Of a stretch of 64,000 nt of DNA, positions 1-64,000 are shown piece after piece. A program made the translations under genes and the position numbers. Each line of letters begins with the position of its first letter. Position 1 is the first letter of the stretch. Source of the DNA: Toxonevra muliebris (taxonomy: Eukaryota > Arthropoda > Insecta > Diptera > Pallopteridae); the NCBI GenBank assembly GCA_963691655.1, contig OY829328.1, positions 69,816,400 to 69,880,399 on the forward strand. Direction: 5' to 3'. The notes below the pieces were generated by a model, which was not told where the DNA came from, did no database searches, and saw only the letters and a program-made list of their open reading frames with translations.

Positions 1-873
1 ATTTGGTACCATATGTACCAAATTAAAAAAAAAAAAAAAACTGGGCACCTTAAGCATGAGCCGATGTACATAGATTCAAATGTATCTACATATGCAAGTA
101 TAACCCATTGAGTAAGCATTCATAAAACTTGGATATTTTGTAATAGAAATCGACAGCACCCTAAGTAACTATGCATGTAAGTATGTATGTGAAAGCATTG
201 TTCTATTCTATACAATGCATATACTGAAACATGGGCATCAGACGGCGGCAACAAGTAAAGTAGGTACCCTAGTGCTTAGAAAGGGAAAATACAAATAAAA
301 AATCGTAATGACGCATTTCAATTAAATGTCATTTACTGGAAAACAGCGGACATTGCCGCTAATTTTTTCTTTCTTTCTTTTTTCTTTCATTTAGTTTGTT
401 AATAAATCGACAAAAGTGTTTCTTTGTTTGATTACGTGCGCTATGGTTCGTTGGGTTAATTTGACACTGAAATAAAAAAAGCTACAAACAAATAAATGTT
501 GCTACAATTTTCATATTCTACTGATTTCTAAACGCTTAGCGCATTGAACGTTCCATTTTCAATTTTAAGGCAATTAAATAATAAAAGATTATATTACTTA
601 GAAATTAAATATTGTAGCCACTGTACTAGCCGGTAGTCATGTGCGGGTGTTACTAAAAACAAAATCATGATAATTTCATTAATACTATTTAATATCACAA
701 TAAAATAAAAGTGTGTAAGAAATATAAAAAAAAAGAATGAAATTATACCTATATTTTGTTATACACAAATTGAACACTATAAGAATAGATAACAAAGCTC
801 CAAATTCAATAATTCAAATGGGTGAAAAATTTGTTTGCTTCTTAAAATTTAATAAAAAATATTTTTTTTTTAT
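1..873. other. AT-rich non-coding flank
   Basis: This stretch is AT-rich with short homopolymer runs and no open frame that resembles a protein. I see no element ends in it. Confidence 0.5.
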
Positions 874-1330
874 TTGATAATGAAATCGCCTATTTACTTT
901 TTTTTTTTTATGGGTCCAAAAGATTTTGGCCATGCAGTTGTACTGAAATTTTTTTGTCAAAGTAAAAAATCATTACAACAAATTTTATTTTTTGATTGCG
1001 ACATAAGGAGTGAGCACGAAAAAATTTTTACATATTTTTTTACTTCCTATTGCCCGATATTATGGGCTTTGATTTTAATGACAGATGAATCCAAAATAAA
1101 TTATTTTCATTTCCACAAAAGTGTGAAAATGTATGAGATTTTCATAGGTAAGGGAGGTTGTTTTAACCCCAACTTGGATCCGCTAAGGTTCAGCACAATA
1201 TCCTTTTTCAGTATCACAACCAACACGGTTACTATATTGCAAGGAAAAAACTTTAGTTTGCTGGTCTATTTTATTAATGGGGACTACTTGAATTTCGCCA
1301 TGATTCTACCAAAACTTAAGAACTGCTGAT
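874..1330 (+). pseudogene. Possible Tc1-like transposase relic
   Basis: One frame stays open for 151 codons. Its middle carries TDESKINYF, which resembles the first catalytic-aspartate block of Tc1-type DDE transposases (xDESKFN), followed about 30 residues on by FNPNLDPLRF and later LVYFINGDYLNF, in the order seen in that family (NPKNLxPTVKF, then LVFIDG..YLNIL). The second and third catalytic blocks are not recognisable downstream, and the N-terminal half is low-complexity. The open frame is probably chance survival in a decayed element. This is a similarity judged by eye, and the relic could belong to another Tc1/mariner branch. Confidence 0.35.
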
Positions 1331-1549
1331 CTGCCTGTTTAAGAATGTCGTCAGACTGTTACACGCGTTTATAAAAGTTGCTCAGAAGAATTTTTTTATT
1401 TGCACCAAAAACGAATCCTTGGATTTAAAAAAAAAGGTTAACTAAATTTCCGCATTAACGATAATTTTTTTCATTTCTACTTGACAAATCGGTTCCAAAC
1501 TGTCACTAGAAAACAGTTCCCGAAAAAAAGTTTGGCAACATCTTTTTAA

Positions 1550-3090
1550 CCCTCTCAGGAGAAAGTGTACTTCCCGTGATGGAAAAAAATCGGGATGTTG
1601 ATTTTCGTGTTCAGCGGTTTCGAAATAGTCAAACAATATTTTTTCCTGATTTTTACCTGTCCAGGTTTAGCCGTACCCGATGTACACATATGTGTACAAA
1701 AAAAATTTCAGGGAACTTTTTTCACCCAGGTGAAAGCCAGCGTTTCCCGTCTTCATATAGCTAAATTAGATATTTTTTTTTTAAATAAATTAAATTTTAA
1801 TGTTCATTTTTGATATTTTATTAGGAATTCTCTCAAAAACAAATTATATGCAATGTATGGAAATATGGAATATTTTATATAACTAGAAAAGGTTTTTATT
1901 CGAGTGTGTGGAATCGCTGGAAGCACTCAGGACAGAGCGACATATTACAACCGTTGCATTTGTATCAAGTTCACAGCCCTTACGGCGGCATCTGCTTGCA
2001 AACTTCTTGTTGCCATGGTTTGGCCAATGATCCTCTACGAAGTATCTAACACTGTCATCAACCACTCGCTTCTTCGGAGTCTCTTTTGCTCGGTCGACCT
2101 CTTTTGTTTCTTTTAACGTCGGTTCCAGTGTAAATTAAAGCATTGGTGACCTCACTTTTAAGCTCCAACAGATCCACTCCTTCTGGATGCTTCTCTTTCC
2201 ATAGAATCAAAGCGTTCACTGTAGAAATTTGCGGTTCGTTGAATAATTTCGGTAAAGCGCCACCAGAGAGTCCATGAGATCTACGCCGCCCATCGATTGG
2301 TTGTATTCTTTAACAATTTCCGGCCTGTCAATTTTAATAAAGCGCTTCGTTTTGAGGCAATAGCGGTCTATTTTTTCTGCTTACCCGATTCCAACATATG
2401 TGGAAAGCAAGTGAACGCATTTGTTGTCGTACCAACGAACTAAGGACACGTTTTTGTTCGAAGTGACAATAGACGACGTCGCTTTCATCGTCAGACTGTT
2501 CAACCAGCTCTCACCTCTCTACTAACGACAGCCTTTTCTTGCTCATATCGAATTTATTTGCGAAAATTTGTTGATAGGAATACGTAATGGATTATTGTGA
2601 GCAGAATGTTGAAGAAAAAGGCCAGAAAAAGCATGGAAGTAGATGGAAAATGCTCATAAAGTGGCCATGTACAAATACGTGTACATTCGCTAATTTTTCT
2701 CCGTTCTTCCGATTGTACACATATGTGCTCAATAATCAACCACACACCAGAAACTCAAGAACACTCCGATTCGTACAAAATGTATTTGTATCGACATAAG
2801 AAGGTTCCATTTATATCACAAAATTTTTTTTACTCACATTTTTATTATTTAGTATTTTTAAGGATTTTTTTTTTGAAATCGACGATTTTCAAAGACGAAT
2901 AAAAAACGCGAGGCTGCCGCACAAAAATCACAATAGTTTCGACAATTATACTTCGATTGTAATAAAACTATCGCTTAAATAGAGAGGATAGAACAAGTAA
3001 TCGGTAATATCAAGGGTGTGTAGCTAAAATCGAAGTCGAGAAAAATGTTCAAATTAACATACACATATGTGTACGAAAATCCTGAGAGGG
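1550..3090 (-). mobile_element. piggyBac-like element, internally deleted, with TTAA target duplication
   Basis: The element is bounded by perfect 11-bp inverted ends, CCCTCTCAGGA at 1550-1560 and its complement at 3080-3090. Each end is flanked by TTAA (1546-1549 and 3091-3094), the diagnostic target duplication of piggyBac. It is 1541 bp, shorter than a full autonomous element, and contains fused N- and C-terminal scraps of a transposase on the minus strand. A 16-bp palindrome, GTACACATATGTGTAC, occurs at 1682-1697 and recurs in near-identical form at 2715-2730 and 3059-3074, close to the ends. Such sub-terminal repeats could be transposase-binding sites. The element can only move if a related transposase is supplied in trans. 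Confidence 0.88.
1896..2546 (-). pseudogene. piggyBac-type transposase remnant (N-terminus fused to C-terminus)
   Basis: Reading the minus strand from an ATG at 2546, the first codons give MSKKRLSLVE followed by an acidic patch (SDDESDV), a typical piggyBac N-terminus. The reading then jumps to C-terminal motifs: VRWYDNKCVHLLSTYVG, then EYNQSMGGVDLMDSL, and finally a Cys-rich zinc-binding tail (RCRRKGC, then KCNGCNMSLCPECF) ending at a stop at 1896-1898. The catalytic centre that normally lies between the N-terminal patch and VRWYDNK is missing, and stops and frameshifts interrupt the rest. The coding part is dead, although the element's ends look intact. Confidence 0.85.
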
Positions 3091-3354
3091 TTAAAACTGT
3101 TAAAACTCACTGCATTTACAAACAAATTTAGAGGAAATTTGTGGTGTTTCCAATGGTTTGGCGTATACTGTAGTTGGTGGGTTTTGGTGAGAAATGAGAA
3201 ATCCATTTTTATTTTTGTAATCGCTAAAGTTTACTATAGTGAAATTACCGAATTAAGGAGTGAGATTGAAAAAATCTTAACACACGTTTTATCCAATAAT
3301 TTTTTTTGGGTGTAAAATTTAAAAATTTCCTTGATCTAGTTATCTTTGAAAAAT

Positions 3355-4293
3355 ATGTCAGTTGTTAAGTACGTCTTAAAATTATTAAAAATGTTCAAAA
3401 AAAAATCCAAATTGGTCCTACAAAAAATTTAAAAAGAATTGAAGGTCTGCCGTCAAACTGTTTCCAATGTTATTAAACAGTTTCAGAAGAATTTGACCAT
3501 CGATAGGAAACCTAGTTCGGGAAGAAAACAAGGACCACATGATATTAGGAAAGACAAGAAAATATAAAGCATATAGAAAAGATCTCGAAATACATCTGGT
3601 AGAAAAGCAGCCCGGTTAGTCCAGTGCTCTGACTATTTGGTGCGAAAAGTTAAAGCCAATGCAGGTTTGAAAACATACAAAGTCCAACAAGTTCCAGACA
3701 GGAGTGCTGCAAAAAATTTAGACGCCAAAAGTAGGGCTCGGAAATTAAAATCGAATTTCATACAAAAATATTCATGTTTTACGCAGCTTCCGGGTCAAAA
3801 TTTGTATGTTGCCGATGCTCGAGGAAATGTCGAAGAACAATTTAGAATCCAAAAGCAGACAAAATTTCCTAAAAAATTCCTGGTATGGCAAGCTATATGC
3901 AGTTGCTGCAAAAGAAGCAAGTCATTTGTTACAGTGGGCTCTATAAATACCGAAATATACATCAAAGAATGTTTGAAAAAAAAGACTTCTGCCTTTCATA
4001 AGAGAGCACAATGTGTCCACATATTTTTGGCTTGATTTGGCATCATGTCACTACGGCAAGAAAGCTCCGGAGTGGTATCAAAGTAATAACATAGTTTTTG
4101 TACCATGAGGGGCCAATCCTCCAAATTGTCCAGAGCTAAGGCCAGTGGAGCGATATTGGGCTCTTGTGAAAAGAAACTTAAAGAGCACAAAAAAGGTGTC
4201 CCAAACTGTTCCAAAAAGGTGTCTGAAACAACAATCAAATCTCTAATGGAAGGCTTACCAAAAAAGTTCCACGAGTTCATAAATAGTGGTTAA
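3355..4293 (+). pseudogene. DD37E (ITmD37E-type) Tc1/mariner transposase relic
   Basis: An ATG at 3355 opens a decayed transposase. A helix-turn-helix N-terminus is visible (VCRQTVSNVIKQF at about 3445-3485), then a linker (DRKPSSGRK) and the catalytic-domain strings QLPGQNLYVADARGNVEEQF, FPKKFLVWQAICSC and INTEIYIKECL. After a frameshift near 4015 come LDLASCHYGKKAPEWY and NPPNCPELRPVERYWALV. Between the D of LDLASCHY and the E of RPVE I count 37 residues, the spacing that defines the DD37E group known from mosquitoes. An in-frame stop lies inside that spacer, and the segment that should carry the first catalytic Asp appears deleted before QLPGQ. No terminal inverted repeats were found. Confidence 0.82.
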
Positions 4294-6714
4294 AACTATA
4301 AAAGTTATATTTTTCTGTAATTTGTAAAATATTATCAATTAAATAAAAAAATAAGTCGAAACTCTAAGTTCAACCGTTTGAAAATTATTGAAAACATTAT
4401 TTCTTCACATTTGCTTTGGCATATACCCGACGATATATATAAGTTTTTTAAGTTACAGCTGAAAATTAGTCATGACATTGTCAATATGATTGAATGCCTA
4501 ATGATTGAATGACTAATTTATTTAGTTGTGATTATGACTATTTAATCATGGCTAAATTCAGTCGTTTTTTGATAGTCATGACTAAAATTTTAGTTAACTA
4601 ATTAATTAGTTAATTGAAAAAATTGGTTGATTTCGCCCTACTCTGGATGTGATCAAGAAATTTATTCGTGAATTTTTGTAAGCATCAGCGTAAACGTGAA
4701 TCAAACAGTAATGTCCGACTAAGTCTGACTTTACTAACTGAACCCGAAATTGGGTTTCTTTTTAAGGTTTGACCGAAACAAATTCAATTTTTTTTTTTAT
4801 TTCTATTTTTTTTTGGTTCAGCCAAATACTTTGGCATTTTTAGCCAAATTTGGTATAGCTTGAATCCGAACGATTACTCAAGCACTGGCCAACAGTAGCA
4901 ACTAGGTAAATGCACTTACTGTCCCTTTTTAAAAATCCTTCTAAAAGACTATGTTTATATGCTTAACATTTTCCTTTGTTTTTCATCTAAGAATTTTAAA
5001 ATATTTGTAATCGTTTATTTTTTTTATAAACATAAAACTGTTATACATATTTTTGCTTAACTTCTATGTTTATTTTATGAGAAATTTTTTTCATTTCGCA
5101 CGGTGTAATTTATCAAAGATTTATTAACATTATTGACAGTTTACCCCAATCGATTCCGCCCATTGTCATACCAGCATATAATAAAGATATTTACGTCAAT
5201 ATGATTTTAAATGTTTTAAATTAACACATCTTAATTTGTCTATCAAAATAACTTAACGTCGCTTTATAATTGAAATTGACATACTAATGAATTAATATGT
5301 TATTAATTTTAAATATAGATATGTGTATAAAAGCATACATATATATATACACATGTATATATTTATGTACTTATGTATATATATTCATGACCAAACTTAG
5401 AATAATGATAATAAATGTAGTTCCCAATTCAATACAATATGCGAGTACACATAAAATGACTGCTGTTCTGTTTAATCGAGCGGGATTAACGACAGGTTTT
5501 TAATAAATAGAAATAGCTATTGATTTTCCGTCGGGGGATTTACCCTCATCCTTTGTAATTCTATTTAGAAACCACGCATGTTAAGTTCCGTAAAGATTTC
5601 ATAATTCAAATGAAAATCCTTTGAGCTCCATTCGAAAACACTTAACCCATTTTAAACTGGACCAGACATAATGAACTAAGTTTGAAAAAAAATTCTGTAT
5701 GTGATCAAATGTTTTTTATTATTTTTTTTTTGAAATTTGTCTATTTATCCATACGTTTTTCTTTTCTTAAAGTTTGATCAGCAGTCATTATTTTTGGAAT
5801 AAGTTTTAAGGGGCCCTGCATTTTCTCGGTCCAAATATTTATCAATTTTTATAAGACTGATAGATTAATAAAAATGTACTTTCTGACTCCGGAATTTTTA
5901 CATATATTTAAAGTATAAAAAAGATTGGTGGTATAATAATTTATAAAAAAATTGTATATCATGTTTTGAAAATCGTCATTAACTAACTGGAGTGAAAGAT
6001 TGCAGTACACTAAAACGTCAAAAAAAAAATATCCTTAGAAAATTATAACTGTGGCCCCAGAACACATTACGATTATTTTGTTTGATAATCAATTCACAAA
6101 ATGGTGGCCCGTCAAAATTGGTTTTATCAAAAATAGGACTTTGTTTCGTAAAAACAACGTTACAAGTTGAGGCAAGAATTAATTCAATTTATTTTTCTAG
6201 TACGTCCTGTAGCCATTGTTATTTAGATTTCAGACAAATCAATTAAACGAGTTAAAATTTTTGATTATCGGTTTTTAACATATCAAATATGTATACTTCT
6301 TTTTCTTTATAATGGCTAATAGTAATTTTAAGTTTATAGATTACAGTCAGCAAGGATTAAGAGTTATTAATCAGGAGATGTTAGACGAAGGCACAGTTAA
6401 AAGTTTCTGAAAAGCCGAAGCGCCGCGTGACCGATTTGATCTGTCTGACACTCGACGCTATAAGTCTATATTCTCTAAAGTACTAAGTACTATTTTCGAA
6501 AGTCCTAAAAGTTCTTTCTGATATTTTTATAAAATACTTTTGAAATATAATATTTTCGAATGGAATACTTTAAAAAAAAAATGATTTTTCTAAACTGATA
6601 ATTTAAATGTATTTTTGACGAATTTTCAAAGTTGCTTTACGAAAAGTTTTATAGATGTTCAAAGTGAGTTCAAAGAGAAAGGACTTAAGGATAACTTTCT
6701 GGTCATAAAAGCTT
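4294..6714. other. Non-coding, AT-rich; low-order repeats at 4440-4660
   Basis: No gene is visible. Between about 4440 and 4660 the motif GACTAA and its complement recur many times and the stretch is highly self-complementary. It ends in CCCTACTCTG, reminiscent of the end of the similar region at 12.2-12.56 kb (CCCAACTCTG). A run of alternating AT/TG repeats lies at 5330-5390. The rest shows nothing recognisable. Confidence 0.45.
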
Positions 6715-6802
6715 CCCAACAAACATTTTTGTTTAACCTCAACTAGAGGTGCATTTGAAAACTAATCCTTTTTCAAATCTCAAACGTTAGTTCTCAAATG
6801 CA

Positions 6803-7099
6803 CAGTGTGGCCAACTTTTGTTTTTCAAAATCCGCTAAAATGAAGAATAAAACGCGTATTTTCTTAAAAAAAAGCGTTAAATTTTTTCCCTTATAAAAGT
6901 GCGAGAAAACTCAATACATTAAAACCTTTTCACTAACACAGGCACACATCTGATACTCCTAGTCATTGAAAATTTCTTCGATTTTTCGAAGATATTTTAA
7001 ATTGAAAAAACGGGCTGAGCGCTAAATCACTTTTTTTCCGAGTTTTAATTTTCAAAAAGTACTAAAATCAGCGGGAAAAGCGCTGAGTTGGCCACACTG
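6803..7099. mobile_element. hAT-type MITE (CAGTGTGGCC family), copy 1
   Basis: The element is 297 bp. Its ends are CAGTGTGGCCAACT and the exact complement AGTTGGCCACACTG, and the inner flanks are also partly complementary. It is flanked by a perfect 8-bp direct repeat CAAATGCA at 6795-6802 and 7100-7107, as expected for hAT insertions. The other copy of repeat A carries the uninterrupted site at 23165-23172, confirming the boundaries. There is no coding capacity. A second copy lies at 25518-25949. Confidence 0.92.
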
Positions 7100-7345
7100 C
7101 AAATGCACCTAAACTAGCCGTTGATAGCGTTCACAAACTAAAAGGGTAATTTTTAATATGGGATTTTCCTTAATTCTCAAATTGAGAAATGTCAATTTTA
7201 TCTCAAACAGGAGCGGAACGGAATTCAATTGCTCTTATAGGAAGATATAGCGTTGCCATCGATGTCAAACAAATTTTAAAATACATAATTGCGATAACAA
7301 AATAATTTTTATTTATGCATTGTATTTAAGCAAAGTTCAAGTAAA

Positions 7346-7556
7346 AAAATTGGTTGTGTATTAACGAACACAAGGCAGAAGTGAAACTTCTTGTGAACTA
7401 AACGAAACATAAGCAAATAACAAACAAATGAAATTTTTCAATCGCTAAATTTTTTACTTCATTGGCTTGTGTTTTTTAATTTCATTTGCTTGTGTTTCGT
7501 TTAGTTCACAAGAAGTTTCACTTCTGCCTTGTGTTCGTTAATACACAACCAATTTT
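7346..7556. repeat. Long hairpin: 73-bp inverted repeat around a 65-bp spacer
   Basis: The left arm (7346-7418) and right arm (7484-7556) are nearly perfect inverted complements, with about 71 of 73 bases matching by eye. The segment is missing from the second copy of repeat A, so it belongs to a later nested insertion of about 610 bp. A shorter motif AAGAAGTTTCACTTC recurs at about 7945-7959, at the far edge of that insertion. Confidence 0.85.
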
Positions 7557-8817
7557 CTTTTGGGATTAATGCTAGAACAAAAATTGCAACTCTGTACCGG
7601 TAATGTCGATGACAATTGTAGACGAACTCTTTTTGTGTGCGACATTTTCATGTAATTCCTTGGACATTTGCGCCATCTGTATGTGAAATGTATAACTGTT
7701 ATAAACTTTAAGATGGCGACACTACACGTTGTTCTTTCTGCCATAGGCGTGTGTGTGTGTAATTAATATGTTATATTGAACTAAAACTATTTATGAATCG
7801 TTTATTATATAGTTTGCTTGTGAATTCAGTTACAGAATATTGATATTTAGCTCCTCATGCACACTGCTCGACAAAATTATGTCGCATTGCAAACTTACGT
7901 GCGACGTCACATCCGGTTGGTTTTACTCTAGGACAAGAGAAAAGAAGTTTCACTTCAAAAAGTTTTACAAATTAACATGTATATCAGTCGTTCATAGTTA
8001 TATTAAATTATAATTTTAATTTAACAAAGAAAAAACATAAATTTAAGTTGGAAAACATTTAAATTCGTAAATTTAAGATGGAAACATTTCAATTTAAAAA
8101 CAGCAGTAATTTTGTGGCTTAAATGGACATCCAAACGAAAATTTAAGTTAGAAAACATTGAATTTGGTAGAAATATTGAATTTGGCGGCCCACACTGCTA
8201 ACTTTTATTGCTAATAGGCTTTTCACTTCTGCGTCGCATTCTGAATAGTCCTCACTTGGCGCCCCACCTGAATCACATACTAAGAGACTACGCGAAGTAG
8301 ACTAAACTTCTGCTAAGTCTCGTCTAGTCTTGGGTTCTCTACGTTCCGAAGTCCCACTGCCATGCCATTTTCTGTAAGCAGATTTACTATTTTCTTTACT
8401 TCACTTCTTATTTTGATACTTCTATGACTTATTATAAATATAAACATAACTTTTTATTATTACACCCTTTTGCTTTTGTAAATTCATTTAAAGTAAAAAT
8501 TTTCACTGCGTCACTTTTTGTTTCACTTTTCTTTTATATTATTCAACATTGTTGCCAGATTAACATTTTTAAAACTCCAATATGTGCTGCCAGAATGTCA
8601 TAAATAATTTTTCAAGTGAACAGTTGAGAAAATGTTTATAAATTTATTATAGGTTAGAGCCATAAATATTTTCTCAAGTCTTTCACAACTCATACTCAAG
8701 TTGATAACAAACATTTGAGAAAAGGTTTAGTTTCAAATGATAAGCAATGTTGAAAATCAAATTGAGAACTAAGATTTTTTCATACGTTTGAGAATTTTGT
8801 TTCCAGTGTTTGTTGGG

Positions 8818-10202
8818 TTATTACAACTCACCTTGTTTCATTATAGAAAGCCAATTATATAAAATATCGCAAAGTCTTGAATAACAATATAGGGCTTTCC
8901 TTTTTGTTTTAAGATTTCAATTTCCCAAAAAAAAAAAAAAAAAAATGGCAATCTTAATTTATTTCACTTTTATTATTGTGAATATAAAAACTCAATCCAT
9001 TTCGAATTGAACATATAACATCATCAATATCTATATCTATCACAGATCTATTAATTCAAATAATAAAATAGCATGTAACCTCTTGTTCCTCAATTGAGTC
9101 TAAAAAAATTTAACATTAGTTTATCAAAAACCTAGAAAACTAGGCCCTGGTTTACAGAACTGACTGAGTTGTAAACAATAATAATTATTTATTATTTTAC
9201 ACAATTCCACAAAGGTGAGTTGTAAAAAAAAGAAAAAGATTTCTTTCATATTAAAAATATCAAATACCAACATAATCAATAAGTAAATATGAAAAAAACA
9301 GTGTAATAAAACAATTAATTCAATTAAATTATAATCAAATATAGACTTATACGATAACGATATCAAAGGTACGTATGCCAACAATGATATCATAAAAGAA
9401 AACTGACGATTATTTATTTATAATTAATGTTGTTAAAATTAAAATCTTTCCAAAAATTTCTCTTACAGATATACAAGTATTTACTAGATTAAAAACAAAA
9501 CAAAAAAATTAAATAAAATAAGCAAAAAATGTAGTAACCAAAAAATTAAAGAACTCAAATTATCAACTATGTATAAAAATAGTAATAATTTATTGCATTT
9601 ATATTTTCCTTTACACATATGTACACTTGAAATACGGATACCAAATATGGAAATAAAATTTTTCATTTTTTAACTATTGGATTTATTGATTTTTATGGTA
9701 TGTAGTAAACAGTTTGTGTTAAGTATTATAACACAATTTTTTGGTATTTAAATAAACATTATTTTGTATGTAGCCTGTGCTTATCTTTCTAATAAAACCA
9801 AATAAAACACTACCAAGATAAAAGGAACGAACACACGATACAATCACCGGTTCTCAACTCTTTACTAGTTTTTGGGTCGTGTCTGGCCAAACCTATATTA
9901 TTATTGTGCTTGTGGTAGGTACTTAAAAACGAAATGGTTTGAAATATGAGGGGACTAACTGCAGTCCGTTACGTTGATGGTATTTTATTTGTTTTTGATA
10001 GAATATATTCAAAATTGACAGAGGATTGATAAGAATAGACACGAGAAAAAGTAAAATTACTGATGCAAGATCAGCAGAAATTCAACCAACACACAGTTGT
10101 CGCTCTCGAAACCCAAAATGCTGACCAAAATATGAAGATTAAGTGTTCTGTACAAACCAGTTTACTTTAAGGGGTGTCCTGAATTTGAAGGTCCATAAAA
10201 TT

Positions 10203-10250
<48 letters not shown>

Positions 10251-10984
10251 CAATTACAAAAATACTAAGCATGGACGGTTAATTTTGCTCAGATTCTTTG
10301 TGCATTCACATCTTTTGAAGTGCGTTTTCTCCAGTTTTTATTTTGATGTATTGTCTAAACTGGCGGCATGATGAACGACCTATTGAATCGTCACTGCGAT
10401 GCTGATTTATCTTATTGAACATAAAAACAAAAAGATATAAAAATAAACTCTTTTCGCACCAGTAAAGTGGATGCATCCGTTTATATGTACGTTTTGTCGG
10501 GAGTATACGTTTCATGGTTTATTTGGTTTATTAGGAAACGTTAGTTTTTTTAGATGTTGTTATAGGGGTCACAACGCTTAAGTGGCATCAATTTTTTTCC
10601 CCTTAATAGAGGTCAGTCACAGTGAAGGGGTTAAAGGTACTAGACCCCCCGTTTTTCATATTTTTAGGGAAATACTAGACAAAACGAATAAGTATCTCTT
10701 TTTGACTGTCTTTCAAAATTTGTGGAATCCATCGAGCAGAGTTCTTCATGTAGCCATGACATTCAAACCAAGTACATTAGCTATCATTTCTTGGGTCAGA
10801 TTAAATTTTAAATTTTAGTCTTCACGAGGGTCGCATTTGTATCGTCAGTCGAAGATTTCAGGCGGCCTTCACGTGGGCTGCCCCTACAGATAAATTTCAA
10901 GTTTTAAAATAGTATTTGAGTTTGAGCTTAAGATGACGTCGAAGCCCGAAAAAAATGACAAATCGAATTTCAGGTTGAGTCGAA
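8818..10984. other. Non-coding, very AT-rich; 44-bp poly(T) tract
   Basis: I see no gene. Long A and T runs dominate, the most extreme being 44 consecutive T at 10205-10248. That tract could be the poly(A) tail of a minus-strand retroposed sequence, but no source sequence was recognised beside it. Two small patches (9841-9900 and 10820-10900) are less AT-rich than their surroundings and look like fragments of something mobile, without identifiable motifs. Confidence 0.45.
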
Positions 10985-12190
10985 TTTGGCTCATAGCAAC
11001 GAAATCATTGACGACTTTGAATTTTTAAGTGTCAACAGTGACATTTTGTTAACACAAGGTATTTCGTTTTGTCCTCATTCACCACTAGACCCACTCGACG
11101 AGACTCCCTTTCTAAGTTTGAGAATGCTGCACATGACTTCTCGCGCGTTGGTGCCAATGATATCAATATCATTAGCGTATGCCAGCAGCATGACACTCTT
11201 GTAAAAGATAGTGCCAGAGATGCCGATGTTCGCAGCTCGAATTATATTCTCCAGCATTAGGTTAAAGAAGTCGCAAGAAACCGCTTTTGGTATCGAATGG
11301 CGTGGAGAGGTCAGTACCAATTTGCACTGCGCTGGTCGTGTCTGTCAGTGTTATTCTGCAAAGACGAATGAGCGAGACATTGCGGGGTACAGGTGATCTC
11401 TAATCGTGCTGTCGAAGGCGGCTTTATAATCGACGAATAGATGATGTGTGTCGATTTGTTTTTCTCGGGTCTTTTCGATGGTGGATTTACCAGGCATGAA
11501 GCTACACTGATAAGGTCCAATCAGTTAGTTGATGATGGGCTTCAGTCTTTTACACAGTATGCTCGATAGAACCTTAGAACCTTATAGGCGATGTTAAGAA
11601 GGCTTATCTCACGGTAGTTGACGCGGATCGTGGAATCACCTTTCTTGTGAATTGGGCTGAATACGCTGTGGTTCCAATCACTGGGCATGATTTAATCTGA
11701 CCATATTCTGCATAAAAGGTCGTGCATGCGTTTTGAGAACTCTTCGCCTCCAGTCTTAAACAACTCAGCAGGCAGGACATCTGCACCCGCAGCCTTATTG
11801 TTTTTCAGCCGTGCAATGCCTGTTAAGATCTCGTCATAGTCGGTAGGCGATACTTCAACGCTGTCAGTGATTGGGGTTTCCGGGACAGCTTCCCCAATGG
11901 CGGGATTGTTTGTCGTCATCACCATTAAGCAGCTGCGAGAAGTGTTTCCTCCATAACCTCATAATAACCTGGACATCTGCCATCAGATTTCCGTTTTCGT
12001 TCTTGCAGGAAGAAGCGTCGGTCTTCAAACCGTTAGTCAGGCGTCTTATTTTTTTGAAGAATTTTCGAACCTTATTCCTGTCTCCAAGCATCTCGATATC
12101 ATCGCACTTACGTCTTTCTGCCTCTCGTTTCTTACGCCTCAAAAGACGTTTCTCCTCCCTCCTCAACTCTTTGTATTGTTCCTCGAATTG
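10985..12190 (-). pseudogene. LINE (non-LTR retrotransposon) reverse-transcriptase relic
   Basis: Reading the minus strand from about 12190 down, broken frames give the order expected of a LINE ORF2: a basic linker (LRRKKREAERRK), GDRNKVRKFFKKIRRL, then the reverse-transcriptase block LKNNKAAGADVLPAELFKTG, MPSDWNHSVFSPIHKKGD, NYREISLLNIAYKVL, and finally FYKSVMLLAYANDIDIIG and VNEDKTKY. The polymerase active-site box that should read YADD reads YAND. At least three frame changes or stops separate the blocks. The 5' end, with any endonuclease domain, is missing, as is common for truncated LINE copies. The clade (RTE-like or another insect LINE group) is not settled. The element is dead. Confidence 0.85.
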
Positions 12191-12560
12191 AACTAAAAGG
12201 GAATCAATTACTTTCGAGGAATCATTCCAACTAAATTGGTATTTAATTCCAAGAAAGTAACAGATTACACTTAAATATTAAATACCTTTCTATTCAATTA
12301 CATTTTCAATTCCTTTAAGGAATTGATATATTTTTAATTACAAAATACAATTCCCTGTAATGGAATCGAAAATTTTTCCAATTACATTACCTAGGAATTT
12401 AAAAATTTTAATTACCGATTACTATTCCTATTAGTAATGGAATTGAAAGTTTTATCAATTCCATTACTAAGGAATTGAAAACATTAAAGTACCAATTACA
12501 ATTCCTTGTAATTAAAATTCAGATGGAATTTAGTTCCTAATCATTAGTACCCAACTCTGA
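12191..12560. repeat. AT-rich self-complementary repeat (GGAATT/AATTCC motifs)
   Basis: Short motifs such as AATTCC, TAATGGAAT and their complements recur irregularly, so the stretch can fold on itself in many ways. It directly abuts the LINE relic. Its right end CCCAACTCTG resembles the right end of the GACTAA-rich region near 4650, suggesting both are ends of related non-autonomous elements. No target duplication was found. Confidence 0.5.
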
Positions 12561-13689
12561 ATGTGTATTATCGGCAAAAAAAAAAAAGAAAAAATAAATA
12601 CTTAATATGTGTAAAGGTGTGGTAAAAAATTATACGTTCTTATCGATATATTCTTATAGTACAAAAAATACAAAATCCGAAAAAATTTATAAACATACAA
12701 AAGTACAAAAAAAATACAAAACCGTAAAAAATTAAAAAAAAAAAAAAATGGAGTCGTTACTGTCACGTTCCCGTTTGTGACTTTGGTTTTTACTGCAGCC
12801 AGATGATCGCCATTTTGAAGCCATCACTTTGAATTTTTAAATTTTGACCTAGAATTCGAATTCAGCAACCCAGAAACTCCCGAGTAAACATTTCAATTAT
12901 GAAAATGAATGGTATGAAATTCAATTTTATTTTGTCTGCTTTTTCTAAGTTAAATAAGTTGGCGCACTTTTTTGTTAGTCACTCCGTACATAGTGGATAT
13001 TTGAATTTAATTTAATTCCAAATTTTTACTATCACATATATCATCACGTTTTTATAAATATAATTATAGTACGTGTATGAGTTAATCAAGATATTGACAT
13101 TGTATTGATATCTTGAAGAAAAAATACTTTTTTATTATAACATGATAGATATACGAGGCATTAATATTGTTAACACAAAAAATAATTATGAAAATTGCAA
13201 AGGATAATAAAACAATGAAATAAGAGTTGTTTTTCTTATGTGTGATATGACGTAAGCGGATTTCAGATAATATATTAACGTCATTTTTAAACACTTAAAA
13301 CTGAAGAGACGATCGATAATTCAGCGATCAACGATACATGATTTTTTTTCAATATACAAGTATATATGAGTAAGTACAATTTGTATTCCTAAGTGGTACT
13401 TTATGTATAAAACTTCCATCCAATTAAATCTAGTATAAAATTAAACGCTGGAGCATGATGGCGAGATTAAGATAAAATGAGAATTAATCGAGTTCTGAAA
13501 AATGCTTATAAGTTGTATTTGTGATATATACGACATCCATATACAATTTCCTCGGAGTATTGTTTAATTTGTTTTTATGTTTTTATAAAATTCTGCACTA
13601 AAAGTTATTGTTCTCTTTTGAAGATCACACAATCAAATTCCATTCTCATTGTTTCAAAGGAAGCTTTAAAATATGATGAAATTATGGAT
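12561..13689. other. Non-coding, AT-rich
   Basis: Low-complexity ACAAAA-type stretches occur at 12655-12750. No gene, element end or RNA gene was recognised. Confidence 0.4.
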
Positions 13690-14840
13690 AAGGTGATAGC
13701 AAGATTACAAAACTTTCTCCTTGGGAAAAACAATACATCTGTATTGTTGCGTCGGATACCATTAAATGTCAAAATCAGTCATACAACAAAACAATAACAA
13801 CACATTTTTGCTGTTGCGGTCATAATGGCGGCATGCAGTGAATGTCAAAATGGAGACAAATAAGATAACAATCAAAAGTAAACCATGATTTTGACAGTTA
13901 ATGTTATTGACCACGGAGAAAGAAGAAGAATGACTTGCTGGTAACTTTACAATAGTCTAAAAGTTAGAAAAAATTGTGTAATTCGTTATGCCTGCTTCTC
14001 GCGACTTAACTTGAAATAATAGAGAAAATCATTATTTTTATTTATTATAATTATATTGATGTCTTCTGGTCTAATGGGAGATACATGAGAACTGATGATA
14101 ATTATAATTAAAGCAATTAAGACAAATTTTTTTATATGATAGTATATTGAATTAAATTTCTTTCTAGGTATCAAAATCGGCAAGCAAGTTGGAAAGTTAT
14201 GACTATTTTCTACCTTCTTTTTTATTTCATGTAATTTCTCGTCAAAAATCAGTCATATTTTATTGCATAAAATAATAAATATTATAGTACGTATCGCTTT
14301 TATGGTTCATCGGACGATAAAGAAGTGTTTTATTTAAGTATCTGTAATCAAAATTTGAACTCAATCAATACATTTCATAATTTCAGAGATATCGCGAAAA
14401 GAAAGTTGTTTAGAGAAAACCCCGTTTAAAGTTTCAAATTTACAGTTTCCACATAGACGCCAAATCACTTACTCCCGATAACTCTTGCAATTTTTTGAAT
14501 TACCTCCCAAAAAATATTCTTAAGACCATGATCTATGAAAATTGGGGTGGAAAAAATAATTAGATTTCTCTAATATTTAAAATCGGAAACTTCTCTTAGT
14601 ATCTAAGAACAATTTTAATCTCACACTCCCGAAAAAAATTTGCAATGACCCCATCATGGTGAATTTATACCAGGTGAAGTTACCAGCAACTCATTCTTTT
14701 TCTTTCTTTGTGGTCTATATTGTCAAGATTGTTTGTTTGCGTTTTTTCTCCATTTTGACAATCACTGCATGCCGCTATTATGACCGCAACAACACAGATG
14801 CGTTGTTTTTGCCAAGGTGAAATAGTTGTAATCTTGCTAT
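13690..14840. mobile_element. Non-autonomous element with long, diverged inverted arms
   Basis: A left arm (about 13690-13955) is repeated in inverted orientation at about 14670-14835. Shared strings include GATAGCAAGATTACAA, GCGGTCATAATGGCGGCATG and GACCACNNAGAAAGAA. The left arm is longer because of an internal insertion near 13745-13800. Between the arms lies about 700 bp of AT-rich DNA with no coding frame. A fragment of the same family occurs inside an intron of the nischarin gene (61684-61752). Outer ends and target duplication were not resolved. Confidence 0.7.
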
Positions 14841-15895
14841 CCCCATATATATTATCTTAATTTCACCTCATTCTCCACAACTAACCAAAAGTGAAACCGA
14901 TGCCCCACAATTTGCGATACTTCCAAACAAGTTGGCATCCCTGCTTAGCTATTGGACAGAGCAAATCATAAATCATAGCATGCTATCTCACTTATTCTTA
15001 TCGGAAGGATAATAATTGGAAGTTTTAAAAGAGTAGTACAATAATATTAATAGGTTTTTATCTTATCAAAATTTCTGAAAATAAACACAGTTTTCTCTCA
15101 TATACTCATGAGTTGAATCATTTTTGAACGAAAACAAATATAAATGAAAATATTAATTTGCAATAAATGGCTCTAAATTGCCATACAAACGACAAATTCT
15201 GCAATTGATGTTCTACAGCAAATCGAGTGGGCAATTTAAGGTACGTGAAGTACTGATTTTCTGGGTAAAAACAAGTATACAGGCTCGAAAAAATTTTCTT
15301 TGTGTAGAAAAATTATACGACGAAAAACTCAAACGAGAATAGGGTAAGCAAAAAAAAATATTTATCGATTAATTAGACCATTGGCTTTTAAACTGTGCTC
15401 CATGAGACCCCTGAGTTGCACGAATATTTTCAGGGGATCCCGGGAATATATGTATACAGTTTTTAAAAGAGTGAGTTAATTTTGAAATTCAATTCATTTA
15501 TATTTTGTTTTCTTAATTTAATGAAAATTGAAGTGAGTTTAAAGTAATAAACACAAAGTTTTTATGGGCTCAAAGCTCCGAGAAATCGAATATCGGCTAA
15601 AAACGCTACACGGCCGAAAAATATTGAAGACCACTGATATTATTCGATATTGAGAGCATGGCGATCCAACATAATAATCGTTGCGTTTCGCGGACAATAA
15701 ATTCGAAAAGGTGATTTCAGAGTGTGTTAGAAACGGGTCGCTGAGTGTTTCTGATTAGCAAAGCTGCTTCCATTTGGACGCCATTTTTGTAATCATACTA
15801 CTCCTATTATTGCACAACAGCCCGTGGAGAGTCAAGGCTGAGCTTTTCGCATCCATTTATTTTGTGTGTGTTATATTTATACACGAATGGAAGGG
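14841..15895. other. Non-coding; possible old element near 15377-15640
   Basis: The stretch is mostly AT-rich. The part around 15377-15640 has imperfectly complementary edges and a distinctive GC-richer start (TGTGCTCCATGAGACCCC), typical of old repeats, but no target duplication supports a boundary. No gene is visible. Confidence 0.35.
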
Positions 15896-16102
15896 GCCTA
15901 CAGTTTTATGCCGAATCCGAACGGCGAAGTGAAAAGTTTTCATAGGCATTTTTTTCTCTTGGAGGTTTGCCATTGCCAGCAAAGAGATGGTGCAGTGTAA
16001 AAAATTTTTTATTTTATTTTTTTATTTTTGAACGTGCCATGATATGAACCCGGGCACCTCTGCGTAGCAGTCCAACAGACTAACCACTAGGCTACAGCGA
16101 CC
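15896..16102 (-). mobile_element. tRNA-derived SINE, copy 1
   Basis: On the minus strand the copy starts with a tRNA-like head near 16102. It has an A-box-like TAGCCTAGTGGTTAG and a B-box-like GGGTTCATATC, the two internal RNA polymerase III promoter elements. The body that follows ends with a block shared with a second copy at 33522-33758: on the plus strand CCTACAGTTT, then GCCGANTCCGAACGGCG, then CTTGGAG and TTTGCCATT. The head does not fold into a sound tRNA and is followed by SINE body, so it is not a tRNA gene. Confidence 0.78.
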
Positions 16103-16111
16103 AAGACTGTT

Positions 16112-16217
16112 ATCATATTCAGCCCTATTCTAAATATTCCCGAAATGAAATTCCTAGGAAAGAGAAACAAATTTTCCCGAGGAATTCATTCGGGAATATT
16201 TAGAATAGGTCTGATAA
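16112..16217. repeat. Short palindromic element (about 105 bp hairpin)
   Basis: Two inverted arms, about 16112-16155 and 16180-16217, contain CCTATTCTAAATATTCCCGA and its complement and enclose about 25 bp. The pairing extends outward through TTATCA/TGATAA with small gaps. The hairpin lies directly beside the SINE head. Confidence 0.75.
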
Positions 16218-16651
16218 TTTTTCTGATTTTTCAGGTCAGCTTGATTTCTCAAATCTTTGACAGTTGATAAACTCGACACAAGTTTGAAATCGTCCATAAT
16301 TTTATTTTTAGAAGGAAATTAAAACATTTCGCAAGCTAGAGTTTAATATTACAACCGTTTCTTAGACGAAAACACTGATTACTGATTTTTGATTAATCAA
16401 TTTGAAATCAGCTTTTCGAATTTTACGTCCGAGAAACGCAACCATTATGATAATACAAGATAAAGAAAATTTTATGCAACAACAACGACTAAAGGACCGT
16501 CAGGGTTGCATAGTCGATATTGAATTAATTTCCCTTTTCCCAATTTGGAACTATGACGATTTAATTGTGGGTGATAAAGTAAAGGAAATGAAGACGAGAT
16601 TTTAAGCAAAACTCAGATGCAATCAATAAATAGGATAGACTTTTAGATTAA

Positions 16652-17354
16652 GGCCACCTTCTGGTCTAGTTTTTTCAAAAAATTGATATTTTTTTTTTAT
16701 TTTTCAAAAGTATAGGCTTTTAAAAATAAAATTTTCGTATCAATATTTCCAGTATTTCGACTTCTACAGCCTATTTAGCAGGCGTAGAAGCAGGTAAAAG
16801 GGTCGACTAAAGTTTAAACTCATTTATCTCCAAACTATAATTTTCTGGACGGTGGGACACAAAAAACAAAAACTACTCGACCGATTCGTCTCAAATTTGA
16901 CTAAATTATACAGAAAACCAGTGCTTATCGCAGGAACTAAAAAAAAACTATCTACGTTGAATACTTATTACTTTTTACATACAAAAATTAATGAAAAAAC
17001 GGTCTGTTTTCGTAAGGTAAATTTCAACAACGCGCCATTTTGTTAAATTTTTTATTTTCTTTTATTTTAGTTCCTGCGATAGTTACACTCATACTGATTG
17101 TAATTTTTTTGTTTTTGTTTTAGATCAGTGGAAAATCCAAAACAAGTCCCACCAGTATGATCCGTTTTTTTGTAGAGGGCAACTGTAACACCAATTTTAA
17201 TTTACTTAAAATTATAATTTTATGTATTATTTTTGTATATTGTTAAAGTAATAAAATATATCTAAAAAGTTTAAATACTATTGCTTATTATTTCATTAAA
17301 AAATAAAATCCTAAAAACTCGTCAAATTCAAGGGCGCTAGACCAGAAGGTCCCC
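16652..17354. mobile_element. TTAA-flanked non-autonomous element, 703 bp
   Basis: The left end GGCCACCTTCTGGTCTAG and right end CTAGACCAGAAGGTCCCC are inverted repeats matching at 16 of 18 positions. TTAA lies immediately outside both (16648-16651 and 17355-17358). An inner inverted pair, TATCGCAGGAACTAAA near 16925 and its complement near 17068, adds a second hairpin. TTAA duplication points to the piggyBac-type group, although the outer bases differ from the usual CCC start. The 64-codon open frame inside resembles nothing and is taken as chance. Confidence 0.75.
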
Positions 17355-19120
17355 TTAATTGTGGCTATTGACGATAGTGGACTATAATGCATAAATAATA
17401 TGAGTAATTTTTAAAGGAAAGCGTACAGCAATGGGATTGCCAGGAATCGAATTCGGGATCCTTGAGATATTAATCTAGTTCGCTACCACCAAGACTGGAC
17501 GGTAGAAAGGCATATAAAAATTGCCTCATTTACATTCTAGAAAAACTCAAGTAGCTCTAAACTGTATTTTTAAAATACTCGTTATAGTTTAAACATATTG
17601 TGAGGTTTAAATATGACAAAATCTTTTAAATTCACTTATCAAAATCATATCTGAAGAAAGAATTAGTCGGAAGAGCAAGAAAGTGAACGCAAACGCCGTT
17701 TTCCCTTAGGAGTCTTCAATTTTGGTAACTTTAGTAATCAAATGAAGTATATGAAGTAAAAACAAAAATGTTTTACCTATAGTGGTTAGGACAAAATATT
17801 TTTTAAGCGCGACTATCTCAAAACTATAGTTTGGCATATATCTACATCAATTCATTAGTAACGTGACGATATAAACCTTGCATAAATTTCATAGTATGTA
17901 AATACAAAAGGCATAAAAATTGCATAAACTATACAATATGAGATACTGATAGACACTAAAATTTACATATCGGTTACTGTTTTTTTTTTTTTGTTTGGCA
18001 TTTTCTGTAAACACGCAATGAGTTGCTTTACATTTTATGAAAAGGGAAAAGTTAGCGTAAAACGATCGATATAGTTAAAGTAATTAATGTGAAAAGCAAG
18101 GTGAAAAGTGTGATTTTTTATGTTCTCTTCTAAAAAGTAGGGTAACCCTGGAAGAGGGTATAATATCCTTTTCTAAAAATGTGGTTTCAAAAACTGCAAA
18201 AATGTTATAGGGAATAAGCATAAAGTGTAGAGCTTGTGTTGCGAGGTTAGTCTTTACAAATTTTATGTGTACTTTATTTTGGAATTTAAAATCAATTTGA
18301 TTAAAAAAAAAAAACGAACGAAATAAATTTTCTAAAGGCAACATTCGTAGTTTTGTAATCATTAGAATACAGTCTTCAACTAAATATCAAAACAAGAAGC
18401 ACAAAATAAACAATTGCATTTTTTACAACCCAAGAAAGAGGAAGCCAGTATCGGAAGGAAATCATAAACAAAATTTGTGCTCTTTAAATTTTCAGTTCTC
18501 ATTAAAATTACTATTTAAAAGTTTTTGAAACTTTTTTTCTCTTTTTACCTTAGGTATTTATAGAATTATTTGCACAGTCATTCAAATATTTCTTGTTGGA
18601 ATTTTTTTAGATTGACAAAAACAGACATGAAACAAAAAAAAAAAAAATTACTCTTAAGTTAATATTTTTGTAAAATTTTCTATCGTCACGTGAAAAAATA
18701 TAAAATTTTGCAACTCTCAGAATTTTCAGCATACAAAATTGGATTGTAAAAAAGCACTAAAATTTTCATATAAAAATGTGTTTAAAATTAGTTTAAAGAT
18801 TTTTTTTTTTGAATCGCAGACAACAAATTATAACATAAGCATACATAAAAACATATGTTACTTGACCTTCCGAAATATTTTGTATACAATGAAGGAGACA
18901 TAATATAAGAACTGCTTTAGATATAAAATCTGATTACTTTCTCACAATTTGGCATGCTCATTTTACAGTTAGCATTTTCTAACATATTTAGAATTTGTCG
19001 GTTGAAAACTATGCGATATGGAAAGCGGAGAAGTATGTATAGCAATAAAGTTTGATTTTCGAATACATATTTTCATCAATCAACATCATTTGGTTGAAAT
19101 ATCAAAAATCGGTAAATCAA
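17355..19120. other. Non-coding; tRNA-like SINE fragment at 17431-17510
   Basis: At 17431-17510, minus strand, a tRNA-like segment has a B-box-like GAATTCGATTCCTGG and a degenerate A box (CTTGGTGGTAGCG). It is probably a SINE head without a recognisable body. The remainder is AT-rich and shows no gene. Confidence 0.45.
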
Positions 19121-19312
19121 TAGGGTGAGTCACTATGTCTAGTATAATTGCACGATAGTACGAAATGCAAAAATATTATACTAAATTATATTACGATTCG
19201 AGAGCGCACATTAACGTAGAACTGATATATATAAGAAAATGTAAACACAGAGAGTGAGAGAGAAGCACAGAGTTGCATTTAATATACTACACTACATTGC
19301 ATTGAACATATA

Positions 19313-20584
19313 CAGGGTGACAATCGTAAAGTGACGCACACATTTCAGCAGTTATTTTCAAAAGGACGTACTTCCATTAAGTACAATTAAGTGTTAACAT
19401 TGCTGAATATATAAGCATTCATTTGAACCCCACCTCATTCAATATAACCTCCTTTAGCCTGCACACATGCCTTCAATCGATCCGGAAATCGTAGGACTGT
19501 TCGCCGCAGGACTTCCTGATCAATTTCAGTCCAGGCTTTCCCTAATGAATTTGTCAGCGACTCCAGACTGTGGTGTTGAGATGCACAAGCCTTACTCTCT
19601 AAAATACTCCAAATAGAGTAGTCTATTGGATTCAAGTCTGGGGAGTATGGTGGCCATTCTTGAGATGTTATGAATCGAGAAAAATTGTCTTTTATCCATG
19701 TTTGCGTTAATTTTGCCATGTGGGAAGGTGCAGAATCTTGTTGGAAGGTCCAGTTTTCATTTCCAGATTTATCTTGGGCCCAGGGAAGAACATGTTCATT
19801 TAAAATGCTCCGATAAACAACCTGGTCAATTTTAACACTCTCTTCAACGATTATTAAAGGGGTTCTGGCATTAGCGGAAACTCCAGCCCATACCATAACG
19901 GAACGGCCAACAGTGCTATTTTGTTGTGATGATGATGTTAGCCACATTCGGTAATTTTGCGCATTGAAATGTTGTTCAACCGTGAAAATTTTTTCATCTG
20001 TAAACAAGATATTTTCAACATTATTTAACACGGAGGAGCGTAGCAACGCCTTGCATCTTTGCAGTCGCAAATCTTTCTTTTTTTGTGTCAGATCTTGAGC
20101 TTTTCGGAGCTTGTACGGCTTAAGATTAAGCTTTGATTTTGCAATGATTCACACTGTTTCACGGTTTACTCCCACTTCCTTAGCGATTTTTCTCATTGAA
20201 CGCCTTGGACTTCGCTTGATTCGTTTACGAATTTTTTCTGTTAAACCAGTAGCGGCAACTGTTGAAAATTTTCCCCGGTCTCTATCTCCAAAACCCCCAG
20301 TTTCATTATATCGAATAATAGCTCGGTCTACCGTACGACTTGACAAATTTAAAGCCTTTGCAATTTGACGGCTACTATAATTTGCCAAATGAAATTTCAT
20401 AATTTCACGACGAATATTTTCCTTGTCCATTTTTATGGAAATTTCAAAATGTAATAACAAAAATTCAAATGAAATTAAAGCAAAGCCAATGATGAATGAA
20501 TTTGCTTTTTAAATTAAAATAACGGTAAATGGCAAAGCTTGCTGCAGAGTATTAAACTTGCGTCACTTTACAATTGTCACCCTG
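19313..20584 (-). mobile_element. maT-type (DD37D) mariner-like transposon, copy 1
   Basis: The element is 1272 bp with inverted ends starting CAGGGTGACAATCGTAAAGT (one mismatch in the first 20 bases between ends). It is flanked by TA on both sides (19311-19312 and 20585-20586). It carries one transposase gene on the minus strand. Compared with copy 2 at 33771-35062 it is 20 bp shorter, mainly from a 15-bp in-frame deletion. Confidence 0.93.
19435..20430 (-). pseudogene. maT transposase, disrupted by one nonsense codon (copy 1)
   Basis: The start is the ATG at 20430 (MDKENIRREIMK), shared with copy 2. The N-terminal part has a paired helix-turn-helix (YSSRQIAKALNLSSRTVDR, then RSMRKIAKEVGVNRETV). 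The catalytic motifs are ILFTDEKIF, QQDSAPSHMAK and PYSPDLNPIDYSIW. Exactly 37 residues lie between the second and third Asp, so this is DD37D, the maT group of Tc1/mariner. At 20149-20151 a CGA codon of copy 2 reads TGA, a C-to-T change at a CpG, which truncates the protein after 93 residues. Beyond it the same frame continues to the natural stop. Five residues (VQKPA in copy 2) are missing before SVMVW. Confidence 0.92.
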
Positions 20585-20695
20585 TACATGGACGTGTATT
20601 TTGTTTTTGTTTCGTTGTACGGATTGGAAAGTTTTACAATTTGTGCTATCGTGCTACCGTGCAAGGGCATATACTAGACTTAGAGAATCACCCTA

Positions 20696-21689
20696 ATGTT
20701 ACAAAATGAGTTGGAAAATCTTAAGAAGGACGATAAGCGATCGAGTAAAAATATATTTGTGGAAGAAAATTTGGTATAGTATTCAAATCTAAACCTCACT
20801 GAAAGTGCTGTTGTTCATCGACCTTTCATCGCAGAAACAACGATTAGCTTTGAAATGTATACCAAGGCATGTTTGGAGAAGAGACAGAAGTTACCGGCAA
20901 TGTTCTGGCCTTCATTTACAAGCTGCTTTTCGAAAAAGGTGCAATTCCAACAAATGGCTTTTGCAACTTATCCCTTTCAATGGTGTGCTGTCAGAATTTC
21001 TATTTTATTACAAATAATGACAGGTCACAAGTTATATTTAATTCCGTAGAAATTATGACCGAAATTTGTATGAATTGTGGCCGGCAGACCTTTCAACCCA
21101 AAAAAAAAAAATTGTAAAAAATAAACTTATTCGATTTGCATTATTCATTATTTCGGCCCCCCATTTCAATTTGAATTTGAAGTCATTTACACCCAAGACT
21201 TTTGGACTTATTCTTCTTCGTACACAATTTCATTTGACAGTTTAATTTCATTTTTTATAACATGCTTAATAAAAGTGAAAATATTATAATTGTTTTAATA
21301 TTTATGATAATATGGCGAGAACAATAGAGAAGTCTGACAATATATGCATAAATTACACAGTAATACAAAAAAGAATGAAGTGGAAATACCTGGGAATTAT
21401 ACTATTTTTCTTGAAGGTCTTGCCGATTAAAACATGAACCTGTGTGTGTGAAATCTTGTTTTAGCATTAAAAAACGATTTTGCGTATTATCAACAGCTTT
21501 TCAGTTTTTTACCGGTTTTAGAAGGAAAAAACTTAGACCTTTTGAATGATATATATTTTATTCAGGATAACTTGAGAAATCTGTTTGTATTTGTCCAGCA
21601 AGCACAAATTTTTTTTTACTTTTTTCTCCTTTTTCAGCTTTGGCGATGTTCTCACACCCTATTTTATATAAAAAAACCGCACTACTCGT
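20696..21689. other. Non-coding; nothing recognised
   Basis: Overlapping short frames at 20805-21117 have no recognisable motif and no splice context. The rest is AT-rich. Confidence 0.4.
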
Positions 21690-23253
21690 GAATTTGTGGG
21701 ACTTGGGAACATGGAGAACCCAGAACTAGACGAGACTTGGCTGATATTTCTTCTACTTCGTGTAGTCTCCTAGTATGTGATTCAGGTGGGGCGCCAAGTG
21801 AGGACTATTCAGAATCCAACGCAGAAGTGAAATCGTATTGGCAAGTGAAGCAAGAAAAGTTGGCAGTGTGGGCCGTCAAAATCAAGATTTCCATTAAATT
21901 CAATGTTTTCCAACTTTAATTTACGTTTGCGGGTCCATTTAAGCCACAAAATGACTGCTATTTTTAAATATAAATGTTTCCAACTTAAATTTACGAATTG
22001 AAATGTTTTCCAACTTAAATTTAAGTTTTTTCTTTGTTAAATTAAAATTATAATTTAATATAACTATGCACGACTTATATGTAATATATGTGAATTTGTA
22101 AAACTATTTTTTTACTTGAATTTTACTTAATACATATACAAATTAAGAAATAAAAATTATTTTGTTATCGCGATTCTGTATTTTAAAATTTGTTTGGCAT
22201 CGCTGGCAACGCTATATCTTCCTATGAAAGCAATTGGATTCCGTTCCGTTCCTGTTTGAGATAAAGTTAAGAATTTGACATTTTCCAATTTGAGAATTAA
22301 GAAAAACTAGTCGGTAAGGCCTCAGTAACTGGGGCTAGTTTTTTGCGGAAGAAATCTCTTTATGAGAAACAGATATCCAAAGAGAACCAAACTACTCATT
22401 GGTGTTTGTTTTGTTATTTGTGTATGCAGATAATTCGTTAGATAATTCTGAGAAATGCCGTTACTCATGTCTTCTCTCCCTCTCTCATTTGTTATTTACT
22501 CCCGCTTAAGCTATGATTTTTTTAACGATGAATGCAATGCTTTGTTCAATGAACGAATTTTAAAAAACTTCCGACGCTAATATTTTGGAATTGGCTTAAC
22601 CAATTTTAAATCTGATAATTTTTGGCTAGCCTACTCGAGCTCTTTAAATTGATATATAATATGATATCGTAGCACCTCTGGATCTTCTGGAATAAAATTG
22701 TAGATACAGTAATAAATGTATAGATTTTTACTAATAACTGGTTAACCGTTGGAGATATCAAAAAAAGTAATCACTACAAAAAAAAAAGCTTGACTGATTT
22801 CCTAAAAAAAAGGTATTGGTTAATTTTTTCGTATATGTCAAAGTTTTTGAGATATCTCATACAAACTTGGAGTCTGACTGACGGGCCCCGTTCTAACGAA
22901 AATCTGACTGACTCCCGGAATAATGTTTTTATTAAATACATAACCTGTATATAAAGTTTCAGCCTTTAGAAAACCGTTGCACTTACCTCGTATTTTTGAT
23001 ATGGTTGAAAGCTCACCTGTGCCCCTGTTCTAATCAAAACCTGACTAACCAGAGTATGTTCATGTATTTCACTAGTATAAGAACATATTAAAAAACTAGC
23101 CTTTAGAAAGTCAGAGACTTTTTTTGTCACGGGCTCTTGGGCTACTATCAACGGTTAGTTTAGGTGCATTTAAGAACTAACGTTTGAGATTTGAGAAAAG
23201 GATTAGTTTTCAAATACACCTCAAGTTGAGATTAAACAAAAATATTTGTTGGG
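21690..23253 (-). mobile_element. Composite dispersed repeat A, copy 2 (truncated, interrupted)
   Basis: This is an inverted copy of 6715-8350. The matching end TTGTTGGG lies at 23253, while the other end is truncated near 21690. It lacks the hAT MITE and the hairpin insertion of copy 1 and shows the empty hAT target at 23165-23172. It has its own insertion from about 22307 to 23143 that includes repeat B. Confidence 0.65.
22307..22750 (+). mobile_element. Dispersed repeat B, copy 1
   Basis: The segment starting CTAGTCGGTAAGGCC and running to about 22750 recurs, inverted, inside the nischarin intron at about 60915-61325. Long shared stretches include AACTGGGGC, TGAGAAATGCCGTTACTCATG and CCGACGCTAATATTTTGGAA. 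Copy 1 has about 27 extra bases near 22600. It lies within the insertion that interrupts repeat A copy 2. No coding frame is present and the ends are not fully resolved. Confidence 0.75.
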
Positions 23254-25228
23254 TTGTAATAAAATGTAATATGCAGTATGCCTTTTTTGAAAACACACTT
23301 CTTTGCACTTTCTTTTCTCCATTTAAAAATGAAATAAATAAAATTGTCGTATATTTGAAAGTTATTTTTCTGATAGTGATGTGTTTCTTTTTATCGATTT
23401 TTCTCCAAATTGTTATCGGCTAACAGAGTTACACTTGGATTTCAGAACACTTTCATTTGGCACTTTTCTGTAGCGAAAATGTGCAATTACAACTCAATTT
23501 TGACTGAAATTGAGAAAGAATCTGAAATTGCTCAATATGCGCTCCATGTGAATAGGGTGTAACTCTTGTCAAATTCTACCCGCACACTTATATTGGTGGG
23601 ACCTGAAAGGGTTATTGAGCAATATTGATCTCAAATGAAATCAAAAGTATAAATTTTACAGTTGCAAACATGCCCAAGTTCTGCAGCGCTTAATCAATCA
23701 AAGTAAAGGTTTTAAAAACTGAAAAATATGTAAATTTAAAACTGCGACTATTAAGTTAATTTACATGTATTCTTAATTAAAAAATAATGTAAGCTTAAAA
23801 TTTAATTTTTTTAATAAGGATTACTTTATTTGCGATCGTTTTTGCGACTTCTTACGTGCCAGATTATATCTGAAGCAGTCCTTAGATAAATATTGATTTT
23901 AATTAGGTAACTGTTACACAGTGAATTTTTGAACTTGAAACTTTCAAATACATCGAGTAAAAAGCTCTCTACGAAAAAATTTTCAGAATCAAAAATTTAT
24001 CAATTTAATTCTAATTTAAAATCTTTATAGCATGGAAAAATATTTAGTAATATCATAAGAACTAAAGCTAAAAACAAGCCTGATTGACCTAGAAATAAGT
24101 ATTAATTTTAAAAAATGCATACATACATATATCTAAGGATCAAAAGAATTTTTAAATTATAAATTAAATTTCTTAAGCTATATACAAATCACTCATTTTA
24201 ATAATACTCATATTACAAACATTTATGGAAACTACTGTGCAAATCGATAGAATTCAAGTTATAATTATTTACACTTAAGCAACGTGAGCACAATTGATCA
24301 CATTGCACGGATTTATTTCACTAAATAAGTAAACAATTAATTAATTAAACATTTGACAAACTCAAAGAAAAAATGTAAGTAATAAAATTCAAGAAAAAAA
24401 AAACATAAAAATATTAAAATCATACAAATGAATGCAACAATTGACAAGAAAATGTAGAACTTTCTGGATTAAGTAGGTAGGTACTTCAAAGACGAAGCGA
24501 AAATACATAATTTAGTTTTTCGGTTAAATAAAATATAGTCAGATAAAAGTATTTCTAAATTGATTGATTTATATTTATTTTCCACGTTGTTTAAAGAACT
24601 TTTACAACTTAATTTCATTTTAATATTATTTGTTTAATTAAGTTCATATCTGAGAACATTTTAAATAAATATTTTTTAAACTTTGCATAGGCTAATTTTA
24701 AGATTTGTCAAATATTCAGCTTGATATTGGTAAAAGTATAAATAAACACAGTCGTAATTTTGGCATGTATCCATTAATATGTTCATGATATACATATTCT
24801 ATAGGTTAAGGTAAAACATTAAAAAAAAATAATATACTCGAGTTAAAAAAAATAATAAGGAAGTGGTTGCTCATTAAAGCAATGTTTAACCATGTGTAAC
24901 TTTGACGACTGTCCTCAGTTGAGGATTGAAACAAGAAACGCTTATTACTTTTGTATTACTTAATATCACTTACAATAGTTCTAAAGCAATGCGAAATATG
25001 TATCCATGCCCTAACCCTTTCGGAATAATTCAAAAATATTTGAATACGCCTCCTGGGATAGTTTTCTGGAAACTATGTATGAAAATATATTTGTACCGTT
25101 ATTTACGATTTTTAGTATAAAGTATTGACGTTTTCGTGTCCTACAGTTGGCCAATGTTCAAATTTTTAATAGCAATTATAGGGTATTGTGGACCACGGGG
25201 AATTGCGAACCAGCGTCATATTTTTTGC
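23254..25228. other. Non-coding, AT-rich
   Basis: No gene, RNA gene or element boundary was recognised. The sequence is dominated by A/T runs. Confidence 0.4.
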
Positions 25229-25515
25229 CCTAGTAAGTTGTGGTTATATTGGGAGTATGCTCGGCGAACACCATGAAATTGCTGTTGTACCGAACACATA
25301 GAGAGAGTCGTTACTCACTCTCACACCGAACACGCCGACTATTCAGGGTGGCAATGAGTTATTTTAGAAAACAGTTTCATTCCATACAAAATAGTATTAA
25401 ACAAACGAGTATATTTTGATAAAAAGCAACTCTGCAACGATCTGAATGTAACCACCTTGACCGAGCACGGGAGAAAATGTTTTGTGTTCGTCGAACACTG
25501 AGCACCAATATAATC
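25229..25515. repeat. Candidate inverted-repeat element beside hAT MITE copy 2
   Basis: The left edge (TTATATTGG, then GCTCGGCGAACAC) and right edge (GTTCGTCGAACACTGAGCAC, then CAATATAA) are imperfect inverted complements, with about 230 bp between. No target duplication was identified. Confidence 0.45.
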
Positions 25516-25517
25516 AG

Positions 25518-25949
25518 CAGTGTGGCCAACTTTGTTTCTAAAAATCCGCTAAAATGAAGAATAAAGCGCGTATTTTCTTCAAAAAAGCGCTAAATTTTTT
25601 TCTCAATACATTTAAAATTTTTCACTAATACACGCACACATTTGCTACTTTTATAATAAATTAAAAATGAAAATTTTTTTTGATTTTTCGAAGATAATAC
25701 ATATTCTCAACTTACAGCAGTGTACTTGAATGTTCATGTTGTGAAATGAAGTAAAAAATTGCAATGTTTCGATTAAAATTTTGTTAGGATTATTCAGGAA
25801 ATGGATTATTTAGTGGATTATTTAGTATCTTTTAAATTGAAAAAAAAAATGCTCTAAAAACCCGCTGACCGCTAAATCACTTTTATTCCGCGTTTTAATT
25901 TTCAAAAAGCACTAAATTTAGCGGGAAAAGCGCTGAGTTGGCCACACTG
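25518..25949. mobile_element. hAT-type MITE (CAGTGTGGCC family), copy 2
   Basis: The ends are identical to those of the copy at 6803-7099. A perfect 8-bp target duplication ATAATCAG lies at 25510-25517 and 25950-25957. This copy is 432 bp, 135 bp longer than copy 1, because of an extra internal segment at about 25690-25830. Either this copy gained it or copy 1 lost it. Confidence 0.92.
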
Positions 25950-25957
25950 ATAATCAG

Positions 25958-28349
25958 GCACGTAGTGGTTGACAGCTACAAATAACTGTCATCCGACTTG
26001 TGTACACGCCATGGTAGAAGTATTTAGAGGTAGATCCATTTTTTCAAAAGCAGCCATTTTGAATTTTTGACAAGTAAGAAGAACATTTTAGAGATGCATT
26101 TTTTGAAATGGGTACAAAAAAGAGAGTTAGTAGTAAATTATTAATACTACTTTTATTACTTAGTGCTAAATTATAAATTTTATTTATAATATAAAAATTA
26201 TAAATAATGTTATTTAAATTTCTTTTCTTTATTAGCAAATACCTTGAACTTGTTAAGAGTTAAAAAAATAATATAAAAAGCAGCAACTAATTCTCCCTAT
26301 GTACATGTAATACTATGCAAACTATTTTCTTATAAATTCTCACTTAAAAATTTAAATATGAAAATACAACGCTGTTGCAAAAAGAAGAATAGTATCAAAA
26401 CAAATATTTGTGTTTCGTTTAATTTGACCACATTTTTCGAGAGCCAACTCAGGTAAATATGTTCATAATATTCGCGGAACCATAAGCCTTCCACACAAAC
26501 AAGAAATTTTGCATGAAGTTTGCATTATGTTGCTCATATGCAGCCATATTGTAAAAAAGAGCATTTGGGGAATTACGGACCACTATTGTTAGGGAATTAC
26601 AGACTACTCAGTTCTCGACATTTGACAAGGTTTGATTTTGATTAAATGAGAGTATATTCAATCAAAATAAAATCTTTTTGAAGTGTACAAGAAATAGGCC
26701 ATTGGATATATCTGGGTTGAGCATTATTTTCAAAAAAACTGTCATGTTGCCATTAACCCACCGTTATGTAGATGTATCGATAGTGATATTAGTACTCGAT
26801 GAGTCTAACCAGACCTCATATACATTTTCATGTATTTGTTGGGTTTTATACACCATCCATGTATATATTTAGTATTTTTTTGTATTCTCAGCGGTTTTCG
26901 TATTTGTTGAAACAATAAATTGTTGAATATGAATAAAAAGAAGTTGCTTCCCTTACATTTATAGCTAATACATTACGTAACTAATAAAATTTTAGGAAAC
27001 TACAGGAAAAAATGAGCTAGTGATCAATTAGAAATATATTTAAATTGCAATTCAAATCAAAAAAGGTCAGGCTAAGCTCATATACCCAACAGAGGGTTAA
27101 GTCATTTTAAACTTAAATAAACTTTTTTCTTTTTTTTGGCTATACCAGTGACACATCACTGGGATCACTTGCGAATCTAAACATTTCTGAAGGGGGGGAA
27201 GCGGAGAAGGGGGTCGATTTAATTGGTTAATCTCTTTACATTTTTATTCATGGCCAACGACCAAGAGAGAGGTTTTATCCTCCTAGTATCCGCTAGTAAT
27301 TGGGATATACAGTCAGCTAATCCTCCTCATCTCTCTAAAGGAGTTGTCTGCCATTCTGGCATCACTGAAGCTTGCATACCCTCCAAACTTGTTTGAACTA
27401 AAAAAAGTTCAGGTCTATAGATTGAACAATTTTGTTATGAAAGAATAAGTTTTGCAAAATAAGTTCTACTTTGAGGATCGTTGTCTTAAAGGAATATTTT
27501 TTTGAGTACCACTTATACATTTCAGTAACAGTAATTGCTACTCAGAGTCTTCTGGCTTATTTTTTCAACATACTGGAACTTACTTGGAATGCATTTGTAT
27601 GATTTCGTAGTCTAATGAAAAAAATCTTAAAAAATTTATAAAGTCAGGGGTTTTTTGTTTTTGCCGACAACTGTTTGTATTTAAGTAATATATATGCAAA
27701 TACAACTGCTTCCATTGTACTATACTTTTCGTATTTCGATTGTATTATTTCGTCTTTTTAGTTATGTAAAGGTTGAATAAATTTTACGTCTTAAGTATAC
27801 ACATACGAGTATAATAAAGTAAAGTAAAAATAAATTGAAAAAAAAAATTGTGAAAATGTTGGAAATGAATTTGCAAAATAAAATTTGACATTTTGGATAA
27901 GATTAAAATAAAAATCTCATACACTCGTGTAGATATAAATAAAATAAAATAAAATAAAATTAATAAATGTATTTCAGCATTTAAATGTCAATATAGCATG
28001 AAAATATATATGTTTGTATTATATGCACATATATTTTATATTACTACTTTCTTTTTATTTTGTAAAACATCTATTTTTAGAATAATACAATATTACACTG
28101 AGAAAAACAAACATTATAAATACAAAGAAAGAGAAAATTAATTTTATTATAATACATTTTACATTATAAGAGAAACACCAAAATGGTCGTATTCAGAAAA
28201 CGACCTCTGCTCAGCAACATGTTGAAAAATCAGAAAAATAATACACTCAATTAAATGGCGACTGCTTAATATAATTTTTGTTGATCATAAACTGATCAAT
28301 TTGCGTTCATAAGACACTCAGGTAGCAGTGGCGAAGCAGAGGCGTCTTC
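25958..28349. other. Non-coding; degenerate MITE copy at 26610-26715
   Basis: At 26610-26715 a segment (TTTGATTTTGATTAAATGAG, then TGAAGTGTAC and ATCTGGGTT) resembles the TTAA element at 28354-28473 and is probably a decayed relative. A simple AAAAT repeat (about 5 units) lies at 27938-27962. No gene was recognised. Confidence 0.45.
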
Positions 28350-28353
28350 TTAA

Positions 28354-28473
28354 CCCAGATACCCCAATGTACTATATTTAGTACACATCAGAAATGTTTG
28401 ATTTTCATTAAATGACAATATATTCAATCAAAATCACAACTTTCTGAAGTGTACTAAATATAGTACATCTGGG
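28354..28473. mobile_element. piggyBac-type MITE, 120 bp, TTAA-flanked
   Basis: The inverted ends begin CCCAGAT, and both arms contain GTACTATATTTAGTACAC, the left arm with a few extra bases. TTAA abuts both ends (28350-28353 and 28474-28477). The CCC start plus TTAA fits piggyBac-mobilised MITEs. It has no coding content. Confidence 0.85.
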
Positions 28474-29117
28474 TTAACACGACCAATGATTTCTTATATT
28501 TTTTATTTTTTTGATAACTGTTTGCTTTACTAAATACTCTGTTACACTTTTGTCTCGAGTAAAATTTATTTCTTTCAGTGTATAATTATTATTGTTATTT
28601 TTTTTTCCACCATATATTTCTTTCTAGTTTATCGTAATCAAAGGAAAAATACAAAAAAATTATCAAAACAGTTCAAAAAACTATGACAGTTTTTCTATGT
28701 TTATAAAACTAATGAAATGATAAATAAACGATTAATCTATTTTCATTGTTTTATCGGCTTTTAATGTGTCAAAACATAAAATCGAAAATTAGCAAAAAAA
28801 AAAAAAAAGAAAAGAGAAGAACAATATTGGAATATATTCACGTATGCTAAAAAAATTATACAATATACTTATTCACTGAAAATTAAATTGTCAAATATTC
28901 ATGAATGAAATAGGTAATAGATATGCGGCAGGAAGAGAAAAATAAACAAAACTAATGTTTATATTTTTAGCATGTATTGTTTCCATTTTTTATATACCCT
29001 ATACTCAGTAACAACGGTTCGGGGTAGCTCATAAAATGACTTGCATAGTGTAATGGAAAGAATTTATTGGATGGAGGTTTACAAAAATAATTCATCCATC
29101 CACTTTGTTGTTTACTC

Positions 29118-29605
29118 TAGAGGTGGAAACTGTCAATGAGAATATCGATAGTATCGATAGCCCATGACTATCGTGGCCCATCGATAGTTTGCGACACTAT
29201 CGAACTTTTTCCTTCGTTTCCCGGTTTTCGTTCCTCGGTTTTCGTTTGATATCGTAAAAATGGATGGTTGTAAGTCTATGTTATATTTTGAGACCCTAGT
29301 TTATATTAAAAAATAAACATTTTTTTCTCACATATCCACATCCGATTTCTACTCCAAATGCCAGTTCTTGGGATTATGTGAATAAATTAATTTACCATTT
29401 TGGCCAAAAAAAAAACCCATTAGAAGGAGAGATATGACTTTGCAGCGTTAGACAAAAATTTTCCTTACAACTTTTCCTATTATAGATTCTCAGTCGGAAA
29501 TATCTTACTTATAATTTTTTATGAAAGTTTGATATTATCGATAGTACCCCTTAATAGTATCGCAAACTATCAATAGTCGAATCTATCGATAGTTTTCCAC
29601 CTCTA
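29118..29605. mobile_element. hAT-type non-autonomous element, 488 bp, rich in CGATA motifs
   Basis: The ends are TAGAGGTGGAAACT and the complement AGTTTTCCACCTCTA (one gap). A perfect 8-bp direct repeat GTTTACTC flanks it at 29110-29117 and 29606-29613. Both sub-terminal regions contain several ATCGATA/CTATCGATAG motifs, which resemble the Drosophila DRE (TATCGATA) bound by DREF and BEAF-32. Whether they bind anything here is unknown. Confidence 0.87.
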
Positions 29606-29613
29606 GTTTACTC

Positions 29614-31513
29614 TGTGAACAGGAAGAGGAAACTGAAGTTGTCTGATTAATCGCATGACAAATCGCAACAAGTCGAAACGTGTGTGAGCCGTTTTAAAAT
29701 CAGACGAGTCGAACATGATATTCGACTAATTGAATATTAACGATTAACCAACTGATTTCAAATGTGCGGTTAATCGAATAGGTGAATACCTTTAAAGCTG
29801 CTTCTAAACCAGACAACATTGTCTTAAGATAATTATCGTTGTGCCTGTCAAAGTTGTCTATTAAAAAAATTTGTGCTATATTTGCTTTTACGCTATGTCT
29901 TGTGATTCTGTTTTAGAGCTTCCATACGATACAACATGGAATTAATCGTAAATTTTTTAACATGTCTTAAAACGATGTCATCTCGTCTAGAATCAGCTTA
30001 ACCGAATATTAATAGCTTAACAATTTCCTATCTTAATTATTCAGTTATTCGATTAATCGAATCACATGCGCTCTTTTTCACAAAGCAAGATTTTTTGCGG
30101 CATGTCGTCTTCGTAGGCAAGAGAGAAAAAACCAAACGTGACGAGTGCGGACTTGCTTCTACTCGCAAATTTTCTTTTGTATCGTACGTTTTTGACATTT
30201 CTTTTACCGATATGGCTTTTACGATTACGATTATCATTTTTAATAACCGCCGGTTACGATCTTTAAATTAATAAAGAGCACTGTTGCTAGCGTTAATTAA
30301 AAATATTTTAGAGTAATTTCAAGTGTGAGAACAATACATTACAGGGAACCCACTTACAGTGGGTAGTAATTACCACATTAATATTTGAAAGAGATCGGTA
30401 AAAAATTGCCCGAGTTGGAGGAGGTAGAATTTTAACATTTTGCTAAAAAAAAAAGCCCCTATTTCGAATCCATATAACTGAACACCTATTGCATTTAGAA
30501 AATTTTGTTCAACACGTTTTTTTTTTTTTGGCAAAAGAGAGCTCAAGCTTTTGTAGTAGTACAAACAAGTGCGTTCAATAAAACAAAAATTTGTTCAATA
30601 TCCGCATTCCATTACTATCGTAATAATCGCCGGTTACGATTAACCGCAAAATGGCTATTAACCTGCGGCTACGATTAATGATAATCGTAATCGGTGCATC
30701 ACTAATTTCTTTATAATATTTAAGTTGGCTGCGTCTTGAATTTGGAACAAGAATGTCAGAAAAATTTAGAGTGGAATTGCTCTAGAAATCTTGTTTTGTG
30801 AAAATGCTAAGGCAACACAAAAAAAAAAAAAAAAAAGTCTATAAGAATCATACAAAATTTTTTTCTAAAAACATAAAAATATACAAAATATAATGTAGAC
30901 GGTTTCCTATAGTTTATTATAAATCACAACAAGATATTCATATAATAAGGGTAATTAGTAGTAATGTAAAAAGAGCAGACAAAATTATACAAATTTTTTT
31001 AAATTATTATCAATTTTGTCCGAAAGGCATTTGTTTACCCAAAAAAAAAAAAACTTACAGCTAGAGAGTAAATAAGAGAATAAAGTGGCAACTGGCTGGG
31101 AGAGAACTTGCAAGTTTTCTTTGAATTAATTTTTACTTGTAAGAATTTGGAAGCAAGAAAGTATATGATTTTATTTTCCGTAAATAAAAAAAAATCGTCT
31201 ACCATTCTATTTTTGTAAACCAATTTAAAACAATAATTATCAGCAAATTGCCGATGGAAGAAGTAAGGAAATATCCATTTAATCAGGTCATATAAGTTAA
31301 TTTTAATTATTTGAACTTTTAACATCAAGTTTCGTCTTGTTTTTTTTTCATATGGACTAGTTTTTTTTTTTTGCAAATTTCTTCCAAATTTGGCAGTTCA
31401 CATTTCTATTTAATTATTAAAATTAATAGGATTTGAATGAACAATGATGCCAGAAGAATGTCAAAAAGTTCATAGAACTAGCAGATCCGACGATCGTTTC
31501 GGATTCCGCTACG
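29614..31513. other. Non-coding; AATCG-rich patches and possible element at 30180-30705
   Basis: From 29640 to 30060 the motif TTAATCGAATA and its complement recur. At about 30190-30250 and 30600-30700 the strings ACGATTACGATTATCAT and GGTTACGAT occur in inverted arrangement, suggesting a decayed inverted-repeat element whose ends are unclear. No gene was found; the 113-codon minus frame at 31035-31376 has no recognisable motif. Confidence 0.4.
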
Positions 31514-31521
31514 GTTCCTCA

Positions 31522-32267
31522 TAGTGATGATTCAATACAAGTAAAAACTCGATAGTTTTCATTTGATTCAAGTACTTTCTTTACTCGATGCTATAACATA
31601 AGTATTTTACTTGGTATCGGAAAAAAGGGTCAGTATCGGATACTCGATACTTTTGGAAAATATTTATTTAAAAAACTGAAATTGTGGATCATTTTACAAT
31701 ATTTTACAGCAATCAATAATATATTTCAAAATGCTACTGCAGAATTATTCAAAATATTTCAGTCCATATTGCAATATTTCAATGTATGGCAATATTGCAG
31801 TACAATATTGAAGTTCTAGAAAATATTTCCGGCCATGCATGTAGAACATAATGTTTATTGAAACCTTTTCAGTAAAATAAAATATTTTTAATAAGCTTTA
31901 GTCTGTTGATTAGTTTTCCTTTTATTATAAATTTTGTAGCGATTTGCTAAATTAAATTAACGTCATTTCTATGTGATTCACGTGTTTCCAGTGGAAATAT
32001 CTCAAAACCATGATTTATAGGCGAAAAACTCGTATTGAGTAGTGTAAACTTATAGGCTCAACCATGTTGTATCACAAAGGGCCGTTCTGGCCTGAATGTT
32101 TTCCTTGACAACCACTTAAAAAAGAGTAAGTTGTCTCTTTAAACGAGTATTCGATACAAGTACATATTCGATACTTTTTTCCGATATTTTCGGTAGCATC
32201 GATGCTTTTATTCGATACAAGTAATGAGTAAAAGTATCGATACTATGTGGGTATCGAATCAACACTA
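31522..32267. mobile_element. hAT-type non-autonomous element, 746 bp
   Basis: The ends TAGTGATGATTCAATAC and the complementary GTATCGAATCAACACTA (two mismatches) are flanked by a perfect 8-bp direct repeat GTTCCTCA at 31514-31521 and 32268-32275. Sub-terminal ATCGATAC motifs repeat at both sides. There is no coding frame. Confidence 0.85.
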
Positions 32268-32275
32268 GTTCCTCA

Positions 32276-33521
32276 TCAGTGATCTTTGTGATAGTTCCCT
32301 CATTTCAATAATCTATATAAGTGAAAATACTGTAGGTTTGGTTAGGTTGGAGTGGCTGTCGAGAGACACACTTAGGCCTGAACGGCCCAAAAGTAAATGA
32401 GAATTACAAAGACAGTTATTTTCACTGAATAGTATTATTGAAAGGAACTACCACTACCGTTCTATACTTTTTGCCATTCTTCTTTGATCTCACTCACCAT
32501 TTTGTTAAAATTACATTTTACACTTTCACAGCCATACTTAAATTGGAGCATTAACTTTGTTTATCAGTCAAAACACATAAAAAAGAGAGAGTGAAAGAAC
32601 TTTGACAGATAAACGACGCTAACGCTCCAATTTAAGTATGACTCAGTTTATTGCGCAATTTTACACTTACAGTAAGTTTTCTCGATATTGATACCAAGAG
32701 CAATGCACTGATAAGAATTTAATTTATAATGCAAACTTCCCAACCCTGCAAGCCTGTGTAAATCGCTGTTTGCGCATATTCTGGCCTACCATAATTTCAA
32801 ATAACAATTTGTGGGCAATTGTGCTATAGACAACAATTTGCACTAAAATACTGAAGCGAAAAAGGAGATGGATGAGGTATACGGAACTCAGTATACCGCA
32901 TACCTTAGGAAGTAGTGACAAAATTTATTTTATCAGCTATTAACTGGAACCAACAGAAGTACTTTAGAACAGACAGACAATCGTTTGCATGAAGAAAAGA
33001 ACTTCACCTTGAAATTACGAGTTGAACAAAATTGTATACTTGGTGTTCGAAAGGAATTGATTTCGTCTCTCTGATCCTCGAAGAATACACAGGAATATTT
33101 ATAAACCTGTGACAATATAATAAAGCAATTTATGTCTGAAATTGTTGCTTTGAAAGTAGTTGGTAGCTTTTAATGATTTATAAAATGTTTATAAACGTTC
33201 TCAATTTTTATTTCTAATTTCATTATAATTAGTATTTAATCTATACGCAAAATATAGTAAATTAAAAAATTTTATTTTAATTTTAACAAGAGTTTCTCTC
33301 TTCTAAAAAAAAATACAAAGTAATTATAAAGGTACTTTTCTTGTTTTATATGTGAACATAAATTTACTAAAACTCCCTTTGGATGTCTTGGCACATAGAG
33401 TTAATCATATAGACTAATAATGAAACCCGGGGAGAGGTTTGGGGATAAAACTCTCCCGTTTCCGCTGAATATCTTATACATTTGCTCATGATACTTTCAA
33501 ATGTGATACCACATAGTTGGA
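32276..33521. other. Non-coding; 108-bp hairpin at 32533-32640
   Basis: Two inverted arms of about 38 bp (CATACTTAAATTGGAGC and its complement) enclose a short loop at 32533-32640, a small MITE-like hairpin. A GC-richer patch at 32335-32400 (GGTTAGGTTGGAGTGGCTG) looks like part of a dispersed repeat, partly inverted at about 32080-32100. No gene was recognised. Confidence 0.5.
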
Positions 33522-33758
33522 CCTACAGTTTAACGCCGATTCCGAACGGCGGTGAGGTAATTTTTTATCGGCTTGGAGTTTTTGCCATTACCGACCAATG
33601 TGTGGACTTGTACACTATCTTATAATTGTCATACACTTCATATTGATAGTGAATATATGAAAGTTATGGAAATTAACCACCAAACGAAGACGGGAATCGA
33701 ACTCGAACCTTCCAGATGAAAGTTTAGTGCACTACCCACTGGACTATCGAGGTCGTCC
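33522..33758 (-). mobile_element. tRNA-derived SINE, copy 2
   Basis: On the minus strand a tRNA-like head starts near 33758 with an A-box-like TAGTCCAGTGGGTAGTG and a strong B box GGTTCGAGTTCGATTCC. The body then ends in the block shared with copy 1 at 15896-16102 (plus-strand CCTACAGTTTAACGCCGATT, then CCGAACGGCG). The maT copy 2 is inserted a few bases from the head. It is a SINE and not a functional tRNA gene. Confidence 0.78.
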
Positions 33759-33770
33759 ACTAGTGATATA

Positions 33771-35062
33771 CAGAGTGACAATTGTAAAGTGACGCAAGTT
33801 TAATACTCTGCAGCAAGCTTTGCCATTTACCGTTACTTTAATTTAAAAAGCAAATTCATTCATCATTGGCTTTGATTTTAATTTCATTTGAATTTTTGTT
33901 ATTACATTTTGAAATTTCCATAAAAATGGACAAGGAAAATATTCGTCGTGAAATTATGAAATTTCATTTGGCAAATTATAGTAGCCGTCAAATTGCAAAG
34001 GCTTTAAATTTGTCAAGTCGTACGGTAGACCGAGCTATTATTCGATATAATGAAACTGGGGGTTTTGGAGATAGAGACCGGGGAAAATTTTCAACAGTTG
34101 CCACTACTGGTTTAACAGAAAAAATTCGTAAACGAATCAAGCGAAATCCAAGGCGCTCAATGAGAAAAATCGCTAAGGAAGTGGGAGTAAACCGTGAAAC
34201 AGTGCGAATCATTGCAAAATCAAAGCTTAATCTTAAGCCGTACAAGCTCCGAAAAGCTCAAGATCTGACACAAAAAAAGAAAGATTTGCGACTGCAAAGA
34301 TGCAAGGCGTTGCTACGCTCCTCCGTGTTAAAAAATGTTGAAAATATATTGTTTACAGATGAAAAAATTTTCACGGTTGAACAACATTTCAATGCGCAAA
34401 ATGACCGAATGTGGCTAACATCATCATCGCAACAAAATAGGACTGTTGGCCGAGTTCAAAAGCCAGCTTCCGTTATGGTATGGGCTGGAGTTTCCGCTAA
34501 CGCCAGAACCCCTCTAATATTCGTTGAAGAAATTCGTTGTTAAAATTGACCAGGTTGTTTATCGGAGCATTTTAAATGAACATGTTCTTCCCTGGGCCCA
34601 AGATACATTTGGAAATGGAAACTGGACTTTCCAGCAAGATTCTGCACCTTCCCACATGGCAAAATTAACGCAAACATGGATAAAAGACAATTTTTCTGGA
34701 TTCATAACATCTCAAGAATGGGCACCATACTCCCCAGACTTGAATCCAATGGACTACTCTATTTGGAGTATTTTAGAGAGTAAGGCTTGTGCATCTCAAC
34801 ACCACAGTCTGGAGTCGCTGACAAATTCATTAGAGAAAGCCTGGACTGAAATTGATCAGGAAGTCCTGCGGCGAACAGTCCTACGATTTCCGGATCGATT
34901 GAAGGCATGTGTGCAGGCTAAAGGAGGTTATATTGAATGAGGCGGGGTTCAAATGAATGCTTATATATTCAGCAATGTTAACACTTAATTGTACTTAATG
35001 GAAGTACGTCCTTTTGAAAATAACTGCTGAAATGTGTGCGTCACTTTACGATTGTCACCCTG
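33771..35062 (+). mobile_element. maT-type (DD37D) mariner-like transposon, copy 2
   Basis: The element is 1292 bp. Its inverted ends start CAGAGTGACAATTGTAAAGT on the left and read ACTTTACGATTGTCACCCTG on the right, and TA flanks both (33769-33770 and 35063-35064). It is the same family as 19313-20584 in the opposite orientation and highly similar throughout, suggesting recent common origin. Confidence 0.93.
33926..34940 (+). pseudogene. maT transposase, disrupted by one frameshift (copy 2)
   Basis: The frame opens at ATG 33926 and runs through both helix-turn-helix motifs, ILFTDEKIF and the SVMVWAGVSANARTPL block. A small length change (about 4 bases more than copy 1) near 34530 then throws it into a stop at 34541-34543. 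The correct frame resumes immediately (ORF from 34524) with QQDSAPSHMAK and PYSPDLNPMDYSIW to the stop at 34938. All three catalytic Asp codons survive. Copies 1 and 2 are broken at different places, so neither encodes a full transposase. Confidence 0.92.
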
Positions 35063-36798
35063 TACACCATAAGATTTTTATGGAATTCAGATCGGGGTTA
35101 AATGCAAGTCGATCAAGAATTGGAACTCTTTAGTTTTCTTGTAACAATGTATTACTGAGTTATTCTGAAGAAAAATTAATTTCTGGGGTGAAAATTTCTT
35201 CTCCAAATCAGCATTTCAGAATCCGAAGCGAAGCAAATGGGATTGGGTCCCTTTAAAAAAAAAATTGGAAAATTTTCCCTACATATTTCTCGGAAACTAT
35301 GAGAGCCACAAACATTTTTTAGCCGAATTGAATTTCAGCGTAGAAAAATACAAAATTAGGAAACCACTTCCATATCTCAAATTTTACAGATTTTTGTTCT
35401 CATGCCGTCGGCTCCAAAGGATATACAGGATATTCAGTATTTATTGAAGCCAAGCCAATTGCCATTTTCTACTTTCCTTGTATTGCACAGAAGCCATTTG
35501 GTGTCTAAATTTCTGAGCAGCATGAGCACACAAGCAAACTTCAGACTAAATTAATGAACGGTCATTGCCGAGGTAGGACGTTTGGGAATTAAACCCTTAT
35601 ACTGTGTTCATTGCTGGCCAATTTAAATTAAAAATATTCATTCTGAAATACGCCCACGGTAAAACGTGCTGCAATATGACATGACACTATGCTGCCAATT
35701 AAAATATTTACAACTTCCTCACTGACAGCATTGGCGTACATGATTTCCATTTTTTTTTTTTTTAATATTGTTTAATATTAGTGGTGCATAGAATATCCCC
35801 AAAAAATACCCGTAAAATAAAATTCTCTGTAATTTCTATAACTTCTACAGAGACTGTCCATTGTCAATGGGATCTCCCAGTGTTCTAATTGAATCAGCCA
35901 ATCGCTAATTGTCGTGTGGTTTTGTTCGTTTTCACAAACATTTATTCTCCAAAGTATGCAATGTTTTTTTTTTTTAGTTGTTATGTAATTGGTAGTGTAT
36001 GTTATATAACTGGTGTGAGATGGTCAAGGTATGTGTACGTTAACTGAATCTATGAATTTTCGCAACAAAAAAAAAGAAAAACAATTGCGTTAGCCACCGT
36101 TATTCTATTGTTACACTGTGCTACGTATATTTATAAATAATAGAATACATGCTTCACTATTTATCAACGTCACTTCCGGAGTCAAGTTAGTCGTCTGCTT
36201 TCATTTATCTATTTTACTTGCTGTGTGTGTGTGTGTGGCCATGCACATCTATATACATAATCCTTAAATCGCAACAAAAATTTACAGGCTCCGCCCAATT
36301 TCAGATTTTCTCCAATATACATAGATATATATATATGTATGTATGTATGTATGTACATACATTACTTATATAATTTACACTTTTATATGATTTATGTTCA
36401 CAACCAATTATGTAATGGTTTGCTATAAAAAGTGGGCGTGTCATTAAGCATCATTTGTGTGCAGCGTATAAATAAGTCGATGTAGTACAACTGAAACATT
36501 TCCTTTTTATTGTTGTTGATTTTTGTACGCATGGAAATATGTTTTCATTTGCAATACTCGTCGAATAATTTTGCCTATATTTACAATACTAAAAATAAAT
36601 TACAAAAAAAAAAAAAAAAAATTAAAAATGTAAATTATTTATTACTGGTCGCAAACCGCTGGCATGCAACACCGCTCACACCCCACCCCACTGCTTTTTC
36701 GCATCAAGTATATTTTTATTATTACTTCGCATAGTAAAACACCCTTCTGTTTCTGCCCCTTTTTAATTTATATAAAAGAAATTAAATATTCGATTTAC
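35063..36798. other. Non-coding; probably start of the intron of the minus-strand zinc-finger gene
   Basis: No exon was recognised on either strand. A TATG microsatellite occupies 36326-36362 and a TG repeat about 36220-36238. The sequence directly left of 36799 should be intron 1 of the gene at 36799-37521. Confidence 0.5.
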
Positions 36799-37521
36799 CT
36801 CTTCTTCTTCCTCCTCTTCTTCTTTTTCCTCTTCCTCCTCTTCTTCGCTGTCACGCCAACCACCATTAGCAACATCATCACCACCACCTCCTCCATCCCC
36901 ACTACCCTCACACCTAACTTCCTCACACTGATTATCGCCAACGATAAACATTTCGAAGGGATCAACTGTTTCTTCTTCTATAATTTCTTCTTCTTGCGGA
37001 GAACTCTCCATGATATAAACCAAACCGACTGCTTCTTGTGGTGCTTCTGGTTGCATTTCCTCCATTACTTCGGATACCACCCCTGCATATGTTGTTGGTG
37101 TAGCGGTTGAATTTTTCGCTGACGTTTCATTCCAATTAGATTCTTCGTTTACATTTATCGTTGTTGCTGTTGTTGTTGTTGTATTTGCCATTGCTGTTGT
37201 TGTATCCACAACTACTTCTGTTAGAATCAATTCTGTTTGTGTGGTTTGTTCCTTTTTGGTCGCCGCGGCCGCGGCCATGCTCGTGGTCGTATTACCTTCT
37301 TCATCATCGTCATCATAATACAGTACCTTAATATCCTCGGCATGAGCTTCACGTAAATGTTGCATGAAGAAATCAAATTCCAAGCAAATTCCTGGACAAA
37401 ATTGACAATTCAAACCGAAGCATTGCTCATCTGGAGATACAGTAATTTCGCCACATTTCCGAAAGTACGCATAATCTTCCAGCTGCCAATTCACTTGTTG
37501 AGGCATTTTCGGCGCACTCAT
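36799..37521 (-). CDS. First coding exon of an acidic C2H2 zinc-finger protein (partial gene)
   Basis: From the ATG at 37521 (MSAPKMPQQVNWQLEDYAYF) the exon encodes about 241 residues and ends at a GAG|GTAAAT splice donor (intron begins at 36798). A single C2H2 finger is visible near residues 38-59: C-x2-C-x12-H-x4-H in CQFC..HLREAH. After it come an acidic patch (DDDDEE), Ala and Thr-rich runs, Asn/Thr stretches, a Glu-rich segment (EEEIIEEE), a Gly-rich run and finally an almost pure Glu tract interrupted by Lys. This composition suggests a nuclear regulatory protein, but I do not recognise the ortholog. No following exon was found, so the intron may extend through much of the left half of the window. 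Reading through the donor gives only 12 further residues before a stop. Confidence 0.75.
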
Positions 37522-38729
37522 ATTTTCGGCTTTATTTTTGATTTTCGTTTCTAAATTATTATTAATTTTTGTCAATTTTTTGTTTATTTTGTTTTTTTTG
37601 TTTTAAATACTCATTACAAATTTAGCATGTTCTTTTTCGCGTTTTTCCTCTTTTTGTAGATATGTATGAATTTGTTATATTTTTCAAATAATAATAATAT
37701 TTTCGTACACTCTACACTACACTTGAGATCCGACGTAACTCGTTCCACTACCGGCCACCAACTAAACAACTGATTCGAAACGACAGCAGTAGAAACTCTG
37801 AATACACACATACGCCGCTCACCAAACAACCAGCAATACATTTTTGTGTGTGTGTATATTTTTTTTGTTTTTGTGTGTTTTCACTACCACCCTGTTGGTG
37901 TAGGTTGGTGGAGTGAGTGCACGATGTGTGCTGCCACATTCTCCCATTGAAATTGATTACAAATTTTTGGGGTGGTGGATAAGAGATAAAATCGTTGGTT
38001 CTTGTTATTGTTGTTGTTAGTGTATATAGTTTGAAATGAAAGTGTGTGTGTTCTTCTGTTCTACTGGATTTTTCCGTTTTTTATTTTTAACTTTACTGCT
38101 ATTGTGTTGAGGTGACAATAGTATAATCTTCATTAGAAACGATTCAATTCGAATAGTGTGCTTATATACATATCTATGCATGTAGTATGTATATAAAAAT
38201 CAAATGTACTATCGAGTATCTAGTACACACTTATTTACATACATACATACACAAATGCATATCAACCGAAAAGCAGCACAACACAAAAATAACCGTGTTT
38301 ACTTTTCAAAATAAAATCTAACATTTAGACTATTGTGCTATTGTGGGCTTTGTCTATCTGTCTATCAGTTAGAATTTACCTTAGACCATTACGAATGTAT
38401 ACACACGCATACATTGATATGCATATTAAGGCGTCTCGTAGAAAAAAGTTTGTACTATCTATTCCTAAAAAGAAAATATCCTTGGTTTATGTTATAAAGA
38501 TTCCTGAAATATTTCGGCTCCAGCCAATAAGCTGTTGTGAATTGAATTGTTTTGGAAAAACTTCTAAATATTGTCTTTTTTCGTTGTACGATTTTTAGCC
38601 AAATAAACGGTCACAAGTAAAACTAGTAAACAAGAAATTCCACATAGAACCAAAAACAACTTGATGTTAAAATTTCACGCTGATTTGGAAAATCAAATTG
38701 ATATTTTTGGATCAGGTTCAATTTTCATC

Positions 38730-38760
<31 letters not shown>

Positions 38761-41700
38761 GAAAACTTGAAAATCACATAAGCACATGTAACAATTTTAT
38801 TTGAGGTTGGATCAATCCCAAAAAATGTGTGAAAAAAAAATGTTAGCTTCCCTATTTTATAGAAAGTTTAATTATAAAAAATCTGAGTGTACTGACGTCA
38901 ATATTACATGAAATCTCTGCATTAATTATTTATTTTTATTTTTTATTGAAATTCTGGGAATCTTCATAAAATACACTTCTATTAATTTTTAAGAGGCGAT
39001 AGCCACAATTTTCGTTTTTTGTATAGAACTTAAGGCACCTTAATGTATATATGCATGCATGGATGTTCCTATTCGCCTATTCGTGTCTATACATCATATG
39101 TAGTAGCAGCAGTAATTTGTGCATTTGATATTTTTTTAACGCGTTGGTTTTTTTTTTTTTTTTTTTCATAAAAACACCTTTAATGGCATTCATTTAATGG
39201 CGCTTTATGTTATTATGCAAGTCAAGGACAAAGGAGCGATTTTCTTTTAAAACTTTTCAAGGACTTATCATTCAGAATTTAGTATAAAGCAGAGAAATCA
39301 AAAATTAAGTATGTGTGTGTGTATACAAAAACTTTAATTTAAATTTGTCTGTTGTCCATGGTCAACAAAATTTAGTATATGCGGATGCAGATTTTATTTG
39401 TAACACCTAAAAGTAGGCAATTAAAAGTTGTGCTTATATCGAATTATTTATAAATAAGTAGCTGTGATGCCAACTCAATTTTCAAAATCACCGAATTAAA
39501 TCCCATCGAGACCTTGAACTTCATATAAAAAAATTGCTGCGCCAGCACGGTCACCTAATGATTTGCCTTTCAATGTCGAATCATGAGATCAAAATAGTAT
39601 ACTTTTAATGAAAACCGAAAGATAATGGAATGAAATCTGCTTTGATGGCAACACTTATAACTTTTGTTAGCATTTTTGTTTTGATCGCAATAGAATTAAA
39701 TAAAAAAGGACGGAAAAATACTAAAATTATGTAAAAAGCGTACTGGTGATCGGCGGTCAAATGACCGTCTGCATAACATGCTTTGGTCAGAGTGTTGAAA
39801 TATCAAAGCGACAACGAAACTGCTCACCAGCTGGAGGGTGTTTCGAGTTATTCGACGTTTAATTTGATAGATAAACAAGTTCAAGGCCACTTTTGGGCCT
39901 CAAAATTCTAAACAAAAAACAAAAAGATTGAATAAAAATCTGTCGAAAACACAGACAAAATTTTCTAAATGCAATAGGTGATTAGATACATGGATCCGAA
40001 ACAAGGGCTGTTTGACCAAAATATCAGCGAGTTTTTGTTCAATTTTTTGTAGTTACTACTATCCAGTAGAACTAAACTTTGTACAAGTTTGAACCCGATC
40101 GATTTACCTTGAGATGAAATCGCCCTTATATGAAATAGCCAATTGTGCGACGCCTCCTCATATATTATTTATTGAGTCTTTCGGATCAAAATCACAACCA
40201 AACTTTATTTTCTTTGTTTTTAACTTTTATGCAGCACAAAGTATAATAATTACATTTTATAAAATTGTAATTGTTCAAGAACATTAGTAAACCTTGATTC
40301 ATTTCTAATAACTCTTTTCATATGACAATATAATTCTCCCATTACAATCGATTTCATGTCACCCTTTTTTTGTACACACACATTGAGAAATAATTTATTG
40401 TGAATGTAGTTAGCTTGATAGGTTTGGGTATAGGGGGCAATTTAATTTCTTTCAAATTGGTAAGTACTAAGTAAGTACTATATTATTCATGGAATCACTA
40501 TGTATTAGAAAAATCAAGTAATTTATTAAGAGATAAAACTCATAGCAAAACGAAAATTATGAAAGAGTCAATACATTAACCGCTCAGGTTCATAGCTTTT
40601 TAAGGGGTTATTTACATTCTCTGGGTCAAAAACTATAAAAACTATACTATTTTCGAGAATATTTTCTCAAGATTTCATCAAGATCGGAGCACTGGGACTT
40701 AAGTTATAGCAATTTATAGCGCGCTACCACTCGAACAGGGAATCGTATCTCGGAATCGTATTTTTTGAGAAATGCCGTTACAGTAATCACGATTTCTCGA
40801 AAACCAATTTACTGATCAAACTGAAATTTTTAACGAATCTGAAATAACAATAGCTAACTTGTGAACAAAGGTGTTTTTTAATTTGGGCAAAAATTTCCGG
40901 CCAAAAGATCAATTTTTGGAATATCGAAATATACTAATGTGTTTTTTGTTTATTTCAGTTGAGCCGTTCCTAATATGGTCAACACAAACGATAGAAAAAA
41001 TGCGTTTGAGGACAAGAGCTGTAGTTTCTACAATTTTAGAAATTTTCACATGGAAAACTTTTTACAAATGTATCAAAACATATACTATTCGCTACTTTGT
41101 AGTTCGTTTAAATAAAACTATGATTAGAAAAAAGTCAAATAAAAACTCTTAATTTTCCCGAGCCCAAACGTGTATAACCCTTAAAGTAATCCTAGATTTT
41201 CCTTTGTCTATTTTTCTGAATAACAATAATAATAGATTTCCCTGCAAAATCAATCATTTACACCGTTACTAGACAGATATATATTTTTGCCATTTTCTGT
41301 AGACAAATATTCTCGTAATGTAATTATATTTTTGTCTTTTTTTTTTAGACCATTTCTAAAACTATATTTTTGGGCATGCAACAACAACTGGGGTTGTGAT
41401 TTCAAAACGATGCAATAGAGCCACTTAAACTAATGAACTAACCAAGCAAGATTTTTTTTCGATTTTTCATACCTATTTAATTCATTAGGCGTTTGCCTGC
41501 AAATTACAAGTTGTTTGCGTAATGGTTTAATGTAAATAAAACCTTTATGCTGGTTGCTATTTTTCAGCGTTTACACTGAGCGTGTTAATAATTCCCTTTG
41601 TATACCATAATTTTATTACTCCCCTAATCCGATGCATACCATATAAACCACCATCAAAACAAAAATACAAACTTGTCATAGCTTACAACAGGTTTACGCA

Positions 41701-42371
41701 TTGTGCAATTATGCGAACCCCTGTTATTTGACTTTTAGCTTAACACTTAACAAAATAACTTGGAGGGTTGATAAGATAATCCCTTACATCTTTCTTTTTA
41801 TTGCTTTAATCAATTTGAAATGTCTCACCCCAAAATTGATATTTTATTGCATGTGAATATAAATAAATATATACTGAAATATGTATTAAAGTACAGATGT
41901 ACAGATATATGTAAATAATATAAATGTACACATATGGCATTTTACAAAAGTCTTTATGCAAACATAAATTTTAAAGATCCATATTTCACATTTCTAACAA
42001 AAAAAATTAAAAAATTCGGTTCTGGTTTAACTCTTGTTTTATAACAACTGGCGGATTTAAAAACCTTTGAGAATATTAACCTTTCAATATTTTTGTCGCA
42101 TAGCCTCACATTGAGTGTTGTTCGGGTTTATGCAGAGTAGCATGCCCCTTTTTTAATGTTTTTAGAAATGTGGGAATAATTAAGCACAAATTAGTTGAGT
42201 TTACAAGTTTATTAAAAAGAAGGTGATTTGGTAGTGATAATGGCGGAGTGCCAATATTTTTAAAAGAGTACAAGGAGGAAGTGCCAATCGGCGACTTCCT
42301 TGTTGAGAGTTGAAAAAAGATCTGATTCTATTTTATATTACAAATGGATATAAAAATTAAGTAACGTTAAG
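37522..42371. other. Upstream region of the zinc-finger gene and intergenic DNA
   Basis: The first several hundred bases left of 38300 should include the 5' untranslated region and promoter of the minus-strand gene ending at 37521; no clear TATA box was identified. The rest is AT-rich with short microsatellites (for example CATA at 38238-38252, TA near 38730-38760, and T runs near 39150). I recognised no coding exon or element ends. Confidence 0.45.
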
Positions 42372-42450
42372 CGCCCAATGTTGCTACATAAAGCTAAAAT
42401 GTACAATATTCACATCAATAATACAAGAAATATCTAGCCAACATTGGGCG
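42372..42450. repeat. Perfect 12-bp inverted repeat (CGCCCAATGTTG)
   Basis: CGCCCAATGTTG at 42372-42383 is matched by its exact complement at 42439-42450, enclosing 55 bp. It could be a very small hairpin element. No target duplication was identified. Confidence 0.5.
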
Positions 42451-42789
42451 AACAATGTTGATGACAAAGTTGGGAAATTTAAAGATACAAATTTAATAAA
42501 TACAATAAAATGAAATATGACCAAATTAATAAATACAAGAAATGTTGCTGTGTCGAACTCAATGAGGTTCATGTCCTCAACATGCCGCGCCCCTTGCATC
42601 TGTGCAAGTTGTTGTGGCTACGAATAGGCAGCGTCCATAATTTTCCTAAGTAGTGCCTACATTTTGCGATTGATGGCGCCTAGTGGAGAAATTCGTATAA
42701 GCACGAGGGCGACCGCTGCATTAGTTTGCTGGTTTATTGTGTAGGCGTTTCTTATTATCTTATTATCTCATTTGGCAGTCGCAAACAAA

Positions 42790-43310
42790 AGTGTATGAAA
42801 TTTTTAGTTAGGACGATAAATCAATGCTTGCCATCCATTAAGGATTGTTTATGTAAATTTTCACCACGACTACGTTGTAAGTGATCTATATGAAAAATCC
42901 AATTTTGAACCACTTTTTAGAACATAGAGACTGGTATCTCGCTAATAACACGTGAAATATTATTTTCAAAGACTGTAATTGACGCTGGTTTATCGGAATA
43001 GACGAATGACTTCTCGTAATCCTACAAAAAATAGTCTAGAGACGTCAAATCGCACGATCTGGAAGACCATCGCACTGGTCCGAAACGTTAGATAAATTGC
43101 TAACTGAACTCATCTCTCAATAGGTTCATTGTTTTGATGCTGTGGCAGGCCACTTGGCTTCAGTTCTTAAACAAACTTTATTTTATATTCTTTTAGACCA
43201 AGATCCTTGCGTAAAATCTTTCACGTAGTCGAATAAAACAGTCCCGATTGCTGCTAATGGCGATGGATAGACAAATCCACCTGAAATTTGGGCAATCTTA
43301 GTACTCTAAT
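42790..43310 (-). pseudogene. Internally deleted DDE (mariner-like) transposase relic
   Basis: On the minus strand, from about 43290 to 43170, broken frames give STT.KILRKDLGLKEYKIKFV and ELKPSGLPQ, the helix-turn-helix/linker region of a large insect transposase family in the Tc1/mariner group. From about 43090 downward the C-terminal part follows directly: TSLDYFL (where the family has DLTPLDYFLWGY), then VYSDKPASITVFENN, ISRVISEIPVSMF, VVQNWIFHIDHLQRSRG. The central part with the first two catalytic Asp residues is missing. Stops and frame changes occur in both halves. This is the nearest thing to protein-coding sequence between 37.5 and 44.4 kb. Confidence 0.75.
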
Positions 43311-43356
43311 CTGTTGTATTGGATTCCTAATACTCTAATCTGTTGTATTGGATTTT
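43302..43356. repeat. Two-copy tandem duplication, 29-bp unit
   Basis: TACTCTAATCTGTTGTATTG occurs at 43302 and again at 43331, giving a near-perfect 29-bp direct duplication, probably from replication slippage. Confidence 0.85.
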
Positions 43357-44052
43357 ATAACTAGGGATCAGATACAGACTCAAATTATCATGATTGGAAA
43401 ATTCTACTACGATACTACAAGTTTGGAAAAAAAGTGTGGTTGATAGAAATACAATAAACCTTCAAAAATTGTCGTGTACCAATAACCAAAGTAGTCATTT
43501 TCCATGGAAGTTTTGGCCGCAGAATTGGGAGATATTCCATGTGCTGAAATGCTGATTTTGGTTATTTTTAACCATCTAATGATAGAGCAATATCATTCAA
43601 TTCTCGAATCAATTTTCAACTTTACTGGGATATAAAAGAAAAATTATGTTACCGAATTTGGATTCAGCGTCAAAAATTCGTACGAAATACATACATTGGT
43701 TCTTAGGACTAAAAAAGGTAAGCCTGTGCATTTGTTATTGTCCCCCTCCTTTGATTCTGTTCATAAACATTTTTTAATACATCTGATAAAACTGTTTTTG
43801 ATAGATCAGCCTACCAAGTTGAAATTTAACTATAAATCAAGAGGCGTTTTTCACTCGTTTACTTGGTGTATCTAAAAATACCTTCGCACATAATTTAATC
43901 CGCTAGGTGGTCTAGTGACAGCGTGCTAAACTCTCAAAGCTTTTTGGAACTTTGCTAAGAATACGAAATATTGTCAATTTTTATAAAATGCTCTATTGTC
44001 ACTGCGGTAAGTTTTATCTGTGGTGGTTTTTATTTTCTGCAAACATTTTAAC

Positions 44053-44214
44053 GTGGCTGTTTACATTGGCGCAAGCATGAACACCTGTCTGAAAGAGGTA
44101 AAAAAAAAATAGGTAGTAAAAAAGGATAGAAACTCGCCCGTCTTTTTCTAACTACCTATTTTTTTCCACCTCTCTCAGACAGGCGTTCATGCCTATGCCA
44201 ATGTAACAGCCATC
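44053..44214. mobile_element. Hairpin MITE upstream of mRpL41
   Basis: Arms of about 65 bp are imperfect inverted complements. The left contains GGCTGTTTACATTGGC and CACCTGTCTGAAAGAGGT; the right ends CCAATGTAACAGCC. They enclose about 30 bp. The element ends about 180 bp before the mRpL41 start codon. No target duplication was resolved. Confidence 0.7.
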
Positions 44215-44397
44215 ATAATTTTCGTTTTGTCACAGAATAAACAAATAAAAAAAACGCTGCTAATATTGACAAAAATTTGACCACTCTGTGTTATATTTCA
44301 TGCCCATATTCTTATTGGCTAGAGAACAAAAACATATGTGTAGGATTTGGTATTTATACGCGTGAATTCTCGAGTTATTTAATCAAAAAAGTAAAAG

Positions 44398-44901
44398 ATG
44401 CAAAGCTGTAAGAAATTACTTACTATTGCGTTGGCAATCAATAAACGTAGCATCAGCACCACTGCACCATTGGCAGGAAAAAGGAATTTCCGCAAATTTG
44501 TTGTCTATAACAAAAGAGGCACAAAGGCTGTGAAAGACGCGCAAAAGACACAGGCAGCTCCACCAGTGGCAATACACAAGAGAGGTGTCCGTGATACCGG
44601 GCTCCATGATATTGATGGAAATTATGTTGAAATCACAGAAATGATACCCGAACTGATTGTGCCGGACTTAACTGATTGTAAACTGCGGCCATATGTTTCA
44701 TATAGAGCACCTGAAGTAATACAATCTGAATATACCAGTCTAGATCTTTTCCATGCTATCTACTCGCAAAAAATTATCGAAGACTTTAAAGAAGGTGCAC
44801 TAAATACAGATGGCAGTTCAATGAAACCATCAGAGCAGGAAAAACAAACACCAGATGAAGCTGTAATGCGTGCGAGAAAAACAGGATCGGATATTTTTTA
44901 A
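44398..44901 (+). CDS. mRpL41: Mitochondrial ribosomal protein L41
   Basis: This is a single-exon gene of 167 codons, a structural protein of the large subunit of the mitochondrial ribosome. The N-terminus (MQSCKKLLTIALAINKRSIS) is basic with few acidic residues, as expected of a mitochondrial targeting peptide. The family core follows: RNFRKFVVYNKRGTK, then GNYVEITEMIPELIVPDL, LRPYVSYRAPEV, a short LF motif and IIEDFKEGALN, matching the animal MRPL41 order EMVPEFVVPDL..LKPYVNYRAP..IEKDFKEG. The length is in the normal range. The start is the first in-frame ATG and gives the targeting peptide. A TATA-like TATTTATA lies about 50 bp upstream and a hairpin MITE about 180 bp upstream. The gene is convergent with the RS-protein gene; the two stops are only about 70 bp apart, so the 3' ends probably overlap or abut. 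Confidence 0.93.
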   Translation: MQSCKKLLTIALAINKRSISTTAPLAGKRNFRKFVVYNKRGTKAVKDAQKTQAAPPVAIHKRGVRDTGLHDIDGNYVEITEMIPELIVPDLTDCKLRPYVSYRAPEVIQSEYTSLDLFHAIYSQKIIEDFKEGALNTDGSSMKPSEQEKQTPDEAVMRARKTGSDIF

Positions 44902-44971
44902 TAAATTCAATATTTAATGCAAAATTCTGTTGAGCAATTCTTGCTGCAACTGTTAGTAGCTCATTGTTATT

Positions 44972-45752
44972 TTATTCGCTCATGTATTTCTGTCGATAAT
45001 TGTACAGCTTTCGTATCCATTTTTCTGTTTTTAGTTCTGCATCACCAAGGAACTGCAAAAATAGAAATATAAAATAAAATTGTTTTGAATAAAATCTATT
45101 AGTTTTTATTATTAATTCTACTCACATTCTGATGAAATATTTGTTGTTTAACATCCTCTGGCTCTTTAGATTGGTCAAGTGGCTTTGGCACGGTAACAGT
45201 CACTGAATCTAAGTCGATTATTACTTTGTCAGATGAAATTACTGGTTTCTTTTCTGGTGCTTCACGATCTCTTGTACTGTAGAATGTTTTTGGTACAAAT
45301 GTATCTTCTTCTATGATTTCCAATTCTTTTTGCACTTTAGTGTCTAGTACATCAATGCTTTTGGGTGTTTGTGTAATAGTAGCAGCAGTACTAATAGCTG
45401 TTTGAGAATTACTTTCTGAACTGGCGGCACGTTTTCTGGTTGCTGTTGTTGTTGATGATGATGTTAAGTTTGTAGATGTCCGTGAATGTGACTTAGATTT
45501 CCTTGAAGAATTGCGGCTCTCTTGTGAGCTATAAGATGTTGTTGACGAGGATGAGCTTGTGCTACGTCGACGCCGCGAATATTTTTTTGAGCTTTTGGAT
45601 TTTTTAGACTTTCTAGACCTACTGCGGGATGGTGTAGGCGACCTAGAAGATTTGGAGCGATGGTGTCTCCGCGAATAATAATCGCGATCACGATCTCGTT
45701 CGCGGTCTCGATCTCTGTGTGATGAAACTCTCCTACTTTCGGATTCCCTCAT
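44972..45752 (-). CDS. Arginine/serine-rich (RS-domain) protein, two exons
   Basis: Exon 1 runs from ATG 45752 to 45126 (209 codons) and exon 2 from 45052 to the TAA at 44972-44974 (26 codons). The 73-bp intron has GTGAGT at the donor and TTTTTGCAG at the acceptor, and the join is in phase 0, giving 235 residues. The N-terminal third is an RS domain: RDRDRERDRDRD, then SRSPTPSRSRSRKSKK and a Ser-rich run. The middle is Ser/Thr-rich, and the C-terminal third is acidic and probably the conserved part (ELEIIEEDTFVPKTFYSTRD, later FLGDAELKTEKWIRKLYNYR). RS domains are typical of nuclear pre-mRNA splicing or transcription factors; no RNA-recognition motif is present. I do not recognise the exact ortholog. 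The foldback element starts only about 170 bp upstream of the start codon. Confidence 0.85.
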
Positions 45753-46185
45753 TTTCGAAGTTTGTAATACGCGAGTACTATAAAGATAATTCTTATGAGT
45801 GCCTTGGAATTAGTGCACACTTTCAACCTTTGTTAGTTCTTTGGCGAATTAAGAAATTATAACACCTCAAAGCATTGGGAAATAAACAATAATCTGACAA
45901 ATACCAAATGACACTTGACTTAAAACTAGCGTGAAGTTAGCAACGACGCTAAATATCAGCTATCCAAAACACAGGGTGACTCAGATGACAAGAAAATAAT
46001 AAATAAAATATTTCTTTGTGCACAAAAACTAATTAAAAACCCTTAAATTCAATAAATTATTAAATATTTATACGATTTTATGTATGTTTTCTCACGTAAA
46101 CATTACCTTTTCCACTAAAAGGTTGAAAAAGCTATGATTAAGTAACGATTCATACAAGTTCTATCTGAAAATTAAAATGGATCCA

Positions 46186-47200
46186 GCTACAAGGACAAGC
46201 AACGAAATGAAATTTTTTTGATGTGGATAGTTGCACCCATATAGCATCTTCCTAGTGCTGTACCGCTAGATTTAATCCCAGCTTTATTTCAAAAGTTATG
46301 CACCAGCAACGATTCTGTCCACTACTGGACGAAAATTTAATTGGCTCTAGCTACAAGGAATATCACCGTGCTGGAATTTTTTTTAATGAGGATAGTTGTA
46401 CCCTTATAGCATCTTCCTATTGGTGTAACACTAGATTTAATCCCAGCAACAATTGAAGAGTTATGCACCAGCAACGATTTTGTCCAGTACTGGAAGAACA
46501 TTTAATTCGCTCTAGCTACAAGGAATATAACCGTGCTGGAATTTTTTTTAATGAGGATAGTTGTACCCTTATACCATCTTCCTAGTGGAGTAACGCTAGA
46601 TTTAATCCCAGCTTTATTTCAAAAGTTATGCACCAGCAACGATTCTGTCCACTACTGGAAGAACATTTAATTGGCTCTAGCAACAAGGAATATAACAGTG
46701 CTGGAATTTTTTTTAATGAGGATAGTTGTGCCCTTATAGCATCTTCCCAGTGGAGTAACGCTAGATTTAATCCCAGCTTTATTTCAAAAGTTATGCACCA
46801 GCAACGATTCTGTCCACTACTGGACGAACATTTAATTGGCTCTAGCAACAAGGAATATCACCGTGCTGGAACTTTTTTTTAATGAGGATAGTTGTACACT
46901 TATAGCATCTTCCTATTGGTGTAACACTAGATTTAATCCCAGCAACAATTGAAGAGTTATGCACCAGCAACGATTTTGTCCAGTACTGGAAGAACATTTA
47001 ATTCGCTCTAGCTACAAGGAATATAACCGTGCTGGAATTTTTTTTAATGAGGATAGTTGTACACTTATAGCATCTTCCTAGTGGAGTAACACTAGATTTA
47101 ATCCCAGCTTTATTTCAAAAGTTATGCACCAGCAACGATTTTGTCCAGTACTGGAAGAACATTTAATTCGCTCTAGCTACAAGGAATATAACCGTGCTGG
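46186..47200. repeat. Foldback left-arm tandem array (about 6 monomers)
   Basis: The monomer marker TATGCACCAGCAACGAT recurs every 165-166 bp near 46297, 46462, 46627, 46793, 46960 and 47125. Two monomer types differ just before the marker: one reads TTTATTTCAAAAGT, the other ACAATTGAAGAGT. Because 165 is divisible by three, spurious reading frames run across several monomers. Confidence 0.92.
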
Positions 47201-47355
47201 AAAGGAAAGGAAAGTTTTAGAGCGCCCCTAGTTATTAGCTCACTGCTTACGTATGCCAGGTCCTTTAAACAATTTAATTCGCTACATAGAGTAGGCAATT
47301 TATCCTTGTATTAAAGAAACTATTTCATGCTGTCGTACAACGAATTCAAACGTGT

Positions 47356-50300
47356 CGTGATATTCCTTGTTGCTAGAGCCAATTAAATGTTCTTCCAGTA
47401 CTGGACAAAATCGTTGCTGGTGCATAACTCTTCAATTGTTGCTGGGATCAAATCTAGCATTACTCCACTAGGAAGATGCTATAAGGGTACAACTATCCTC
47501 ATTAAAAAAAATTCCAGCACGGTTATATTCCTTGTTGCTAGAGCGAATTAAATGTTCGTCCAGTAGTGGACAGAATCGTTGCTGGTGCATAACTTTTGAA
47601 ATAAAGATGGGATTAAATCTAGCGTTACTCCACTAGGAAGATGCTATAAGTGTACAACTATCCTCATTAAAAAAAATTCCAGCACGGTTATATTCCTTGT
47701 AGCTAGAGCGAATTAAATGTTCTTCCAGTACTGGACAAAATCGTTGATGGTGCATAACTCTTCAATTGTTGCTGGGATTAAATCTAGCATTACTCCACTA
47801 GGAAGATGCTATAAGGGTACAACTATCCTCATTAAAAAAAATTCCAGCACGGTTATATTCCTTGTTGCTAGAGCGAATTAAATGTTCGTCCAGTAGTGGA
47901 CAGAATCGTTGCTGGTGCATAACTTTTGAAATAAAGCTGGGATTAAATCTAGCGTTACTCCACTAGGAAGATGCTATAAGTGTACAACTATCCTCATTAA
48001 AAAAAATTCCAGCACGGTTATATTCCTTGTAGCTAGAGCGAATTAAATGTTCTTCCAGTACTGGACAAAATCGTTGCTGGTGCATAACTCTTCAATTGTT
48101 GCTGGGATTAAATCTAGCATTACTCCACTAGGAAGATGCTATAAGGGTACAACTATCCTCATTAAAAAAAATTCCAGCACGGTGATATTCCTTGTAGCTA
48201 GAGCCAATTAAATGTTCTTCCAGTAGTGGACAGAATCGTTGCTGGTGCATAACTTTTGAAATAAAGCTGGGATTAAATCTAGCGTTACTCCACTAGGAAG
48301 ATGGTATAAGGGTACAACTATCCTCATTAAAAAAAATTCCAGCACGGTTATATTCCTTGTAGCTAGAGCGAATTAAATGTTCTTCCAGTACTGGTCAAAA
48401 TCGTTGCTGGTGCATAACTCTTCAATTGTTGCTGGGATTAAATCTAGCATTACTCCACTAGGAAGATGCTATAAGGGTACAACTATCCTCATTAAAAAAA
48501 ATTCCAGCACGGTTATATTCCTTGTAGCTAGAGCCAGTTGAATTTTCTTCCAGTACTGGACAGAATAGTTGCTGGTGCATAACTTTTGAAATAAAGCTGG
48601 GATTAAATCTAGCGTTACTCCACTAGGAAGATGCTATAAGTGTACAACTATCCTCATTAAAAAAAATTCCAGCACGGTTATATTCCTTGTAGCTAGAGCG
48701 AATTAAATGTTCTTCCAGTACTGGACAAAATCGTTGATGGTGCATAACTCTTCAATTGTTGCTGGGATTAAATCTAGCATTACTCCACTAGGAAGATGCT
48801 ATAAGGGTACAACTATCCTCATTAAAAAAAATTCCAGCACGGTTATATTCCTTGTAGCTAGAGCCAGTTGAATTTTCTTCCAGTACTGGACAGAATAGTT
48901 GCTGGTGCATAACTTTTGAAATAAAGCTGGGATTAAATCTAGCGTTACTCCACTGGGAAGATGCTATAAGGGCACAACTATCCTCATTAAAAAAAATTCC
49001 AGCACGGTGATATTCCTTGTTGCTAGAGCGAATTAAATGTTCTTCCAGTAGTGGACAGAATCGTTGCTGGTGCATAACTTTTGAAATAAAGCTGGGATTA
49101 AATCTAGCGTTACTCCACTGGGAAGATGCTATAAGGGTACAACTATCCTCATTAAAAAAAATCCAGCACGGTGATATTCCTTGTAGCTAGAGCCAATTAA
49201 ATGTTCTTCCAGTAGTGGACAGAATCGTTGCTGGTGCATAACTTTTGAAATAAAGCTGGGATTAAATCTAGCGTTACTCCACTAGGAAGATGGTATAAGG
49301 GTACAACTATCCTCATTAAAAAAAATTCCAGCACGGTTATATTCCTTGTAGCTAGAGCGAATTAAATGTTCTTCCAGTACTGGTCAAAATCGTTGCTGGT
49401 GCATAACTCTTCAATTGTTGCTGGGATTAAATCTAGCATTACTCCACTAGGAAGATGCTATAAGGGTACAACTATCCTCATTAAAAAAAATTCCAGCACG
49501 GTTATATTCCTTGTTGCTAGAGCCAATTAAATGTTCGTCCAGTAGTGGACAGAATCGTTACTGGTGCATAACTTTTGAAATAAAGCTGGGATTAAATCTA
49601 GCGTTACTCCACTGGGAAGATGCTATAAGGGTACAACTATCCTCATTAAAAAAAATCCAGCACGGTGATATTCCTTGTAGCTAGAGCCAATTAAATGTTC
49701 TTCCAGTAGTGGACAGAATCGTTGCTGGTGCATAACTTTTGAAATAAAGCTGGGATTAAATCTAGCGTTACTCCACTAGGAAGATGGTATAAGGGTACAA
49801 CTATCCTCATTAAAAAAAATTCCAGCACGGTGATATTCCTTGTAGCTAGAGCCAGTTGAATTTTCTTCCAGTACTGGACAGAATAGTTGCTGGTGCATAA
49901 CTTTTGAAATAAAGCTGGGATTAAATCTAGCGTTACTCCACTAGGAAGATGGTATAAGGTTACAACTATCCTCATTAAAAAAAATTCCAGCACGGTGATA
50001 TTCCTTGTTGCTAGAGCGAATTAAATGTTCTTCCAGTAGTGGACAGAATCGTTGCTGGTGCATAACTTTTGAAATAAAGCTGGGATTAAATCTAGCGTTA
50101 CTCCACTAGGAAGATGCTATAAGTGTACAACTATCCTCATTAAAAAAAATTCCAGCACTGTTATATTCCATGTAGCTAGAGCCAATTAAATGTTCTTCCA
50201 TTACTGGACAAAATCGTTGCTGGTGCATAACTCTTCAATTGTTGCTGGGATTAAATCTAGTGTTACACCAATAGGAAGATGCTATAAGGGTACAACTATC

Positions 50301-50505
50301 CTCATTAAAAAAAATTCCAGCACGGTGATATTCCTTGTAGCTAGAGCCAATTAAATTTTCGTCCAGTAGTGGACAGAATCGTTGCTGGTGCATAACTTTT
50401 GAAATAAAGCTGGGATTAAATCTAGCGTTACTCCACTAGGAAGATGCTATATGGGTGCAACTATCCACATCAAAAAAATTTCATTTCGTTGCTTGTCCTT
50501 GTAGC
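47356..50505. repeat. Foldback right-arm tandem array (about 19 monomers)
   Basis: The same monomer appears in inverted orientation; the marker TGGTGCATAACT occurs about 19 times at spacings of 163-168 bp. The two monomer types (TCTTCAATTGTTGCTGGG and TTTGAAATAAAGCTGGG) alternate over much of the left part of the array, giving a higher-order unit of about 330 bp, and then the second type predominates between about 48900 and 50060. Long blocks are repeated almost exactly (for example 49140-49330 and 49630-49820), indicating recent unequal exchange. Confidence 0.92.
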
Positions 50506-50775
50506 TGGATCCATTTTAATTTTCAGATAGAACTTGTATGAATCGTTACTTAATCATAGCTTTTTCAACCTTTTAGTGGAAAAGGTAATGTTTACGTGAG
50601 AAAACATACATAAAATCGTATAAATATTTAATAATTTATTGAATTTAAGGGTTTTTAATTAGTTTTTGTGCACAAAGAAATATTTTATTTATTATTTTCT
50701 TGTCATCTGAGTCACCCTGTGTTTTGGACAGCTGATATTTAGCGTCGTTGCTAACTTCACGCTAGTTGACTTAAA

Positions 50776-51620
50776 AGTGGCTGTCAATTGTTTAACTACA
50801 CAGCTTTAAATCAAAACAGCCGACAAGGTGACACAGCTACTACACAAAACATTCCACTGAACCCATTTCTGATTTCTATACATCCTTACTTCCTAATATT
50901 AAATATCGGTACAGACTTTCATAAACTTGCAATGCCATGAATTATGCACTATTTTCTTTATTTTACTATTATTCATCCCAAGAAATAAGTTGGTTACTAC
51001 TTTTTAATAGTCCCTGTGCTAATCGATAACTTTTTACACAATGTAAATTGAGATGAAAAAATATTGGATGAGTTATATTTCCATTTTGTGCACATAGCTG
51101 GGAAACATGCAATTGTGTAAATAAGTGAGGTAGAAAAATAAACAAAAGAGAGAAGAAATTTAAGTAGAAATCGCATCGAAAATCAAAAATTTTTGCGTCA
51201 ATGGAAAATTAACGCAAGTTCGCAAATGGAGGTAAAGCCAGTATAAAAATATTTTCAAGATATTAAAATTGATTGCCAATTGTAACTCAGCTCAATAATG
51301 TCAGAATTCGCTAACGAACTTTCATAATTTACCGTTCAACAAATTGAATTTTATTAAATTCCCTCATTCAACGGTTGTCATTTTATCGTAATGCAAAAAA
51401 AAACGAAGAAGAAATTTAATACTGTGCCGAAAAAATGCATATCTGTGTACAGCTACAATTTATGCTGTACTGTCAAACGTAAAAAAGCGGACGCCATCTT
51501 TTTTCGTGTCGGAATAATATAAATCGGAAAATTATAATTTACAGCGTTTAGTGAAACAAAAATTGTTAAATAATTGCAAAAAAATAAAATTTGCGATATA
51601 GTGAATGTATTGGTATAAAA
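50776..51620. promoter_or_regulatory. Upstream region and probable 5' UTR of row
   Basis: This stretch separates the right edge of the foldback element from the row start codon. It should contain the row promoter and 5' untranslated region. No TATA box was identified at a sensible distance. The non-AT-rich patch TGTCAAACGTAAAAAAGCGG at 51471 may mark the transcription start area, but this is only a guess. Confidence 0.35.
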
Positions 51621-54600
51621 ATGCGTATTACTAAAAGCGATATAAGTCTTGAATTAGAATGTTGGGTTGAAGATTTATCAGCGGCACAATTAGCCGCATA
51701 CGAAAGAGTCGCCAATGAGCACAATGCGATTAAAAATGCGCTCAAATCAGCACTAAACACCAACGACGGCAAAGAACTTTTCAATGGGCAAGTATTTCAG
51801 GCTTACTCATTTAAGGGTAAAGTATTGCAAGAGCTTAGGGAAGCAACACTGCCGAAGAAACCGCCAAAAGCAGTCGAACCTCCAGCATCGACTCCTTCCG
51901 GGGGCGGTCGAGGCGGACGCAAACGAGCATCTAATTTTGTGTATTTAGAATCTTCCGACGAAGAAGATGATGATGTACCATTAGCTAAGCGTATAGCAGT
52001 AGCTGGTGGTAAAAAAGCAGGTGGCACAACACCCGATGTAAAGACTCCTGCCGGTAAGATACCGCTTACTGCACGTCAAAAGGCAGCAGCAGCTACTACT
52101 ACACCTACTTCTACCAAAGCTTCGCCCCAGCTACCAAAAGGTTCTAAAGGCAAAGCTGCAAGTGGAAAAACTGAAAAAGGTGGAGCAGCAGGTTCGGCGG
52201 CAGCAGCACCGAATTTCCGTCCATCTGAGATAAGTTCAGTGGGTGGTCTAGTTATTGGTGCTGACACTAAAGACGGCAAAGATACGAAAGAGAACACTAA
52301 GGAGACTAAATTGCAAGGAAAAACTTTCCCATCGTTAGTGGTTTTGGCCAAACCATGGCTCAAAGTGAAGGATATGTCAGCAACACGTGGCAAATTAGAT
52401 TCCAAAGTGAAGCTAGTACTTATGTTGACACCAAATAAATTTACTGAATGGCTAATACAAGAGGGCTTACTAAAGTCGGAGCAGAAGTGCGCCAATCATC
52501 GCTCTAGCGAGTTGAAACTGGGTAAGTGCACAATAATAAAATAATCTAAAAACCATTTTAATTTAATTGCACTTATTTGCAGGTGTTTACTCTGATGCTA
52601 GTAAATTTCCTTATACAGGCGGTTACGTTTGGATTAGCGAGTGCTGCCCAATGCGTTTTGTTTCTGTTTTTCATGGCTCAATATTCGAAGGAGCACCACA
52701 TCCACCATCGTGTATTCTGAAATTGATTTATCATTGGTCTTGTCAGACAAACATACAAAATGTCGTGCAATGGGTGAAGGTGGATAATGTTTACATAAAA
52801 GGTGTCTACACATGGTTGCGCGCTGTATGCACTTTGGCGGTACATCAGAAATGCAAGAAACTTGGTGGAGCAGATAAATATGTTGAGGTGAGCAGAATTT
52901 AATCAAAGAAAAAAACACAATTTTTTCACTTTTGCTCTTTTAAATATTTATTTTTCTTTCACTTAAAGGTTGGTGTCATTTCCTTGGGCACAACATCGCA
53001 GGATGGTCAACAACGTCAAGTGAAAGTCGAAGTTTTGGGTGTACTAGATTATGCTGAGAAAACTATACGTTTGCGTGCAGTTGAACCCGTTTCGGATGCT
53101 GATCGTAATTACAAGAAGCGCTTTCAAACCATACTCGAACCTCTTCAACGCTGGGTCCACAAGGATAGCATTATATCCATTGATCTTACCGTTGATAAGA
53201 TGACACTCTATTCCATGGGCTTTAAGAATATCGTACAAGCAGCTGCTACCGATAGTACAGCAAAACATACTAATTTTGCTGTTATGGATTATTTGCGTCG
53301 TATTGTACCGCGTATGTTCCAGAATACGCTATCTCTGCTGTCACGCCAAATGATACAACAATTTCTTGATGAATTGGTGTGGCGCGAACAATTTGGCACT
53401 TATGCACTGCAAGCCTTCAATAATATAACTACACATATTGCGGAGCAAACGCGCATGAATACAAGTGAAACATTGACTCAACGATTGTATCAGGTTTGTG
53501 GTCCAATTTTTTATATATAAAATTCAGTAAAAGTATTCATTATTTTTTGTTTTCATTTATTTCTTTGATATATATATATATATACATATAGGTTGCAACA
53601 AACCCCTTCAAAGACTGGAGCATTTTACCAGCTAACTACAAAGAAACACCGGCCAATACTACGCCAAAACGCTTAAAAAAACGTTAGTAAATGCATATAA
53701 AATTCATTCATTCGTTTCATTTGACCTTTTTTATTTGATCTCATATGTTATTTTCTCTTAAGTATTTGAACAGCAAAACACTATATTCATTTTTATTTTC
53801 TTTTCATTTCCATTACAGCAATTCTATAAAGTTATTACGCTTTTTTATTTACCTATATAATTTTAGACATTAAGTTTTTGCTTTTCGAAAGACATTTTTC
53901 AAACATACATACCTCAACTACAATTTAAGAGAGGCTTTCATATATTCTAAATGTGTTAAGTTTCACTTTATATTATTATTATTAATTATTTAAAATATTT
54001 ATCGTTGTGTTAAATTTTTAATAATTACATTTTTATGAAGTATCACTTCTCCTTCGAATCATTCAACTTTATTATGATTTCATTTATGCAAACAGGTTAA
54101 ATCCTTGCTTTTCTTTGCCTTATTATTATTGTTTTTATTTGAATACTAATTGAAGTGTTTCTTCTTAAAATCGTTGATACGTAATTACCAATTCTCTGAT
54201 ATGTTTTTAATCGAATGAAACTATATGTCAGCCCCACAGGATTTCAGATTACATAATTAGAAAGCAAAGTAAAAAAACTTCAGTTCAAAAATTAAAAATA
54301 GAGTTTCTGGTTTCTGTGTACGATCGATAAAAAAAAGAACCACTTCGATATTTTCGGGAAAAAATTCTATAATCTACGAATATCACGAGAACTAAAAACG
54401 GAGCCATTTCCTGTGAGACTGACACGTATCTAGACTCAAATTACACATTGTTTGTACAAAAATATGTTGTCATTTATAAATATAAACAAAAAGCATAATA
54501 TCTATTATTTAGTTATGAATTTTATGAATAATATATATTTATATATATATATTATTAAAAATTTCAATAAATTTCTTGTTTATTCAAAAATTAATACAAA

Positions 54601-57600
54601 CTTTTTCTGTTTTTATTTCAATTATTTAAATAATTTTAAGTTAGTTTTTTTCTCACTGGCTTTTTAATCCTTTTTCGTAATTAATTGTTAGATAAATTAA
54701 ATATTGGTATTATGCTTTTTGTGTTTAGTTTCTAGTTAAATCTTTTACAAATATGTCTTTGAAGTTGTTACGGTTGTCTGAGGAAGTTGTTTATGCGATT
54801 ATGTCTTGGGGTGAGAATTAATTTTTTGAATAAATCCATCTCGCGTACTGAGAATTGAGGTTTTCTCGGCTCATTTTAATTACCAATTCTTAATACCTAA
54901 TTTCTTTCATTAGTAAGTTCAACTATTGAATTTTGTTTTTATTTCCTGTACTTCATTTTGATGCGAAAAAGCTGAGAGCTGAACTAAAAATGAACTCTCG
55001 ACCTCAAAAAGCTCCCGATACCTTCTCTGAATTCAGTATAAAAATATTGTTCCGTGGTGTCCCCTGGTAGAGGTCGTAGGGGAAAATAAATATCCAAAAT
55101 AAAATTTTTCAACCCCAAATAAATATCAAAAATGAATTTCTCGACCCCACAAAACCCCGCGGTACTCACTTGATACCTCAGTTTGATGCAAAAAAAAGCA
55201 GAAGCCAAAAAAAAAAAAATTGTTCAGTGGCGTTGTTCCTGGTAGAGGTCGTAGGGGAAATAAATAACCAATAAAAATTTTTAGCTTCGAAAGCCTTTCG
55301 ATACCCCTCGGTTATATTTCAATTTGGCGCGAAAACACGAAAAACGCAAAACTTATTCAGTGGCGCCTTCTGATGGAGATCGTAGGGGGGAAATAAATAT
55401 CAAAAATGAATTTCTCGGCCCCACAAAACCCTGTGTACCTCATTTGGATAGAAAAAATACGAAAAACAACAACAAAAAGTTCAATGATGCTCCCTAGCGG
55501 CGATCGTTGGGCAAAAATAAATATACCCACGTTACTCACTTTGTACCTCATTTTGATGAAAAAAGCCGAAAACAAGCAAAAAATTGTTCAGTGGCACCCC
55601 CTAGCGAATGTCGTAGAGGAATATCAATATTCAAAATAAATTTTCGACCTAAAATACCACCCCGATACTACGACTATATCTCGTTTTGACGCGAAAAACA
55701 CGAAAAAGGCAAAACTTGTTCAGTGTGGGAAAACTTAATATCAAAATAGAATTTCTCGACCCCCTGTTTTTGTACCTCATTTTGATGTAAAAAACAAAAA
55801 AAGAAACGAAATTATATAAACTCCTTTCAAAAATATTTTATTTCTTCTTCCATCCATTTCCAGCTATCAACGAGGCCGACTACATACAATCCGAAAAGGT
55901 TAATTTAAAACATATAAAAAAAGAGAAAGATCATGACTCAATGCCAGCACCAGCTACAGGCAAGCGTCGTGCAGCTGCTGCTGCCGCCGCTGCCGTTGCT
56001 GCTACTATTGATGAAGAATATCGTCCTGAGGGTAAAAAATCTTCATCATCGAAATCTTCTGCATCTGCAGCAAAGAGCACTCCAGCTAAAAGTAGCAACA
56101 CTGATAAAAAGAATACACCAAGTAGTAAGCAGCAAAAATTACCACTCGATCCAAAATTGGTTAAAAAGGAAAAAGAAGACGACGATCTAAAGGGTCTCGA
56201 AGAAATATATTATGGTGTACGTGATGGTTTAGATGTTAACTTTGAAAGTTTCCCCTATAAACCAATACAAGATTCAATCACAGACGCTGGTACATCTTCA
56301 GAAATACCTGACGATGTTGCCGGTATCGCCGGTGCACTTACAGTTGATTGTCCGATTTGCGATATTACAGAATCTTTTGATTCCAATGAAAAGCTTCAAA
56401 CTCATCTAGTATCGCACATTAACATCGATGGTAAAGATCATCAATTTCAATGTCTTTTCTGTTTGGATAAACATGCCAAGGAGGCCGTACTCACGAAGCA
56501 CAGTCAAATTATGCATCCTACCGAAACGAAAAGTGCTTCGTCAGCTTCATATCATTGTTTGATTTGCCAGCAACGTTTCAATTCATTGCATCATTTGACT
56601 GTACATTTGCAGAAGATGCACAATGTGCTGGAATTGCCATATTGCTGCCAGGCATGCAGTTATCGTTCGTCGTCGCATCGTGATGTGGTGCGTCATTTCT
56701 ATGATGATCATAAGAATCAAAACTTCTTGCAATGTCCGTTTTGTTTGGATGTAAGTTTACGCTTTAGAGAATTTTGGAGTATTGCTGATTTTGTTTTGCT
56801 AATTTTATTGTAAAATTGTTTTTTTTTTTTAGATTTTCCGTTTCGCATATAAAGGTAATTTGAATGTTAGCAACATTGAGAATTACTACATGCATTTGCG
56901 TCAACATATTGGCAAAAAAGATCCGCAATTACGTTGTCAGAAGTGTGCGCTCAGTTTCGTTGATAAGGGTAACAAATTGAAAGCTTACAAACATTTTGAT
57001 TTAGTTGAACTCATAATTTTTCTTTCCGTATTGAAGGTGCTTTGAAACAACACATTTCCATACATCATGCCAGTTTGAATAAAACTTCGAATGAAGTTCG
57101 AAAGTTATTGAACAATTCCATGTTGATTGCGCTACCAAAGGTATGAGTCGTATACTGATAGAAAAGTGTTTTATTTTCTAATTTACCAAACACTCATTTT
57201 CATATTTCAGGTGCGTAGTCATCATCGCGATCCTCTACCGTATGTTGTTAACACGAAATTTGGTGACTTCTTCGCATTTATCGATGGCTCGATTTGTGCT
57301 GAATGCAATGCTGAAATCATTAATGAAGATCATTTTACGTAAGTCTTTTCGCTAGTAGCACAATTGATATAGTGTTTATATTATTTGTTTGCTTCCTCTT
57401 GTAATATTTTCCAGTGGCATTTTGAAATGTAATAAGTGCAACTACAAAACATGTTGCGAACGTGCAATTTACGAACATACCGCTGACTGTAGTGGTGCTG
57501 CAGGTGCACGTGATGTTATGGAACTTCCATTGCCAAATGAGATGCATTGCATTTGTGGTTTCTCTACGGCTATTGGCAATAAGATGGCAAATCATTTGGC

Positions 57601-58240
57601 TACATGTGGGCAGAAATCTGCATACGCTACTGTCGAGATGGCACAAGAGAATACTGTGAAACGTAACATGTTGGATATGTTGGGTTTGGTGCGACGTGAT
57701 GGCGAGCCAGGTGCTGAAGGCGCAGAAGGTGAAGAACATTCAGCTACAAGTGAACAGACATCCGCTGAGGAACAGCAACCGGAAACATCAACTCTATCAG
57801 AATTAACTGGTGAACAAGAGCAACCGCAACAATCAATTGAAAATGAACAAGCACCGATACCATTTGGTGAAATGGAAGCAGCTCCCGTCTTGGAACAACA
57901 GCAGCAACAGGTACAACAAGAGCAACTACAAACCGTCGATCCACAGCAGCAAGCATATAGCAGTCATATTGTTGATGCTGCACAGCAATCGCAATATCAT
58001 ATTGGTTTCGGTCAACCGGAAGTTCAACAACATACATTGAATACATCGGATATTGATATGCCATTAATTGGTGATTTAGCTGATCCGAATCCACCACCAA
58101 CACCACAATTTCTTGGTGAGGTGCATACCCCAATGTTTGATGCTGTTGCCGCAGCTGAGCAACAGCATTATCATCAAATGATGCAACAGCAGCAGCAACA
58201 ACAGCAGCATCATCATCACCATCATCAACAACATCAATGA
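51621..58240 (+). CDS. row: ISXO2/IS1595-like transposase domain plus C2H2 zinc-finger protein, probable row (POGZ/ZNF280-related)
   Basis: Nine coding exons: 51621-52521, 52583-52887, 52969-53493, 53592-53682, 55864-56750, 56833-56968, 57037-57140, 57211-57338, 57415-58240. All joins are GT-AG and in phase, giving 1300 residues. In order there are: an AT-hook-like GGGRGGRKR (94-102); acidic and Ala/Lys-rich linkers; a domain at about 270-590 following the ISXO2/IS1595 transposase pattern (TEWLIQEGLL, GSIFEGAPHPP, KLIYHW, FLDELVWREQFG), in which the first catalytic Asp is replaced (VEVGVIS where active enzymes have VEIDES); a C2H2 array at about 770-1060 resembling POGZ/ZNF280 (PYCCQACSYRSS, then LQCPFCLD); and a Gln/His-rich tail. 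AT-hook, fingers and Gln-rich tail fit Drosophila row, a chromatin protein partnering HP1c and WOC. Intron 4 (2179 bp) has a weak donor, C|GTTAGT, that spells an in-frame TAG, so a 608-residue short form, or two separate genes, is possible. The row name is an inference from domain order. Confidence 0.8.
54950..55790. repeat. Degenerate tandem repeat inside intron 4 of row
   Basis: About six to seven diverged units of roughly 110-150 bp share three blocks: TACCTCATTTTGATGCGAAA, TTGTTCAGTGGCGCC followed by TAGAGGTCGTAGGGG, and AATGAATTTCTCGACCCC. The units fill most of the second half of the intron and end about 75 bp before the exon 5 acceptor. Open frames within them are not coding. Confidence 0.75.
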
Positions 58241-60715
58241 AAATGAACGAAACAAAGGCAGCGTGATTATACGCTGCCCTGGCAGAGTTACTAATCCATT
58301 TAAATATAATGCCAGACATCTTAAACAGTCGTTGAAATTCCAACGAAACTTATTTTTTTTTCTTTTTTTTCAATTTTACTATAACTCTAAAAAGCTCTGT
58401 TTTCTCACAGAGATATTGTACAATTTTTAGCTAATTGAGCTTTATTGTAACATTGAGATTGTAACAACTTTACGAAACTACTTGTTTTCGTTTTATTTCC
58501 ATTTTCATGTTTTTACCACAATGCTATCAAATGCTTCAGTTTAATCGCTATTTTTTTCCAACATCATTCACGAATTGCTTGGTATTTTAAAACGTTTTTT
58601 CTTTAAAATTTTCAAACTATTGAAAATTCATGAAACATTACATAAACATTAAAATGAAATTTAAAATATTAAAAATTGCACAAAAAATGCATTGATAAAA
58701 AAATATAAATAATAGCATTTATTATAATAATACCCCAGCAAATATAGCTGCGGTTAAAATAATAGTAGTGGGATAAGGAAAAGTTTCATATAACGCAAAC
58801 AATATTTTTTTGGTGATAAAATAGAGAGTGCTCCTCCATATATTCTATCGTGAAAATATGCTACGAATTCATGGCTATTCATACTTAAAACTTAGCCTGA
58901 AATTATGCAAGCTTTATTATAAAGTAGCTACAACGTGAATGGTACTTCAGTGAAGAAGAAGAACAAATTTGGAAAAGTTTGAAAGTGAAATAGATTAGGA
59001 TTTCGACTTCTATTTTTTGTGTCGGGGTGAGTGGACGTATTCATTCGTAGTGGCACACAAACGAAAGTCGGGAAAAATTCTATTGAATAACCTTAAAACT
59101 ACAGGACAGGACTTAAAACCCACAGGAGTCGTCAGCCATCACTATAGGTCCGAAATTGTTGGTATAATTTTGGAAACCCTCTTTTTTTTCTATGACAATT
59201 CAGATACTTAAAACTGTTATTCTTATCTAAACAATATTGTTTGCGTAATATGAAACTTTTGTCTATGCTACTACTACTACTTTTGACCGTAGCTATATAT
59301 AAGCACAAATACATCGAGGAAAGTGTAGCAATGATCAGGAACTATTTTTCAGAAAATTAATATTCGTACTGTCGTTATTTTGACGGGTATCAGAACCCTT
59401 GCAATGTGACTAGCTAAGCGTTAATTTTTTTTTTTTTTTTGGCCTCCCATTATTTTTGACACTCACGGAATAAACATGACTGCTTTTTTAGGTTTTCCCA
59501 ATTTTGCAGTTCTCGAATAATATATGTTACTATTTGTAACGATTTAACTAAAATATTACATAAATATAAATCAGCGGTAATTTCATGAAGTTGTACTTGG
59601 TTTGTCTGATTATACAGTGAATGTAAAACTGTAACAATGGAGTTGCCAATCATTTTGAACTTTTTCATTGTTTTGAGCAATGAGATTGCAAAAAAAAAAA
59701 AAACTTTACCGTTACACTGTCATTCACAAATTAATATGCGAACATTTGTTTGCCAAAAAACAAATACTTGCTAGCAATTTGTTGCAAAAAAAAAATTCTG
59801 TTGCTGATCATTGCTACACTTTTGCTCTTCAGTGTATATATCGCTCATTTGCGATTCACAAAATTTTCAATTTTTAAGTTATTGATGCAGAATGACATGA
59901 TCTGATCTTTCAACTGGCAAAATCTCTCCTAATCTACTCTCAAACATACTTAGAGAGGAGAGCAGATAAATCGTTGTTGCATTCATATAAAATATATAAA
60001 ATTGGAAGCTTTAAAAGCTCCTGAAAAATTAAAAATTTTGAGTTGTGACTCTATGGTCGCAAATGAGCGATATGACTAATGGCAATTTTAAATTTAAACA
60101 AAACATTTATTAATAAAATTATATAAAATATAACCATACATTTTAAAGGGCAAAACACATTTTAAGCTAAATAAAAATACATAATTTATAATATTATTAT
60201 AAATACATATATATAGAGATTTTCAAACATTTAAATTTTATTGCATATAGTATGTAATATTAAAACTATTCATACATTTATTAAAATATAAGAATTTTAT
60301 TTGATTTTCTTCTCTCATATTTACAATACATTTTCAATATTGAAGCAAAAAATACATTGTAATTTAAATACATTCAGAAATATTAAAATAAAACTTGAAC
60401 TTTTCATTTGTTTTCGAAATAAAAATCTTTATATACAAAAAACAAATAAGTAGTAAGCACAAAAACTAATACATTTTCTGAGACATGAAATATTATAACC
60501 ACTTTAAAACATTACAGTAAACTTGAAACTACACAAAAACATATAAAATAAAATGGTAATATTAATCGAATATCTTAAAAATGTTTTAATAAAAAAATTA
60601 AAGGTTTGTTTAATATTGAAAGCATATGTTTATATTGCCTTACTTGAGATTTATCATAACGAGATAATTGCTTCATATGGTCGTATTCAAATGATCCTCA
60701 TGATTTTAAAAGTTC
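58241..60715. other. Intergenic region between convergent row and nischarin genes
   Basis: It includes the row 3' UTR immediately after 58240 and, on the minus strand, the nischarin 3' UTR near 60715. The rest is AT-rich with T runs (59427-59440) and short A runs. No additional gene was recognised. Confidence 0.5.
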
Positions 60716-63700
60716 CTATCTTCGCTGCTGCTCTTGACTAAGCTGGCGCATTTTTGATTTCTGTAAAGCTGATAACACCAAAGCTGTGTCCAATTCCTTT
60801 TGTGTACCCCGTTCGCTGTCCAGTGATATTTCTGCAGCTCTTTCATGAAATCGTGCTAAAACACGAGGACGATAATCTAGATTATCCAAAAGAAATATGA
60901 TTTTTAAATATACTGTAATCCACTTTATCTCAGTTTACGTCATCTATACAATTATTAGTGTAACTACATTTTTATTCCAGAAGATTCACCATCAAATTAT
61001 ATTTCAATTTAAAGAGCTTGACGAGTAGGTTAAGCCAATTCCAAAATATTAGCGTCGGAAGTTCTTTAAAATTCACTCATTGAACAAAGCATTGCATTCA
61101 TCGTTGTAAAAATCATTGCTTAAGCGGGAGTAAATAACAAATGAGAGAGGGAGAGAAGACATGAGTAACGGCATTTCTCAGAATTATCTAACGAATTATC
61201 TGCATACACAAATAGCAAAACAAACACCAACGAGTAGTTTGGTTCTCTTTTGATTTTTGTTTTTTCATAATGAGATTTCTGGAGCAAAAAAATAGCCCCA
61301 GTTACTGGGGCCTTACCGACTAGTGTTCATTATAGTGCATTATAGCAGAGTTTATTTGGCCTATTTAAAAATGGTTTCTTATAATTGAATGGCGATTAAG
61401 CGACTGGCTGCGGCAAAGCCACAAATTATTTGTTAAGTGCGCGAAAAAGGCACACAAATTTTCAGCTCGCCTAAAATTCATAAATCAACTTTAACCGAAT
61501 AATCTAATCTAAAATTTAAAATACAGATTTTGTTATTTTTTTGTAATCTAACGTTTTTGATCCTGTTAGCTTAAAAAAAAAATGTTCTCTTTCGAAACAA
61601 AGTTCTATTGCAGTTTGCATTAATTTGGGGTATTCACAGTTTCGAGTTATCTGGTGTGATATCCCAAGCATTTTTGAGCCTACGGTATTGACCACGAAGA
61701 AAGAATAAGAATGAGTTGATGAGATGATAACTTCACCGGGTATAAATTCATTTGGTTAGTTAGAGATTTAAGTGCAACTCACCGACACTGCCAGCCAATG
61801 GATTGCCTGTCAAGCGCAGCGTCTCCAAAATCGGTAAACCAGCAACATTATCCACTTCTTCCAAGTCCTCAATTTGATTACAACTTAAATCCAAATTGAC
61901 TAAAGATAAAAGTTTACGCAATCCCGACAATATCTTTAACTTATTTTGTGCCAAATTCAATGTTACTAAATTGCCCAATTCCAAATGCCAATCGATGCAA
62001 TCTGTTATCAAATTCACCGACAACGATAACACCTGCAAATGTGACAATTCTGCAAGATTTTGTATATTACGTATACGATTCTGTTCGAGTATAAGTTTGC
62101 TCAGAAGCGGCGCAGTACGTACACTAGAATCGATTTGTGTGAGCAAATTTCCAGCTAAATCCAATTGAGTAACGTTGGACCAAGCTGAGCGTGGATTTGT
62201 ATCTACAATGCTGCTACTGTTGTACATAGATGTGGACAGTGAAGAAGAATTCTGCGATGTACTCGCTGTGTTGGTCGAATCTGTTGCTGCTACAACAGCT
62301 GGCACTAACTCACTTAAATCTTTGTGCACATTATCGCACATAAGCACTTGACTAATGTGTGTAATTGTGGTACTGTGTACACAAATTGTTGTGAGCGTTG
62401 GTTTTAATAATGCAATATCGACAATATTTTCCGTTGAGAGACCATAGAATTTTAATGTTTTTAAATTACGGAATGCATTTAAAGTAAATTTGAGATTTTT
62501 TGGAATGATATTACTGCGTCCGATCGGCACATCTACGGTATTATAATCGTTGCTAAATGAGGAATTGTCCTAATCGAAAATTAATAATGGTTAGTAAAAT
62601 AACTTATTTCAGTAGGTATTGCTTTCAAGGAAAGATGAGAAGGTACGCTTACTTTTACTGGCGTCACAATTAGCACTTCAAGTTGAGTGCAAAAATCTAA
62701 AACATGTGAAAAATCAAACTTTCCTCGTTGTTCAATGTTCTCAGGCGGACATGGAAGGCACAAGCGTTCACTGATAGCGTAGACCTGAAAACCCATAATG
62801 TGTTGTTAAATAAATTTCAAGTACTTAGGTAGGCAGAATAGATATTGATAAATTGATTACATTTAAACATATTGTGTCACATTCGATTGCACTTCGTTAT
62901 AAGTTTACTACTAGATATGCTTTCCTACGAAATCAGGTTTGTACTCTATTAGGACTGCTACAAGGTTGAGTTTGGTGCAGTTTGCGTTATCCCACGTAAT
63001 GGGTTTTACTAATATATATATAGCAGTTTATCTCATTTTCTGGCGTCTTTTGAGCACCCTTTTTTGATGACGCCATTTATGTAATGCTGTTGGCTGTCTT
63101 TCTCAAAGTATCACCTTCTATCTACCTTCATTTTTATTTTCTTAACTGTTTTTATATTACAATGTTACAAAGATCATAATTTCTAATCGTTTTGTTTTTG
63201 AAAACAAGTTTGGTTTTTTGCCTGCCATAGTTTCGTTGTGGCCCCGGCGTTGATTATAAATGGCTTGTGGAATTTACCACCATGCAGAGCTACAAATTCT
63301 TTTCATTATCCTGCTGATTTGAATAAACTTATAAGTTTCTTATGAGTGGAAATATTTATAATTACCTCTAAAGCAGAAAAATTGTATTCTTTTTTTGAGC
63401 TGAGCAATGCATCACCGTTTTCATTGAATAATTTTGCCAAATCTTGCAGCAAATAAATAATGTCATATTTATTAAAATCTAAAAACTCAGCCAAAACGCG
63501 TGGCAGCTGAATGCGAAAGAACACAAGCAGCTCTTGCAAATATTTTTCTAATTGAACGCGACGTTGTTCCAGAAATGCAGGGTTTTTGTTCCCAACGAGC
63601 TATGGGTTTAAAAGAGAAACATTTTATGGTTAATAATTGCAAGTAATAGGTTCCTACAATAATACAATAATACGTTTGGGTAAATAACCTTTTTGGGTGG

Positions 63701-63910
63701 CAGTAGTTTTTTTGATATAGCAATCTCCTCTACCAATTTATCATTTAGTTGTGCAAAATCTTTATAGCGTCGTTCCACCAACCATTCCACCTGCTGAACT
63801 CGCACTTTAATATCATAATAGGTAACACCAGTTGATGATTCTATATATCGTGGAATGGTGACTTCAGTATCAGCATCACCGCCGCTGCTTTGGCGAAAGT
63901 AGCACGACAT
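60716..63910 (-). CDS. Nisch: Nischarin (PX domain plus leucine-rich repeats), complete, five exons
   Basis: Exons on the minus strand: 63910-63689, 63599-63366, 62784-62653, 62569-61783, 60876-60716. Joins are in phase (0, 0, 0, 1), giving 511 residues. The N-terminus is a PX phosphoinositide-binding domain (about residues 15-115) with the RRYKDF motif and the PPKK/LVGN loop followed by [16 protein letters not shown]. Exon 3 encodes [15 protein letters not shown]. Leucine-rich repeats span about residues 325-455 ([58 protein letters not shown]). The tail [20 protein letters not shown], then [12 protein letters not shown], matches the end of the nischarin core. Nischarin is a cytoplasmic/endosomal adaptor that binds Rac/PAK and integrin partners in vertebrates; this form has the short core typical of insects. 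Donor 1 (AAG|GTTATT) is weak. Intron 4 (906 bp) carries repeat B and another repeat fragment. Confidence 0.93.
60915..61325 (-). mobile_element. Dispersed repeat B, copy 2, in nischarin intron 4
   Basis: This is an inverted copy of 22307-22750, with shared blocks such as CCGACGCTAATATTTTGGAA (as its complement) and GGGGCCTTACCGACTAG. It lies wholly within the intron, about 40 bp from the exon 5 acceptor. Confidence 0.75.
61684..61752. repeat. Fragment of the 13690-14840 repeat family in nischarin intron 4
   Basis: TATTGACCACGAAGAAAGAA, then AAGAATGAGTTG and AACTTCACCGGGTATAAATT match the inner part of the arm at 14645-14735 (inverted). It is a short remnant about 30 bp from the exon 4 donor. 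Confidence 0.65.
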
Positions 63911-64000
63911 TGTTGTTCTTCTGTACTGTGAGCGAGTATTTCTTGAATATATAATTCTCTGTTTTGATGTAATCACTGCACACGCTTTTGTCTGATGTAT

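Follow-up and report, generated by a model that had tools for sequence, protein, structure and literature searches.

A non-autonomous foldback-like transposon in Toxonevra muliebris and a long relative with a candidate transposase gene

The element described here lies in a 64,000-nucleotide stretch of Toxonevra muliebris DNA (the window) and is very probably a non-autonomous, internally deleted FB-like cut-and-paste DNA transposon, whose short copies would be mobilised in trans by a DDE-type transposase-Ulp1-like protein encoded by a long relative. The element belongs to a genuine foldback-type transposon family, since its ends are dispersed in the host genome, its termini are fixed and 9-bp duplications flank most of its two-ended copies. 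The FB-type reading proposed in an earlier note on this DNA is supported and gains strength.

The element measures 4,842 bp (45925..50766), carries the termini ACTAGCG...CGCTAGT and is made of long terminal inverted repeats that hold tandem units. It is enclosed by a perfect 9-bp duplication, TGACTTAAA (45916..45924 and 50767..50775), as first described; the limits then given to the element, 45916-50775, take in both duplications. From left to right, a non-tandem flanking domain (45925..46126, plus strand) is followed by a divergent edge monomer (46127..46293, plus strand, start approximate; local alignment score 134, with 500 shuffles at 30 or less), a left arm in which five full monomers of 165-166 bp are joined by a partial one of about 84 bp (46294..47202, plus strand), a loop of 154 bp (47203..47356), a right arm with 18 full monomers of 164-165 bp, a partial one of 73 bp and, in part, an A/B dimer pattern (47357..50397, minus strand), a second divergent edge monomer (50398..50564, minus strand, outer limit approximate) and the right flanking domain (50565..50766, minus strand). 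TRF copy numbers of 6.0 (left) and 18.9 (right) bear out the asymmetry of about 6 versus about 19 monomers of about 165 bp noticed earlier. The loop had also been recognised, at 155 rather than 154 bp, and the near-identity of the ends, previously put at 261 bp, extends further, as the two ends show a single mismatch across 333 bp, 4 across 565 bp and 25 across 955 bp. In the right arm, long exact direct repeats of 353, 271, 258 and 217 bp recur with periods of about 6, 3, 6 and 2 monomers, respectively. The element sits between two reading frames of divergent orientation and is 172 bp upstream of an SR-rich reading frame.

The search with the element end that the earlier note had proposed was run in the host genome (491 Mb), where a 275-bp end gives at least 41 matches. 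Eleven copies have two ends, span 0.8 to 27.4 kb and differ in both middle and arm length; this count leaves out L020, with two left ends and no right terminus within 6 mismatches, and L023-L028, in each of which one terminus only was found. In all eleven, A precedes and T follows the terminal CTAG position. An exact 9-bp duplication stands outside ACTAGCG...CGCTAGT in eight of them and matching flanking 9-mers are absent in three, while of 200,000 pairs of 9-mers drawn at random from the window, 13 agree. The window locus alone permits a direct repeat of up to 11 bp (TTGACTTAAAA); the length is nevertheless taken as 9 bp because the other family copies fix it, the longest symmetric match being 9 bp in 7/7 other copies with a duplication. 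Outside the host, a 21-base monomer pattern had no exact match in genome contig and viral contig collections and a 24-base end pattern had none in the viral contig collection; one monomer frame, used as a protein query, returned no candidate. Pfam matches on monomer frames, Cys_rich_CWC at 31.5 bits (above its cut-off of 24) and PilY2 at 16.1 (under its cut-off of 25), were read as chance on repetitive non-coding frames.

The origin of the window copy can be followed through its loop, of which three other loci carry an identical stretch of 145-154 bp. In particular, its last 146 bp are those found at the edge of the middle of a 27.4-kb copy, while its first 8 bp are extra, and the C2 2.5-kb copy and L023 have this very junction, the 8 bases included. 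Because the loop matches the edge of the longer middle and recurs at two more loci, the window copy is, as judged from this junction, a non-autonomous deletion derivative of a longer relative. Aligned over 1,451 columns, its left 1.45 kb and that of the C2 copy show 47 mismatches and 2 gap columns, so either the split is not very recent or the arrays have exchanged. Two side observations concern the loop: a 16-bp stretch that it has in common with the monomer (p 0.002 in one of 12 tests), on which nothing is built, and a possible hAT origin, for which the sole hint is a neighbouring frame that looks hAT-like by eye (12.2 bits in Pfam, where the cut-off is 21.4).

The near-identity of the two ends had been attributed to recent activity or homogenisation. 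Activity finds support in the recurring loop junction, in two copies on different contigs whose 1,183-bp middles are the same at 1,182/1,182 aligned bp, and in one uninterrupted long frame. Homogenisation is not needed at the window locus, since its ends (1 mismatch in 201) resemble the nearest ends of other copies (0-1 mismatches) at least as closely as they resemble each other, and mean monomer divergence is 0.063 both within the copy and to other copies. Per-element homogenisation of the window copy was rejected on this equality, even though a fraction of 0.645 of the 221 monomers have their nearest neighbour within their own element (mean of 200 shuffles, 0.217). In the 27.4-kb copy, by contrast, local amplification occurs, as its monomers diverge less from one another (0.053) than from those of other copies (0.064).

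The 27.4-kb copy (C1:29.536-29.563 Mb) has ends identical over 201 bp, the duplication TTTGACAAC and arms with 68 and 24 monomer matches, the longer of about 11.3 kb. Its middle holds an uninterrupted open frame of 975 codons, which matches Peptidase_C48 (Ulp1-type protease) at residues 730-905 with 33.0 bits (cut-off 20.7). Two divergent paralogues are also open (1,008 and 1,090 codons, 32% identical); Peptidase_C48 is found in one of them at 24.4 bits and was not matched in the other (L048). D280, D354, C399, H402 and E569, that is, D, D, C-x2-H and E, are invariant among the three, and H821, D838, Q875 and C881 are likewise common to them. The MULE signature combines a DDE triad with a C/D-x2-H motif placed after the second D and before the E, and by-eye assignment gives D280, D354, C399, H402 and E569 putative catalytic roles. 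A second near-copy of the frame gives a dN/dS of 0.37 over 964 codons (Fisher p 0.002) and carries frameshifts and stops, leaving one full-length open copy. The first methionine lies at about residue 53, so upstream exons are likely needed. The DDE part gives no Pfam transposase match above cut-off, and the 975-aa protein has no confirmed relative in the viral contig collection. In its C-terminal part, a YopJ-family match (23.3 bits, cut-off 24.4; 27.4, above the cut-off, on a cut segment) was read as kinship among cysteine proteases, because C48 scores higher there. The place of the frame inside the family's ends, its protease domain, its constraint and its invariant residues suggest that the 975-aa protein is the transposase of the family.

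The gene between the 165-bp monomer arms would encode a single fusion protein made up of a DDE-type transposase, an Ulp1-like protease and a cysteine-rich tail. This protein may bind the element ends, cleave at ACTAGCG and integrate with a staggered cut of 9 bp. Binding might extend to the monomers, a step left unsupported since the terminus and the monomers have no significant common motif (p 0.19 and 0.59 against shuffles when the tip is compared with the monomer). Loss of most of the middle would have produced the loop of 154 bp, after which the short element was probably mobilised in trans. The arms may change copy number by block duplication, for example through unequal exchange or template switching in repair.

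A stronger claim would be that the family represents an autonomous foldback of its own kind, with an Ulp1-type protease transposase between arms of up to about 11 kb of dimer-ordered 165-bp units. We consider this rather unlikely, the more so as the pairing of an Ulp1 domain with a MULE transposase may not be new: a paper on grapevine transposons mentions both (PMC2528002). The name MULE-NOF is in use in the literature. If the stronger claim is true, array growth would be tied to the transposition cycle, and the elements would act as active sources of satellite DNA in parts of the genome rich in genes.

A PF10551 (Phantom/MULE) transposase encoded elsewhere could instead move the element, with the Ulp1-bearing protein as a passenger. 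Such a transposase is matched at 11 places in the genome, some in open frames, and Tm1 of nematodes has a Phantom-type transposase in FB-like ends with mostly 9-bp duplications (PMC3169594). However, none of the 11 places falls in a foldback copy, the CTAGCGT terminus was found in 0/10 of the loci examined (10 of 11, about 3.2 kb each), and it is the Ulp1-bearing frame that lies inside the same ends, is constrained and has DDE-like invariant residues. This makes a passenger role improbable. The 975-codon frame has no PF10551 match and is not filed as a PF10551 MULE. The possibility that the window locus serves as a source of long hairpin RNA, silencing related elements or neighbouring genes, draws on the roughly 0.95 kb of arms that can pair at 97% and on the divergently oriented frames around it, but is highly improbable as transposition accounts for the duplications, dispersal and termini. 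A Galileo-like foldback of the P superfamily, moved by a THAP transposase, is largely refuted and barely credible. The long TIRs of Galileo contain, in one subfamily, tandem units of about 210 bp in unequal numbers per arm (PMC3573991), and the symmetric ends of the window copy alone would permit a 7-bp reading; Galileo copies are, however, bounded by 7-bp sequences (PMC3573991) and use a THAP transposase (PMC3573991, PMC3688188), against the 9-bp symmetric matches of the other copies and a long frame with Ulp1 and C-x2-H features and no Pfam THAP match. Finally, an assembly artefact or chance inverted satellite can be dismissed almost with certainty, for although tandem arrays are hard to assemble and 200-N gaps are present in two sibling loci, the window has no N and ten further two-ended copies have termini identical or almost identical to those of the element, so the worry raised earlier about assembly is reduced, though exact array lengths may still be affected.

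The preferred reading, a deleted FB-like element mobilised by the protein of a longer relative, can be set against known systems. In Drosophila, FB and FB-NOF have 9-bp duplications and comprise short copies and copies with a coding middle, and FB units are far shorter than 165 bp. The window element works like Drosophila FB, as judged by structure: its family has repetitive ends, 9-bp duplications and short copies beside a coding one, and differs in its much longer units. For Drosophila melanogaster FB4, repetitive ends and frequent rearrangement are described (PMC8277862).

Tm1 of Meloidogyne has FB-like composite ends, mostly 9-bp duplications and one coding copy beside non-autonomous ones, as here; its ends carry a motif of about 14 bp instead of 165-bp units, and its Phantom-type transposase has FLYWCH and PF10551 (PMC3169594), whereas the candidate here is Ulp1-bearing. 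With Galileo the family has in common long, internally repetitive ends with unequal tandem numbers, and it departs from it in duplication length and in the lack of a THAP match in its long frame. The 9-bp duplication falls within the 8-10 bp of the Mutator (MULE) superfamily, to which Muta1 of Aedes aegypti belongs (PMC5225508). Muta1 similarly has tandem units within its ends and 8-9-bp duplications, but its units are of 12 bp in a 145-bp TIR and its transposase is of 504 aa (PMC5225508), against 165 bp and 975 codons.

Tetris, a foldback of Drosophila virilis without coding capacity, has ends composed of a flanking domain, tandem units of about 220 bp and a variable middle; its duplications are of 8-10 bp and its array length varies between alleles (PMC4079207). 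The window family is like it in its three-part ends, non-coding short copies and variable arrays, and unlike it in the 165-bp unit and in arm length, as Tetris TIRs reach 1,735 bp (PMC4079207) and the longer arm of the 27.4-kb copy about 11.3 kb. Moreover, the authors of Tetris found no autonomous copy (PMC4079207), whereas one genome here has, with the same termini, short copies, a deletion derivative whose junction can be traced and a copy with an open transposase-like frame. With all three kinds in one genome, it can therefore be tested which enzyme moves a foldback element, why its ends gather tandem units and how the arrays grow.

The foldback element of the window spans 4,842 bp (45925-50766) and is flanked by TGACTTAAA on both sides. 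Its inverted ends are near-identical, as the earlier note had stated, and the match runs further than the 261 bp described there, with 1 mismatch in 333 bp, 4 in 565 bp and 25 in 955 bp. A 202-bp flanking domain lies outermost and is followed by a divergent edge monomer and then by 165-bp monomers, of which the left arm holds 5 full copies plus a partial one of about 84 bp and the right arm 18 full copies plus a 73-bp partial. Thus, the asymmetry first put at about 6 versus 19 monomers is borne out, while the loop between the arms (47203-47356) measures 154 bp rather than 155 bp. The longest frame, of 132 codons, runs through the monomers, has no Pfam match and too few words in common with any protein searched; judging from sequence, we see no coding capacity in this copy.

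The element sits upstream of an ATG on either side: 172 bp separate its left edge from the one at 45752 (minus strand), which opens a Ser/Arg-rich frame with no Pfam match, and about 850 bp separate its right edge from the one at about 51621 (plus strand). The right-hand frame has 100 relatives, 3 with a POGZ-like name; frames further downstream give zinc-finger matches, of which the POGZ-like one is below its cut-off, and we infer that they form one gene with it. By the mL41 gene next to it, the host belongs to the schizophoran flies, in a tree without finer resolution, the best named matches among the 120 of 242 listed being Teleopsis (72%), Bactrocera (72%) and Drosophila novamexicana (71%). 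Elsewhere in the window lie two inverted Tc1/mariner-type copies (19311-20589 and 33766-35064; 96.4% identical over about 1.3 kb, with DDE_3 and HTH matches), both with the frame split in two, two pairs of dispersed repeats (22306-22601 and 61028-61324, 94% identical; 7957-8357 and 21696-22110, 86%) and a tandem repeat of 1.9 copies of a 77-bp unit (12357-12506).

Across the host genome (491 Mb in 96 contigs, the window being C3:69816400-69880399), the 275-bp end matches at least 41 places, a count that takes in both ends of the window copy as well as partial copies of greater age. Twenty stretches were fetched, and both termini were found in 10 copies, hence 11 two-ended copies with the window, spanning 0.8 to 27.4 kb; outside this set fall a stretch with irregular ends (L020) and single-terminus stretches, among which C2:48.19 Mb alone was analysed further. 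In all 11, A precedes and T follows the terminal CTAG position, which reads TTAG at the left end of one copy. The proposed 9-bp target duplication is confirmed, being perfect in 8 of the 11, and 9 is the longest symmetric match in all 7 besides the window. The three copies with no 9-bp duplication (C3 5.6 kb, C1 1.7 kb and C4 0.8 kb) might reflect ectopic recombination or decay. The middle of one C3 copy (L015, 889.7-895.4 kb) is identical to that of a C1 copy (L014, 83.541-83.546 Mb) over 1,182 of 1,182 aligned bp, in opposite orientation; the absence of a duplication at L015 is a possible sign of ectopic recombination.

Of the 10 copies compared (C3 1.2 kb was left out for N), 9 have 0-7 differences between their two ends per 201 bp and C4 0.8 kb has 20, and 17 of 20 ends show a median of 3-7 mismatches to those of other copies. 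Near-identity of the window's ends, once ascribed to recent activity or homogenisation, therefore reflects a young family, in keeping with the identical middles, and does not require conversion at the locus. Mismatches between the arms are sparse as far as 46489 and denser beyond (4/565 vs 21/390; Fisher p 1e-5), a breakpoint statistic attained by 1 of 2,000 permutations.

The monomers, which match at least 202 places as a pair (older arrays elsewhere have 74-81% identity), fall into types A and B, distinguished by their last 20 bases and alternating in the inner right arm. Divergence there is 0.044-0.045 at lags 2, 4 and 6 versus 0.070-0.077 at lags 1, 3, 5 and 7, the difference fading from lag 8 on, and exact direct repeats of 353, 271, 258 and 217 bp recur at about 6, 3, 6 and 2 monomer lengths, respectively. 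Duplication in blocks, as through unequal exchange, would leave this pattern. Mean divergence is 0.063 both within the window copy and to other copies, so that monomer diversity predates the insertion; for the 27.4-kb copy, mean divergence is smaller internally (0.053 vs 0.064). Nearest neighbours lie in the same element at a fraction of 0.645 versus 0.217 in shuffles because of the block copies.

Over its last 146 bp, the loop shows full identity to the middle of the 27.4-kb copy, at the edge that adjoins the long arm. A 2.5-kb C2 copy has an identical loop over the full length, and C3:63.844 Mb has 145 identical bp of it before an assembly gap; the window copy and these two share a junction with 8 extra bases. 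Most simply, a single internal deletion would have arisen once and its product subsequently been mobilised. The C2 copy has 6 monomer matches and the window copy 20; therefore, array length changed between sister copies, and 47 differing positions plus 2 gap columns in the left 1,451 bp count against a very recent split. The gap at the C3:63.844 Mb sibling (L023, about 6248-6447) is of 200 N and directly adjoins the loop; foldback elements of this kind seem to break assembly.

The 27.4-kb copy (C1:29.536-29.563 Mb; duplication TTTGACAAC) has identical 201-bp ends, one arm with 68 monomer matches (up to position 11,328), a second arm with 24, and an uninterrupted 975-codon frame in its 11.9-kb middle. 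Residues 730-905 match Peptidase_C48 (Ulp1) with 33.0 bits (Pfam cut-off 20.7), while no Pfam transposase model scores above cut-off in the DDE part. The protein finds 23 matches in the genome. Besides the open copy itself and fragments, these are pieces of a C2 copy with frameshifts and two distant paralogues with open frames (1,008 codons at L047:1240-4263 and 1,090 codons at L048:871-4140), both 32% identical to the 975-codon protein and with no inverted repeats between the 0.5-1.2 kb of flank compared per side. The shorter matches C48 with 24.4 bits and the longer has no C48 match. Invariant in the three open proteins are D280, D354, C399, H402 and E569 (in SNGPVE), as well as H821, D838, Q875, C881 and several C-terminal cysteines, which we take, by eye, to be a putative DDE triad with C-x2-H and a protease H-D-Q-C set. 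Two close copies of the frame differ by 18 synonymous and 29 non-synonymous changes over 964 codons (dN/dS 0.37; Fisher p 0.002), the second having 2 stop codons within these codons and several frame-shifting gaps. An 18.5-kb copy (C1:2.22-2.24 Mb) has much of the middle in common, its frame reduced to residues 1-116, and it holds a nested non-LTR retrotransposon with RT, endonuclease and RNase H (L016:2848-8140).

Collectively, the sequences point to a foldback element for which the likely transposase bears a Ulp1 domain. Typical MULEs differ from the family, which falls outside their PF10551 test; a MULE survey gives TIRs of 14-500 bp, with no mention of NOF, foldback or Ulp1 in its text (PMC6446971), and in plants MULE transposases with an adjacent Ulp1 domain may already be known (PMC2528002). 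Galileo is set apart by its 7-bp duplication rule, against 9 bp here. FB-type elements agree with the family in both structure and duplications, Tetris most closely among them.
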